Shown here piece after piece: positions 1 to 64,000 of a stretch of 64,000 bases of DNA. The stretch comes from Patellaria atrata CBS 101060. Lineage: Eukaryota > Ascomycota > Dothideomycetes > Patellariales > Patellariaceae. The notes beneath the pieces are model-generated. The model was not told the origin of the DNA. It did no database searches and was given only the letters and a program-made list of their open reading frames with translations. The DNA lies in the NCBI GenBank assembly GCA_010093705.1, contig MU006092.1, positions 1,384,500 through 1,448,499 on the forward strand, read 5' to 3'. The translations under genes and the position numbers were made by a program. Numbering within the stretch: position 1 is the stretch's first letter; the number at the start of each line of letters is the position of its first letter.

Positions 1-1738
1 CAATCAATCATGGAGAGGAGCCGAATCCACAGCAATTCATGCTATTTGGCCCCGCGGTGACGGATCTGATACGACTTCGAGATTTCACCACTCAACGCGT
101 CGACGTCGGCTCTCGTTTTCTCACAACTAGTCGACAACGAAACGGCAGTAGACTCGTACAAAATTCAGATTGGCCTTTTGAGCGTTGGCGACAAGATACT
201 CTGTGTTCAATTGTTGAACCCAAAAACCATTTCCCTTGGACAACCACTGATTGTACCAAGTCTTTCGCCAGAGGTTTGGGACGAGGCTCGAAACCGGACA
301 GAGGCTCTACACAAGTCTCTACACCAGAAGCTTCCACGCCGGGTTCTACACAAGAAGACTTTACACAGCAGAATCCTACTACCCAGTAGTGGAATTCTCT
401 GACCATTCCTTCAATTATCCATCTTCCGAATCCCCCCGCCCTCATTCCAACCTGTCCGCCAAATCTCCATTCCTTCTCTCTTTCTGAACCAGAATCCATC
501 TTCACCCTATCCTCAAACTCGCATAAACGCGTTCGAAGGCTTAAAACAAGATCGATTCAAGCAAGAGACCTAAAAAACGGCTCGGACTTTTCACAGAAGG
601 AGATCGGCATGTCAACCAACTTCCTCGACAGATCAAGCACGTCAATCAAATTCAGAACCATCCCCAGCTAGTACGACTCCTCGACCCTCATCTACTACTA
701 CAACAACACGTCAACCTGATACAGCGGACAGCGCACCTCGATCCCAAAACCACCGACACAGAACGTCAACCTAGTAGAGTACTTGATTTTGGTGCCGCAG
801 TTTATAACGGTACAGTACCTTACACCGGTCCATCAAGTCAGCCCAGCACATCACATCAGCCTAGTGCATCAATTCCAATCCGATGCATCACCTCAATCTG
901 GTAAACCACGTCAATCAAGCAGCTTAGCTCGATCAAGTACCAGTACCCTCGTCCAGTACACGGAATAAACCCAGTAAATCACATCGACCCAGGGGAAAAT
1001 CTACTTCAGCCTTTCCGACATAATTCAAGGCATTCTCTCCCACGTTAGCACGCAACCACAATAAAGCACTCAAAAGCCAAGTTAGAGCCTCGATCCGGTA
1101 GGGTCCCCAAATTTGGCTCCGCGGTACTCCCTTCGAAACCAGTCCCTCCCAGCGAAACTTTTGAGGAGCAATTCCAAGACCCAGGAGTACGCTTAGACTG
1201 ACCCCTAAATTCATCAATTAACCTACCAGGCAACCGCATTCAAAAGATTGGTGAAAGGGCACGACCTGCTGGCAGAAGAACAGTCTATACCAGTACAATT
1301 CGTCCCCGAACCAGCAACGGAACTCCTCCACCTTCATTCGACAGATCCCTCTTCAGAACGCCTTCTCCACCGTCTCCACCGCCCCGAAGTCCTTTACGCC
1401 CAAGGCAGCCGCGTACCAACAACATCTCCACCGAGCGCTTCGAGCCCAAACCAGCAACGGGAACAAGATCTCAAAGCCCTCGTCCCGGCACTCCTGTCCA
1501 GTCACCACGGCGCAGCCACCAAAAGTCAAAGCCTTAAAAACCAAATCCCACAAACCCAAACCCAAATCCATCCCAAAACCCAAGCACCCCACAAAGAAGA
1601 AAACGATCAATACGCCCATCCAGACTCCTCTCCAGCCACGCGAGCTCCTCGAACGCTACGTCCCGCGCCGCAGCCAAATACCACCTCTTTCCACGATACC
1701 CTCCACAGACCATCAAACAAACCCAACAACCAGCAATA
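1..1738 (+). pseudogene. Decayed Ser/Thr/Pro/Gln-rich coding stretch
   Basis: No single reading frame stays open, yet composition is strongly coding-like on the plus strand. At 39-389 one open frame ends in a Thr/Gln-rich tail and may run in from the left edge. Around 605-770 a frame reads as disordered protein rich in S, T, P and Q. From about 770 to 880 the coding-like signal moves to another frame (containing VLDFGAAVYNGTVPYTGP), then to a third at 880-955. A Pro/Ser/Arg frame follows at about 1202-1532. The interrupting stops are mostly TAG or TAA where CAG or CAA would fit. I infer a low-complexity gene broken by frameshifts and C-to-T changes. It could instead be uncorrected assembly indels. 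Function is unknown. Confidence 0.35.
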
Positions 1739-2281
1739 ATGCCAACTCAACCCTCCCCCATAACATACACCCTCCGCCTCAAATTCCACAAAACAACAGT
1801 CCTCCTGCACGTCGATCCTCTGCAGACCCTGCACTCTCTCCGCTCGGATCTCCTCACAGCTCTCCGTCAAACGTGTCCGGATGGCACGATCGGCGGTCTC
1901 GCTCTCCTTCCTGACACGCCGGAGGAGATTGAGCTGGCGGTGCCGAGGGATTTGAACGATGCGAGTAAGGGATGGGTTAGGGTTCTTGCTGCCGGCGAGG
2001 GGAGCCAGGGGGTGGGGGATGTGGTTACCGCGAGGGGTGTGAGGGATGGGGGCGTGTTGGCTTTTAGGTTTAGGAGTGGAAGGGAGGCTGGTGGTGTGGA
2101 GGTTAGCGAGTATAGGGGCAAGGGGAAGGCGAAGGCGGTCGAGGTGGAGGAGTTGAATCTCAATGCGGATTTGGAGGAGGATGAGGATGGAGAGTGGGAT
2201 GTTGTGCTGCCGAGTTATGAGGATGCGTATGGGGTTGAAAATGAGGGTGATGTTGGGGCTAGGGGGGAGTTTGTGGGGTAA
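1739..2281 (+). CDS. Small conserved fungal protein, function unknown
   Basis: A 180-residue intronless ORF. The N-terminal 35 residues alternate hydrophobic and polar residues (ITYTLRLKFHKTTVLLHVDP), as in a beta-hairpin, and the middle contains a KGWVRVLAAG-like strand before a second short strand (GGVLAFRFRSG). This pattern resembles a beta-grasp or ubiquitin-like fold known from uncharacterised ascomycete proteins, but I cannot name the family with certainty. The C-terminal third is very acidic (NADLEEDEDGEWD) and probably disordered. The start is the first ATG in frame after the degraded upstream region, although the frame is open further 5-prime without an ATG, so the true N-terminus could be longer. 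GC content is high and codon use is clearly coding. No membrane segment or signal peptide is visible. Confidence 0.6.
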   Translation: MPTQPSPITYTLRLKFHKTTVLLHVDPLQTLHSLRSDLLTALRQTCPDGTIGGLALLPDTPEEIELAVPRDLNDASKGWVRVLAAGEGSQGVGDVVTARGVRDGGVLAFRFRSGREAGGVEVSEYRGKGKAKAVEVEELNLNADLEEDEDGEWDVVLPSYEDAYGVENEGDVGARGEFVG

Positions 2282-2486
2282 AGGTAAGTGCGCAGGTTTC
2301 TCGTGTGCTCTGGTTGTCTGGTTGGCGTTCAAAAGTAATGGCGTTCGTGTTGCTCTATCCGATAGGTCGGGAGAGGGGGAGCGGATTTTTTAAGGGGGAT
2401 GGGGTTCAGGGGGGTTTCATCACTGGCTTTTTCACTTTTCATTTCGGTAGGTAGGGACATGAGGGGTTCGATAAGCTATTGTAGCG

Positions 2487-2518
2487 GCATAGCATAGCAT
2501 AGCATAGCATAGCATAGC
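2487..2518. repeat. (AGCAT)n microsatellite
   Basis: About six tandem copies of a 5-bp unit downstream of the small conserved gene. Confidence 0.9.
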
Positions 2519-2658
2519 GATGGCGTGGTCCGTTAGGGTCTCATCCATCATTAGAGTCAGTATTAGAATCATTAGAATCGGTTTATTCGGCCATTGGATA
2601 GAGTAAGACGGATTGGAGTTTGATTTTATTTTACTTTTTTTTTCTTTTGTGCGTTAAA

Positions 2659-2679
2659 GGGGGGGGGCGGAGGGGGGGG
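2659..2679 (+). repeat. Paired poly-G runs
   Basis: Nine consecutive G, then CGGA, then eight G. Long G tracts of this kind can form G-quadruplexes and are prone to sequencing error. Confidence 0.7.
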
Positions 2680-3130
2680 TTGGATATGTGTTCGTGTGAT
2701 ATGGGATCAATACGCAGAGTTAAAACCGAGTCGTGATCAGCAAATACCCGACGCCCCCAATATCCAATACCCCAAACCCAAGCATCGAGAATTAGGGGAG
2801 AGGGCATGAGACGATATGATGTTGGACTCTCAGTCCCAATCTCGATCTCACCCGATTCCAGCCCATACACCCGAGCACCAGTAAAGGGGATAGAAACCTG
2901 AAGTAATCATGCTGAGGTCGATCGCGCCCATTTACGAACCCGTGCAAAGATGTAGATGTAGATATAGGTGTGCGGGTATGTAAAACCAAACGTATCCACC
3001 AAACCTGCCAAGGGTTTTTGAGGTAGAGTGGGAGGCGTTTGTGGACTGGCTACCTTAGTCTTCTGCGGTAGATTGGATAGGTGAGGTGGCCGTGAAGGAT
3101 GGGGGAAGCGATGGGAGATTCTGGGGGAGG

Positions 3131-3212
3131 GTGGAGATGAAGATGGAGATGGAGATGGAGATGGAGATGGAGATGGAGATGGAGATGGAGATGGAGATGG
3201 AGATAAAGATGT
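3131..3212. repeat. (GGAGAT)n hexanucleotide repeat
   Basis: Roughly twelve tandem copies of a 6-bp purine-rich unit in the gene-free stretch 2282-3543, which otherwise holds only low-complexity G-rich DNA and no supported gene. Confidence 0.9.
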
Positions 3213-3543
3213 AAATGTAAATGTAATCTGGGAAGCGAGCTGGATGGGGTAGGGTGTGTTTGATAATCGGGAGCGGTTAGGGGGTGTGGTTGTGTGCGTG
3301 TCTGAATTTACTGCTGACCGGTATGGATGAAATCAGTGCTGTCGGGAATGGGCGGAATTCTAGTCGAGGATGCGGACGATGCAGATGATATGAAGTAAGA
3401 CGGGGAATTCACCGGATGGAGAATCCCAGATAGAGGGATGTAGTCGCGAGCTGAATACCATATGAATCAGTGTTGTGGAGAATGGAATAAGCTATGACAG
3501 ATCGCGGTCGAGGATGTGGATGATTGCCGGGCTGAAATAGTGT

Positions 3544-5270
3544 TCAGTCGTCAATGACAACGGACTCCATACGACGAAGGGGTCTTTGCGGCGGCTTGGG
3601 TAGATCCTTGGGGCCCGCGGTGACGACGGGTGGTTTTTGGATGCAGTCGAGGTACGAGTAGTCGAGTTTCCAGTCCTTTAGTCTTTCCAACTCGTTGTTC
3701 TCCACCATTTTCCGAAGCCTCAGGAATTGTTGGCATAGAAACTCGCTGTAGAATCTCTTGACGCCTGTCAAGGGACGATCATGTGCTATGCTGTCTTCAA
3801 GAAGACATTGACGCAGTGGGGAAGTCTTTGATGTGCGGCCGAAGATATATGTTGGGTCATCGTCGTCGTAGATCCAGTCACCCTAATGGATTTCACCGCG
3901 GAGGGTATCCAGGGCAAATCTGGCTGTCTCAGGGATGCTGAGATTTACACTGATAAGATAAAGGGAGATGAAATCTTGCAGCCCATCCTCGTGGCCCAGA
4001 TCATATTGAATACGGCCAGTCTCGACGAGTTGGAGCAGTAGTGCGAATGAGTCAGCGAAGTAGAAGTCTTGATCTCTTAGCTCTATTCGATTCCCTTTTT
4101 CATCTTTTGCATCGAAGTAATTCTTTAGCTTAAGTGCCCATGCGAGAATAAGTGACCGATGAACTAAGAATTCCGTAGTCTCTTCCTCAGAAGTGTCGCC
4201 AATCTGGATGATTAATATGTTTTATTGAGAGAAATAATCACTAAGAGAACATTAGCATAGTGCTAGAGAAGGAATCAGTTTGGAGTACCTCATGTTCAGT
4301 TCCAGAGGAATGCGGAAAAGGTCCTGCAGCTTGGTTTCCTTATCCTATTTGATGCAGCCGGTGTTGTACATGCAGTAGATCGAGTCTCCCCAAGCCCAGT
4401 GCCCTCTGATTGTAGAGAGACTCGTATATTAACCATATGAGAATCCCCGACGAGGGAAGTTTTAGAGGTTGCGTTTGCCATTGCGTCCGGAATTGTAATA
4501 AGGCTGGTATGTGCGCCACGGACCATGGCCTGTTCGGTCACTGTGACTGATGTCTCTGATGAAGAGATCCGAGGAACGGAAGATGGTACTGATGTATCTT
4601 CCCGATTTCTAGTACTATCATTGTCGCCCTCCCGAACGGTCTCGGATGTCATAGTGGGCGGACGTTCATTTATCACAAGGGCGGATCTGAGAGTTACTAG
4701 AAACCTGGAGTGCAGTAGAAGTGGTCCTTTCATCACCAGAACTCGATAAAAGTTCAGGTTTGCAGTCTGTATTGGGTAATCCAGATTGACATCCATCTTG
4801 TAGCTGGAAGAACCCACCAGACCCTCCCGTGTGTGGCAGAGTATCCGATGATGCTCGGTGATCTTCAAGAAGGGTAAGTTTAGTCCGTTTTTCTCCTCAA
4901 TGTGACATTCACATTCTCTGAGCTCGACCTCATATATCTTTGTCTGTGAACGATAAAGTAATCATCCTCCACTTTGATTGTATTATCGTCGACTTGATCG
5001 ATTCGGCGTTTTCCCGAGGGAGGGTTGGATACAGGTATCGCAGGAGATGTTTCTCTGAGAAGAGATGAATCTGGTACCACTGATACTAAATCACCGCTTT
5101 CCGATTCATAAGGAGAACATGGAGATGGAGACCTCCTCTCAACTGCGCGGACCTTTTAGTCAACGCTACTGATAGGCATTGCTGTGCCACTTTCATTATT
5201 TCGTGGAATCAAAATATAGGGTAACTCCGCGAGGAAACTCTCGGAGTTTCTTGTAAATCAATCCTTGTTA
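3544..5270 (-). pseudogene. Decayed BTB/POZ-domain protein gene
   Basis: Reading the minus strand, the 3-prime part (4203 to 3544) encodes a clear BTB/POZ fold: IQIGDTSEEETTEFLVHRSL, then a helix pair and ISLYLISVNLSIPETARFAL. BTB domains mediate protein-protein contacts, often as cullin-3 adaptors. The frame is broken by one TAG at 3883-3885, after which coding resumes to a TGA at 3544. Upstream (about 5270-4296) further coding-like blocks lie in shifting frames: a disordered Ser/Pro-rich N-terminus containing SSVD-stop-KVRAVERR near 5160, and a block with KIYEVELRECECHIEEKNGL. A likely intron acceptor (ATCCAG) precedes the BTB part. The stops fit CAG-to-TAG or CAA-to-TAA change, so RIP-like decay is probable. 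The exact 5-prime end is uncertain and the upstream blocks could belong to a different gene. Confidence 0.6.
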
Positions 5271-6741
5271 AGACGCACGTGTCCATAGCTGCTTTGAGGT
5301 AGAGTGAATCAGGTTGTCCAGGATACGGGCTGATAACACCAGCCAGTTGAAAAGCGAGGAATGTGGGAATGCAAAAGGGCGAATAATAGTGGTTTAGTTT
5401 TCAGAAGATAAGAAAACGCCCAATGCAGAAGCCTACGTTGTTCGAATTCAACCGTAAGGGCTTTAATGACTTGTCCTTTGAAATTGCTCAAAATAAGACC
5501 AACAGATCGGATGGGAAGTTCAAAACCCGATATCTAAGTGAAGCTCGACCTGCTAATCTCTATGCTTTGATATTTGAGAGCGATATTGCAGAAATACTTC
5601 CAATGATTTAAAGAGCAGTGGAAGAAAATAAATGATGAAAAGCTGTACGAGAATATAAACGAGATATATTTTGGGCAGCAACCACAGAGATTTCATACCC
5701 TCCGACCTTTCTTATCGCTCAAAGGCATTTGTTCGTGTTTAGAGTATGAACTAATCCATATTTATCCTTCGTAAGATGTTGATAGTGTGAGGTATCCAAA
5801 TGGCGAGTGGTTGAAAGTAGGGGTTTGCACTATGGCCTCAAAGAATGGAAATGTTACTATTCCGCACAATACCTTATTAGACCAACTTTCATATCACGGG
5901 ATTAGGTACGGTGTAGAGGTAGAAGTCTCGGAAATCATGGAGGACCTGCACACTTCTAAAATACATGACATTCATCTTGTCGTCTCAATTTGGGTATCAG
6001 ATTGATCCCACTCGGTATTTCAAGCTTAAAGGGGGAGGCTCCAGTGAACGAATACGAAGTGCGGCTACAACGATCAAAAGGAAACTCCGTGGGGTATTCG
6101 TTTGGGAGAGATACATCGCTATTGTCTTGACACATATTGTTGCGAACGAAGAGCATTCGATGATGTTCGATGTTGAAGGTTCGCCAAAACTGTCAAAATT
6201 TGCGGTACTATTTTTACATAACACGTGAGGGTGGCGTCGTCATTGAATCAGGGGTAAAGGATGGTTTGACGGCTTGGCGGAGACGTAAAAAATGCTCAAA
6301 GTAGATTAGTCGCTCGTAACGTTTCTTGTAACACGAGTGTCAACTGAACTCTAATCCTAAAATGGAGATGCATGAAAATATGACATTCTAGCGTTTCGGG
6401 AGGTGATGCGGCCGTGCACCTCTCCTCTCCTTCTTTTACTTACGATCATCCTCAACCCTCATTCCATCCGTTGCCCGCTTCTTGTACATTCCTGGATTTT
6501 TGTCTCCGTCGTTTCCTTCGTACGGCGGTTTCTTCACCTTCGTTGCTTAGTTAATATCTTTTTCTTTGTATTCATCTTATACAGGATACACTCGCTTTAT
6601 CTCTAACCTCCAAGAAATACGCGTTGGACGAACAAGGAAACGTCGAAACCGTTTCAGATCTCCTATCTTCCGATTCTTCTCTCCGTGGGATAAACCTATC
6701 CATCACATATCCTCCTCTATCCTCGGAATCTACGCCCTTTA
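5271..6741. other. Gene-free stretch with weak ORF fragments
   Basis: AT-rich DNA with short plus-strand ORFs of 60-90 codons (for example 5787-6005 and 5965-6228). They have no start context, splice logic or family resemblance that I can see. The last 300 bp are the promoter and 5-prime UTR of the Crh gene. Confidence 0.5.
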
Positions 6742-8207
6742 ATGATGGTTCGCTATCTCGCATCGGCTGCCATCGCAGCACTTCTTTCGGCCTCAGCAGT
6801 TTCCGCTCAGAATGCAGATATCCCCACATGTGGTCCTGGAAAGAAATGCCCTTCAGATACTCCATGCTGTTCGGGTATAACTTGCTCCCAGAGACCTTCT
6901 TTCGGATATCACTAACAATATTCCAGCGTATGGACAATGCGGCCTTGGAGCTTATTGCCTCGGCGGTTGCGATCCTCTTTTCTCACACTCGCTCGATTCC
7001 TGCGTACCCAACCCAATCTGCAAGAGCGCCGACTATCAGTTGAATAACTTGGATGACATTGCGATGATTGATGAATATCTTGGAGATACCGATGGCGTAA
7101 ACTGGGTAGCAAGCGGCAGACCTATCGAATACCCAGATGGTGGCATTCTTTTGACTATGGCGCCTGATACGGTTGGGACGCTTCTAGCAACAACTCACTA
7201 TGTGTGGTACGGCAAAATTTCTGCTAAGATGACAACCAGTCAAGGCAAGGGTGTCGTAACGGCGTTTATTATGATGTCAGATGTCAAGGATGAAATCGAT
7301 TACGAGTTCGTCGGTGTGGATATCAACCACGCGCAAACTAACTTCTACTCTCAAGGTGTAACAAACTGTAAGTTTAGCTGCGCTCATATTGATATTCAAT
7401 ATCACCGCTAACTTCCCAACAGATAATAATGGCGATGAGCACGAAGCACAAAACACTGTCAGCAACTCTTACACTTACACTATTGACTGGAAACCCGACT
7501 CCATAACCTGGTACATTGATGATACCGAGGTACGCCGCCTCGAGCGTTCCTCGACCTGGAACTCAACCTCTAACCGCTTCGATTACCCGCAAACCCCCTC
7601 GCGCATTATGATTTCCCTTTGGCCCGCCGGTTTACCCTCCAACGGCGAAGGAACTATCGAGTGGGCTGGTGGCCTTATCGACTGGAACTCCCGCTATATG
7701 CAAAATGGCTTCTACTATGCCCGCCTTGAAGAGGTTTCCGTCGAGTGCTACGACCCACCCCGTGGCGCTAATGTCTCGGGCTCCAAGAGCTATATCTATA
7801 CCGACTACCGCGGTACCAACGATACTATCGCTGTTACCAACAAGCAGGTTGTTCTTGGCTCGTTTTACAATAGCGGTGAGGATCCCGAGGATGAGGAGGA
7901 TGACCAACCATCTGGCACATCGTCTGCGACAAGGCCCACTAGAACCGCGCAGACCATTCCCGGTGTTGTTGGCGCCGGAAGCAGAGGGGAGGAACCGATT
8001 GAGTCGTCTGCCCCGCAAGACAGTGGATCATCTAATCCGTCCGGCACGAGAGCTGGTGGCAACGATGTTGATACCCCACGACAAACCGGCTCGGGAGTCT
8101 TCTTCCAGGGTGACGATGAGCCAGCTGGGGAAGGTGCTGCGGTGAGAGTTGGCGGGAGTGTGTTTGCGGTTGTTATGGGTGTTGTAGTTGGGTGTTTGGT
8201 GCTATAG
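6742..8207 (+). CDS. Crh-type chitin-glucan transglycosylase (GH16), GPI-anchored
   Basis: Exons 6742-6874, 6927-7367 and 7423-8207 join to 452 residues. The two introns are 52 and 55 nt with clean GT-AG ends. Order: signal peptide (about 1-24, VRYLASAAIAALLSASAVSA), a Cys-rich N-terminal module (CGPGKKCPSDTPCCSAYGQC), a GH16 domain of about residues 90-300, an acidic Ser/Thr-rich linker, and a hydrophobic C-terminus (VFAVVMGVVVGCLVL) typical of a GPI signal. The catalytic ExDxE motif is intact as DEIDYEF (about 167-173). The Crh/Utr2/Crf family links chitin to beta-1,6- or beta-1,3-glucan in the cell wall. The enzyme should sit on the outer plasma membrane or wall. Two consecutive ATGs open the frame; I used the first. 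Neighbours are intergenic deserts, so no operon-like context helps. Confidence 0.95.
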
Positions 8208-11200
8208 TTGGGAGAAAGCCATTGAGCTCGGAAGTGAGAAGGGTGGAGGTAATTTCTTTAAATTCTTGTATCTGCTCTTTTCTATTGTGAAATGCATTTT
8301 TGCGGTTAAAACGGAAGGGTCACTCTTTTGAATTCAGCTGCAATGCTGGAAATCTCCTGTGGATTTAGGCCATAGGCGTATGGTGGAGTTGTCGATTTGA
8401 TAGTCTGCTTAATTACCTTATCAACCTACGTTCTGTCCCGTCCGCATCAGTTGAGCGCCATCAAAAAAAAAAGAGAAGGAAAAAAGGCAAAAGTACACCC
8501 TCTTCGAGAGAAAGCCAAGGAAACCGCTGAAGCGATTTTGCTTGTTATCTTCGCGCTGCGTGGGTTGGGTTTTAAGTTGGTGATGGGATTCGAACGTGAC
8601 TATAGGAAATACGAAATTTGACTGGAGGAAATTGAGAAAGGAAAATTGACTGTACCGCGGCGGAATTGGGGGATCAAGTGGGGTTTGTGGAATATGTTGT
8701 CGTGGGCTTGAGGTGGGGGTTGGGAAGGGGTGAGTGTAGAAAGGGGTGGGATGAGTGGGATGGGTGTTGTGAGTTACCTTATGGAGCACGTGGGTTTCTA
8801 TCTAAGGTACTGGTGAAGTATAGTGGAAGGTAAGGTATGTGCACTGTGCCTTCCTCAGTTATTGTTGGGTTCTTGAACTCTATGTTAGCATGGATGATCC
8901 CTTATCATGGCACTGTTTCGGTCTATTATACTATGATTGTAGAGAGGAATAGTCCATTCTACTATATTAGAGTCACTGTTGTATAAATTCATCCTACTGT
9001 ACAAATCTCCCTTCTATACGAGCTCCCCTACTGTACTGTACAAATTCACACTTTGTACGAACGATTCTACTGTACTCGATGACTATGACGTATGAGATGG
9101 CCTAACTGTTCAATACGGTACGGTACAGATCTGCCTGTAGAAAATGGACAAACTGTATGAAATGGTTAGAGTGTATGGAATAACTACACTGTATAGACTA
9201 GAACGACCACAAACTGTACAAAACACCCACACCCTACAGCATTCTCAGACCGTAAAAAACACCCACATCCAATCCCATTATCCCGAACCAAACACCGAAA
9301 GGAGAAATACCCACAAACCTAACAAACCAACAGCACCCTCTAACCACTAAACCGTCCAAAACAACCAAGCCGTAAAGTACAATACAGTCTCACCTGTTAC
9401 GCCTACACTCCAACTCCGCGACTACTCCCTAATTCAACCTAAACCCGAACCCAAATTAACGTAAGAAATCTAGAAGGAGAGTAAATCGGTAAACATCCCC
9501 ACCCTAAACCGTGCTGAAAACGTAGCACGCTGTTTCAATACTGGGGATAATGAGGGGGAGGGGGTTAGCAATGAATATATTAACTGCAGTATAGGCTAGG
9601 AGAGGGCTGGGGGAAAGGTATGGAGAGCGTTTGGATGTTTAATGATGGGTTGGGTAGGATGAGGTTGGTGGGAATTGTGATGGATTGGTTTGGAGAGTGA
9701 CGGGGTGAGAGGATAGGAGAGGGGAGAAAGGGGGGGAGGATGGGTTAAGGATGGAAGGGGGCGAAAGGGGAGGAGATAGAGAAGAGGAGATGATTTAGAG
9801 AGAGGTATGAATTGGGGGAATAAGGAGTTTGGAGAAGGTTGAAGGCTAGAGAAAAGAGGAGCCTAGAGACGAGAAGAGTCTGAAGGAAAGATGAGTCCAG
9901 AGAAGATGGGCTTTTACACCAGGTATTATTCTAGAAAACGGAAGTTATAGAATTCAGTTCATGCTAAATCCTGAGACCGCGGGACTTTTCTATGTCTGAG
10001 TCCAACTCTATTTCACCTGTTCGTAGTATTCAATACAAAAGGTTGGTTTGGATAGAGGACGAGTTCCTTGATTCGAGCGGTTATCTATTCTTCTTGCATA
10101 TAAATGATTGTGCTTTGTGGATTAGAGGTAGAGGTAGGTGTGTTGCCTTTCGCTTTACCCGAAATGCTTGGGGAGTCAAAAGGGATAGAGGTAAGAGCAC
10201 TTAGGGCGACGAGTTCGTTCCTCTCTTACTACCATGGGTTCTAGAGTAGATGTGTGATTGAATTTTAGCCACTTTGAAAATTGTAACTTTATCTTTGTAT
10301 TTCAGTGCTTGTCCCTGCATCCACAGGAAGTCTAGGAGGCGTGGTTAGCAGAAAGTGAACGATTAGAGGAGATATAATGGCCAAGGACTGATTTTTTATA
10401 TGGATGCAATTACCCGAAACCGTACGCAGCATAACGTGGGGTATTGGCTATTATATGAATCTCGGAGCTTCTTGAAATGGTAGAGAACTAGTGAGCGAGA
10501 TAAAGTGGAAAGGGTCTTCTAGCTAAAATCACTGATTGTCTAGACCTGCAACTTGGGCCCAAAGTAAAAGGTAATAGGTCAGATCAAGATCTATTGATAG
10601 CTGCGTCAGCAAATGTTAAATTTCTCAAAGAGGTAATTCTTCAATCCGCAAACACACCCGCGGATGTCGGCAATGTGTGAAGGCTCGGTGCTTAGTATGT
10701 CGTGTTACCCATCATCCTCGTAAGCCTAGACCAGACATGTTTGCGCCATACCAAGGAATGAAAGATCAAAAGCGGGGGAATCCGAATATACAGAGATAAT
10801 CGTTGGTTCGTAAGTGGGTGTGTACACTACATGGTACAGCGAGGCGTACAACGAGTCGGAAAATTTGGAGGCAGCGAATAGTGGGGAACGAATATCAAAG
10901 AGATTGTACGACAGGACGATACCGCAACCGCTAAACGGAAAAGACACGACATAATAGCGTTATAAAAGAGCTATTGTGAATTACCAATTTGTTAGAAGTG
11001 GAATTACTGATATCAGTATATTTTACAACAGCAAGCGCCAAATATACATAATAAGAAAATGATACATTTTATGGCACAAATCATAGAACGGGAGCATGGA
11101 TATTCTAGTACTATTGATGTTAGACTAATGGTCTTAAAAAACCACCTGTGATATGTCTATCAAGAAGTGTGTTCTAGAGCAAGCAAAGACGGCTTATATT

Positions 11201-11267
11201 GATCGATTCCTATATAGCCTTATAGTACCGTAGCGCACTCAAGAAGATGTCGTGTAGAAATTCTCAT
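8208..11267. other. 3-kb gene-poor desert
   Basis: No coding frame with splice support is visible. At 8960-9240 short motifs such as CTGTACAAA and TACTGTAC recur irregularly. The segment 9180-9480 is rich in C and A on the plus strand and switches abruptly to G-rich purine DNA at about 9540. Confidence 0.6.
9541..9911 (+). repeat. Polypurine-biased tract
   Basis: About 370 bp with very few pyrimidines on the plus strand, including a long G run near 9730 and many GAGGA and AGAAG words. It has no fixed period, so it is a compositional tract and not a microsatellite. Confidence 0.6.
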
Positions 11268-11564
11268 CTAGGAGTAATTGTTGCGTCCATTGGGAAAGCC
11301 CATGAATCTCCATCCTCTCACTTCACCAAATAGCCGAGCTCGCTGGGCGATACAAGTTGGGTTACGGCAGAGACCTCTGACAGGAATAGAACACCTGGCC
11401 TCATAGCATTGCCCTGAAATATCGAAAGGGATACGGTTTTGTGGTTCGCGTGGATCATTTATTCGATGGAGCTGATGCAACGCGAAATTGCAAAACTGTC
11501 TATGGACTATAACCGTTTCATCGACACATCCGCAAGGGTATCTGGCGTATCCTATTTGGCACAT
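11268..11564 (-). CDS. Small Cys-rich protein, function unknown
   Basis: A 98-residue intronless ORF in the middle of a desert. It opens with MCQIGYARYPCGC and contains eight cysteines, including a closing CRNPTC pair. The pattern (CxxxYxxYxCGC near the start, a later H/C-rich middle, CxxxxC at the end) resembles small intracellular fungal proteins of unknown function that recur in Pezizomycotina. This is a recollection of pattern, not a search result. There is no signal peptide, so it is unlikely to be a secreted effector. Basic residues dominate the C-terminus. The open frame is much longer than other ORFs nearby, which supports a real gene. Confidence 0.5.
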   Translation of the reverse strand: MCQIGYARYPCGCVDETVIVHRQFCNFALHQLHRINDPREPQNRIPFDISGQCYEARCSIPVRGLCRNPTCIAQRARLFGEVRGWRFMGFPNGRNNYS

Positions 11565-13628
11565 TGAAGTAGTTTGTTGTAACGTAAGCTATCGGGAGGG
11601 TGGTATAATGATTAAGATAGATACCACCGTGACTTTTTTCGGTGGTTATGTTACGTTTTGAAAGTGGTACTGAACTCACTGCATTGTATCAGATACAAGC
11701 AGAGGTCTATTTGAGGAATGTCGCAAGTTCGGTTTGTTAGTGCTTGCTTAATGCTCAAATATTAAAGGAAGGGAGATTGCCCTCTTTATCTCTTGTATAA
11801 CAATCATTGAAGAAGCGATTCTACACCTCATTTGCCAACCTCAATCGGCATTAGCTGGCAACGGACGTGATTAGACAGAGCACGTAGTACTAATTCGTAG
11901 GTTATGGTCGGTAACTCGGTACACGGCTTTGGAGTGACCTGAAACGACGCCCGTCCGCTGTCATATCGGCGTTCATATTGAGGCGGAGCACAGTCGTGAT
12001 GAACCTATGATAAAAATAGGAGTACTTGGGTGCGCTGGTTGATAGTGAATCTAGTACTTGAAATCGACACGTACCTTAGATCTCTTGATTGCTTATGCAT
12101 CGTGGCTCGGGCCGACGTACAGGGACCGGATGGAATAGCTGATATAGACTTATCTCTGTCCTGAAAGAGACAAACTATACCGTATCTGGTGGCTTTTCAA
12201 CAGATTCAGCAAAAATGAGTTTGGAAGGTCTATGCATCAATTAACGGAGGTAGTGGGAATGGCTCTTATGGATAGACAGTAAAGAGGACCCAATTACTTT
12301 CTCTTTGAAGATCTGCAGAAATTCACACCGAAAAAAAAAGAAAAGAAAATCAGACTAGTTGTGGTTGTAGAGAAGCAATAGGAGCGATAGGAGCGATGAA
12401 AATATTGAATATAGACGAGAAGAAAGTACTCCGGAATGACTTATACCCCACGCCAGCACATACGGAAATATGTTGATTTAGGGGTAGACATCCGAGTGAT
12501 GAAATCTGGAAGTAAACTATTTAAATATGAGATATAAGTCCGGTCGTGAAGCCACACATTTGGCACCTCACTGATAGAAGATGATGGTTGTGAAGTATTT
12601 CGCCAAACGTTGTAACGGGTCAAGGAAATTTGATATGATTGACTGGCAGTAATTTCAGGCGCTCACTATAGCTAAGGCAAAAGCTGGATAGTACAGTAAG
12701 GTCCGGCAATCACTTTCTCTTACCGTATGATGAAGGAGATGAGGTTTGGGGATTCGGAGAAGTCGGCTGCTAGAACTATTTCTGCAGAATCCCATTCGGC
12801 ATCCCGCATTAGTCAGAATTTCGGAAACTGCGCCGGCCACCAGCACAGTTTAGAGGACTACACCGATTATTCTCCACAACTCCTGTACAGTACGGTCCAC
12901 TTATCATGTTCTGTTAAAACATACGGAATACAGTCCCGTCATGTCCACGTCCTGTTCGTGAGGGATCACGGAAGATGTGCATAATCAGGGACATCTGTGG
13001 TATGTACTGTACTTGATCATCTGGCCAGATGCACCAGGTGTCCGCAAAATTCTTGGGACACTTCAAAAGCCTCTGCTAAAGTTAAGCCTCTCTTAATACT
13101 ACAGGATAACTTTAAATAATCTATAAGTTATCTTAGATATACTTTAAGATAAGCTCTATAAGACCTACTATTTATTTCTTAATCATTTCTCTAGGTTGCG
13201 TTTTAAAACCATGATTGGAAAAGTGTGTTTTTGACGTGGGTCTGGATCTGTCCCACGAATGATTCTTCAGCACACGCTGACACTTCCACAACCTTTATGG
13301 TAAATTAATACGAGAACTCCCCTCTCATACAGCATCGCACTCTTACAGCTCCTATCTCAGCATAGCATCCGTCTTTAATACAGTAACATTCCAAACCAGA
13401 GGATCTATACTACTTTACGGATAGCTGAAAGCCACGAAGACATCCCTTGACCCAGGGGCAACAATAGACGGCCAGAATTCCAGAAACGGACTGGGGCGAC
13501 AGTGCTTCTTACGATAACTCACAAAGATTTGCGGTCAGTCTATCGTGAAACATATTTCTGAACGGGTTGCACCATGATACGATGAATGTCGACGAGTTAT
13601 TCTTCCTCGCTCCTTATGTTTATTCAAC
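11565..13628. other. AT-rich gene-free stretch
   Basis: No supportable gene. It contains one perfect 7-bp hairpin at 11623-11646 (ACCACCG, 10-nt loop with a T6 run, CGGTGGT) and an AT-rich segment at 13080-13200 with repeated TAAGATA-like words. Confidence 0.5.
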
Positions 13629-15164
13629 ATGTTGGTCCGATATACCCGTCTCATCGCCGTTCTCTTCCTCCTGACTTTCACTTACTACTGGACACGGTTT
13701 CGAACAAGTGAAAGTAAAACCGTTAACGATTCGCAGTGGAGCGCTGAGAAGCCTCCATCCGTTGTACACGATGCTGAACCCCCTTCCGGGCTTGAAGCAG
13801 AGCACCAACACAGCGTTGTCCTCGTTACTTCTGTTCCTCCGATCAGCGATACACTTGCACCAAATGGCACCCCTATACCTACAGTATCACTGGACGCGGT
13901 GGAGGTTCACAATGGGGTCATATCGTCAATATCTGAGGTTGAAACTGTTCTTCCCCAATCACCCTCTCAAAAATCTACAGATACACACTTGCATACACCC
14001 TTAAATCCCGATTCACCATACGCATATGTTTTCTATGCCGCAGCAGACCAATATGCATGCTCGGTCCTCGTCAACATCGACCGACTGAAGAACCTGTTCC
14101 ACACTAAACACCGCATAATTGTTCTGGCAACACCTGCTGTCTCTGACGAATTTCTCGATGCGCTTAACGCGACGGGTGCCGATGTCCAACTACGCGAATC
14201 ACCTCCCTTAGCAGAGGGGAGCGTTATGTACTACGCCGATTGCCTTCTCAAACTGGTCTCGTTCAGCTTACACAAAGACGATCCTACCCTCCAGCGCGTA
14301 CTCACTCTCGACTCCGACCAACTCATCGTCAAGAACCTCGACCACGTATTCGACCTACCAGCAGTAGATCTCGCAGCGCCGCGCGCATACTGGTTAGCCA
14401 AAGACTTTATCAGCAGCACATTTTTACTAGCATCACTTTCGGACCGGCTGTGGGATAAAGTGAAGCACGGAATCGACACCATCGGCCGCGACGTCTACGA
14501 CATGGACCTAGTCAATAAACTACTAGGCGAGACAGTACTGATGCTCCCGGGCAGCTACGCCACCGCCAACGGTCACTGGGAGGACTGGAACATACCGAAC
14601 TGGTTCATGCCCGAAGGCCACAACGGGACATACCACGCAAACGGCACACTCATCGATCTACGTCCCTGGACCGTCCCAGAAGAGAAACCCCCCGCACCGA
14701 AGAAAAAACACAAGCCGAAGAAGAAAAGCACGACAGAAGCCCACGTCAACTCGAAACGCGACGACCTCCCCGCCGAACTGTCCACCCTGCTATCCTCTCC
14801 CACCCCTTCCACAACAACCCTTACCACACAGATCTCCCCCGCTCTGATCCCCGAAATATCCTTCACCCACACCCCCTTCCCGCACCCCCTCCCGACCCCC
14901 ATCCCCGTCCTCTCCCCAGAAGAAGAAGCAGAAGCCGCGCGCCGGCGTCCCAAACCTGAACTCACGGGCCCGCTCGAAGCGCTGTACGAGGATGTCCACG
15001 TCCTCCACTACTTCGCGCTCGGCAAGCCGTGGCATTTTAGCATCGAAGGGGTGAGGCTCGCGCGTCCGGACGCGCATCCGGTTTTCTGGCGGCAGTGGGA
15101 GGAGTGGTGGGAGGGCGCGGAACGGGTGTGTCCCGCGGGTTGGAGTTTGGCGGGGATTTATTGA
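13629..15164 (+). CDS. Golgi-type GT8 glycosyltransferase (Gnt1/glycogenin-like)
   Basis: A single-exon, 511-residue type II membrane protein. Residues about 9-23 form a signal anchor (LIAVLFLLTFTYYWTRF), followed by a Ser/Pro stem to about 130. The GT8 domain starts at YAYVFYAAADQYACSVLVNI and carries the metal-binding DxD in TLDSDQLIV (about 227-229). It ends near HYFALGKPWHFS, the usual GT8 histidine and aspartate-poor finish. A Lys-rich and Pro/Thr-rich insertion (about 355-430) interrupts the domain. Fungal relatives are annotated as glucose N-acetyltransferase or glycogenin-like enzymes of the Golgi; the exact donor and acceptor cannot be told here. The N-terminal ATG gives the membrane anchor directly, which supports the start. 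High GC3 in the C-terminal half contrasts with the AT-rich upstream desert. Confidence 0.88.
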   Translation: MLVRYTRLIAVLFLLTFTYYWTRFRTSESKTVNDSQWSAEKPPSVVHDAEPPSGLEAEHQHSVVLVTSVPPISDTLAPNGTPIPTVSLDAVEVHNGVISSISEVETVLPQSPSQKSTDTHLHTPLNPDSPYAYVFYAAADQYACSVLVNIDRLKNLFHTKHRIIVLATPAVSDEFLDALNATGADVQLRESPPLAEGSVMYYADCLLKLVSFSLHKDDPTLQRVLTLDSDQLIVKNLDHVFDLPAVDLAAPRAYWLAKDFISSTFLLASLSDRLWDKVKHGIDTIGRDVYDMDLVNKLLGETVLMLPGSYATANGHWEDWNIPNWFMPEGHNGTYHANGTLIDLRPWTVPEEKPPAPKKKHKPKKKSTTEAHVNSKRDDLPAELSTLLSSPTPSTTTLTTQISPALIPEISFTHTPFPHPLPTPIPVLSPEEEAEAARRRPKPELTGPLEALYEDVHVLHYFALGKPWHFSIEGVRLARPDAHPVFWRQWEEWWEGAERVCPAGWSLAGIY

Positions 15165-15898
15165 TTAGATGATGGGGCGGGGAGAGGGGGTTGTTGCGCA
15201 GTTGATTAGGTTGGTGGGATAGGCATTGGAAGATGCATGCTTCGGGGCCACGACTCGATAGGGTTAGCCGCCTCACTCGCACTCAATGGCGCAACTCGTC
15301 TACGGGATGAGGATGGAGATTTCACTGCCATGCTAGTTCCACCCACCTCGCAACATACGAGTCCCCCCTGACATATCAATGCTCTAACCGCCATACCTAC
15401 CGACGGTTACGCCCAATCCTTGGACGTGAGCAATGCTTCGCGGTGTCTGGGTACAAGACACTGGTTCGTGAGCTTCGCGGTGGTGATGGTGCTTGTTGCT
15501 TTACTGCATATTGGGCACTACGTATCGTCCACGTTTTAATTTAATCTTAGCGATGATAGGTGAGAATATAAAGGCGGGGAGAGGCTTATTTCAGATATAT
15601 TCTTCGAAATATCTGAATACGGGAGAAGACGATTTAAGGGGGAGATGGACTTGAGAGCGGAAGGGAAGGATACTATAGTCACCATTGGTGGGCGGTTGTG
15701 CTGGATAGTTGTCATGATTGATGAAATTGGAATTTTGGTTTATCACACATGACTGCAACACGAAGCCGGTGAGGAAATACGATTCTTTCTCTTAATTCCA
15801 CCATGGCATTGAACTACACACAGCTCCAACGAGCGATGGAACAAAAATTCCACCCATAACGACCTATCACAGTCCGCCCGTCCTCCCAAATTTTCACT
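15165..15898. other. Intergenic region between convergent genes
   Basis: 3-prime regions of the GT8 gene (plus) and MTC1 (minus). I see no gene, and no clean tRNA despite some tRNA-like words at 15340-15420. Confidence 0.5.
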
Positions 15899-17475
15899 CT
15901 AAATCGCACCCGCCCTCGCTGCCTCCCCCGCTCCACTCTCCACAACCTCCTCCCGTCCCCTACCCCTACCTAATTGCCCCTCGCCCACGCCCATCCTCTT
16001 CGCCACATACCTCTGCGCGACAACGCCGACCGCAAGCCCCAAAACCTCCTCGACCCACTCTGCGACCCACTCCCTGGGATCAACACCGCCCTGCTCGACG
16101 ATACGATAGATCTCCTCGGGCAGCGCGCCATCTGAGCTCTCGTCGTCCGGGGAGGGCGCGGAGTCCAGCCAGCGGGCCCATTTAGCCGGGAAAGGCTGAG
16201 AGAGGGTGTGGAAGTGGAGAGAGTGGATGGGATCGGTGAGGGAGATTGCGAAAGCGACGAGAGACCCGTCCGGGTCTTGTGAGTTGTCTGGGTTTGAATT
16301 TGAGTCTGAGCTTGAGAAGAGGTCGGGTTGGGTGTAGGAGAGTGCTTGGACAGCGAGGAAGATGTCGCTTCTGCGGACGGGGTTCGCTTCGTCTAGGATC
16401 TCTGTTGCTGCTTTGGCGGCGGCTTCGATCCCGCCTCGGGCGTTGAAGAAGTCGTTTGCGTAGCCCTCTGCGCTTGCGCGGGAGAGCTTTGTGCCTTCTG
16501 GGAGGCCTGAGATGAGGTTTAAGGAGCGCGGTGCTGAGGTGTCGCGCCACCAGGGTCCGTCGTTCCAGCCTAAACTGCTGCCGGAACTGGAGGTAGGACG
16601 TGCTGTAGATTCTGAACCCCGCTGGATGACGAGAAGGTCGCCGCCTTCGACTTGTGACATAACGCGGGAGAAGGTGGTGTAGACAAGGGGATCGAGGGAA
16701 GGGTAATTCAACAGGTCATGGGTTAGATGGATTTGCAAGCGTTCGTGCTGAGAGATTGGCGGTGCTAGGTGATGGATGAGGTTTGTGAAGGTAGGCAGGG
16801 CGCGGGAGGTGAGGTCAGTGCCTAGGAAGGGGCCAATCAGCAAAACTATTTATACAAGATATTTTCTGGTCGGTGCGGTTTACCAATTCCTCGTAAAGCG
16901 CCAACATTGCCTCTCATTTGTTCAGCCCATTTCTGTGCTTCTTCATTTTTCTGAATCTCCTTGACAGCAGCTTCTGCTTGCTTCACAGCTGTGGTAGCTG
17001 TGGACAATATACTTCCCCACCATCCGCCACTGCTTGCTTGCTTCTGAGGTTCCGGTGCAGGTGGTGCTTGTAAGATCTTCTGGTCGCTCTCATCAGCGGG
17101 CGTGAATGGTTGATGAAAGCTCCTCGAGCTCTCCCCGCTCTTCCTGGGGGGGACGGAAGCAGAGTATGACGTCTTATCCTCACTAGTTCTAGCAGAGCCG
17201 GTTGACGAAGGAGTAACTACTCCTCCCCTTTTCGGTGAGCGTGTTCGACTAGTAGTTGTACTTGAAGATGAGACCTTGGGGGTATTGGGTCGACTGGAGG
17301 GACGAGGTGCAGCTGCTAGACTTGCTAATTCGGCGAGAGGATCCTCTTCCTCACTGATAGCAGGCTTTGATGGGATTTTAGAAGATGGTTTGGGAGCTGG
17401 GGTAAGGTCATCATCACCGCCGATGCTCGCGAATTGGGCTAAAAGCTCCTCGTTGGTGAGGGCTTTCTTTGACAT
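15899..17475 (-). CDS. MTC1: Mtc1 (maintenance of telomere capping protein 1)
   Basis: Two exons, 17475-16884 and 16821-15899, joined across a 62-nt intron give 504 residues. The splice restores ALRGIGTDLTSRALPTFTNL; without it the first exon would run to a stop after ILYK. The N-terminal 150 residues are disordered and begin MSKKALTNEELLAQFASIGG, followed by an aromatic GGWWGSI amphipathic helix and a coiled stretch (AEAAVKEIQKNEEAQKWAEQ). The C-terminal domain contains QHERLQIHLTHDL and MSQVEGGDLLVIQRG, diagnostic of fungal Mtc1. Mtc1 is a Golgi/COPI-vesicle-associated protein in yeast; its telomere name comes from genetic interaction with cdc13. It is divergent from the AT-hook gene, with 626 bp between starts. 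Confidence 0.9.
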
Positions 17476-18101
17476 GGCGGATGCAATGGAACAAACAGGA
17501 CGTAAACAAGAGGTCAGTAGTTGTTGCTATAGAAATCTGTGCGTGAGTTTCTTCACAGTGAAATGCAAAGGGAGTGTAGGGAACAGTGTAAACAATGAAG
17601 TGCAGTGGTGGAGGTCAGGGAGAACCCCACGGCACAAGGGCAGTTAGATCCGAGCCTGAGGCCCTGTCGCTGGGCATTCCTGAATTTGTGGTGTGATTGG
17701 ATGGATGGTGCAGGGGTCCGAGTGCCATTATGAACATACACAATGCGAAGACTGCGAGACTGCGAAACATTGTCAACTCCCAACCCACTCCTTTTTACCA
17801 TTATCATCTCTCTTTTTCTCATCTCCTCGAAAGGACACACTCTCCTTGCTCAAACAAATAAACGCTTTACGAATTTTACGAGTTTGAAAACGCTTCCCAT
17901 TTGCTCTTGTTCCTGTTCAGTTCGCTCGGTGGAAGGGGCCTGAAGAGAATTTGTCTCCGTTACTACCACCATCGTTCTATACCATTGAAATGCTTGTCTT
18001 CTCATCCTGAGAATTTCCTTTCTTGTTCTGCCATTTTGTTTGTATTTTGTTTTAAGATTCAGACCATTCCAAGAAAAGGCTGAGGAGGAGCATTTTCCAT
18101 C
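17476..18101. promoter_or_regulatory. Divergent promoter region MTC1 / AT-hook gene
   Basis: The 626 bp between two divergent start codons hold no ORF of note. Long CT-rich stretches before 18102 look like a plus-strand 5-prime UTR. Confidence 0.5.
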
Positions 18102-21100
18102 ATGCGTACACGACGCTCTTTAGTCACGGCGGAAAAGCCAAACATCATAACATCGCCACGGAAAACCAGAGGTACTGTAGATTTCAGGAAACCAGAAGTT
18201 CCCCGTAAATTGACTCGATCATCGTCAAATGTTTCAAACGGAAATACTATTTTTGTTGGTGGAATCGATGAAGCTAAACCGATCCGGGCCATTTGCAAGA
18301 AAGGCCGTTTCCTAATCATTGCTGGAATTCCATCTGACTTTTTGAGTCTTTTGGAACAACCTGACTCAGATGTTGACGAAGACGAACACTCTTCTAAAAC
18401 TGCGTCACATGCTGAAGTTGCAGATGATGCCCAAGAAGACGAGGATGATTTGGAAGATGAACCGGATGATGAGCCGGAAGAGGAACCAAGTCCAGGCTTC
18501 AATGAAAAACCAAGAAAGAGAAAATACAAACGACGACGTAGGACAGTGCCGAAGATCTTGTCACCAGTCCGAAAATCCACTCGCCAGAAACGTGTCAAAG
18601 CACTTTCCCCGGAAGCAGACATGGAAGACCAAATCGCAGTTGCTGACGCTTCATCAGTAAAGGAACAGGGTGCGTCAAATATTACTGAAGAACAATTGCA
18701 ATTGTCAGCTGCAGCTAGTGCACATGAGGAGCATGAAGAGCTTGAAGACCTAGAGGAAGAAGATGAGCAACCGGGAGATGAAACCAACGAACCCGAAGAT
18801 GAGAATATTGAATCAGCTTCAAAAACACTCCAAATCCCGGTTCCGAAAATCTCCCTCTCAAAACAAGCAAGTGACGCGAGCAATGTCTCCAAATTATCAA
18901 GGTCTGCCACCGGGGATGAACAAGCGGGCGAAGATGGTGAACGGGAACCCACACCCGAACTCATAGACGATACAGTACGGGAGTCAGATCTACCTGCCCC
19001 ATTTCGATCTCGCTCTCCCACACCACCCGAATCATCATTTCCAGACCAGGCCGCATACTTAGTCAAAACTCGCTTCAAACCCATCACGGACCCCCAACTG
19101 TTCATCTCGGCTCTATCTCAACATGACCCCTCAAAACGTTCAACGGCGAGCTTATACGCTCTCGCGCTCAATACGCAACGTGCTCTCGTAGCCTGGCAAG
19201 ACGAGTATCTCAAACTAGACGCACGGACTGCTCCCCATGCTCACCCAGCAAAGAAACCCGCAAAAGGCGGTCGCGAAATTGTTGAGAAGGATATCTGGGA
19301 AGGCCTAAAGGAAGCGGAGTTATACAACTACTCCTATGATCATCGCAAGACCGCGTGCGAACAAAACCCCTTCGCCCAACGGATCGGTCGTAATGGAGAT
19401 GCAGGCCGCGAACTCAGAGGCCGTGGAAGACGCAAGGCGAAAGATGTCGATGAAACGGAAGATGATGGTGCTAACACAGCTGCTGTCACGGATGTCGCGG
19501 CCGAAGAAACTGGTCCTGGTAGACGACCTAGACGTGAGGTCAAGAAATACGACGGTGTCGCGCCACCGGCAACACCCGAACCGATCAAAGTCCACGGCAA
19601 TACCGGTAGAAAGAGGCGATTAGACGTCAGCGCAACTCCCGAGCAAGACGGTCGCAAACGTGGTAAACACAACGCTTTCCTACCCGCTCGCGTTCGTGAA
19701 ATGCGCGCCGAGAGTGCAGTGAGCGAGGACACGACCAACAACGAAGAAGAACAGAAACCTGATGGTTATGAAACCGAGCGCGACAGCCGCGGTCGACGGA
19801 TTGGGAAGCGGAGAGGGAGACCGAAGGGGTATCGGAGGTCAAGTACTGGGCAAACGCATGGGTATACACCGCAGCAACAGCAGGAGGACCAGCAGGATAC
19901 TGAGGCAATGGAGGCGGATCCCAATCCCGACCCGAGTCCGGGAAGCAGTAGGAGGAATAGTATTTCGCAACCTCCTACGCCTGTCAATGCGACCCCAACG
20001 ATACCACCAACGATGCCGCCACCGCCTCCTCCACGTGATACAACCGAACTACCCCAACCGATTCCAAACGAGGCTCAATTCGGAGAAGGCCCCATAACAC
20101 CCGTCGGAACAAGTTCCGGTCCCACAGGCGCGTCAACTAACTTCAACCTCACATTCCAACCCTCGTCACGTAAACCCCGTGTTAAATCCGAGAAACGGAG
20201 TAAGAGCATGACGAAGTGGTGGGCAGAGCGGAAAGAGAAGGCTGCATTAGCTCGTGCGAATGGAGAGGTGGCGGAGCCGGCTCAACCTCGTCGTCGTCGA
20301 AGTAATCTTTCTGGAGGCGCCGGGAGCGGAGGAAATGAGAGGGGAGGGGGGGAGAGAGGGTTCCTGCAGATACAACCCGCGGTTGGTGGGCAGGGAAATG
20401 TGTTACCGCCAGGTCAAGGACAACAGGTCATATTCCATCAGCACGGACAGCGGGAAGTGAGGGAACAGAATCCGTTTGCGCAACATGCACCGCCTCAACA
20501 AGCTCCTCCACAGCAGGTACAACATCAGACGCCACCGGTAGCGATAGCGAGAACGGGCTTCGACACAATGCAATTCCCCGAACAGAAACCACCGCATCAA
20601 TACATCTCGACCTTCCGCTCCGTCGAACCGACCCTCAACTCCTTCCGTGTCGAACCCGTCCAACCCACAACCCAGACACAACCCGAATTCCCGCCTCCAC
20701 CGCCCTTAGCAATCCAAACNNNNNNNNNNNNNNNNNNNNNNNNNNNNNNNNNNNNNNNNNNNNNNNNNNNNNNNNNNNNNNNNNNNNNNNNNNNNNNNNN
20801 NNNNNNNNNNNNNNNNNNNCGCCCTTAGCAATCCAAACCATACCTCCACCTCCACCTCCCCAACAGAGGGAAAGAAGCCACAGTCTCCAAGCGCAGACGC
20901 AACCGCAGGACCCAAACCAAACCTATCAACCCCAGGGCATGCATCTTCCACCGCTCCACCCCCGCCCTGCAACCCATCATCAACCCCACCCCCACGCCCG
21001 CTCTCACAGCCACTCCCACCCGTATTCCCACGACCCCCCGCCCTCGCCCTCAACGGCTCATCTCGAACCCACGCGCTTCGCGCCTACAGCGTCAGCCGAT

Positions 21101-21415
21101 CCAGCACAATCACGCTACTCGAACCCGAACCCTCTAGCTAAACTAGGCGCCCTGCTCCCGCTCGCCCCGGGCCCCGCGGACCAGGAAAGGGGGTTTAGCG
21201 CTTTTGCTGCGCTTGGGAATCATAGGGGCAGGGTGGAGGAGGGGGCGTATGTGAGTCCGTTTAGGGCTGTGAGGCAGGAGGGGGGGAAAGATGTGGGGGA
21301 GAGGGGAAGAAAGGGAAAGGAGGTCGAGAGGGAGAGGGAGAGGGAGAGGGAGAGGGAGAGGGAGGGGGAGGCGGTCTATGAGACTAGGAGGAAGACTAGG
21401 GAAATGTGGAATTAG
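18102..21415 (+). CDS. Large disordered nuclear protein with AT-hook
   Basis: The frame opens MRTRRSLVTAEKPNIITSPR and runs to 20719, where 100 N interrupt it. It resumes after 20838 and ends at 21415. Closing the gap on the flanking 19-bp overlap gives one frame of 1064 residues. Features: a short folded N-terminal block (KPIRAICKKGRFLIIAGIPS), acidic stretches, a conserved-looking helical region (AYLVKTRFKPITDPQLFISA ... RALVAWQDEYLKLD, about 320-380), an AT-hook KRRGRPKGYRR (about 568), a basic WWAERKEKAALARANGE block, Pro/Gln/His-rich tails and an (RE)n run encoded by GAGAGG repeats. AT-hooks bind the minor groove of AT-rich DNA, so a chromatin role is likely. I do not recognise the family beyond being fungal. 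Confidence 0.8.
20720..20819. other. Assembly gap of exactly 100 N
   Basis: Both sides carry the same 19 bp (20701-20719 and 20820-20838). This suggests that two overlapping contigs were scaffolded without merging. Confidence 0.95.
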
Positions 21416-22590
21416 GGCTTTTTTTTTGTTTGGTCTTTGGAGGGGGGTTTATGTTTGTGAGGAGGGGAGGTAAGTGGATTATGGTGACGTGTTTTTTCAG
21501 CGTCGGGTTAGGCGTATCGTATCATCTGCTTTGTTGAGGGTTAAGGCGGCGGTCTTGATATCCCTTGGAGTTTGTGATTGTGGATTTTCTTCGTTGAAAA
21601 TTTGGTTGTATGAACGGTTCGTACGGTACAGCAGAGCAAAGCACCGGCACAGCACATTAGATACGAGGATTTAGCACTGCAAATATCATGGACATAAACA
21701 ATACATGAATAGCAGCATGAACATGACCATGACCCATGACCCACGACCCATGACCCACGAACAACAACGCAGAAAACCAAAACCCAAAAACCCAAAAGTG
21801 CACACAATCTACCTACCCGTCTAAAACCCCGTTACACGAAAAAACGCTTTAAGAAGCTAAATATCCACCAACTCTCTAGATAGATGCGTAGACCTCACTC
21901 TCAAAAAACACTAAACGTGCTCAAAACTCTCTCACCCGCGAAATCTGGTATTTCTTGACTCTGGTTCTGGTTTCGTATACCAAGGCACAAGTATCAAACC
22001 GACGAGAGGACAACCGATGACAATTTTCATATCCAAAACCCAAAGCCCAAAGCCCAAAGCCCAAAATTCAACATGCATGTTCGAGCTATAGATGACCATC
22101 TATCCGATATTTCCATTCTCAAAACCCCGAGAAAAAAGTGTCTCAGTGGTCCGCGGACCTCATCAGTTCCATCTCTTGACTCCCTTGTCCCTCGCCCAAA
22201 TCAGATAGATGGGCAGAAAAACGGATCCCCGGTCCTCGATCCCTCCACAACTCGATTCGTCACGTAAAATCCCTCACATCTATTCAAAATCTCAATAACG
22301 GAGGACAAAGGGGTTTTCGATCACCCCAGCAACACAAACAAAACATACACAGCAAAGAGATATGAAAGATTAATCCCATAACCGAAGCTAAACTAAGCCT
22401 ATATATGCACGCACTCTCCAGCACAATTCCCAAGGGGATCGTCCAATTCATCTCAAACTCCACCCCTACGAACTCCAACTTTGCGAGTTCTCTACAAACT
22501 GCAACCCCTCCGTGCTGTCCCCCATCCCCCATCTCCCACCCCCGCGCTTCTATACCTTCGAGAAACGCCGCCTTACCAATCCCTCGCGAG
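21416..22590. other. Intergenic region between convergent genes
   Basis: It separates the 3-prime ends of the AT-hook gene and the kinase. Contents are low-complexity short repeats, including CATGACCC-type copies at 21718-21762 and three AAAGCCC copies near 22040. No gene is supported. Confidence 0.6.
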
Positions 22591-24910
22591 CTATTGCGCA
22601 ACCATCATATCCCTCAACCCACTCGGAGCCTCCGGCTTCTTCCCCCTCCGCCCAAGTAGCGTCGCATTATCCAAACTGAGTTCAAACGCGCCCTTATTCT
22701 TGACCTGTCTCTTCGCCGCCGCGGCGACCGCAGGGGAATGCTGTCCATAACCCCTCTCCTCCTTTCTCGGAGCCTGCTGCTGCCTCGCTTGCGCCGCCGC
22801 TGATAGTGACGTATTCCTCATCTTCTGTTCCAGGACATCCGTATTCTGGCTCTTGGGTAATTTGGCTGGGGGATCGACTCTGCTGGGATCAAACTTATCA
22901 CTCTGTGCCGCATCCTCGTCCTCATCGTCGTACTCTTCATCCAGCGCGTTGAGGGAGTTCATCGCGTTGGCCCCGCGGTAACCTTGCTTGAAGTTCTTAC
23001 GGCGCTTGCCTTCTTCTTCCTGACGGTGAACAGCGTATCCGACGTCAAAGACCTCACGGAGGTTGACGGCGCCAGGAGAGCGGAAGTCCATGCGGCGGGA
23101 ACCTGGGGACTCGAGGTAGCTGAAGTCGGGTTGGAGGCGGTCGCCTTTAGCACTTGTGGGTTCCTTCTGACGGTTGAGGGGGGTGGCGAGAGGTGGGGCA
23201 TCAGTGGCCGCGGTTGTTTCTTCGGAGGACTTGCGAATCCAGGGGTGATTGAGGAATTGTTTGATATCGTATCGTTGGTCGGGATCGACTGTTAGAAGGT
23301 GCGAGACCAGATCCTGGGCAGATTTGGAAATGTCGTCCCACCATGGTGAGAGGAATGTGTATTGTCCACGTGCAACCTTTTCGGTTAAGGTCTGGATGCT
23401 TTCATCATAGAATGGAGGGAAACCACAGAGGAGTGTGTAAAGAACGCATCCTAGGGCCCACATGTCGACACTCTTCGAATATCGCTCATCCTTGACAATT
23501 TCTGGTGCAGTATAACCCACAGTACCACAAGGTGTCATGGTCTGGCTATCCCAAATAACCTTTGATAAGCCGAAATCAGCAATCTTAATAACTCCGATGC
23601 CACCAGCTCCAGTGCCAGGGATGAATTCACCCTCATCGGCTTTATCTTCATCTTCGGGGCCCTTCGGCTGCGGGTTCTTCGTCGGGACGAACGGAATTGG
23701 GTAAAATAGTAAGTTCTCCGGTTTGATGTCACTGTAGTATGACGTCAGCGCTCATGGAAACCCCTAAACTGATAGATGACGCCACGATAGTCTAACGAAG
23801 CACTAGGGATGGAATATATAACATACCGATGGACGACGCCTGCTTCCTCATGCAAATACTCTAATGCCTTTGCTACTTGAACAATAACGTGCCGTGAAAG
23901 ATCTTCGCTGAAATAGGTAAGACGAACGATTTGGTGGAAAAGCTCACCACCAGGGCAAAGCTCAAGGATTATGTAGTAGTATTGACGCGATTCGGAGAAG
24001 TCGATGAGTTTGACGATATTGGGATGATCCAACTGTCGCATGATCTGAACCTCTTTGAGGATATTTGCTCTCTGCAGAGAAATGACGTCAGCCTCTGTTA
24101 TTTTTGGCAACTGAATATCGAAAAGACAGCAAAAGCTATCCCGCGGAGAAGATTGGATGCTTTAGGAATCGCCTACATCGACGTTCTTTGGCTTCTTGAA
24201 ATCCGGATGGAGCACATTATCGCCCTAAACCACCCCCATGTTGGCCAAAGTTCTACGAAAACCCCAAATAAAAGGGCCATATAAGCGGGTAGGGAGGACG
24301 AAGAGTAACAAAAGAATCGGGTAGTGAAGGTTTCGGAGGATTGAGGGAAATTACTAACCTGACTTGAGTTCATTTCAAACTTTCTCACCACTTTGATCGC
24401 TACTTCTGGATATTGACCATGTGTATCTTTCGCCCGATACACATTGCTGAAAGCACCATCACCCATCTTCTCTACTAAATCCCATCTCTCGAGACCGGGA
24501 TATCTAGGTAACTTTCCCTTTGCCTCACGCTCCTCTGCTACGATACGTTCGAGAACTTCCGGGTCGACATGGCCTTTCTTTTCTTTCGCCGCTTGCACTT
24601 TATGGCGATCATCAATAGCTCTCGCTGCAGCATCTCCTGCTCTTGCAGCTACATTCCGGTTGTCGACTGCAGCGGCTGAGTAATCACCATGGATTGCAGC
24701 TGCACCTTGTAAAGGTTTATGATCGTAGACATTCGGTTCACTTATGGCCGGGGCAAAGTGATGCTGCTGATATTGCTGGTGGTCGTTATATTTCTGAGGT
24801 TGAGCGTGAACGTTTGATACATTGGTCGTGGCGTCTGCGTGAGGAGAGTTGGCTGCGCGGGCCTGCTTCCCGTGACGCAGGAAGTTCTTGAAATTCTGTA
24901 TGGTACTCAT
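22591..24910 (-). CDS. srk1: Srk1/Rck2-like MAPK-activated Ser/Thr kinase
   Basis: Exons 24910-24359, 24071-23827 and 23731-22591 give 645 residues. The kinase domain starts at about residue 143 (WDLVEKMGDGAFSNVYRAKD: Gly loop), then VAIKVV lysine, EVQIMRQLDHPNIVKL helix C, GVVHRDIKPENLLF catalytic loop (about 262-275), an insertion before IADFGLSK, and TPCGTVGYTAPEIV activation segment, all intact. The insert between catalytic loop and DFG is typical of Rck1/Rck2/Srk1 kinases, which act below the Hog1/Sty1 stress MAPK. The C-terminus carries an acidic patch (LDEEYDDEDEDAAQ) and a final conserved GAFELSLDNATLLGRR block. A DPSRVDPP-type tail could dock the MAPK. Intron 1 is 287 nt, far longer than the other introns here. 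Regulation by phosphorylation is inferred from the family. Confidence 0.92.
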
Positions 24911-25701
24911 GCTTTAGTACCTTCTTGTGGTAAAATTCCGAGCAAAGGGAAGAGAAGCAACAGAGCTGGTCTGCTGTTGGTATGTAACAAAGGTAGGATA
25001 CGGAGTTCAAAAGGCGGATGGTGGGATGTAGTTGCGAGATGTCAGATGATTTTGGAGAAAGGTGGTGATGCAGGCGGAAATGAGTCAGGTATGGATGAGT
25101 GAAGAAAGGTTGAGAAGGAGCAATGAGAAGTGCAGGTGAGCTGTAAGAGGGATCTCTATAATTGAGCAAGAAAGGATTATGAGATGTAGATCTGAACGAT
25201 GACGGAAGTGCCCATGGGCCGCTCTGCAGGTTCCGACTTGTGTTCAATTTTAGGCGAGATATGACGAAGCCGCGCCCGTCCCAAGGGTCACTTGCTGCCC
25301 TTTGAGGACCGCAACTTTTGCCCCATTGCCCCCCAAAGAGCCCACCGAGCCCCTCCAAAAGAGCGTCAGAGGGCACCTGAACCACCCAAAATTCGGTTGC
25401 CTTGACTCTCTCTCCTTTGGAGGTACTGTGAGGTACAGGAATGCGATGCGTCATATTAAACCTTGAAAATCCATCACACAGCCGCCGCAACCAGTCTTGG
25501 ACATATTCTATCTGAACATCATAGGCCAAACAAAAATCTCCAACGGACAGGTTTTGTAACCAAGACGTTTGTATTGCTCTTGATTGTGGAACATAAATAA
25601 TCTTATGGAATGAACGCACCTCTATCATGTGTATATTGCCCATTTTTTGACTCCAAATCTTCCAAACAGGCCTTGTATTGATCTCTCTCTTTCTCACTCA
25701 C

Positions 25702-25737
<36 letters not shown>

Positions 25738-25743
25738 TCTCTC

Positions 25744-25785
<42 letters not shown>

Positions 25786-28700
25786 CTTCAATGTTCCCGA
25801 TATTATTGTGTGTTTAACTTGCAATAATGCTCCACTTATTCGCCCAGTTTATCTTCGCGCGGCACGAATGTTGATCTCGTCCTAAGACGTGACGTCCGAT
25901 GGAGGGAGGCAGGGAGCGGGGAGCAAGGTATTTCGGGAGAGTGTATGCAAGATTTCGTCGCTTGATGAGCACGCAGTATCCGATTAGATCCCGTAACGAG
26001 GGATAATAATAGGAGGGTCAGGGCATGCAGTAAGACTAATTTAAAAAAAATAATTTGGAAAGTGAGATAAATAGTCGTGAAAGCCCCGTGGGAGGTGTTT
26101 GGAGGAAGAAGAATCTCCTCTTCCAAGCGACCGTTGAGCTGATCTTTTAGCAGCCCCACGATAACCTATTTACGATAACCTATTTTCTTGTTGTATCCTG
26201 CAGTACCAGCACGGCTTTGTGCAGATGGCTTTTCAACTTTCAAGTTTCAGACGATGTTGCTAGCCTTCTTATTACTGGTCTTTCTTCAGGTACTTCAGTT
26301 CATGTAGAGCGCTGAGTCAACAGGCCAGCGCTTCCCAGCAATAGAGAAGCTGATATTGCCGGTTTACAAAAGGATTGCATATACCTGTTGCTGTTCAGAG
26401 GTATAAACATATTCCTGATGTGCAACCAAACAGTCTTTAACAGTTTTACTTGATATGTATTGTGAAGGATATCACCTGGACCTACGGAACACGGCTTCGA
26501 CTTATTCAAGTATAGGTAGATCTCAGCATCATAACAAGGGAAAATATCTATACGGTAGTATCAAGAGTATCTCAAAATCGGATTTGTAACACACGCAGGG
26601 CTCTTTAGTGTGACTTTCTCGTGCTCCCCCCCTGCATTCAAGCCCATGAGTCCATGACATCAAATGCCATGTGAGATCTTCATCCTCCCTTACCAAGCAA
26701 CACATCAACATCGTCATCTCCCCCCTTCTTTATTGGATTCCATCCGTTCGGCTATATCTTCTCTTCCCCACTTGTCCAGATACCTTTATCGATTGGAAAT
26801 CCTGAAACGGGACTAATCTTTGATCAGCGCAGGACGTCACGAACTTCCATGTCGTGACCGGATTCGGGGTGAGGTTCAATATAATTATTTTTTTTTAGCA
26901 TTTTCTCTGTTGCTAGTAAGACCGCCGCCTTGGATTTGCTGATCCCCCATTCCTATCCTTACGAGTATGATCTGGTTTGATTGTTCCTCGACTTTCTTCG
27001 AACATGATGAGCCCCTTCTTGTGCATGTATATTTGGATATAGAATAGTTGCAGATACGAGCGTTGTACTGTACACGATGGAGTACGATACCATAGTTGTC
27101 ATCCCCTCAATTATCATCTTAATGGACACTTTCCAATGTTTATCCTAACGATCAATTATTTCCGGACATATATCAGCAAACACTTATTTCATTACTTGGA
27201 AACATAAAGATACTATTACGGAGTTGAAAAAAAAGCTAATCTTTCTCTCAACGTCATATCAGATATCCAATACATTCCCCTTTCCACTACATGGTCCTCT
27301 CAAACAGTATTAGAGGTATCATGCCATCATATAACTCCAACTATAACATCTTCATTCCATTCCCACTCAAATAAAATATATCACCTCCCCTCTTAGTGAG
27401 CTCTGATCCTCGATTGATGCGCATGGCCTTACTCCAATCCATCCCCATTTCCCTTTTCAAAGACCCCAGGTCAAATCCCGCCCATACCTAATATCTCACC
27501 GAGAGTTTCACAAAACCGAAAGATGGTTCACCTGACTCCCCTCCTTAGTGAGTGGAGGGTGTCCGGGGGTGTGGCGAAGGATTCCATTTCTCATATATTC
27601 TACTTCTGATCTCCACTTTCAATCCTAAATCCCCAACCCCCCATCTTACATCCGCACCCACACCTTGCACCCCCGCAACCACACCCCAACACACGAGCAG
27701 CAATCCGAACCCCCTCCCAAACTTACTCTTGCTTACGTAGCGAATTCGACTCTCTTGAACATCCCCACAGTTCAGCTCACGTCTCCGTATCCCAATTTGT
27801 CTCAGCATTACCTCGATTTCCCGTGTTTGTGGTAAAAGCGGGTCTGTCAGGACGCGGGGAACGAGTTGAAACCCTCAAACCTCCTGACCCCGGATGCCGA
27901 CCAGGTTACACAGAAACGCCGATATGAGCCCCGCGCCATCCCTATCCTACTGCTCAAAATACGACGTGCACGAGTCTGGTCCAGAGAGGTTCTAGTGAGG
28001 GGAGAGGAGCGGGCACGGTGTGTGGTCTGCTTGGGGAGCTGAGAGATCAGAAAGTGGGGGACTGGTAAGGGGAGTTGGGTAGGACAAAGACGTGAGGGTA
28101 ATGCTTAATACTGATACTGACATTGACACTTGATATCTATGTCCGCTATCTACCTTGCTAGGATATCATACAATAACCGAGAATGAGCTACCTAATTTTC
28201 ATCTTCCCCTTGAGAGATAGCATGGCTAGGACTATTAGACTCCTCTCCACCCTAGTTTCCAATTCTTGGGTGCTTCTTTGATTGAAGCTCGGTTCCCTAC
28301 GAGGCCACTGAGTTGCTTGTGTCCATTTCCTCGGGCTTCTCTGCGATCTCTTCCGGTCTAGGTTTCCGGCCGTAGGTGCAGTGTCTGTGGGACGGTTAGT
28401 GTATCCGCTTCCTTGGGTTGTATTTTATCATCGGACAATGAATGGTTCGTGGGATAGACGTAGATATAGAAAAAATGAGTGGACACTTACAACTTATGAT
28501 AAGCGTGGTATCTCCTATCCCTCATGATGACTCTACTCTCCGCTACGAAGGCTTGTACCTGATCATACGTCCACTAGAAGAACTATGGTTAGTACTACGA
28601 AAGGAGAGAATTCTAAAAATATAGAAGGGGAAGAGAAGTATAGAAAGATAGAATCGAAAAAGAAAACCAAGGAAAAGGGGTAGATCGGAGTATTATACGG

Positions 28701-28821
28701 CGTTAATGTAAAGTGTTCCGTGCGTCAATGCATGCATCCCGAACCTAGAAAAGGATGTCAAGGATGCGGGTGTCACTTTTTTCCGTGCGCCGAGCTCAGT
28801 CTCGGTGAGCCATGCCTTTCT
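24911..28821. other. 3.9-kb intergenic region
   Basis: The first kilobase is promoter and 5-prime UTR of the kinase. The rest is AT-rich with no ORF that has splice or family support; the 60-107-codon ORFs there look like chance. Confidence 0.55.
25682..25782. repeat. (CT)n microsatellite
   Basis: About 100 bp of nearly pure CT dinucleotide with a few CTCA and TTCCC interruptions, roughly 770 bp upstream of the kinase start. Confidence 0.95.
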
Positions 28822-30276
28822 TCATGCATTTTCTGGTTCAAGGTGGTCATAGCAGATGCTGTTCCGTGCGACTCCTTGAATCCCGCCAAGAGACTGTAAC
28901 GAAAAATGAGATGAAGCAATACGAAGAAAGGACCTACCCCCAAGACACGCGTGAAGTACCCAAGGATCCACCCTTCAAGACTTCCTTCCCAGACCTTTTG
29001 CATCCACCTTCCCATCTCTTTTAACCTTGGATCACTACTCCACGGTCCAATCGGCCAGTAGTAGACCTCCTGCCTAATGTCCACAAAGCCTGGTGCAGGA
29101 AGTCAGATTAATTCGGATCATTCGGGACAAATCCGAATAAGTTACCTGCAGATTCCATCTCCCTAATCATGCGTTCTCCTCTTGCAAAAGTTTTTCCGGC
29201 AGCCTCACCCGCCGAGGGAAGTAATTTGCTAAAGCGATTGTAGAAATTGTCTTCTGGGACGTTGGGATCCGTGGTTGGCGCAAGATTGACGATTGGATCG
29301 TACTCGAAGTCTTCTACATAACCATCTGGAGCAATGCATCTGTTGTCGAAATTAGGGGCGAAATTTTCAAACCTAAAGAAACAAGTTTACCTATAAGCTT
29401 CCTTATAAAAGACGGACCAATCGTCTACAGCTCCGTTCAATCCTCGGACGTACACCAGATCAAAGTGATTTTCTGGATAGGTCCATTCGCTATTTGCATC
29501 ATCAACCTCGAAGTTACAATTAGGAGGAATCGAGTTGTTCGGAACGGGGGAAAGATCAACACCTATAACTGAATAAGCTTTTGAACAGTGTGCTTGCCGT
29601 TCAAGTCTACTGTGGAACAAAACTTACCAGTCACTTCGCAATTTGGATATCGATCAGCAAGGTCGCTATGAGAGTTAGTATTCGAGTATTACGGGGAGTC
29701 TCGCCAAGGTTTGGTAATCCCACATGGCCCAAAGTCCAGTTCCAGTGCCAATATCTATAGCACGACTCGGCTCTATTGGAGAGCGAAACAGCTGATCACT
29801 TAAAGTGAGAAGATATAGATGATGGCTAGAGATATGATAAGCGTGAGTGAATTGAATTGATAAAGAATATGACCATTGAGATAGATCTCTACCCACTTCA
29901 TCTCCTCACTCTGCAAGTGCTGTTCATCGTTCGGTTGATAATATGAGCCATCACCTATCGGAATTAGCACCCATCAAAATGGTGGTCAGCAACAGGAATT
30001 AAACTTACGGTAGGCGTGATATCTCCGCCCATGTTCATATCGATATTGCGTGATACGGGAAGCTAAAGACCCGCCTCTCTGGAGGTGTTAAAACATCCCG
30101 GAAACAGACGGAAGCAAACAGTCACCAACTCACGATGAAAACGTTCTATCATCATCATCTTCTGGCTGGCTTGCATAGTGTTCTGCCTGAAGGAAATTGT
30201 GAGACAATTTGTCAGTGATAACATCTGGCGGTGTGCATACAACAGGTATCTTTGGATCAAAGCCTTTTGCGTCCAT
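28822..30276 (-). pseudogene. TAM/LaeA-type SAM-dependent methyltransferase, probably damaged
   Basis: Nine exon segments are traceable: 30276-30134, 30076-30009, 29954-29897, 29825-29724, 29665-29628, 29562-29391, 29372-29146, 29089-28938 and 28893-28822. Seven junctions use ordinary 44-71-nt introns. They yield SLASRITQYRYEHGRRYHAY, HHLYLLTL, motif I AIDIGTGTGLWAIDLADRYP and motif II GVDLSPVPNN, then FDLVYVRGLNG. This is the fungal TAM-domain methyltransferase family, often secondary-metabolite linked. The oddity is at 29373-29390: where family members have a CLKPGG-like loop after EAYR, only 18 nt remain (GT...AG ends), too short for a spliced intron. Removing them keeps frame (343 residues) but loses the loop. 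The C-terminus (SLGGIQGVARNSICYDHLEP) is also unlike the family. I judge it a recent pseudogene, though unusual splicing cannot be excluded. Confidence 0.7.
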
Positions 30277-31225
30277 GTTTGTTTGCGCAGAGGTGGATAG
30301 AGGACTATTGAGCGAAAGAGAGTGATGGAGGGAGAGGACTGTCTAGAGTGACTATGGAAAAGGAAATGGGACTGTATGAATAGGTAGAGGGTGTTGAAAG
30401 AGCGACTTGACAAAGTGCGGAAACTGATGGCTTTCCGCAGGTTGAAGAGGTGGCCGCTGCGGGCGGTTCTGAGTTTAAGTAAATTTTGGCAGGGGGGCTG
30501 GTAGATGTGGAGATCGGGCCTAAGATGGTCATGGCATGTGAAGCGACATCAGGGTCAAGTTAGAAGTAGGATTTACAATGAAAGTTTAGTAGTAGTATAG
30601 GAGCCAGGAGGGTCTATAGGGAAGTCAGTGAAGGGATATCCAACTCTTCTCACGGAAGTATGAGGTTGACGTCGAGGTACCCGTGAACGCCATTCGGTTT
30701 TGTAAAGTTACCAGTCCTTCGGTACGTTAGAAATGGCCCGTGTGCTTCGGTGCTTTCCACCCGCCTCCACTCCCGTCAGCTACTCAGCTTCCATTTGGTG
30801 CATCTCGAACTTTGGGAAAATCCTTTCATAATCCTGCTGGGAAACAATTGCAGATGGAGATGCTGAATTCTGTGATTCTATCTATCTTCTTTGAGATACC
30901 TTATGCTCCAATAGTGCTGATTCAGCGCACGCCACATTATGCGCTCGTCCTGTGACGAACATTCCAAAATGCATCTAATAATAAAACTGTGAGTGGGATG
31001 AAAAGACTCGAGCTTTGGGTTCTTCCCAGAGCAGCGTGTTGGGATGCCGAAAGGACGTTACCACCGCGAATCATCACCTCGTAGACGGTCGTGCTCCCGT
31101 TATTCTTCACCACACATCCCCTTGCGAACTTTTGACCCCTGATGAGCCGTAACAGCTCAGTTTCTGGGCTGCATCTCGAAAGGAAAAAGATACAAGAGTG
31201 TATGTACAACACATCATTACTCGAC
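30277..31225. other. Intergenic region
   Basis: It lies between the methyltransferase start and the HMT1 stop. I see nothing beyond promoter-like AT/CT-rich DNA. Confidence 0.5.
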
Positions 31226-34200
31226 TTATTTGACGCCTTTATCATCTTCGGCTTGACCGACATTAGAGCTTTGCTTGCTTGTTCCCTGCTTACTAGTAGC
31301 TGGCCTATCCTGCGCGCGTTCCCGCTCACGATCGTCGTCCTCACTATGGCTTGCGCTCTCCTCGCTGTCGACTGATGCATCTTTGGATGTAGACTCTCTC
31401 CTCAATCGATCCGCAATGTCTTTCAGCGCTTTGGCTTCCTCAGCCGCTTTCTGTGCCTTCACTTGCTTCTTCCACATGCTATTGTACCTGCCTTTCTTGG
31501 CAAGTAGCTCGTCGTGTGTTCCCCGTTCTGCCACTTTCCCTTCGTGAAGAACAAGAATCTGATCTGCTCTGACTATCGTGCTAAGACGATGTGCAATAAC
31601 GAGCATTGTCCGCCCTTGTGAGAGCGTTGTCAATGCTTCTTGAATATGTTCTTCGGTTTCTGTATCTAGCGCTGCCGTGGCTTCATCCAGTAGAATGATG
31701 CGAGGATTCTTTAAGATCGTTCGGGCAATAGCTACGCGCTGTTTCTCTCCCCCACTAAGGCGAAGACCGCGTTCGCCAACCTTCGTATTATATCCATCGG
31801 GAAAGCTCAATATCTTCTCGTGAATGCTCGCGGCCCGGCATGCGCTGTATACGTCCTCGTCCTCGGCATTCGGGTTAGCATACTTAAGATTATACATTAC
31901 ACTTTCATTGAAGAGAACTGTATCCTGAGGTACTACTCCGATATGTCGGCGCAAGGAATCGATTGTGACGTCTTCCACATCGTGGCCGTCTACTTGAATA
32001 TTTCCACCTGAAGCATTATAGAAGCGGAATAATAGACGGAATACCGTTGACTTCCCCCCTCCTGATTCTCCAACAAGAGCCGTAGTACTCCCGGGAGCAC
32101 ATTCGAAGTCAAGGCCGTTTAGAGCTGGTTTTCTTGCATCGTAAGCAAACTGAACATCATTGAAGCGTATATGACCTTCGCAGGATGGTAGAACAGAGGC
32201 TCCCGGGTTGTCCACTACAGTTGGCTGTTCTTTGAATAATTCTAGAAGGCGTTCGGAATTAATCATGGCAGACTGAATCATACGGTAGAACGTTCCGAAA
32301 AAATTGAGCGGCTGCTGTAATTGCGCCATGTAGGTTAGGAGAGTAACAAACATGCCCACTTTCCGCTGATGAGTCGTGACCTGGAAAGCTGCAATAAAGC
32401 ATGCAACCATTAAACCTAGTACGAAAATTGCGTTTTGAGTAACATTCATGAAACTCAACGAATATAGGACTTTGTATTCAGCTTGTTGGTACTTCTTTAC
32501 GGCGTCGCGATATCGGTTAAATTCGTACGCTTCAGCATTGAAATACTTAACTGTTTCGTAGGACACCATTGAATCGTTCCTATTATAATGTTAGCTTAGG
32601 TGCTAGATTAATTAGTATAGTAAAAACTCACTTGACAGCATCCTCCTCTCTATCGGCGTTTACCATTTGTCGTCTCATCTCAGCTCTCCACTGTGCCATT
32701 CGAATCGTTAAATAAACGTACCAAAAGGTCACAATCGCAATGACCAAGGCGTAATACGCATCGAACACGATCAGAAAATAAGCAACAGCAACGATGAGAT
32801 CAATGAGCATAGGAACGACGGAAAATGTAACCTGTTCGAGAAAGGTATTGATGGAGTTCCCTTTGCCAAGCGCTGAGAGGACCTCACCAGTTCTCTTCCC
32901 CAGATGAAATTCAAGACTGAGACTATGAACATGTTCAAATGCGGCCACTGACAGCTCGCGATAGGAATATTGGCTGACGGGAATCCACATTACAGCACGA
33001 GTGGCGCCTAATAGACCATTGGTACCCTGCAAAAGCCGGTAGAGAATGTATAAACATATTGAGGCCCAAGGCATGCGTATAGGTCCGTTCTCACCCGCGA
33101 GTTCATCTGTGATTTTGCCTACTTGAATAGGGACCAGAAGATTGATTCCTCTCTGGATTATGACAATGACAAAGCAAAGAACAACGGCTACCTGCAGCTT
33201 CCGGTCCTTGGCTGGCCACAGATAGGGAAAAAAGACGGAATATCCTCGTAGATATTCCCACCAACTTCGTGAAGGTACGGTTGTCGGACGTACCCAACCA
33301 GCTGGAGCACCTTCCGTATGTTGATGTTTCCCGCCAACAGGCGCCGAGCCATAACCATAACCGTTCGCGTGACCGTTTTCGGAGGGGCCTCCAGCTAAAA
33401 GTCCAGTGGTTTCGCTTGGGCCTGCGTCCTCTCCGGTTTCCGTCTTACGGAATACTACGAATAAAATGTAGAAACCCACGAGGGTGGCTACGAGTAAAAT
33501 CCGTATAAGGTCAATAGACACCTCTATAGCTTCCCACTCTGTCATATGTCTTCTGATAGGAACTTGTATATCTTTTCCCGCGTGGGGTTCCCGATGTACT
33601 CGTGTGTATACGGCTAGAGATGCTCCTAGCAGAACTACTTCCATTAGAAGTGCGAGAATCCATGATGACAAATGCGCCCAGGTGGGGGATGGTTGGCTAT
33701 CGAATAGTGAGAGGACGACAAGTGAGAACACAAAGAAGGATCCCACGATGTATATCTGACCCGACTCTGCATTAGCATGTTACACGAGAAAAAGAAGCAA
33801 AGAAATATGACAGTGCCATGTACCACAACAGATTGTCCGCACCACCAGCTATCCTTGCGACTATATATGGCATGAACTATGACATTGACCGTGTTCGCGA
33901 GGAACGTTATCGTTGTAATAATTGAGATCCATTCGAACATGAGCTTCTGATGTCGAGGAATATCATCCTTGGACTCTTTCTTTTTCGTCCCTCTTGTCGG
34001 ATCTAGGGATGGTAAAGGTTTCCCGCCAGGTCCTAGGATAGTACTCTTCGGTTTATTAGAATTACTATTAGATGCGGCTGTTATACCGTGTGCAGTGAAA
34101 ACTGAAAGGAAAAAGAATAATAGCAGGATAGGATAAGCATAATGCAGAACGAGTAGAATTCTCCCCGCCGTTCTATTCGAGGCCGAAGTTCCTTCAAGGG

Positions 34201-34264
34201 AAGGATATGATACCTCCATGGTGGCGGTCGCCTCGGTAGAAGGAGGGTCGAAGATTGAAGCCAT
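31226..34264 (-). CDS. HMT1: HMT1-type vacuolar ABC half-transporter
   Basis: Exons 34264-33824, 33764-32632 and 32579-31226 give 975 residues. An N-terminal TMD0 spans five or so hydrophobic helices (for example VLHYAYPILLLFFFLSVFTA and SLVVLSLF). A linker with a dileucine-like TTGLLAGG follows, then a six-helix ABC transmembrane domain with RELSVAAFEHVHSLSLEFHL, and one nucleotide-binding domain. That domain has Walker A GESGGGKST (about 695), Q-loop VPQDTVLFNESV, signature LSGGEKQR (about 799), Walker B RIILLDEATAALD and the H-loop IAHRLST, all intact. The layout matches S. pombe Hmt1 and human ABCB6: export of phytochelatin- or glutathione-metal conjugates into the vacuole. The Lys/Glu-rich cytosolic tail is disordered. 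It is divergent from RTC1. At intron 1 the donor could be GTACAT or GTTGTG, which changes two residues only. Confidence 0.92.
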
Positions 34265-35183
34265 TGTGAGACCAAAACGACTCAGGAAACTTTTGGAAGG
34301 AAATAGAGGAAAAGAAAAGGAGCCAGCGAGTGAAAGAAAAACGAAAGAATCAAATAAAGGTGCAGGACGCCATTGGCATTCACGTTTGGTGAAGAGTGCA
34401 GGCCAGAAGTATCTATCATGCGCGTCTTTTCGCGGGCTAGTGGTGGCGTCCGAAGGGGTCTGCCGCTCTGGATGAGGGCAAAAGGCATGAAACGTTCAGT
34501 CTGAGCGGCTACTCTTCCCCAAAGTAGCGCGGTTATATACCGAACCCTCCCCGCCATCTTTCTGCTTATATCGGACGAATCGTTGCTACGAGTTGAGGCG
34601 CTATAGGACTTTTACGAGATGGCGGTTGACAACTTGACATAGCTTGCCTTGGATAATACATTTATGGGAATCCCTGAGCTTCATACCTTACTCTTAACTG
34701 GAAGTCTTAAATAGCTCTAGTCTCACCTCCAAGTCGTCTCCTCACCGCGCGACACGTTACAGCTGACCTTTCCATCTGTCATCTGAACTCGGGACCTATT
34801 ACCTTATGTCAACATCTCATTCCAACAGCCATCTCGCGCTTTGAGTGAACCTCAGGCAGCAAATGCAAGCGCGTGTGAACAACGATCGCGACGTACGAAG
34901 TTAACGAGTAGCCCTAAACCCTATCACTAGCATATCCATGTGCTTCTGGCTGTACGAGTAAAGCCGAATGCGCTCCGATGATAAAGTTGAGGTGAGGTTC
35001 TCGTCTAGGATCGCGCTCACCGCAACCAACATCTTGATGCTGCAATGCAATGATTTTACCATTCCTCACTGCAAGGCTTACTGGATAATATCACACTCAG
35101 AATCCACACGACTCAAGTAATAGTTTAGGTCACCCAATGCAGGAACACGTTTCGACATCTCAATTGCCGTCCACACAGAAGTT
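34265..35183. promoter_or_regulatory. Divergent promoter region HMT1 / RTC1
   Basis: 919 bp separate the two divergent start codons. No ORF is supported. Confidence 0.5.
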
Positions 35184-38100
35184 ATGGCGGAACATCCCCG
35201 AAGAGCTTCGACCGCTCTACTGACTGCTCCCTCAATAATACCCCCAGCGCCTCCTTTACCTCCGCAGAAAGAGCAGAGGAGAGAGCTCAACCGTTTTACC
35301 AAATTCATAACGCAGCCATTCTCGACGTACAGCTCTAGACCGCCAAGCGCGCAAGCTCATCGCGATAGCAACAGAACGAACCCGCTTTTCACTAGGATTC
35401 CCGGGTAAGCCGTTCATCGCTGATCTAGATCTCCTGACACGCTGTCTGAACTAGAACTGACCCAATAATTCAGCATCAGCTCATCTTCACAAGATGCCAG
35501 TCATAGAACCGGCCTAGAAATTAGTGCCCTCGACCTCAACCAAGAACGTACGCATGCCATACTTGCAGGCCGAGAAATCCTTAAGACGATCAGCATCGAT
35601 GGGACGAATTGCGTTGAACAGACTAATCTACGCTCTGTATTGCGTGACTATGCCTCGCATCATGCAACTGGCACTGGTGGACCAGGAAGATATAGGGAAA
35701 CACTGGATATCCATGATGTGAAATGGTCGCATGGGCAATACAGCACGCATATAGCTACAGCCGGGACAAGTGGTAAAGTCGTACTGTACGATCTAAATCG
35801 CGCAGGCGTTGAGCTCGCTCGACTACATGAACATCATCGTCAAGTGCATAGGTTGGCTTTCAATCCTCACCAGGGATATCTCTTGCTTTCAGCCAGTCAG
35901 GATGCTACCGTCCGCCTATGGGATCTGCGCGACATGCGTAAAGATGTTATGACGCAGGTGACGTGTCCGAGTCGAGAGAAATACATTGGGCAAAATGACG
36001 GGGTTCGTGATCTGCGTTGGTCCCCAACTGATGGAGTCGAATTTGCATTCGGTACCGACAATGGTGTTATCCAGAGATGGGACTTCAGAAACGCAAAAGG
36101 GCCCAAACTCAAGATCAACGCCCATGATAAGATGTGTCATTCCATCGACTGGCATCCAGACGGGAAGCACCTGATTAGTGCGAGCTCGGACAGGACCGTG
36201 AAGGTTTGGGATTTTTCATCCGAAATACGACGTCAGAAACCTGCTTGGACGATCAGAACGCCATATCCCGTCTTTGGAGCACGCTGGCGGCCACCTCACA
36301 TGTCGAAAGAAAGGCAAGAGCATGGACCATGGCAGTGTACTCAAATAGCAACATTCTATGATCGGGAACATCCGACCATTCATATCTGGGATTTTCGAAG
36401 ACCTTTTCTACCCTTTAGGGAGATCACACGCTATAGTACCGCACCCACAGATCTACTGTGGCATTCCCAAGACTTGCTGTGGACTGTTGGTCGTGAAGGG
36501 TATTTTGCTCAGACCGATGTTCATTATGCACCGAAAGTAGTGGATAGGCGCAACCTACAAACATTTGGAGTACCCCCTAATGGAGAAGTGAGTGGCTTTG
36601 CGCAAAAGAGACCGCGACGTCGCGGTTCCCGGCATGACTTTAACTCAGAAAACACATATGCTGATGAGTTTGGAGATAAACTCGACGGAGTTGAGAATAG
36701 CTTGAGCAGAAGCTCTGCAGATGATAGCATTGACGATAGTTTTCTCTCGTCATCTTTTAGGAGGCATCATATTCGAACGGAAAGTAATCGGTCGACAAGG
36801 TCTCTGGGTAGCACTCCACCATCGTATGATGATGCAGGCAAGATCATTAAGCTTGATGAGTCGCTATTAAGTCTAAGAGACGTATTCAAACCCGATCAAA
36901 TCGCGTTCAGAGGTGTCCTACCCGGCTATCTCAATGTACCCGTTTTTACATATCTCGCACAGAAGTATAAGACAGTTTCTTTACCAGACGCAACTAATAT
37001 AGATTCTTTCAAGAACATACATGTAATATTTAATCAGAATGCTGACTATGCCCAGCGAGCAGCGTGCTATCGTCTCGCGGAATCGTGGAGACTCGTCGGC
37101 ATGGTAGTTTCTAACGCTTTGCAGCAAAGAGCTATAGAGCAAAGAAGGCGGAGAATTGAAGAAAAGAGGAGCAGTGAAATCCCGAAAAGCACCTCCGCCT
37201 CGGCATCTAAACCGGAGAGACCACCGGTTACAGCTTTATTAACACCTGCAAAGCGGACCATACAGTCAGCAGATTCCTCCACGACTAATACAGCTCATCT
37301 TGAAAGCACATCCAATCTCCAAACCCCACTTGCTAGACCAGTTACAGTACCTACTACTTCCGTTATTGGATCTCTTCCTGATCCAGACCAGGGTGATAGC
37401 ATAATACTACCCCCGGCAGTCATCGGTACAACGTCCAAGCAGGATGATACAGGGAAGGAGGATCTACGGCCTACACTTCGGCGCCCAAGCTTCAGTAGTC
37501 CTGGATGGTTGAGCTCCTCGCATGATCTTGATGAACACAGGGAAATGGCGAGGAATTATCGTGCACAACCTAGGGCGCCCTTAAACCTTGAACCCAGAGC
37601 CGGGATGTCCTCAAGCCCTAGCATTGGCATACCACCAACCCTCAACCGCCACGATTCTAATGAGAGTTTCACCATGTTCTCTGCGTCCACCGATTCTCAA
37701 AAAGCCATGTCACTTGTAACAGTGTCGTTCGCAAGTGGCAGAACTACTTCTCATGGTAGCATGGAAACTGTCCCTGAGGTATGGGATCAGGGGACGGCAT
37801 CCCACTCCCATGAAACCTCACCTACCCCTTCTCCATTAGAGAAATACCCTGACAGCGTCCAAGCCGAAGGATATAGAAATGGTCAACACAATCACCACAA
37901 CAGTGCTACCAGCATGAAATCAACTATCGAAAGCATTCGCTCCGAAGCTAAGGGTCGAAGGAGGTCCTCGCTTGCATTCTCTGTCGGGAGCAACGGACAA
38001 CTTGCCGTTGGGTCGATCGAGCGTCAGGAGAAAGTCAACCAGCAGTTAGACACTGTTCGGAGGGACAATCTGTTATTACGTAATGATAGCTCTGAATCCG

Positions 38101-39389
38101 AGTATTTTATCAGCATTAAAGGGAGTCTAGACCCTTCACCAAGCTATAACGAAGCAATGGAAGCTAGCGGAACGATAGTTCCAGAAGGCTACGCGGAAAA
38201 CAGATCACCTCAAGTCGATCATACCTCCTTGGAGCATCAAACCACTGCTACACCTGTTATACAGCTCGAAGCAGATAAGAGCGTTAAGGAAGAATCGTTC
38301 GTTTTATCTGATTACCTCTCTACAAGTAGCACAGTTGATACTGAACAGTCCAGTCCATTTACAGTGATAGCAATGCTCGAACAACTACTGGATTTTCACA
38401 CCGGGGCTCTCACTGACGCTCAAACACCCTCACTTCTAATCCTACTGCTGTCACCTCTTCTTCCACAAACCCATTCTCTCTCTTCAATAGACAAAGAGAC
38501 TATTCTCAATTCATATTCTGAGTATCTTCCCTCCCTTGGCTTCTCATTTGAACAGACAAGGATCACTGTCGCCAATCACCTTACGCACCTTATATCCACA
38601 GGAATCAACCCCTTGCAAGCAGAGTCAATTCTATCTACATACCATTCTCAACTAACAACTCTCTCCTTATATGTTGCAGCAACATACCTCCGACGTCTCT
38701 GCTACCCCTGTTACCCCGCCGTCTATGAACAAGCAATCAAAGAGACGCAAGTCGGCATCCTTTGCAAACAATGCAAGAACCCAATCAATAACGCTACTGA
38801 CAAGATGATCTGCGAAACGTGCAAGGGACGTCAAGCTCCCTGTCCTGTCTGCTGGTCCCGAGACTCTCCCTTTGAAAGCTTGGCAAGTAAGAAGAAAGCC
38901 GCGAAAGCTCGATCCCGCCGCCAGAGCCGTACGAACAGTGCGATGCGCAACTCTGGGATACTGAAGCCTTATTCCTCGCATCAAAATATTCTGCTCAATG
39001 GCGCAGCCCCGTCTGGTACACTGGACAAGTATACTGCAGAGATTGCACCAGTGGAAGCGGCTATCCTATCCCCTCCGCCTATGTTATGGTCCTGGTGTCC
39101 GATTTGCGGTCATGGCGGCCATGCCAATTGTCTCGCAACCTGGTTCGCGGACCCTTCATTTTCGAGCGGTGGTTGTCCCACGGAGGGGTGTATGTGTGAT
39201 TGCGTCAGAGGGCCAAGGAGGGATGAGAGGTTGAAGAGGTTAGAGAAGAAGAACGCGGAGAAAGAGAAACCCAGGGTAAGGGGTGATGAATGGAGGGTTA
39301 ATGAGAGCAAGGCGGTGGCCGGGGCTAGAGGGGTTCTGGGCGTTCCGGAGGTGAAGAGGGTCCGGGTCGTCGAACCTGGAATAGGATAG
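35184..39389 (+). CDS. RTC1: Rtc1/Sea2 (WDR24 ortholog), SEA complex subunit
   Basis: Exons 35184-35404 and 35474-39389 (69-nt intron) give 1378 residues. The first exon supplies MAEHPRRASTALLTAPSIIP; the splice joins FTRIPG to ISSSSQDASHRTGLEISALD. A WD40 propeller covers about 155-430 (SASQDATVRLWDLRDM, SASSDRTVKVWDFSSE). It is followed by a long Ser/Thr-rich disordered region and a helical segment near 1050-1160. A C-terminal RING-like zinc module lies at about 1171-1318 (CKQCKNPI, CETCKGRQAPCPVCW, WCPICGHGGHANCLATWF, CPTEGCMC). This architecture is that of yeast Rtc1/Sea2 and animal WDR24, in the vacuole/lysosome-bound SEACAT/GATOR2 complex that controls TORC1 in response to amino acids. 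The telomere name comes from yeast genetics. The full-length family architecture is present with no breaks. Confidence 0.95.
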
Positions 39390-40742
39390 GGTGTATATAT
39401 TGGGCGTTTTAGGGTTTGTATGCAAAATTCCGCTCCTCACAAGGGACCGGACTCTATGTACCATACGCTTATTGTATTATAGATGACTGGGCTACACTTG
39501 GTAATTGTGTATTGCTGGGGAACCGAATGTACTGTATACTCTTTTTTGTGATTGATGCTCTACGGCCATCTTCCGTACCCTTAATACTCTGGTCAATATG
39601 TGCAGATGTCCTCCCTGTACGGTACCACCAGATAAGGGTGATACACCAAGTCTCCAATAAGACATGCGGTCTTATCTATACAATAAAGATATAGTACGTC
39701 CCCTTTCGGAACAAACAGTTATGGATTGCTAAGGTCTAATCTTTAGATATACTGCTACCAGCGATCAATAGCACCTGTAAGCTATGGGGACGCTGTACGG
39801 TAAGGGTCACTTTGCTGTATTCTCTGTATTGTATAGTAGCGCAGGCGAAAATAATAAGGCTGAAGTAGGACATCAAACATTCTAGCTCGTTGACAGATTT
39901 TTTCTTTTCACGTCGAAGTCAATTTTCGATTTGATCCTGAACGGCTCAATACACTACAATGAAAGCACATCGTTCATATAATTCTCATAAATTATATCCA
40001 ATGCAGTCCATCGCCAGTAGAAGAATTACGATAGACATGGTTTGTTATACGGAGGGATGGCGCGGCGGAAAGAGAAACCCTTGTGTGTCTACTGGTGCAG
40101 AGCAACAATAGGGGGTAACAAGCCGTCAGGGTAACAGATTCCCGTGAACACCTCTAAGTCTCTTCCGGAGCTACTACGGCAAGCTTTCCATTGTGAATCT
40201 TCAGTATATGTCGTCTGTTGATCTTGTGACGCGTTCATTTCATGCTTGGCGTCAACAGCCCGTTTGCAAGATTTATTTCCGCTCGAGCAACATTTTCCTT
40301 CTTCCTCACTCTCACATCACTTCTCTCTTCACATCGAAGATCTCTATCAAAGGTATATACAAGTGACCTCTTGCAATATCATCAACCCTATCAGATACTT
40401 GAATCACCTTTACACTACACGCGTCTACTACTCACAAAAAGAAGTTGAATGCCTAGTTGCGTACAAAATCGCCTTGTTGACATCTCTTGCAGCTGGTAGA
40501 CCGGCCTGATTCTTCTCAAAGAACAAGCCTAAAATGGTCCACCACCTCGATAAGTCAGTGCATCGTCTTCAACAAGCAACCGGGTTACCGTTGCTCGGAG
40601 TACACCAAAAGTCTCCCATATGGAGTACCACCACATTTCGAACAACACGCACTTGAATCCAACGCGCCGTACTAAAACAGTCCGACTTTCAGACATAGTT
40701 CACGTCGTACTCTTCACCTACACCACCCCTACCACCACCACG
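39390..40742. other. Intergenic region
   Basis: 1.35 kb of AT-rich DNA between RTC1 and the coiled-coil gene. No gene is supported; the last 120 bp are CA-rich and may be 5-prime UTR. Confidence 0.5.
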
Positions 40743-41528
40743 ATGCCGAAAGAAGCGGCATCCCGTAGATACCGCTTGGAGCGTCTTGGCCGTACGATAG
40801 ATGCTCTTGCAGAATCAGCTAGATTTGGCGCATCGGCGCATCCGGCCGACATCCAGAACCGCAGTACGCTCCTCACGATCTCGGAATCCGTGGAGTCACA
40901 AGCAAAGGAGATATGTGAGTTACGCTCGAACATTCCCAAAGGCCTAGTCTAACCTGTGTACAGATGCCGATCTCCTTCGTTACGAGACAAAGGCAGCCCA
41001 CGCCCAATCCGGGTGTGCAGTGTGGGAATCAGCTCTTATGGAGCACGAGGCGGAGCTGACCCGCCGCAAAGCAAAGCTCGCTCGCGAGGAGACGAGACTC
41101 AATAAGTACCATGCCCGCCTCGCGCAAATGGGGGCGGAGCTCCACCGCCGCGAGTTCGATGTCGCTCGCCGGGAAGTAGATTTTGAGCGTTCGAAGGCGA
41201 TCGCTCGTGCCAGTATGGCACATCCTGGTATGGATATCTATAATTCCCTTCCTCTGTGACGAATATCAGGCTGACTCTATTGGCGTGTACAGTACAAGCT
41301 CCATCGGTGGCAGATTCGGAAGACAAGAGCTCAAAGTACGAGCGTCTGAAGACCCGTGTGTGGGCTGGTGTGCCTGCTCCCTCCCCTCCAGAATCATTCA
41401 CCGAGCGTACGCTCCCGGGTTGGCGTCCCGGTGCCCCGAAAGCCCGTAAACGTCATACCTACGAAACTTACCGCTACACCACGGAGCCAGAACGCCCAAA
41501 ACGCCGTCACAGGAGTGACAGAGATTAA
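40743..41528 (+). CDS. Orphan coiled-coil, Arg/Glu-rich protein
   Basis: Exons 40743-40914, 40964-41227 and 41293-41528 give 223 residues. The two introns (49 and 65 nt) have GTGAGT or GTATGG donors and TACAG acceptors, and each junction keeps the frame, which makes a real gene likely. The N-terminus is MPKEAASRRYRLERLGRTID. The middle (about 70-145) is a continuous charged heptad-like helix with EAELTRRKAKLAREETRLNK. The C-terminus is Pro-rich then strongly basic (PERPKRRHRSDRD), resembling a nuclear localisation signal. I recognise no domain. It is a GC-rich island between AT-rich deserts, probably lineage-restricted. The start is the first ATG with a good context (ACCACGATG); the open frame extends upstream to another ATG at 40620. 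Confidence 0.7.
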
Positions 41529-42260
41529 AGCAGACAGAGGAGAGGCAGGATCATTGCTAGGACCCCTGTAACAGTATTGTACATATAGAGATGCGGTTCT
41601 AGATCTATCATACAAATTTTGCCATACAGATTTGGCTCATTCGATCAATACGTTCACCAGTCGTCCTTTCCTGCAAGAACTGACCTCCTATACAACTATA
41701 TAACACCGACTGAGTAAGCTTAGTAAGCAGCCCCTTTTCCGAACTTTTATACCTGTGCCCCCTGTGACAAAGGGATATGATATGACCTGGTCATGCCCCC
41801 GATCCATCGCTCTATGGGTCATTCCACCAATCGAACTCCTCTCTTGGGGTATACAATCTCCTTACTTCCTGTTTCTTTCTCTTCAAAAATTGGTCGACGA
41901 GGTTATTTGGAAGCTGGAGTTCACTCGAGGTTCATTGCTGGCGGATAAGGAACATTCAACGATACGAACTATTTGCGTGACATAGATAATAATCATTATT
42001 GTGGGAGTGATTTTGGCCTACAGATATCTCATCGTGCTGTGGAGAGACTAAATGAAGCAGTGTTGAGACAATTGAAGGGTTACATGATGTTCAGCACTGG
42101 TTCACGGTGATGGTGTTTAACAGCAAGCGATCCACTACCGTGTTTTCTTATTGTTCAAAGTGACGTCTTTGGGGTATGTCTTTTGATTGTCCGCGTGAAG
42201 AATTATGCAGACGGTAGGAACAAATGATCTCATGGTCACCGGCTTTAGCAATGTCTCTCT
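41529..42260. other. Intergenic region left of the module array
   Basis: AT-rich DNA with no supported gene. Confidence 0.5.
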
Positions 42261-42815
42261 CTTGTTTTGGGTATAAAGCTCTCTTCTCCTCTTCTACTTT
42301 CTTCTTATTTTAGAACCAGTCGTAATTTTAGGGAATTTCAGCTATAAAATTCAACATTTTGGAGAAACAGAGGCGAAGCACTTATACTATTTGAGCCGTT
42401 GTGGAAGAGAAATGTCAATACCATGGTTTTGAAACTGGTCGGAACTCGAACGAATCTCGTCGGATTGTTCTCATCGGTTGGGGGAAGTGGTAATGATATG
42501 CAGCTCCCAAACATACTGATGAAATTCAGCAACCATAGTCGATTGTTACTATGGAACTCCCCATAATTTACACTTGATAGCTGCCTATGACTTTCTCGCA
42601 TTATTCCACTGTCTGACTTTTTACTTGACCAGTTCTTAGCATCTATATTTGGGTATATAAACCTTTACGGCTCTTCTCTTTCTTTCATTCTTTAGTTCTG
42701 CAACAACTTCAAGACTCAGGCGGAAATGGAACTTCGAATGGAAATTGAGAGGAAGAGGACGGGCTCTGGATTTCTTCAGCGCGGCGTTGGAAGGACCAAC
42801 AATCATCACCTATTG

Positions 42816-42988
42816 TGTCATGACTCAACCTCAGACGAAAACTGAAAGGTATATTGCTAAATGTACACGAAGCTTAAACTTAAGGAGAGATAGTATTGAG
42901 ACAGCATATGCTGTTCTACTAAAGTACAGTATGACTAAGCCGCTGGATCATCCAAGGCACTTATACCTATCGAGTCTAATCCGCGACA
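42816..42988 (+). mobile_element. MITE copy A (173 bp)
   Basis: It begins TGTCATGACTCAACC and ends CCGCGACA. The interior contains the perfect palindrome ACAGCATATGCTGT and matches copies B and C along its length. Flanking target duplication is no longer clear. No coding capacity, so it depends on an unseen transposase. Confidence 0.85.
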
Positions 42989-43410
42989 TATTGGGGGTTC
43001 GGACTGGAACTTTGAGTTGAATGAACCTCTTATTCGGCTCACCTTTGTTTGATAAGCAGTGATTATGCGGTGTATCTCCACACAAAACTGACGATATTCA
43101 GCATAAACAATGTATTACCATTATATCACTCTCCCTATTTGCCCATGACGTTAGTCTTAAGTTTGTCGTTAGATTGTGTCGTAGCTGACTCTCAACATGC
43201 CGATTCTCGGACTCAAGGGTCTCCTTTAGATATATAATCTCTCCTCTTCCTCTCTATCTTTCCTACTTTCTTAGTTCTACAATAATTTCGAGAGAAGGGT
43301 ATCTTAGGATAGTATCAAAGATTGGGTGGAGGAATCTCTATAGTAGAATGTATTGGGCTCGTTGAGCTTAATGGCGAAAAGGATTGTGGTGTGTGAGGAG
43401 AGTCAACAAC

Positions 43411-43583
43411 TGTCACGGGTTAGACCCGAAAGGTATAAGTGCCTTGGATGATCCAGCGGCTTAGTCATACTGTACCTTAGCAGAACAGCATATGCTGTCT
43501 CAACACTTTCTTTCCTTAAGTTTAAGCTTCATGTACATGTAGCAATATACCTTGCAGCTTCCATCTGAGGTTGAGCCTTGACA
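43411..43583 (-). mobile_element. MITE copy B (173 bp, inverted)
   Basis: The same element in opposite orientation, TGTCACGGGTTAGACC to GCCTTGACA. It has the same length as copy A and carries the ACAGCATATGCTGT palindrome. Flanking 5-mers ACAAC and ATAAC differ by one base and may be the target duplication. Confidence 0.88.
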
Positions 43584-46500
43584 ATAACAAGATATCTGGA
43601 ACTTATTTGGAAGTTGGGGCCGGAAGTGGGAGATGAAAGATCAAAGAGTCTTGCTGGGTAGTTCTAACCTGCTTGAGACGATATGATATTGATGTTGTGC
43701 AGCTACAGGCTACAGCGGTGATGTTCTGCAGGAATGGCTTGATCTCCAATCAACCATGATGCCATAAACACTACATCAAAAATGATGGGAGTTATTCCTA
43801 ACTTACAGTCAACCCCTGACGTAGAAATTATGATCTAATCACACGATACATCAATCAGCCTGCGGAATTTTCAACATTTGGTTAATGACTCCCAGTGTGG
43901 GTATATAGTTGTCTCCCTTCCCCTGTTTTTCCATTCTCTTGGAACCCACAATCAGATCTCAGCTTAACCTGAACATGCTGAGCTGAGCATAGAGCAGCGA
44001 ATAGACTTATTTGGGGGAACCTAACAAAATCTCCAGGAGATTGTCTCGGAACGACCAGCTCTCAATTAGATATGCCTCGAGAAGAACAGCCCATTATTTC
44101 TTTTGCAAGCGGGCTGGTTGCGTAGCTAGTGGTGACGGATAGAGAATAATGAACCGCAGTCTCAATCAGCCTTAAAGAGGAATAGTAACAATAATGTTTC
44201 ACTAACATCTCATCTAATATGACTTAAGAGAAAGGTAAGATTATAAGAACCCCTGTCTCAGACGAACACTTGGCATACGCCTCACTGGCATCATCGTCTC
44301 ATTCTTATGTATGCCAGGACAGCTGACCCCTTACTTTACAAGTTTTTGAAGGATGACTCCCCTTCTTGATATTTCAACCTCTTTTCCTTTTCTCTTTTAA
44401 ATCTATATTCATATTCTGAGACTAGGCTGGCTGAATTCCGCGATGGAACCGCATTCTTGGAAGAAGAGAACAAGTCGAATACTTACTGTATCCGACAGAT
44501 GAGTTCCCGATTGGGTATTGAGAGGAGAAAACTGATATTGTTTTCTCCTAACCGGCAGTTGGAAGCTTAGCATGGTTATTGTGTAGTTGACGCTGGTGGA
44601 TGGAGGTGACGGTGACGAGCAGCCTCAGTTAATCTCGAAGGAGAACGGCAGGAGTAGTCCTGTTGTGATTTCGTCAAATATCACGTCAAAGTATTTATCG
44701 TCTTAGTGTCCCTGGTGACATACCCTACTGCCAAAGATAATACTTGCGACCTGCTAACCTCTGAACTTATGCTGTTTAGGCCTCTGCACAGCTCTTGTAG
44801 GTATACAAGCCACTAAACATCTTCTCTCTTACTTTTATTTCTTTCACTTTCCAAGCGTATGGAATGGAGTCCTTCGCATGGCGATATTTGGTGTGATCGA
44901 GAGAGAACGTCTCATCAATGAAACGCAAAGAAAAGAAATTGGGAGTGCGCCTGAAGAGAAATCTACTCTCAATTTTGGCTGGATTCTAAGCACGTGGGCT
45001 TATTATCTCGGTACACACTTAGTAACGGGGAGAAGCGGGGAGAACCAGTAATGATATCCAAGCTTACCATTTGCTAATGAAATCCAGCAGGAAGAGATAC
45101 TCTCACCATAGACTATTGAAGCTCAAGGGAGCGTTAATGTATTGTCTTGGTTCCAAAGCATGACATACTGTACACAATGTACTCAGATGTTTCATGACTT
45201 GTGCGTATGTTTGTAGCTCCTAATTCTCACCTACTGGTTTTCGGCAACTCACCTCTTTCTGTAGGTATATAAACATTCTCCTTTCTCTACGTCTTCTTCC
45301 TTAGGTTCTACAATCTCATGAGAGAATGTGCGACCACACCGTCATTTGGGAGAGATATAGACAGGTGAACGATATTGGTTATGTTTGCTCCTCGGGCATG
45401 ATGGAAACAACATCCTCTCCCCTTTTCAGACCGAAAATGCTCCAGGGTCAGGATTTGGCTACGGTAATAATGAGGAATACAACGGCGTGGTGATAATCCT
45501 CATAATCGAAGCCCCATTGCTCTTTACTGAGAGTTATAGCAAAGCCGAAAAGTTATAACTTCTCTCCTCATCGATGCTGGGATACATAATACTTACCACT
45601 CACTTACGCGTATAGCAGATGACCTTCTATCTTACAACCTCGGTTCTTCCTTGTCTCCTTTATGTATATAAGGCTACAAATTTACTTCACCTTTCCACTT
45701 TAAAGAATTCCTCAACATCTCCGGGAGAGCTTAAGTTTGGAATCGGGATCAAAACTATCATAGAGAGGGAAGTAGGATTTACCGCTCAGTCATTTAGCAT
45801 TCCGCACTAAGTGGTTCCTTGATGCTCTTAAGGAGACATGAGTCAAACCTAGATGTTGATTCCTTTCAGACTAACGTACCATTGCTGGATTCCGTGTCCA
45901 AGAGCGCACACTTATACATAAAAAGGATTATAATGATTGATCATGTTGTGCGAGTTTTATGGTAAAGAAAAGAACCAGCAGTAAGATCTTCAGCACAGTC
46001 AGGGGTTCCAATAGAGGAGGTAATGACATCCACATTTTCCAAATAACGGTTCCTGCTAATGAAAGGATGGAGAAGGAAAGTTGCGCAGTAACGCGCTGAT
46101 TGCGCTTGGGTGGGAGAGGAATTGTTGCAATAAACCGTTCATTGCTTTTGGGCGGGCTTCAGATGAACCTAACTGTTCCATGGTCAGTCGAAGAGAGTAA
46201 GGGGATCTTAAAGCATATAAAGGGGTAATGATGTCGAGTTTCAGTTTAGAAGGATGAAGATGGTAATCATCATCCACTCGAGATTCGAGGATATAATACG
46301 GAAAAATGAAAAAGATAAGTGGCGTGGGAATTATAGAACAATCTCCTAAGAGTATAGTTTTATGAAGTATGTCTATGTGTGTGGAGTAAGATTCAATGGA
46401 GCTCGTAGTTTCATCTGCTTTCTCATGCACAATAACATGTGTAGTTCTAGCAATCACACCCTTAATTTGACAAGTCTACCTCTTGACACCTCCCCTCTCG

Positions 46501-47951
46501 AATTTATATAACCTTTCTTCCTCTACCATTCTTCACTCTTTCACTATAATCAACGAGATCTTTTCCGTGGAATATATCCTTTATTGAATAATTGGGTCGG
46601 TAGACAGGAAGGCCGGTACTACTTACCTGCTGAATTCAACTATCAAAACATTCTTTTCCTCGGACCGTTGTGAATGAAAGATGAAACATAGAAACGTTAG
46701 GTCAGTGGTACCGGTGATAATGGTCAATTTTGATTGAGAAAGTTGAAGTTTGGTAGTAAGAATGTCTCTGCCGGGCCATTATCAGTTTAAGAACTAGAGA
46801 TAAGTTACAATCTGGATCAAACATGTGTCTAAGATATGATACTCCGTAGTTCGTATAGGTTGCAGTTTTTCTCTTGACATCTCGCGTGGGCTAGAAGTAT
46901 GACGTAAAGTTGATAGGTATCGAGGGATCACGCTTCGGGACTCCGGTGATCGGTCATCCTCCCTCATTTTCAAAAAAATTTATCCCATTTTTGCCCACTT
47001 GTCTCCACCCTATCCACATATTATACAGATTGGATACTCTCCTGGAGGTGGGATAGGACTGTCATTGCCTGGAAGAGTAAAGGAAGCAACATGGGCCCTG
47101 AATATTGACTTCTAGGGAGGGTTGGCCGCTTCAAAGTCCTGACCCCAATCATTTCTATCTTTGCCGCAGGAGCAGGATCTGGCATTGGGTGGGGCCTGCC
47201 ACTAAATGATAAAATCAATCATAGACTGATAAGGGATATGATGGCGTATAGCTCCATTTGGTGATGCTATAATTCAGCAAAAACATATTCAGGCCGAAGA
47301 GGAATCAAAGACGAGTTCAGAGCCACAGTTTAACCACACATTGGATATGATTATTAAAGCATATCACGCTCCCCTGCTTCTAGTTCCGAGCTATAAGCAT
47401 GACTCAGAATGTTCTATTGTCATAGTACATTTATACTGCAATACTGATCATCTGCACGTTCACCCCTGATTATATAAGACTCACCTTTCTCTTCTGATTT
47501 GATTTCTTATCTTTAACAACGACCTTATTCAAGAAACACCAGTGAGAAAACGTAAGGAAGCACTGGCGTGTTTCTAGGGTCGAGAAGTGTCTGCAGCTCC
47601 CATAGTGAACTCTTTTCATTGCGTGGCCATAAGTCATGATAAGTAGAATTAATTCACAAGCTCCAAGGTAGGTAATCGTTTATCACGACACAAGTCATCA
47701 TCATGCAGTGCCCTTAAAGATCCTTACGTTCAGATGGTAATATCAATCACTATTCTTTCCCCAAACCGATTCACTTCCTGAACCCCGTAATTCTGGATGT
47801 TCTGGAACGCTAAGTAGGCCCCTTATCAAGATACTAACACAATTCTATACCTGGATGTGAGGTTTTTTCCAACTAAAAATGCCACAACAATTTTCTCTGG
47901 TAGGCTTTTGCATTCACCTCCCTCCCTTGGCGCGGGCCGCAAGAGCACAGC

Positions 47952-48188
47952 TGTCAAGGCTCAACCTCAGATGGAAGCTGAAAGGTATATTGCTACATAT
48001 ACATGAAGCTTAAACTTGAGGAAAGAAAGTAAAAGAGAGTGTCAGAACAGCGTGAGCTGTTCTATTAAAGTACAACATGACTAATAAATGAAAGTACCAG
48101 AACAGCGTGAGCTGTTCTATTAAAGTATATCATGGCTAAGGCGCTGGATAATTCAAGGCACTTATACCTATGGGTCTAGCCCGTGACA
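47952..48188 (+). mobile_element. MITE copy C (237 bp) with internal duplication
   Basis: Ends are TGTCAAGGCTCAACC and CCCGTGACA, flanked by a perfect 5-bp direct repeat ACAGC (47947-47951 and 48189-48193). The extra 64 bp relative to A and B come from a tandem duplication of the central part, so the hairpin AGAACAGC-GTGA-GCTGTTCT occurs twice. The 5-bp target duplication with TGTCA-type ends suggests a DNA transposon origin; the superfamily is uncertain. Confidence 0.9.
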
Positions 48189-48259
48189 ACAGCAACTAAA
48201 TAGTCCATCACCATGAAACAATATTCAATCCTGACCCTGGAGCTTGTTGAAAAGTGGAG

Positions 48260-50800
48260 AATCAAAGGGGAGAGGAGGTATTTATCCCTAGAGCCTGCGA
48301 TACTGCTACCCTCCTTGTACGTTCAATCAGAGCGTATGGTAAATCCATCATGGGTGAGGCTATCACGGGGTCTTACGGTCCTGGCCTTCAGCAAACAGTC
48401 AGCCAGATAAGTTTCTATCTTTCGTAAGTTATATATCTACTAATAGTCTTTCGCCTGTGCGATAGCAGTGAATCTCACGCTGTTCCTGTGTTGTTGATCA
48501 TCCCCTCTGAATGATAACGTCATGCACCACTCTCAGGAGAGCAGTTTTTTCCACCTCGAAGAAGAAAGATAATGGGATTTGAGCATTCCAGGAGAATGGT
48601 GCTCCCTTCAAGGGAACCAAGAAGCGAACAATGCATTACATCTAGTTTGGGCACCCGCCCAAATATCGTTTACAGCCCAGAATGTTTCATCCAGATGATC
48701 CTAAGGAAAAGTAAAGATAAAGGAGAGAGCAAAGAAGCAAAGATAAATAGACCTATATAATTCTGTATTACCAAAGTCACAAGACCAAATGATCGGAAGT
48801 GTCATTTTTCTCCATCATGGGTGCTCAGGGGTCGTAAGGGTTTATCATAAGCTTATCATCTCGTGAACGTACAAACCAGTAGCACAAACACCACACTGGT
48901 GAGACCCAGTGCACAACCAGTACACGAATTTTATTTCCAATATTCACTGCTTATCACCCGTTCTCCGAGGTGGTTGTTACACAACTCATCATACCTCTCT
49001 AAACCCGCTGGAATTTGACTCATCTAGAGTAGTTTGCCTTTAGTGTAAGAGAACAATTGGCGTTCAGACTGATCGAAAAGTGCAGGGCCTGCTCTCTAAT
49101 AGGAATAATACAGGAACACTGGTGAAGTTATTCTTCTATTCATTCCCAAGCATGCCCCGGAAGATTCGCGGAGAGGAGAGAAACAGTAAAGAACAGGGAA
49201 GATATAGCTCTAGACGCAGCGATATCGCTATATTACTTTTCCGTATGATTGAATGACATAGAGTATTCTTCTTACCATCCTACATACTCAGGCGCTGATA
49301 TAAACCTTACGTTTTTTGGACGTACGGAACTTCAGAACTCATCCCCAAATCCCCATTGGTAGACTCCGTCCTTCTACAAATTTTTCATTATTATTTTATA
49401 ATACTGCTGGTCGTCATTCCGCCATAAAGACGAGAACAGTCATCGTGTTCTTTGGAGTCTCCCGTGAACACCAGTTTGGCTTGAACCCTACAGCCAGAGA
49501 GAGAGCCGCATCCAAAAATTGTCAAAATGCTCTGCGGATTTTATTCCTTCTATTACTAGGGAATGAAAAACGCAATCACCAACAGCCGCACGACTGGATC
49601 ATGTTTTGACTTAGCAGCACAGCAAATAAAGCCTCGCGCTGATCGAAGTATCAGATTTTTGATTATGGTGCTGGAGAGGTCTGGAGAAGAAACAAATGGA
49701 GAACGAAAGATAATAAATAGACGCCGACCATGCTACGACTCATGTTTTGTGACCAGCTGATGGACATGTGGAGGACTCATCACGTCGCCCTATCGTCATA
49801 AGAACTCAGGGGCTATCATGGGATATTTTAATCTCACGTTGAGAGTACAGAAGCAACTAAACTACACAGATATTACTTACTCTTCTGTCATTCCCAAGAC
49901 CTCCACTGAAGAGGGAAGAGATGCTGAAAGTCTTCACTCCCCAATGATGGCAATCATCATCCCAGATAGCAAACCTCCTATTCTCCCTGGTCTCTCCAGA
50001 CCAATTTTTTCCACTTCGTCAACTGAACAAGGGCAACCCCAGGAAAATGCATATCTATCCATAGTGGCGCCCAAAAACACTGCAATAAATGAATTTGATT
50101 CGGGCCGAAGATAGCATAGTGGTTGTTTTCGAGTAACATATGTTGCGGTACCACCTAACCGACGATCCACCCAATTGAATATTGATCTCGTATATGTCCG
50201 TAATCTGTATTTCAAAACCTGTCAGATATTTAGTAGAAAGAAACACAAGGGAAAGGAAGAGAGGCGGAAAATATAGACTCAGAACGAGCGATATCGCAGA
50301 AGTCCCTTTGTAGAGTGTTCAGCTGCCAGTACCACAGATACGTCTGAAATTGACACACAGTTATACGTATTCAGGGGCTATCATGAAGCTTACTCATGTT
50401 ATGGAGAAGGCTCTACTACAAACCTAAACGTTTGAAGAGGGAAGTGTCCTTCTATGATAGTGACGAATACCACCTTTGTGTGCGGTTGACGATGACGACT
50501 ATCACTCCTAGACGATGTCCTTCATCGCCTTATAAGCTCTTTTCCCTCAAATCATAATTAAGGCTTTTATTTCAGCTAGGGTAAGAAGCAATCCTAGAAA
50601 ATGATGATCGACGTTGGCTCCAAAGACACCACGATATCGTGTCGAACACTCCACCGACGGCCCCCTGAAAATGAGAGTCTTTGAGAGTCGCTATCCAGCT
50701 CCAAATAGAGGCTCTGGATCTTGTTTCAGAGAGAAGAAACGGGGAAGAAGAGGAGATATATAGACGTCGAGTGAGCGGAATCGCTGTAATTCTTGGCTCA
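48260..50800 (-). repeat. Tandem array of modules, inverted half
   Basis: On the plus strand a purine tract (GAGAAGAAAC...GGAGAGG) followed by a TATA-like word and AGAC/CGAGCGATATCGC recurs. TATA words lie at 48279, 48742, 49201, 49712, 50271 and 50756, spaced 463, 459, 511, 559 and 485 bp. Read on the minus strand this is TATA followed by a pyrimidine tract, the same order as in the forward half. The phrase CAGGGGCTATCATG is repeated at about 49808 and 50372. No gene is supported. Confidence 0.5.
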
Positions 50801-51147
50801 GGCCATGCAACTCTTCTCCCTGAAGAGGAAGTTAATCATCAGTTCAGAGTTCCAGCATTGAGACACATGTTCATCTTGTGCCCAAGTGAGATCCGCAGGT
50901 ATTCCATTGTAGTCAATTTTAGAACTTGTACCGTCTTTTTTGTTTCTCGTTATATCAGACCATGTGCATGCCCTGCGATTCGGTCTTTCCAAAAGGGAAA
51001 CGTGTAAGGCGGGAGGAAGGGTGAAACGCAGCGGTAGTATATTAGTGAGAACAGGGCGGAGGAAGTGAAGATTAGATATCCCGCGGGAGAAACAGTCAAA
51101 AGATACTGCTGTATATATTGAATCTCAGCAGAAAAAATTTCATTTCT

Positions 51148-51248
51148 GGTGGGATGGCCGAGTAGCTAAGATTTCCTTTGTCATAATTTCTTTAGTCTAT
51201 TTCCTATAGTCATATTTCTAGATTCTAAGTTCGAGCCCCGTCTCCACC
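51148..51248 (+). pseudogene. Decayed class II tRNA-like sequence (Leu/Ser type)
   Basis: It begins GGTGGGATGGCCGAGTAGC (A-box like) and ends AGTTCGAGCCCCGTCTCCACC (B-box like). The acceptor ends pair in six of seven positions. The D stem and T stem have lost pairing at G-to-A and C-to-T type sites, and the region between is AT-rich with no clear anticodon arm. It could be a tRNA pseudogene or the head of a tRNA-derived SINE; a T-rich run follows at 51310. Confidence 0.55.
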
Positions 51249-51746
51249 AGAATATAAAGTTAAATGCGTTTGCCGGGTTAACTTTCCCTCTTCGGAGATT
51301 TTCTTTTGTATTTTTTTTTCTCCTTTTTATCTTCTTTTATTCACTTTAAGGGACAAATATATTTCCTTTTAGTTTCTTTTTGTCTTCAGCATTAACATTG
51401 CTTGAAAGCGCATGGTCATCCGGTACATCAAAGTCTCGTGAGAAATCCAGCGAAAAAAAGCACACGGTTCTTACAGAGAGCAAAGCGGTGATAAAATTTC
51501 CTCATATAGTGGTGACAGCAACGGGATGGGTAGGAGGGTAAGAATATAATGATTCCATATGAATATAACCGTCAATTAATCTGTAAATTATCAAGTACGT
51601 ATCAGCCAGACAAACATCTCTTAATAACAAAAATTTCACAAAAGGCCGCTCACAAAGCCACCAAACCCAAACGCCTAAGGTCCCGATATCCTAGTTCAGA
51701 AACTCCAGATCCAAACCATACCCATGCAACATAAACTTGAACCCGC

Positions 51747-54674
51747 TCAAGCATTCAACAAACTCCCAAACCTCTCCCCTCCAAACGCCAAACCACCAGT
51801 CGGCGGGAATCCATCCAAATCCGTGATGACGCTACTCCCATCCGGCTGCCAATCCCTCCACTCATCGCCTCCCAGATTCATGAAATCCAACACTCCCGCT
51901 CCATGTGATGCACCCTCGTTATCCGCCAGGTGTGACATCTCCGGGAAGTGTATGCTAGCCAGGTGGCTCACATCATTCGGGTTGACATCCCCACTCATCC
52001 ACGGCCTTGGGGGTTGCTGAGATTCGAGTGTGGAAGTGGGCGTCGGTAGCGCTGGGTCAAGTGGCATGCCGGTGGAGGTTGGGGGCCAGGAGCAGATTTC
52101 GCTACGCGGGGTCACCATTACGAAGCTATCAGCGCCGCGGTCTAGGTCAGAATCAGTATTATGGTGGCGGGGACCGGTGAGACCGAGATCCATGCTCATA
52201 GAGGTGCTCATGCTGGTCGATCGGGCGGACTTATGGGTATTGGATCTCGGACGGGAGGACTGGTGGCGTTTGAAGGAATAAGGCTCGGTGTCGTCTATTG
52301 TGCTGCCGCGGCGAGCTGGAACAAGGGTTCCTTTGGGGCGGGGGAAGCGGTTGGAGTCTGAAGAGCTGCCACCAAGCTCATTCATGACACCTGTCAGAAC
52401 GACTGACATGCGCTCAGCGGGTTGGTAGGTGCAGGCCATATCTTGTAGAGCGGCGGATAGGACTTCAAGGTATTGCATATTGTTGTTGCGGTCACTTGAG
52501 TCTTTGATAAAAGCTAGTGCAGCGACTAGAGCGGTTGCTGCGGTTCCCTAAGAATGATGTAAGTATTTCGAATATGAAGCGACGTAGCGGTTACATACAG
52601 CGTGTTGTAAACCAATTATGCATATCTGCTTCGTGTCGAATCGCTGTCGATGTTGCCAAAAGATCCTTGCAACTCTGATTGCGTGCTTTGTACAGACAGT
52701 TCGAGACAGAGCGGAGAAATGGTTATCATGGCCATTCCCTTCTTCGGTTTCAGACGTAGCGGGCTCCTCGTACATAGCAAAAGGTCGGTGTAGAAGTATT
52801 AGAGCGCAATGGTATTGTTGGTGGAGGAGGAAAAATGAGAAAGGGGCATTATTGATGTTATGAGGCGTCCATCTCAGGGGTTCTGGTAACCTTGCATACC
52901 AGTTGCCGAATTCACGATCTAGCGCTGCCATCCGAAGGTATGCATTCCGGTCATCTGATTGGGAGCGCGGGTCGATATTTTCTGTTATCTTCCCTGCAAG
53001 TTCCATAACATCCAATAGTGCCTTTACTTGGATTAACACAACATCTTATTTCACTCTGGCAGATTTCCTACCTCGTATATCATGGTCTCTACACTCCTTT
53101 CAACACCAGCAGGTCGGCATGTTCCTAGCCTCTCGAACTGATTTGCCAAGGAGTGTATCTCGATATCTGAACTTTTCATGCTTGTTGGACGGCCGAGGAA
53201 TAAGGCCCAATATCTGGAGAGATTAGCGAAGGTGTTTTAATCCAACGGTGAATGTATCATACTTGTCATAGATAACGCACGCCCACAAAGTCATATGTCG
53301 AATATCAACTTCTCGTTGCGGAAGACCGGAAGACCGACAATCAAGGTGAAGGCCGATGTCGAAAGCAAGGCGTATAGCTATCCCGCCATAAAGCCATCCA
53401 GAATTATCACGGCCAACTAATGATCATGATTAGTGCGGGTTCTACTACACTCGTTCCTTTGCTCACCTTGACACTCGAGGTCCCCAATCATCAGTAGTGC
53501 AGCAACTGAAGGGATACCACCAGGTCTTTCAAGCTCATAGTCAAGCATGAACTTTGCCTCTCTATGAAGTGTTGATTCCTTCCCAGGAAGCGTAAGACGC
53601 TGAATATCCAGTCTAGTCTTGTCTGCGAATCTGTATCCCACAGCTAACATGCATATGTGCAAGAACCCTGAATAAAATTGTGTCCTTCCAGATTCATGGT
53701 CTTCATTAAATGCCTCTCGATGCACAACATGCATGACGCAGTTGTAATGTTGCCAGAATAGGTCCATCAAATACTCGTAGGTATCTAGTGGGAGACCCCG
53801 GATTATCTTCTCAGCTCTTCGAGTCTGCTCCAATGCTTCCCGAGCGCCATCTGTGTTTGTGGAGAGCTCGGAGTGAATGTGACAGTTGGTTGTAGGACCA
53901 AAATATCGCAATCGACCACTCAGCTGATCAAAACTTAGATGCCCTCTTGTTGATAGTAGTCTGCTTACCATACCATCTTTCTGAGGTGGGGTTAAGACAG
54001 ATGGAGAACTAGCAGAGTCCATTATATCGCTTCGATGGCTGGGACTGTCCTTGTCCATTTGGTCTGTGTCCATGAAGTCCTCATGTTGGCTTCCAGGACT
54101 CGAATTATCATGGGTGCTCTGGTTTCCGGTGCTATTTTCCTCTTGAGGTTTATAAGTTCGTCTGTTTGGAGACCTATCATCTGTCCGAGGTAGCCCAGTC
54201 CGTGTTTTGGGCGGATGATTCGCAGGTGGTGGTTCGGCACCTCTTTCTTTTAACATCCCCTCAAGTAAGGCAACACGATCTGTTAGAGAGCACATATATG
54301 CTCTCGAGATGGGTCTACGGATTCATTAATAATTAATCACATTCCAGATATCCGAGACTTACCTTCTTCTTTCATCGTCATTTTTAATTACGCACTGTAC
54401 GCCAGATCGCTTACATTGCGTACATTCTGTCTCTCCTGGTGGAACCACACACTACAATTTTCAGCATTTGATAACTAAGAGGTGATATTCTCTGAAAACA
54501 TACTCTGATTCTTCGATCCCTACATGAAGCACATGCAACAGAAGCCCGATGTCTCGATTTCTGACGCTTTTGAGGGGAAGAGCTTGCATTTCCGTTTAGA
54601 AGCACCGATTCTTGCTGTGAAGTCTCGACGGGTACCTCAGATGCGTTGTCTACTTTATTCTCCGCGTCCGCCAT
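51747..54674 (-). CDS. Zn2Cys6 transcription factor
   Basis: Seven exons (54674-54504, 54451-54363, 54314-53467, 53416-53263, 53213-53072, 53021-52600 less one base at 52599, and 52547-51747) give 875 residues; introns are 48-52 nt. The binuclear cluster is complete only after splicing exon 1 to exon 2: CASCRDRRIRC then VVPPGETECTQCKRSGVQC, spacing CX2CX6CX8CX2CX6C (residues 48-77). A short linker and coiled segment (RVALLEGMLKERG) follow. The fungal-specific middle homology region runs from about 280 to 600 (FWQHYNCVMHVVHREAF, GRDNSGWLYGG, WALFLGRPTSMK). The C-terminus is acidic and Ser/Pro-rich, as in activation domains. It would act as a DNA-binding regulator in the nucleus. The target is unknown, but it sits next to the BVMO-ligase-SDR genes. 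The first ATG after an in-frame non-ATG stretch was chosen as start. Confidence 0.9.
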
Positions 54675-54818
54675 GTTCCTATTACAAGGAAATTGAAGCA
54701 CTAAATTTGATATATTGGACAATCAACTAGATTGACGTTGAGAAAGCACAAACATACAATGACGGACAGAAGGAGGGCAATACAGCGTGGGAGAATTCTG
54801 GAGATTGTGTAGAATAAA

Positions 54819-55040
54819 TTAGTTCATCCCAAACAAATCGCTCGCCTCCCTAGCTCTTTCTTCGAGGTCACTACACCCCTCGACGCCATCCGCCTCTTGC
54901 GGGGTCCCCAAGTCCCCGCATAAGACTGTTGGGCTTGATTTAGGGGTGTTGGTGCTTCTGTAGCGCAGCCAATCTGCATAATCGGCATAATCTGCAGCAC
55001 GGGCAGAAGGATCTCCCTCGCTATTACCGGTATTATGGTC
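54819..55040 (-). CDS. Possible last exon of an unidentified gene
   Basis: An open segment of 73 codons ends at TAA 54819-54821 and starts just after a good acceptor (CCCTCATAG). It reads as ordinary acidic protein (ADYADYADWLRYRSTNTPKS ... EERAREASDLFGMN) with coding-like composition. I could not find convincing upstream exons; the region before it contains an 11-bp inverted repeat (ACAAGCGTTTG / CAAACGCTTGT). It may be a gene remnant. Only 144 bp separate its stop from the start codon of the C6 factor on the same strand. Confidence 0.35.
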   Translation of the reverse strand, partial: DHNTGNSEGDPSARAADYADYADWLRYRSTNTPKSSPTVLCGDLGTPQEADGVEGCSDLEERAREASDLFGMN

Positions 55041-56284
55041 CTATGAGGGTACTAGTGAGAGAGTGGTACAGTAATCGTTACGAAGTACACTTGGATAGGT
55101 TAAAGATACGACTAGAACAAGCGTTTGATGACTCGGCTAAGAGTTCGTTCTTCGACTATTTCCAGGTCCGCACGCCTGGACCAAACGCTTGTAAACCATA
55201 TCTGCGGACAAGTAGAATTGTTTGGACGAGCCGCTTGCCACGGCCTTAGGAGTCCGCACACGTTCACGATCTGGAGTTGTTATCACCGGGAGAAGGGATG
55301 AGGTTGGAATACCGACACACTAGTACGAGTCATTCTCCTGATTTGACCTGGGATTGGTAGGAATCGAACGAGTCAGATCGATGGATAAGTTCAACGTACG
55401 ATAGCATTATTGGGTGTCAACCCTACAAGTACTATCCCAAGGTGCTTGATAATTGATGTTTTACCGAATCAATGGGGTCCGGGAATTATATTCGTCAAGC
55501 CACGAGAGTCATCTTTCTCGCAGGTGAATCTCTGCATGGCTTATGTGACTTTCAGATCTGCGAACGAGGCAGCCCTATTCCCACATTTCTACCACAGCTT
55601 TTCCTAAATGACAATGCTACGTAAAAAACCGGACAGATTATGCAATATTCAAACTATGCATACCTTGGTGGAATAACACGGGATGCACTATGTACCGTTC
55701 GCATGTTTCTAGTAGCGGTTTTCTAAGTTTTCTTAAGCTTCTAGTAGAACTAGTGTTACCCTTAATTGCTAGGTGAAGCGACAAGACGAGACCTCTTTCA
55801 TCACTTTCGGCTGAAAACGGATAGACACGAATTGGATGTCTGTGGAGAACTATGCAGCCGAGCAAGTCTGAGCAAATTTTAGCGTAGGTGATGAAGGTGA
55901 CATGCTTGTCACTGGAGTCTGGTATGTGACCTATTGCAAACCGTTGTGGGGATCTGGAGAAGAAAAGTGTGGGGATGAGTATTAAGACAAAATTGTGTGA
56001 TTGCCGCTAGACGTTGGGCTTGTGAAGTTCGGAATATCTCTCTCTTGGAATAACTAGGAACATATATACAATGATTCCAGAGCCCTGACGCTGCAACCGA
56101 TGAATGATGTGAACTCAAAATCCGCACTAGACTGAAATACACCTCTAGTGAAATACCGTGCAAAAAGGGCTTGCCCCCAATCTCGTAACGATCTTCCTGA
56201 CATGAAATGAATAAAATAAGACAGTCCTGAGGGTATCAAGACACATTGCTGACCGAACGCTTGAGCAATAACTTCGTCCATTGT
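55041..56284. other. Intergenic region
   Basis: No supported gene. Short minus-strand ORFs at 55909-56281 abut the BVMO stop and are probably 3-prime UTR. Confidence 0.45.
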
Positions 56285-58217
56285 TTAATCTACGTCCCAT
56301 TCATGATCAGAGCTACGGATATATGGGCTTAGGCCCAGCACGTCTCGTTGAGCCGTAGCCTTAACATCACCATTGCCAAGGTATGCGAAACGATTCTTGT
56401 ACCTGTAACGGTAGTTGTAGTCTTCAAACCTAGGGTTCTTGATTGACTTAAGGAAGTGGATAGTCTAGGTTCTGTGAGCCGCATGCAAGAATCAACAAGG
56501 AACATTTTAACTTACTGAGCCAGGCCACAGATATATTCTATTTTTGATCTTTCCATCCTTGAACCAACTGCGGCACTCTTCCTGCCAAACGGTAGACTTA
56601 TGAAACTCGTCAAAGTGACCATAGATCTCGTCAAGCGCTTCCTGCTTGACCTCCATAGCTTTGATCTGTTCGGATTGAATCTTTTTCATACACTTGATAG
56701 AGTACTCAATCGTGGTCTCAATGGATGGTAGAAGGGTACCGTTGCTCCAGGTTGCTCCTGGACCCACGATAGTGTAGTAATTCGGAAACCTAGGTGCGGA
56801 CACACCAAAGTAAAGATTCGGTCCGTTCGTCCAATCCTCGTTAATGGATTTGCCCTCACCGTTTACAACCTTGAATGCGGGTTTGAATGCGACCTTGAAG
56901 CCAGTCGCACAGGTGAGAATGTCCATTTTGTGTTCGACGCCATCTTTTGTTAGGATTCCGTTCGGTGTAACTTTTTCGATATTTGAGAAAATCGGTTGTA
57001 CGTTCTCCTTGACTAGCGCTTCAAGGTAGCCGTCACCAGGAGATATTCTTCGGCAACCTGGAGACCACTTTGGAATGATAAATTTTTTCAACTCCTCGTG
57101 ACCGGGACCCATGCGGCGATTCATCTCTTGGGTGATGACGTCCCTCATTTGTTTACTCAACTCGGAGTTTTGTTGATACATTCCGAAAAGTCCATTGATT
57201 TCAGCCTCGATCTTCTTCCGAAACATCAAGTGATACTCAGGATCGTTCTTGAATCGTTCCTTCTCCTCTTCACTGAATGTGTACTGACGTTGGCCGGGAT
57301 CAACATCCTGCCCCTTTTGGAGTTCGTTAATAAGAGCTCCACCTCCGAACGGTGGGCTAATCCAGGTTGGGCTTCGCATATACACTTGTACTTGCTTGCA
57401 AACCTTCTGCAACGCTGGGACAATTTGAACACTTGTGGAACCCGTTCCGATTACGCCCACCGCTTTGTCCTTGAAATCGACTGAGTGATCCCATGCTGCA
57501 GAATGCATAAGAGGTCCTTGAAAGTCGTGCAAACCTTCGATTTCCGGCCAAGCCCAATTGTTAAGGATACCAGTGCCGTTCACAAAGACGTGACACCAAT
57601 CCTTTGATATCGCGCCATTTTGCGGGTTTTGAAGTGTTCTGCTTTCGTAAGCAGTGCCCCATTTATTGAATAACTTATGCTCACTTACAAATTCCAATGT
57701 CCATCTTGTTCATCCCACCTAGCTTCTATAATCTTAGAATTGAGCTTCATGTACTTCTTGCTGCCTTTTATGCATGTCAGTCCGAATTTAGGAGAAGATT
57801 ATGAACTTTCTTACCATGTCTTTCTGCGAAATTCTCAAAGTACTCTTGAATTTCGGATCCATAGGCGAAGAAGGTTGACCAATCAGGCTTTGGGTCCCAA
57901 GTATAGTTGTAGTCGTGAGACGGGATATCGCAAGCAACTCCAGGATAAGTATTCTCATACCAAGTTCCTCCGAACATAGGATTCTTCTCGTGAAGAGTCA
58001 GCTCCCAGGAACCTGGTTCGAGCATTCTTTCCATTTTGTATGCAAGGCATAATCCAGAAGCACCTGCACCTGCGCAGGCAACCCGCAACTTGCGCGGCTT
58101 CGAGTGATATTGTTGGAGAACCCTATAAGGGCCCTCTGGAGTTGACTCTGGATAATCATAGCTAGTACCGATTCCATTCACCCCATTCACAACACTCGCC
58201 ATCGTGGAGGGCGCCAT
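56285..58217 (-). CDS. Baeyer-Villiger-type flavin monooxygenase
   Basis: Exons 58217-57807, 57756-57689, 57638-56516 and 56464-56285 give 593 residues. The FAD Rossmann motif GAGASG is at 50-55 (RVACAGAGASGLCLAYKMER). FGGTWYENTYPGVACDIPSH follows, then the Baeyer-Villiger fingerprint FxGxxxHxxxW as FQGPLMHSAAWD (about 199) and the NADPH Rossmann motif VIGTGSTS (about 220). The family inserts oxygen next to a ketone, giving an ester or lactone, using NADPH and O2. Introns 2 and 3 are ordinary. Intron 1 is odd: the canonical donor GTAAGA at 57814 cannot reach any acceptor in frame, whereas a GTTCAT donor at 57806 joins HGKK to KYMKLNSKII as expected for the family. The last exon encodes PRFEDYNYRYRYKNRFAYLG and ends in DHEWDVD. 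There is no signal peptide and no peroxisomal tail. Probably functional. Confidence 0.88.
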
Positions 58218-58684
58218 CTTACGGTTGCCTCAGATCTTGGGAATAATGTGACGGTTGAGCTCTACAATCTTAAGATGTATTGAAAGCTTTTGAAAGATTA
58301 AAGATAACACGGAAAGATGAGGAATCAGACAATATAAGACAACATAGGCTCTTCTCTTAAATTGAAACTACGAGTAATAATATCTCTTCATCTCACGCCA
58401 CGGCAATACATCGAAACTCGACGCGTGAGTAAGTAGTGCCGTTCACCTGGAGGGCGATAGCCGCAACCTTGGTGAACGCGATTCATGTTCCAGAAGATGG
58501 GCCCTGGGTATACACGGCCTGTTTCCGAGCGAGGTACAATACATGTTGGAAATCCAGATCTAGGGTCCACAGTTGTATGCTTAGATAGTACCCGCATGCA
58601 GTGTTGTGTGGCCTTGAACTGCGGATATGTATTTGCGGGTGCTCTGGATCGCGGGAAGAATTAGTGTCAAATCGTCTGCTGGTA
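58218..58684. promoter_or_regulatory. Upstream region of the BVMO gene
   Basis: About 470 bp between the BVMO start and the palindromic element. It should contain the promoter; no gene is supported. Confidence 0.4.
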
Positions 58685-59606
58685 ATTTAGCGTAGGAAAA
58701 ACTTTTGGGTCCCCTTGGCGTTTCTGACTTCTGCCACACCACACGATTTCAAAACAGAGTCGTATATTAAGTAGTAAGATAATAGTTAATATAGTAGTTA
58801 GATATATCCTATATAATATTCTTAACTATACGATATTAGATCTGACCTTAATTAAGCGTTCTATACGACTTATATACGGCTTATATACGGTATCAGATAC
58901 CCGTACGGCATTAGATACGGCCTCAACTGAGCGTTCCGTACGGCTCAGATACGTGCTCAGATACGTGCTCAGATACGTGCTCAGATACGTGCTCAGATAC
59001 GTGCTCAGATACGTGCTCAGATACGTGCTCAGATACGTGCTCAGATACGTTCTCAGATACGGCTCGGATTCGTGCTCAGATTCGGCTTCAGATATGGCTC
59101 AAATTCGTGCTCAGATTCAGTTCAGATACGGCCTTAGTACGGCCCAGATTTATACTCAGATTAGCACGAATTTGAGCACAAATCTGATCTCGTACGGAGC
59201 ACGTACTTAAGACGAATCTGATGCCGTCCCTGAAGCCGTATCTGAAGCCGCATCTGAAGCCGTATCTGAGCACGTATCTGAGAGCACGAATTTGAGCACT
59301 TATCTAAGCCGTATCTGAACCCGAATCTGAGCCGTACGGAACGCTTGGTTAAGGCCGTATCTAATGCCGTACGGATCGCTCAGTTAAGGCAGTATCTGAT
59401 ACCGCGTATAAACCGTATATAAGTCGTATAGAACGCTTAGTTAAGGTCAAATCTAATACTGTATAGTCAAAAATATTATATAGAATATATTAAACTACTA
59501 TATTAGCTATTATCTTACTACTTAACATACAACTCTTTTTTAAATCATATGGTGTGGTAGAAGATAGAAACGGTAAGGGGACCTAAAAGTTTTTTCTATG
59601 CTAAAT
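58685..59606. mobile_element. Palindromic long-inverted-repeat (foldback) element
   Basis: The two halves are inverted copies over about 400 bp each. The outer ends read ATTTAGCGTAGG and, reverse-complemented, ATTTAGCATAGA; then both arms share AAAACTTTT-GGTCCCCTT, CTTCT-CCACACCA, TTAAGTAGTAAGATAATAG and GCGTTCTATACGACTTATAT. The inner part of each arm is made of degenerate CGTATCTGAGCA-like words. Arms differ mostly by C/T and G/A changes. There is no coding capacity. It resembles a non-autonomous foldback or long-TIR element; I could not define a target-site duplication. Confidence 0.85.
58943..59062 (+). repeat. 12-bp tandem repeat (GCTCAGATACGT)n
   Basis: Nine perfect copies (58943-59050) plus one degenerate copy, inside the left arm of the palindromic element. 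The right arm holds only scattered degenerate copies. Confidence 0.95.
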
Positions 59607-60091
59607 ATGAATTAGGATCGTGAAATCTTTAACAGTCAGCCACTCGTAGCCGCTAACCATAATATGACTACATATAGAATTAAGAATTTATATCCAACGA
59701 TATATAGTGATTTTTGGGGCTCTTGAGCATAGATTTATAAAAAAAGATCACTAAATAAAATTGTGAACTCCGTGTCTCTATTGTAATCTGTTTGTTCGAC
59801 TAAATCCATTTCATAATTGAATATGAATTTGTTATTTCATTCCAAGAATTCAATAACGTTCGCTAAGCCTGGCAACAATATAGCTTAGTGCTACATAAAT
59901 TGGAAACAAATGACTATTCTAAGCAAGGAAGAGCAGCCAACTCTTAGATTCTTTGCATACCCTCATGCATCCTCATTGAGATCTGGAGCTAAATACTTCG
60001 ATAGACGCCCCTTTACACCAATAGCCATCCTAAGATCAATACACCATCAAATGCAAAACATACATTAGACTACCCGTACCCATGAGAATGG
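59607..60091. other. AT-rich intergenic region
   Basis: It lies downstream of the acyl-CoA ligase stop. Nothing is supported. Confidence 0.5.
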
Positions 60092-61947
60092 TTAAAGTTT
60101 TGCTTTGGCTTTGCCCTCGATAATGGCGGCGTCACGCTTAGCCCAATCCTTCATGACTTTACGCATGATTTTACCGCTAGCAAGCTGTGTTGATAGTTAG
60201 AATATGTGGTAGTAAGCTAGCCATAAAGGGACTGACCTTAGGGACTTCCTCCACGAATGCTATACCACCTACGAGTTGCTTGTGCTTGGCTACTTTGCCC
60301 TTCATCCATTCCTGGATGATTTTCTGAGACAACTGGCCCTTGGCGTGCTCTTTCAGTTGCACGTATGCACGTGGCCACTCTTGCTCATTCCTAATTACTG
60401 TTAGTTTTAATATAAGTAGTGGTTATTCAGAACATTGAGTATACAGTGTGATCCCGACGACTGCCGCGTCTGCTATGTCCTCGTGTTCTAACAACACCGC
60501 TTCTAATTCAGCTGGGGCTACTTGCAGTGCGTTGACTTTGATGAGCTCCTAGATAGTGTTAGCTTGATAATTCTGAAAGTTTTATCCTATGAATCTTACC
60601 TTTTTCCGGTCCACAATCCAAAACCAACCCTCCTTAACGATAGCAACATCTCCGGTTTTTAACCAACCATCCGGACTCAAAGACTCTTGTGTTGCACGTT
60701 CATTTCTCCAGTAACCTAAACACACCATGGGACCGCGTACATATATCTCGCCAGGTTGTCCATCTGCGACCTCTTTGCCGTCGTCATCGAGAAGCATGAT
60801 CTCGGAGTTTGGATCGAGTTGTCCAACGCTTCCAGAACTATTGACCATTAGCAGTGGTCTTAACAAAATAAATAAATACATACTCGTCCCAAAATCCAAA
60901 AGGAACGTGCACTGCTCCAGTTGTAACCTCCGTCATTCCCCAACCCTGATGAATCGTCATGTTGAACCTCTTACCAACATCATTCTGCAGCTCCTTCGAT
61001 AATGGAGCCGCACCGCATAGAACGTCTTTAACACTACTTATATCGTACTTGGCAGTTTCAGGGCGCTTGCTGAGCATAACCAGGATTGGAGGGGCTACAT
61101 GCAAGTGTGTGATCTTATAAGTTTGTAGTACTCGTAGGAACTCCTCATATCCGAACTGTTTCATAACATAAACAGGAACATGAAGCTTAATGGCCATGAT
61201 ATTGCACCATAACTGTCCGTAAGCATGATAAAGGGGCAAAAAGCCAACCCATCGTTCTGGTTCTCTTTCTTTTACATGAATATATTTCATGAATATGTGC
61301 TGTTCGGCGTTAGCCACAAGGTTGTAATGGCTCACCATCACACCTTTCGGGAGCCCTGTAGTCCCAGAGGAATAGTTGACGGTGGCAACTGTTCTCTTGG
61401 ATTCTTCCTCATCCATTCTTTTCCAGGAATACTGTTCGGCTTCTTCGGGCGTGCCGATCATACTACGCCAGTCTTGAACTCCATCAATCACGGGGTTAGG
61501 ATAGTCTGAAAATGCAAATATCCTAGATTTGGGAAATTTCGCAGTCTCAGCAGCTTCTAAAGCTTTATTAACTAGGGATGGATGTACTAATATCACTCTT
61601 GCTTCCGAGTTTGTGATCTGGTGAGCCATTTCAGGGACTGTATAGATTGGGTTCGCGCCTGTGAATACCCTTCTTGATCCAACAGCCCCTAAATATGCGA
61701 CAGGTACAAAGACGTGATTAGGGGTATATGTCATGAGGACTTCCCCGGGCTGTACCCCTAATCTGTCTAACCCTATTGCAAGTCTCTTGACCCACTGGAG
61801 AAGTTGTTTCGGCGATAAACTGGTGTTGGGGTTCTTGGAGTCGATCCATATCGGGCTGTCTGAAGGTTTTGATCCAGTAGGAAAGAGATATGTGAGAATA
61901 TCTACACCGGGGATGTCGATATCGGGAAAGGGCGATTTGTACACCAT
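60092..61947 (-). CDS. Peroxisomal acyl-CoA ligase (4-coumarate-CoA ligase-like)
   Basis: Exons 61947-60884, 60837-60600, 60548-60445, 60390-60237 and 60184-60092 give 550 residues, the usual size of ANL-family ligases; introns are 46-54 nt. Motifs in order: the ATP-binding P-loop YSSGTTGLPKG (about 193), FLPLYHAYG, the A5-like QGWGMTE, TGDVA and WFWIVDRKK hinge, then the C-terminal catalytic lysine region LASGKIMRK. The protein ends AKAKL, and AKL is a classic PTS1 signal, so a peroxisomal location is likely. The enzyme would activate a carboxylic acid (aryl, fatty or hydroxy acid) to its CoA thioester by way of an acyl-AMP. It is divergent from the SDR gene across 353 bp, which suggests coregulation. 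The substrate cannot be told from sequence. Confidence 0.92.
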
Positions 61948-62300
61948 ATTTGTTTAGGGCGGTGGTTTTCGTCTAATGTATGAATGGCGGTCTGAACTGT
62001 TTGCCGTTCTGTAAAACTTCGAGACTGAAGCACCTGAACATTCAGCAAATCCATAGCGATTCCCGTCCATCTTGAACATATCGAATTGATGGCTAGCGTT
62101 GCGGGAGCTTGGAGTTGCAGTGGTGAGCTGCCTGAGCTCTGGCGAGCCGGCTTTTGTCTGCCGAGGTCAAAGTGACAGAACGCATACGACTCCATACAGT
62201 ACTACAGTACACCATTCACGATGATTCAAAAGAAGCTATCATTTGTTCATTTTCATTTTTATCTTATTGCTAGTGAAGTGTCATATTTGTATCCACCATA
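61948..62300. promoter_or_regulatory. Shared divergent promoter, ligase / SDR
   Basis: 353 bp between two divergent start codons, compact enough for a bidirectional promoter. CG-rich words such as CGGAG or CGG triplets for a C6 factor are not convincingly paired. Confidence 0.5.
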
Positions 62301-63294
62301 ATGTCGGACCTTCCCAATTTCGAGCGCATGTTCCGCCTAGATGGCAAGATTGCGGTGGTTACTGGAGGTGGGATACCATCCTAGGAGTTCTACAATAGCA
62401 TATCTAATTCTGATATAGGTTCCAGAGGTCTCGGGCTTCACGCTGCGACCGCATTCCTACGCGCTGGCGCGAAGGCCGTCTTCATAACAGCTAGAAAAGC
62501 TGAGGGGGAGCAGGGCATCAATCAAGCTGTGGATAAGTTGAATAAGCTTGGACTTAAAGGCAAGGCCTTTGGTATACCGGCCAATGTTGCGCAAGAGTCG
62601 GAAATTGTTAGACTCGTTGAGGAAGTCAAGAAACATGAGGACAAGGTCGATATTCTAGTCGCAAATGCAGGTGCGACCTGGGGATCTCGTTTTGAGGACG
62701 CCCCAGATTCGAGCTCCCAAAAGATTTTAGACCTAAACGTTCGAGGTGTCTTTAATCTCGCCCAAAAGTCCGTAAAAATCTCCTCTGCCCGTATACTGGA
62801 CTCACTGACACTTTTGTCAGGTTTTCCCCCTTACTGGAGAAGGCGGGTACGCACGATGATCCTTCCCGAATCATTATTGTGAGCTCTACCGCTGGCACAA
62901 ACGTACCTCATGTGGGCGAACATGGCACCATCATGTACTCTGTATCAAAAGCAGCAGCGCATCATCTATCAAGAAATCTTGCGGTGGAGCTAGGACCGCG
63001 CAATATCACCACAAATACGGTCGCTCCAGGTTTCTTCCCATCCAAACTGGCAAATGGTCTTATTGAGATTCTAGGCGGTGAAAACGAACTGAATGACTCA
63101 AACCCTCGCCGTAGACTTGGTGTTCCAGAAGACATTGCGGGTGTGATGGTATTCTTGTGTTCTCGCGCAGGGAATTACATGTATGTGGACCCCTTATACT
63201 CCTCAGCGAGTCACTAATCATAAGCAGAAATGGAGAGGATATTGCGGTGGATGGTGGTGCACGCCTTGCAGCTGGTCGATTGACAAAGCTATGA
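62301..63294 (+). CDS. Short-chain dehydrogenase/reductase (SDR)
   Basis: Exons 62301-62367, 62419-62767, 62821-63180 and 63228-63294 give 280 residues; introns are 47-53 nt. The nucleotide-binding motif TGGSRGLG forms exactly at the first splice junction (about 20-27). NAG follows as LVANAGATWG, then the catalytic Ser in IIIVSSTAGT and YSVSK (Tyr about 177, Lys about 181). The motif order is that of classical SDRs using NAD(P)H to oxidise or reduce alcohols and ketones. The last exon supplies NGEDIAVDGGARL, the typical SDR end, and the protein finishes in TKL, which is a weak variant of PTS1. With the adjacent peroxisomal ligase and BVMO it probably works in one pathway. Start chosen at the first ATG, which gives the usual N-terminal length before the cofactor motif. 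Confidence 0.93.
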
Positions 63295-64000
63295 TAGCTT
63301 GACATATAAATACCCCATATCCGCTATTCCAAGATCCTGGTATATACTTTGTACTTATGTTAGGGATTTTTGTCTTTGTCTCAAACCTTTTCATAGCATT
63401 AGTTGAATTACTAAATTCGGACACTAAACCTTTAGCTCAAAAATAATTTCATTACGAGTAATTTACGTTTCATATCTGAAATTTCCCCATACTTTCGAGT
63501 GTGGCGTCTCCCGCTTAACGTCTTCCATCCCCAACGCGCCTTTAAACCCTTTCACCTTTAAACCACACTACATGCTTGAACAACCGTGTAGACTGATTCG
63601 TGTTATAGCTTTGAGTTACTGGATCCGACTCAGTTCTCCCCACTCCCCACATTTGTCCCTCGCTGAACGTTTTGCGGGGTGTAGTTCTTGCGGAAATTCC
63701 AAGTGGATGACTTTATACGTTTCTGTATTGATCGCGAATAGCAATAGTCCAAGCTAACAGACCACCACCTAACATAGTCACGGGTTTGTATTCTCGAATG
63801 TACGGTTGTTCGGCTTATCACTACACCTTTATATTAGCTCCCAGGTGTGCTGACCTGATTTAGGGTATATCAACTCGAGCAAAATGGTTCTCACAATGTT
63901 TCCAACAACAATCTCTAAAAAATACTCGTGTCCGAGTTGAATCTTCAATTAGGGGCTGAGCATAGAGTAGGTCAGAGAGATCAGGAGATTATTATTCGAC
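63295..64000. other. Right-edge intergenic region
   Basis: About 700 bp downstream of the SDR gene. No ORF with support. Confidence 0.5.

Follow-up and report, generated by a model that had tools for sequence, protein, structure and literature searches.

Converging rows of gene-less promoter modules in Patellaria atrata as a possible tandem promoter battery

The wood-dwelling fungus Patellaria atrata CBS 101060 carries a row of about 17 promoter-like modules, each with a TATA word and a CT tract, at 41.79-50.85 kb of the window (the whole stretch of DNA that was analysed, 64,000 nucleotides). Eleven modules point rightward and six leftward; the rightward series lies on the left and the leftward series on the right, so that the two half-arrays face inward and converge. 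Our preferred reading, to which we give a probability of about 0.42, is that the locus is an old, tandemly duplicated battery of RNA polymerase II promoters for short non-coding RNAs of drifting sequence, in which selection keeps initiation itself. Module density, the leave-one-out scores, the contrast between promoters and bodies, the likeness of neighbouring upstream segments, two additional arrays, a purine bias and a CRE excess speak for this reading. An unenriched mlon-box, the lack of a target gene, the post hoc nature of the CRE excess, the way in which the modules of the additional arrays (L030 and L031) were selected and some signals in the bodies speak against it.

The initial annotation, made from this DNA alone, described at least ten rightward modules between 42.2 and 47.5 kb and six leftward modules between 48.2 and 50.8 kb, each resembling a core promoter with a start region. 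We count 11 and six, with the first rightward module lying further left, and the core anatomy is indeed TATA, pyrimidine tract and start region. The module with its TATA at 41850 is newly added, to the left of where the array had been taken to begin. Position 47021 counted as a module in part of the analysis, including the fold test, and is excluded from the final 17. The features, in window coordinates, are as follows.

41790..47949, plus strand: rightward half-array, 11 promoter modules, 9 of 11 exceeding all background (leave-one-out)
41850, 42270, 42652, 43229, 43900, 44368, 44801, 45264, 45663, 46504, 47469, plus strand: rightward TATA positions
48177..50850, minus strand: leftward half-array, 6 promoter modules, 6 of 6 exceeding all background (leave-one-out)
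50762, 50275, 49718, 49208, 48755, 48285, minus strand: leftward TATA positions
45264..45330, plus strand: typical core, in the order GGTATATAA, CT-rich tract, TTAGGTTCTACAA start region
42082..42096, plus strand: example of an upstream element, TGAYGAWATTCAGCA-like, 188 bp 5' of the TATA at 42270
46214..46220, plus strand: degenerate TATA without a CT tract, possible decayed module in a double-length interval (by eye)
46978..47015, plus strand: possible decayed module in the second double-length interval (by eye)
42816..42990, unstranded: MITE copy within the array
43409..43585, unstranded: MITE copy, inverted relative to the 42816 copy
47950..48176, unstranded: MITE copy where the half-arrays converge

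A strict rule (TATAWA plus a pyrimidine content of at least 75, 80 or 85%) gives 9, 9 and 8 matches in the 9.2-kb array, as compared to 7, 5 and 0 in a 200 kb background from the same genome and 1, 0 and 0 in the remaining 54.8 kb of the window. A generic TATA plus CT rule, whose word list was broadened after the array had been seen, gives 14 matches at 41.8-51.0 kb, whereas the 200 kb background has 10 and the window outside the array 9; all nine in the left part of the array are on the plus strand and all five in the right part on the minus strand. Leave-one-out profile HMMs, built on an alignment made with the omitted module included, score the six leftward modules at 16.9-55.9 bits against a best background of at most 6.3, and nine of the 11 rightward modules outrank all background. 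Modules 46504 and 47469 are not recognized by the profile of the other modules, which counts against our preferred reading. Two findings had been named in advance as fatal to the array, namely segments that align no better than shuffled sequence and equal density of the same words in other deserts. Instead, the cores are alike and most leave-one-out scores lie above background; density is far lower in the 200 kb background, but arrays of this kind also occupy two more deserts of the contig (L030 and L031, both mainly one-directional and found in a genome scan). A chance cluster of TATA and CT words within AT-rich desert DNA is therefore very improbable. These words are short and the modules were initially chosen by eye, yet both word counts and the HMM scores exceed background, and neither the strand order nor the two additional arrays would be expected of such a cluster.

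A period of about 400-500 bp had been claimed for both halves, and with MITEs removed 13 of 15 intervals measure 382-557 bp. The leftward period is 453-557 bp (CV 0.07), and eight of the ten rightward intervals span 382-494 bp, with 841 and 965 bp for the remaining two. As also claimed, the two intervals that hold MITEs turn regular when these are subtracted (577 to 402 bp and 671 to 494 bp), which supports the conclusion that the array predates the MITE insertions.

Upstream of the cores, the motif search in the rightward half-array covered the 260 bp 5' of the TATA in 10 modules. Besides the example listed above, the clearest TGAYGAWATTCAGCA-like elements are at 42517, 43089 and 45075, and those of the remaining modules are weaker. 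Of the six leftward modules, three clearly show a CATGATAGCCCCTGAGTA-like block, at about 100-120 bp 5' of the TATA, and four have a GCGATATCGC-like palindromic block about 20 bp 5' of it; the palindrome-TATA pattern has just one additional match in the genome. One conserved element, first taken as downstream and C/D-like, in fact belongs upstream of the module that follows it, because the first module tested carries it as well. Neighboring upstream segments are more alike (z 1.09) than segments from different half-arrays (z -0.14 to 0.51), a pattern expected of tandem duplication, and upstream segments are alike in three of four half-arrays, L030 being the exception (z 0.09) and a point against our preferred reading. 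The CRE core TGACGT occurs upstream of 9 of 37 modules (5 of 17 in this array) versus 2.7 expected and in 2 of 37 bodies, a nominal P of 0.001 that is post hoc (eight motifs in three zones). At the core, AGGGG is found in 15 of 37 modules versus 4.5 expected, an either-strand count to which the CT tract itself contributes and from which we draw no conclusion.

The likeness of the modules ends with their promoters. Core likeness within arrays reaches z 1.82-3.24 across the four half-arrays, partly by construction for L030 and L031, whose modules were selected by TATA/CT words and profile matches. For the bodies, z ranges from -0.16 to 0.13 over the same half-arrays and is 0.24 for adjacent modules, a mutual similarity no greater than that of shuffles. 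Motif searches with six shuffles each give z 20 and 39 for promoters and 0.2 for the pooled bodies of the 17 modules. On the predicted sense strand the bodies are purine-rich (0.544, n = 36, p ~1e-6, a value taken from the bodies alone). Purine bias is common in transcribed strands. Some signals count against wholly signal-free bodies: single-series motif searches reach z 4.1, some 6-mers are enriched, the body of module 45264 shares a match of about 17 nt with the start region of module 48285, and GGTGATA occurs in 7 of 37 bodies versus 1.4 expected. The last excess probably arises because the segment counted as body runs into the upstream element of the following unit.

Of the three interpretations offered by the initial annotation, short noncoding transcription units is the best match. 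The RNAs would not form a related family, however, because apart from weak signals the predicted transcribed parts have neither sequence nor fold nor C-D boxes in common. Functional noncoding RNAs in a tandem family, with bodies that evolve too fast to be recognized or differ by design as in guide RNAs, are a rather unlikely source of the array. Such a family would account for a separate promoter per short unit, for the purine-rich sense strand and for differing bodies, and two snoRNA families have matches at 50484-50596, far below their cut-offs (E 0.5 and 1.3). However, besides lacking a common motif, the bodies contain no C-D box pairs 40-140 nt apart in sense (0 of 36, with 3 of 36 antisense and 0.9 expected); C boxes alone occur in 6 of 36 versus 3.6 expected. 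Folding shows no excess stability in 18 bodies (mean z -0.08, lowest -1.12), unlike what the stable double hairpin of H/ACA snoRNAs would give, and Rfam gives no match at the gathering cut-off in the array and none up to E 1 in L030 and L031. Intron-like matches in the bodies number 0 sense and 2 antisense, with 1.7 expected. Independently transcribed snoRNA genes of filamentous fungi, as in Neurospora (PMC2780460), are likewise short, have a putative Pol II promoter each and differ in their bodies; the array differs from them in its lack of C-D pairs, fold signal and Rfam matches at cut-off. That the array is a nursery for lineage-specific genes of very short peptides is improbable. Promoters of the same type near ORFs on C17 offer a candidate link and the longest array ORF has 86 aa, but first-ATG ORFs average 18.1 aa versus 17.6 in shuffles, the longest ORFs 33.0 versus 34.9, and the coding score of the modules equals that of the antisense strand. 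Protein look-ups found no homologue for the longest ORF among all modules or for the longest one in this array, and ten ORFs gave no Pfam match above cut-off. The claim that no sizeable ORF is present holds as well: stop-to-stop frames reach at most 139 aa, and Pfam gives no match.

A platform that binds a regulator, as a decoy or to raise its local concentration, perhaps for a neighboring transcription factor, with transcription incidental, is unlikely. The palindrome in the leftward modules, the upstream blocks alike in most half-arrays and the CRE excess would suit it, and the nearby DNA at 53.4-54.3 kb encodes a Fungal_trans domain. However, the core promoter rather than the upstream element is best conserved, and the palindrome-TATA pattern recurs only once elsewhere in the genome. 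A relic of a tandem gene family that has lost its coding parts is a little more doubtful still, even with a regular period, a tandem origin and deserts between genes. Promoters would decay at the same rate as bodies, whereas alike promoters and random bodies are the opposite of even decay. The RIP-like decay invoked in the initial annotation finds poor support, with indices level with the genome background and no RIP signature (composite -0.39 versus -0.30, from TpA/ApT, which RIP raises, and (CpA+TpG)/(ApC+GpT), which it lowers). Translated similarity between bodies (tblastx-like) averages 29.3 versus 27.7 in shuffles (sd 3.6) and 28.5 antisense, the long or conserved ORFs of a tandem protein-coding family are missing from the array, and a search with 43.59-47.95 and 48.18-51.14 kb found no parent gene elsewhere. 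Nor does a satellite-like character describe the locus, since repetition is restricted to the promoter parts and does not extend to the entire unit.

On our preferred reading, the locus would be old and would consist of complete promoters (from upstream element through TATA and pyrimidine tract to start region), duplicated in tandem as units of ~380-560 bp into two inward-pointing series. A short non-coding RNA, unspliced and of unconstrained sequence, would be predicted from each promoter, and selection would act on initiation through chromatin opening and regulator binding, much as at the mlonRNA starts of fission yeast. Each start might open chromatin over the next few hundred bases, and the chain could keep 9 kb accessible under certain conditions, for use as a recombination hotspot or boundary, for instance. 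In support, fission-yeast lncRNA starts that have an Atf1 (CRE) site ~200 bp upstream are reported to open chromatin within ~290 bp (PMC6342983, PMC7935937). At the sequence level the array resembles the mlonRNA cascade of S. pombe fbp1, with same-direction predicted starts in non-coding DNA, candidate CRE-type sites and spacing of a few hundred bases; in that cascade, too, the sequence of the RNA body is not what matters. The fbp1 cascade has three starts that lead to one target gene, whereas 6-11 starts are predicted here in each of two facing series, with TATA/CT cores and no target gene downstream; the ORFs to the right of the array are minus-strand frames whose ends face it. The mlon-box is not enriched at the array starts (1 of 37 versus 0.7 expected).

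Fungal intergenic lncRNAs with cis effects, including carP, prt and ICR1, are likewise independent Pol II units without an ORF that often act via transcription rather than via their product, but they adjoin a target gene; the passages considered in a review deal with pairs of lncRNA and gene in tandem and with the fbp1 cascade, and mention no larger arrays (PMC12566771). Among the matches listed in the open-access literature, no array of this kind is described. The core itself is familiar. Strong TATA/CT promoters are a feature of highly expressed fungal genes, and similar promoters stand near ORFs on C17 and C6. One promoter is expected per gene in that setting, whereas the array lines up many promoters with no genes.

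The same-contig arrays, spanning ~240 kb, keep their rightward series to the left and leftward series to the right of ~C4:1,432 kb. At least two more such rows on the contig suggest that the transcription start itself is what counts, and the series on either side could organize one chromosome domain, such as a region of meiotic recombination or pairing. More broadly, some fungi might maintain dedicated, tandemly expanded promoter batteries of kilobase length in which only the act of initiation matters as product, a generalization that we consider doubtful. If promoters are kept while their transcribed parts randomize, such arrays would provide unusually clean natural evidence for transcription, not the RNA, as the selected function; because they are small, intergenic and multi-copy, the idea is open to testing. 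Two other loci were not counted as arrays: C17:600.5-615 kb, an undecided case where some six promoters of the same kind share one direction but are 0.8-5 kb apart, the gaps holding ORFs and a gene that by eye looks like a transporter, and a locus on C6 (L033) with few modules. The peptide-like matches LLDGGA.GVL and IFSAPADPVYL between loci sit in an interspersed repeat of ~290 bp.

The window corresponds to C4:1384500-1448499. The array, at 41.79-50.85 kb of the window, consists of 11 rightward and 6 leftward modules, each named by the position of its TATA. Under a generic rule, a TATA word followed by at least 80% pyrimidine across 30 bases, 14 modules are found in 41.8-51.0 kb versus 10 in a 200-kb background (20 stretches from contigs C1-C5 of the 28.3-Mb genome, including two window flanks); the remainder of the window holds 9 matches. 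With a strict TATAWA word and pyrimidine thresholds of 75, 80, and 85%, the array gives 9, 9, and 8 matches versus 7, 5, and 0 in the background. The generic-rule modules are sorted by strand: all 9 in the left part point rightward, and all 5 in the right part point leftward. In leave-one-out profile searches, 9 of 11 rightward and all 6 leftward modules outrank all of about 255 kb of background; modules 46504 and 47469 do not. The best match of the rightward profile beyond its own modules is a leftward module, and vice versa, at weak E-values of about 0.4. Module 41850 surfaced in a cross-series profile search and was added to the set. Density and leave-one-out ranking exceed background and strand order is sorted, supporting the initial annotation's view that the promoter-like modules are real. 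An alternative is that such words are equally dense in other gene deserts. The count of generic-rule matches, 12 over the 88.8 kb of background that lies beyond long ORFs versus 14 in the array, argues against it, though two other deserts on the same contig, L030 and L031, do carry similar arrays.

These came from a genome scan for GGTATATAA followed by 24 pyrimidines (up to 3 mismatches), which gave 90 matches versus 33 for the reversed control. Matches cluster at C4:1298-1306 kb (6, all plus strand), in the window array (5, all plus), and at C4:1530-1534 kb (4, all minus), with looser groups on C17 and C6. A scan with a second pattern gave at least 111 matches versus at least 41 in its control. 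L030 and L031 are two more promoter arrays like that of the window, and the genome may hold others.

Arrays on C4, and repeats in the window, L030, L031, and L033
L030, C4:1297000-1306999: array, mainly rightward (generic rule: 9 rightward, 1 leftward)
L031, C4:1528500-1536499: array, mainly leftward (generic rule: 10 leftward, 1 rightward)
Window 42816-42990, 43409-43585, and 47950-48176: MITE copies
L030 5631-5911, L031 2610-2791, and L033 (a stretch on C6) 2302-2452: MITE copies, same family
L031 4522-4816 and L030 3209-3468: interspersed repeat of about 290 bp

The working set, partly hand-picked, comprises 11 modules in L030, at intervals of 538-730 bp plus two of 1420 and 1540 bp, and 9 in L031, at 357-786 bp. 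All stop-to-stop frames are at most 130 aa in L030 and at most 116 aa in the L031 module span; longer frames, up to 186 aa, start past the last L031 module. Sampled flanks contain frames of up to 466 aa (L034) and 201 aa (L035) and no modules by the TATA/CT rule applied there. On C4, a point at about 1,432 kb separates the rightward series, to its left, from the leftward series, to its right, an arrangement that can be chance with so few series. At C17:600.5-615 kb (L036 and L032), about six TATA/CT promoters point in one direction save one match, with ORFs nearby that include a bicarbonate-transporter-like gene, named by eye; this region could be a looser array.

Within a unit, an upstream element sits about 130-250 bp ahead of the TATA; the better rightward modules have it in a TGAYGAWATTCAGCA-like form. 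Among the six leftward modules, a CATGATAGCCCCTGAGTA-like block is clear in three, and a GCGATATCGC-like block lies near the TATA in four. A genome search for the GCGATATCGC-TATA pattern (up to 2 mismatches) returned four matches, three of them leftward modules of the array, versus one in the control. The TATA is followed by 25-40 pyrimidine bases, a start region (e.g., TTAGTTCTACAA), and a body of about 200 bp that extends to the upstream element of the next unit. The MITE family, whose copies are about 73-94% alike over aligned pieces, has invaded the window array, L030, L031, and L033. With MITEs excised, the period of about 400-500 bp described initially is borne out by leftward spacings of 453-557 bp and rightward spacings of 382-494 bp, apart from two rightward intervals of 841 and 965 bp, which may contain decayed modules.

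Local alignment scores were compared with dinucleotide shuffles for 37 modules in four half-arrays (11 and 6 in the window array, 11 in L030, and 9 in L031). Core segments give z values of 1.82-3.24, partly by construction, since TATA/CT words and hits to the profiles guided which modules were picked. This choice leaves the upstream (0.57, 1.31, 0.09 for L030, and 0.49) and body (-0.16 to 0.13) values unaffected. Adjacent-module pairs give 2.73 for cores, 1.09 upstream, and 0.24 for bodies. For the 17 window modules, motif discovery at word lengths of 10 and 16, with six shuffles apiece, gives z values of 20 and 39 in promoters; upstream segments reach 1.9 and 5.7, and bodies 0.2. The module similarity initially judged by eye holds for the cores, which score above shuffled sequence, and not for the bodies. 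Some signals speak against fully random bodies: motif discovery in bodies of one series alone reaches z values of 3.0 and 4.1; GGTGATA occurs in 7 of 37 body windows versus 1.4 expected, although these windows reach the upstream zone of the following unit; enriched words include CCAGCA and GATGAT; and a match of about 17 nt links the body of 45264 with the 48285 start region (score 42; shuffles reach 33 at most). On the predicted sense strand bodies are rich in purines, with a mean share of 0.544 over 36 bodies. No coding signal was found in bodies, including by a score trained on window genes, for which the gene control is in-sample, and no fold signal, C-D box pairs, or introns were found there. 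The bodies also carry no RIP signature, so the initial suggestion of a tandem gene family left as a relic by RIP-like decay is poorly supported.

Because only the promoter parts are kept, we think that the function of the array is transcription initiation itself, with firing of the promoters predicted from sequence. According to two reports (PMC6342983, PMC7935937), fission-yeast lncRNA starts that have an Atf1-bound CRE about 200 bp upstream cause chromatin to open within some 290 bp and also promote meiotic recombination. By the same principle, predicted promoters every 380-560 bp would hold a multi-kilobase stretch open. In favor of this, the CRE core TGACGT is found upstream in 9 of 37 modules versus 2.7 expected, in one of 24 post hoc tests, with no excess in the bodies of the 37 modules. 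Against it, the modules show no mlon-box enrichment, and the array has no downstream target gene. In this reading, the array would resemble the fission-yeast cascade in its working and is not placed as a member.

The ORF at 35.6-39.4 kb is 97% identical to a protein of P. atrata CBS 101060. To the left of the array an ORF ends near 41.26 kb; to its right, from 51.75 kb onward, lie ORFs on the minus strand. The ORF at 53.4-54.3 kb (minus strand) encodes a fungal transcription factor domain, and we infer that it forms one gene with the ORFs at 51.75-53.04 kb. Other genomic copies of 43.59-47.95 and 48.18-51.14 kb are limited to a 67-bp match and one repeat match, both outside modules. The 67-bp segment (50826-50892), beside the first leftward module, is 88% identical to a piece of a C7 ORF (L023, ...EVNHRFRVPALRDTLILC...) and is probably a gene fragment. 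A repeat at 51068-51425 with a tRNA-like stretch (GGCCGAGT...GTTCGAGCCCC) looks SINE-like, and its C18 copy (L024) is 77% alike; ARAGORN called no tRNA genes within the window. The interspersed repeat of about 290 bp has at least some 40-50 matches on many contigs. Elsewhere in the window, unread bases (X in translation) lie at about 20720-20828 within a long ORF at 18.1-20.8 kb, and a minisatellite occupies 58728-59210, one frame of which reads RYVLRYVLRYVL.
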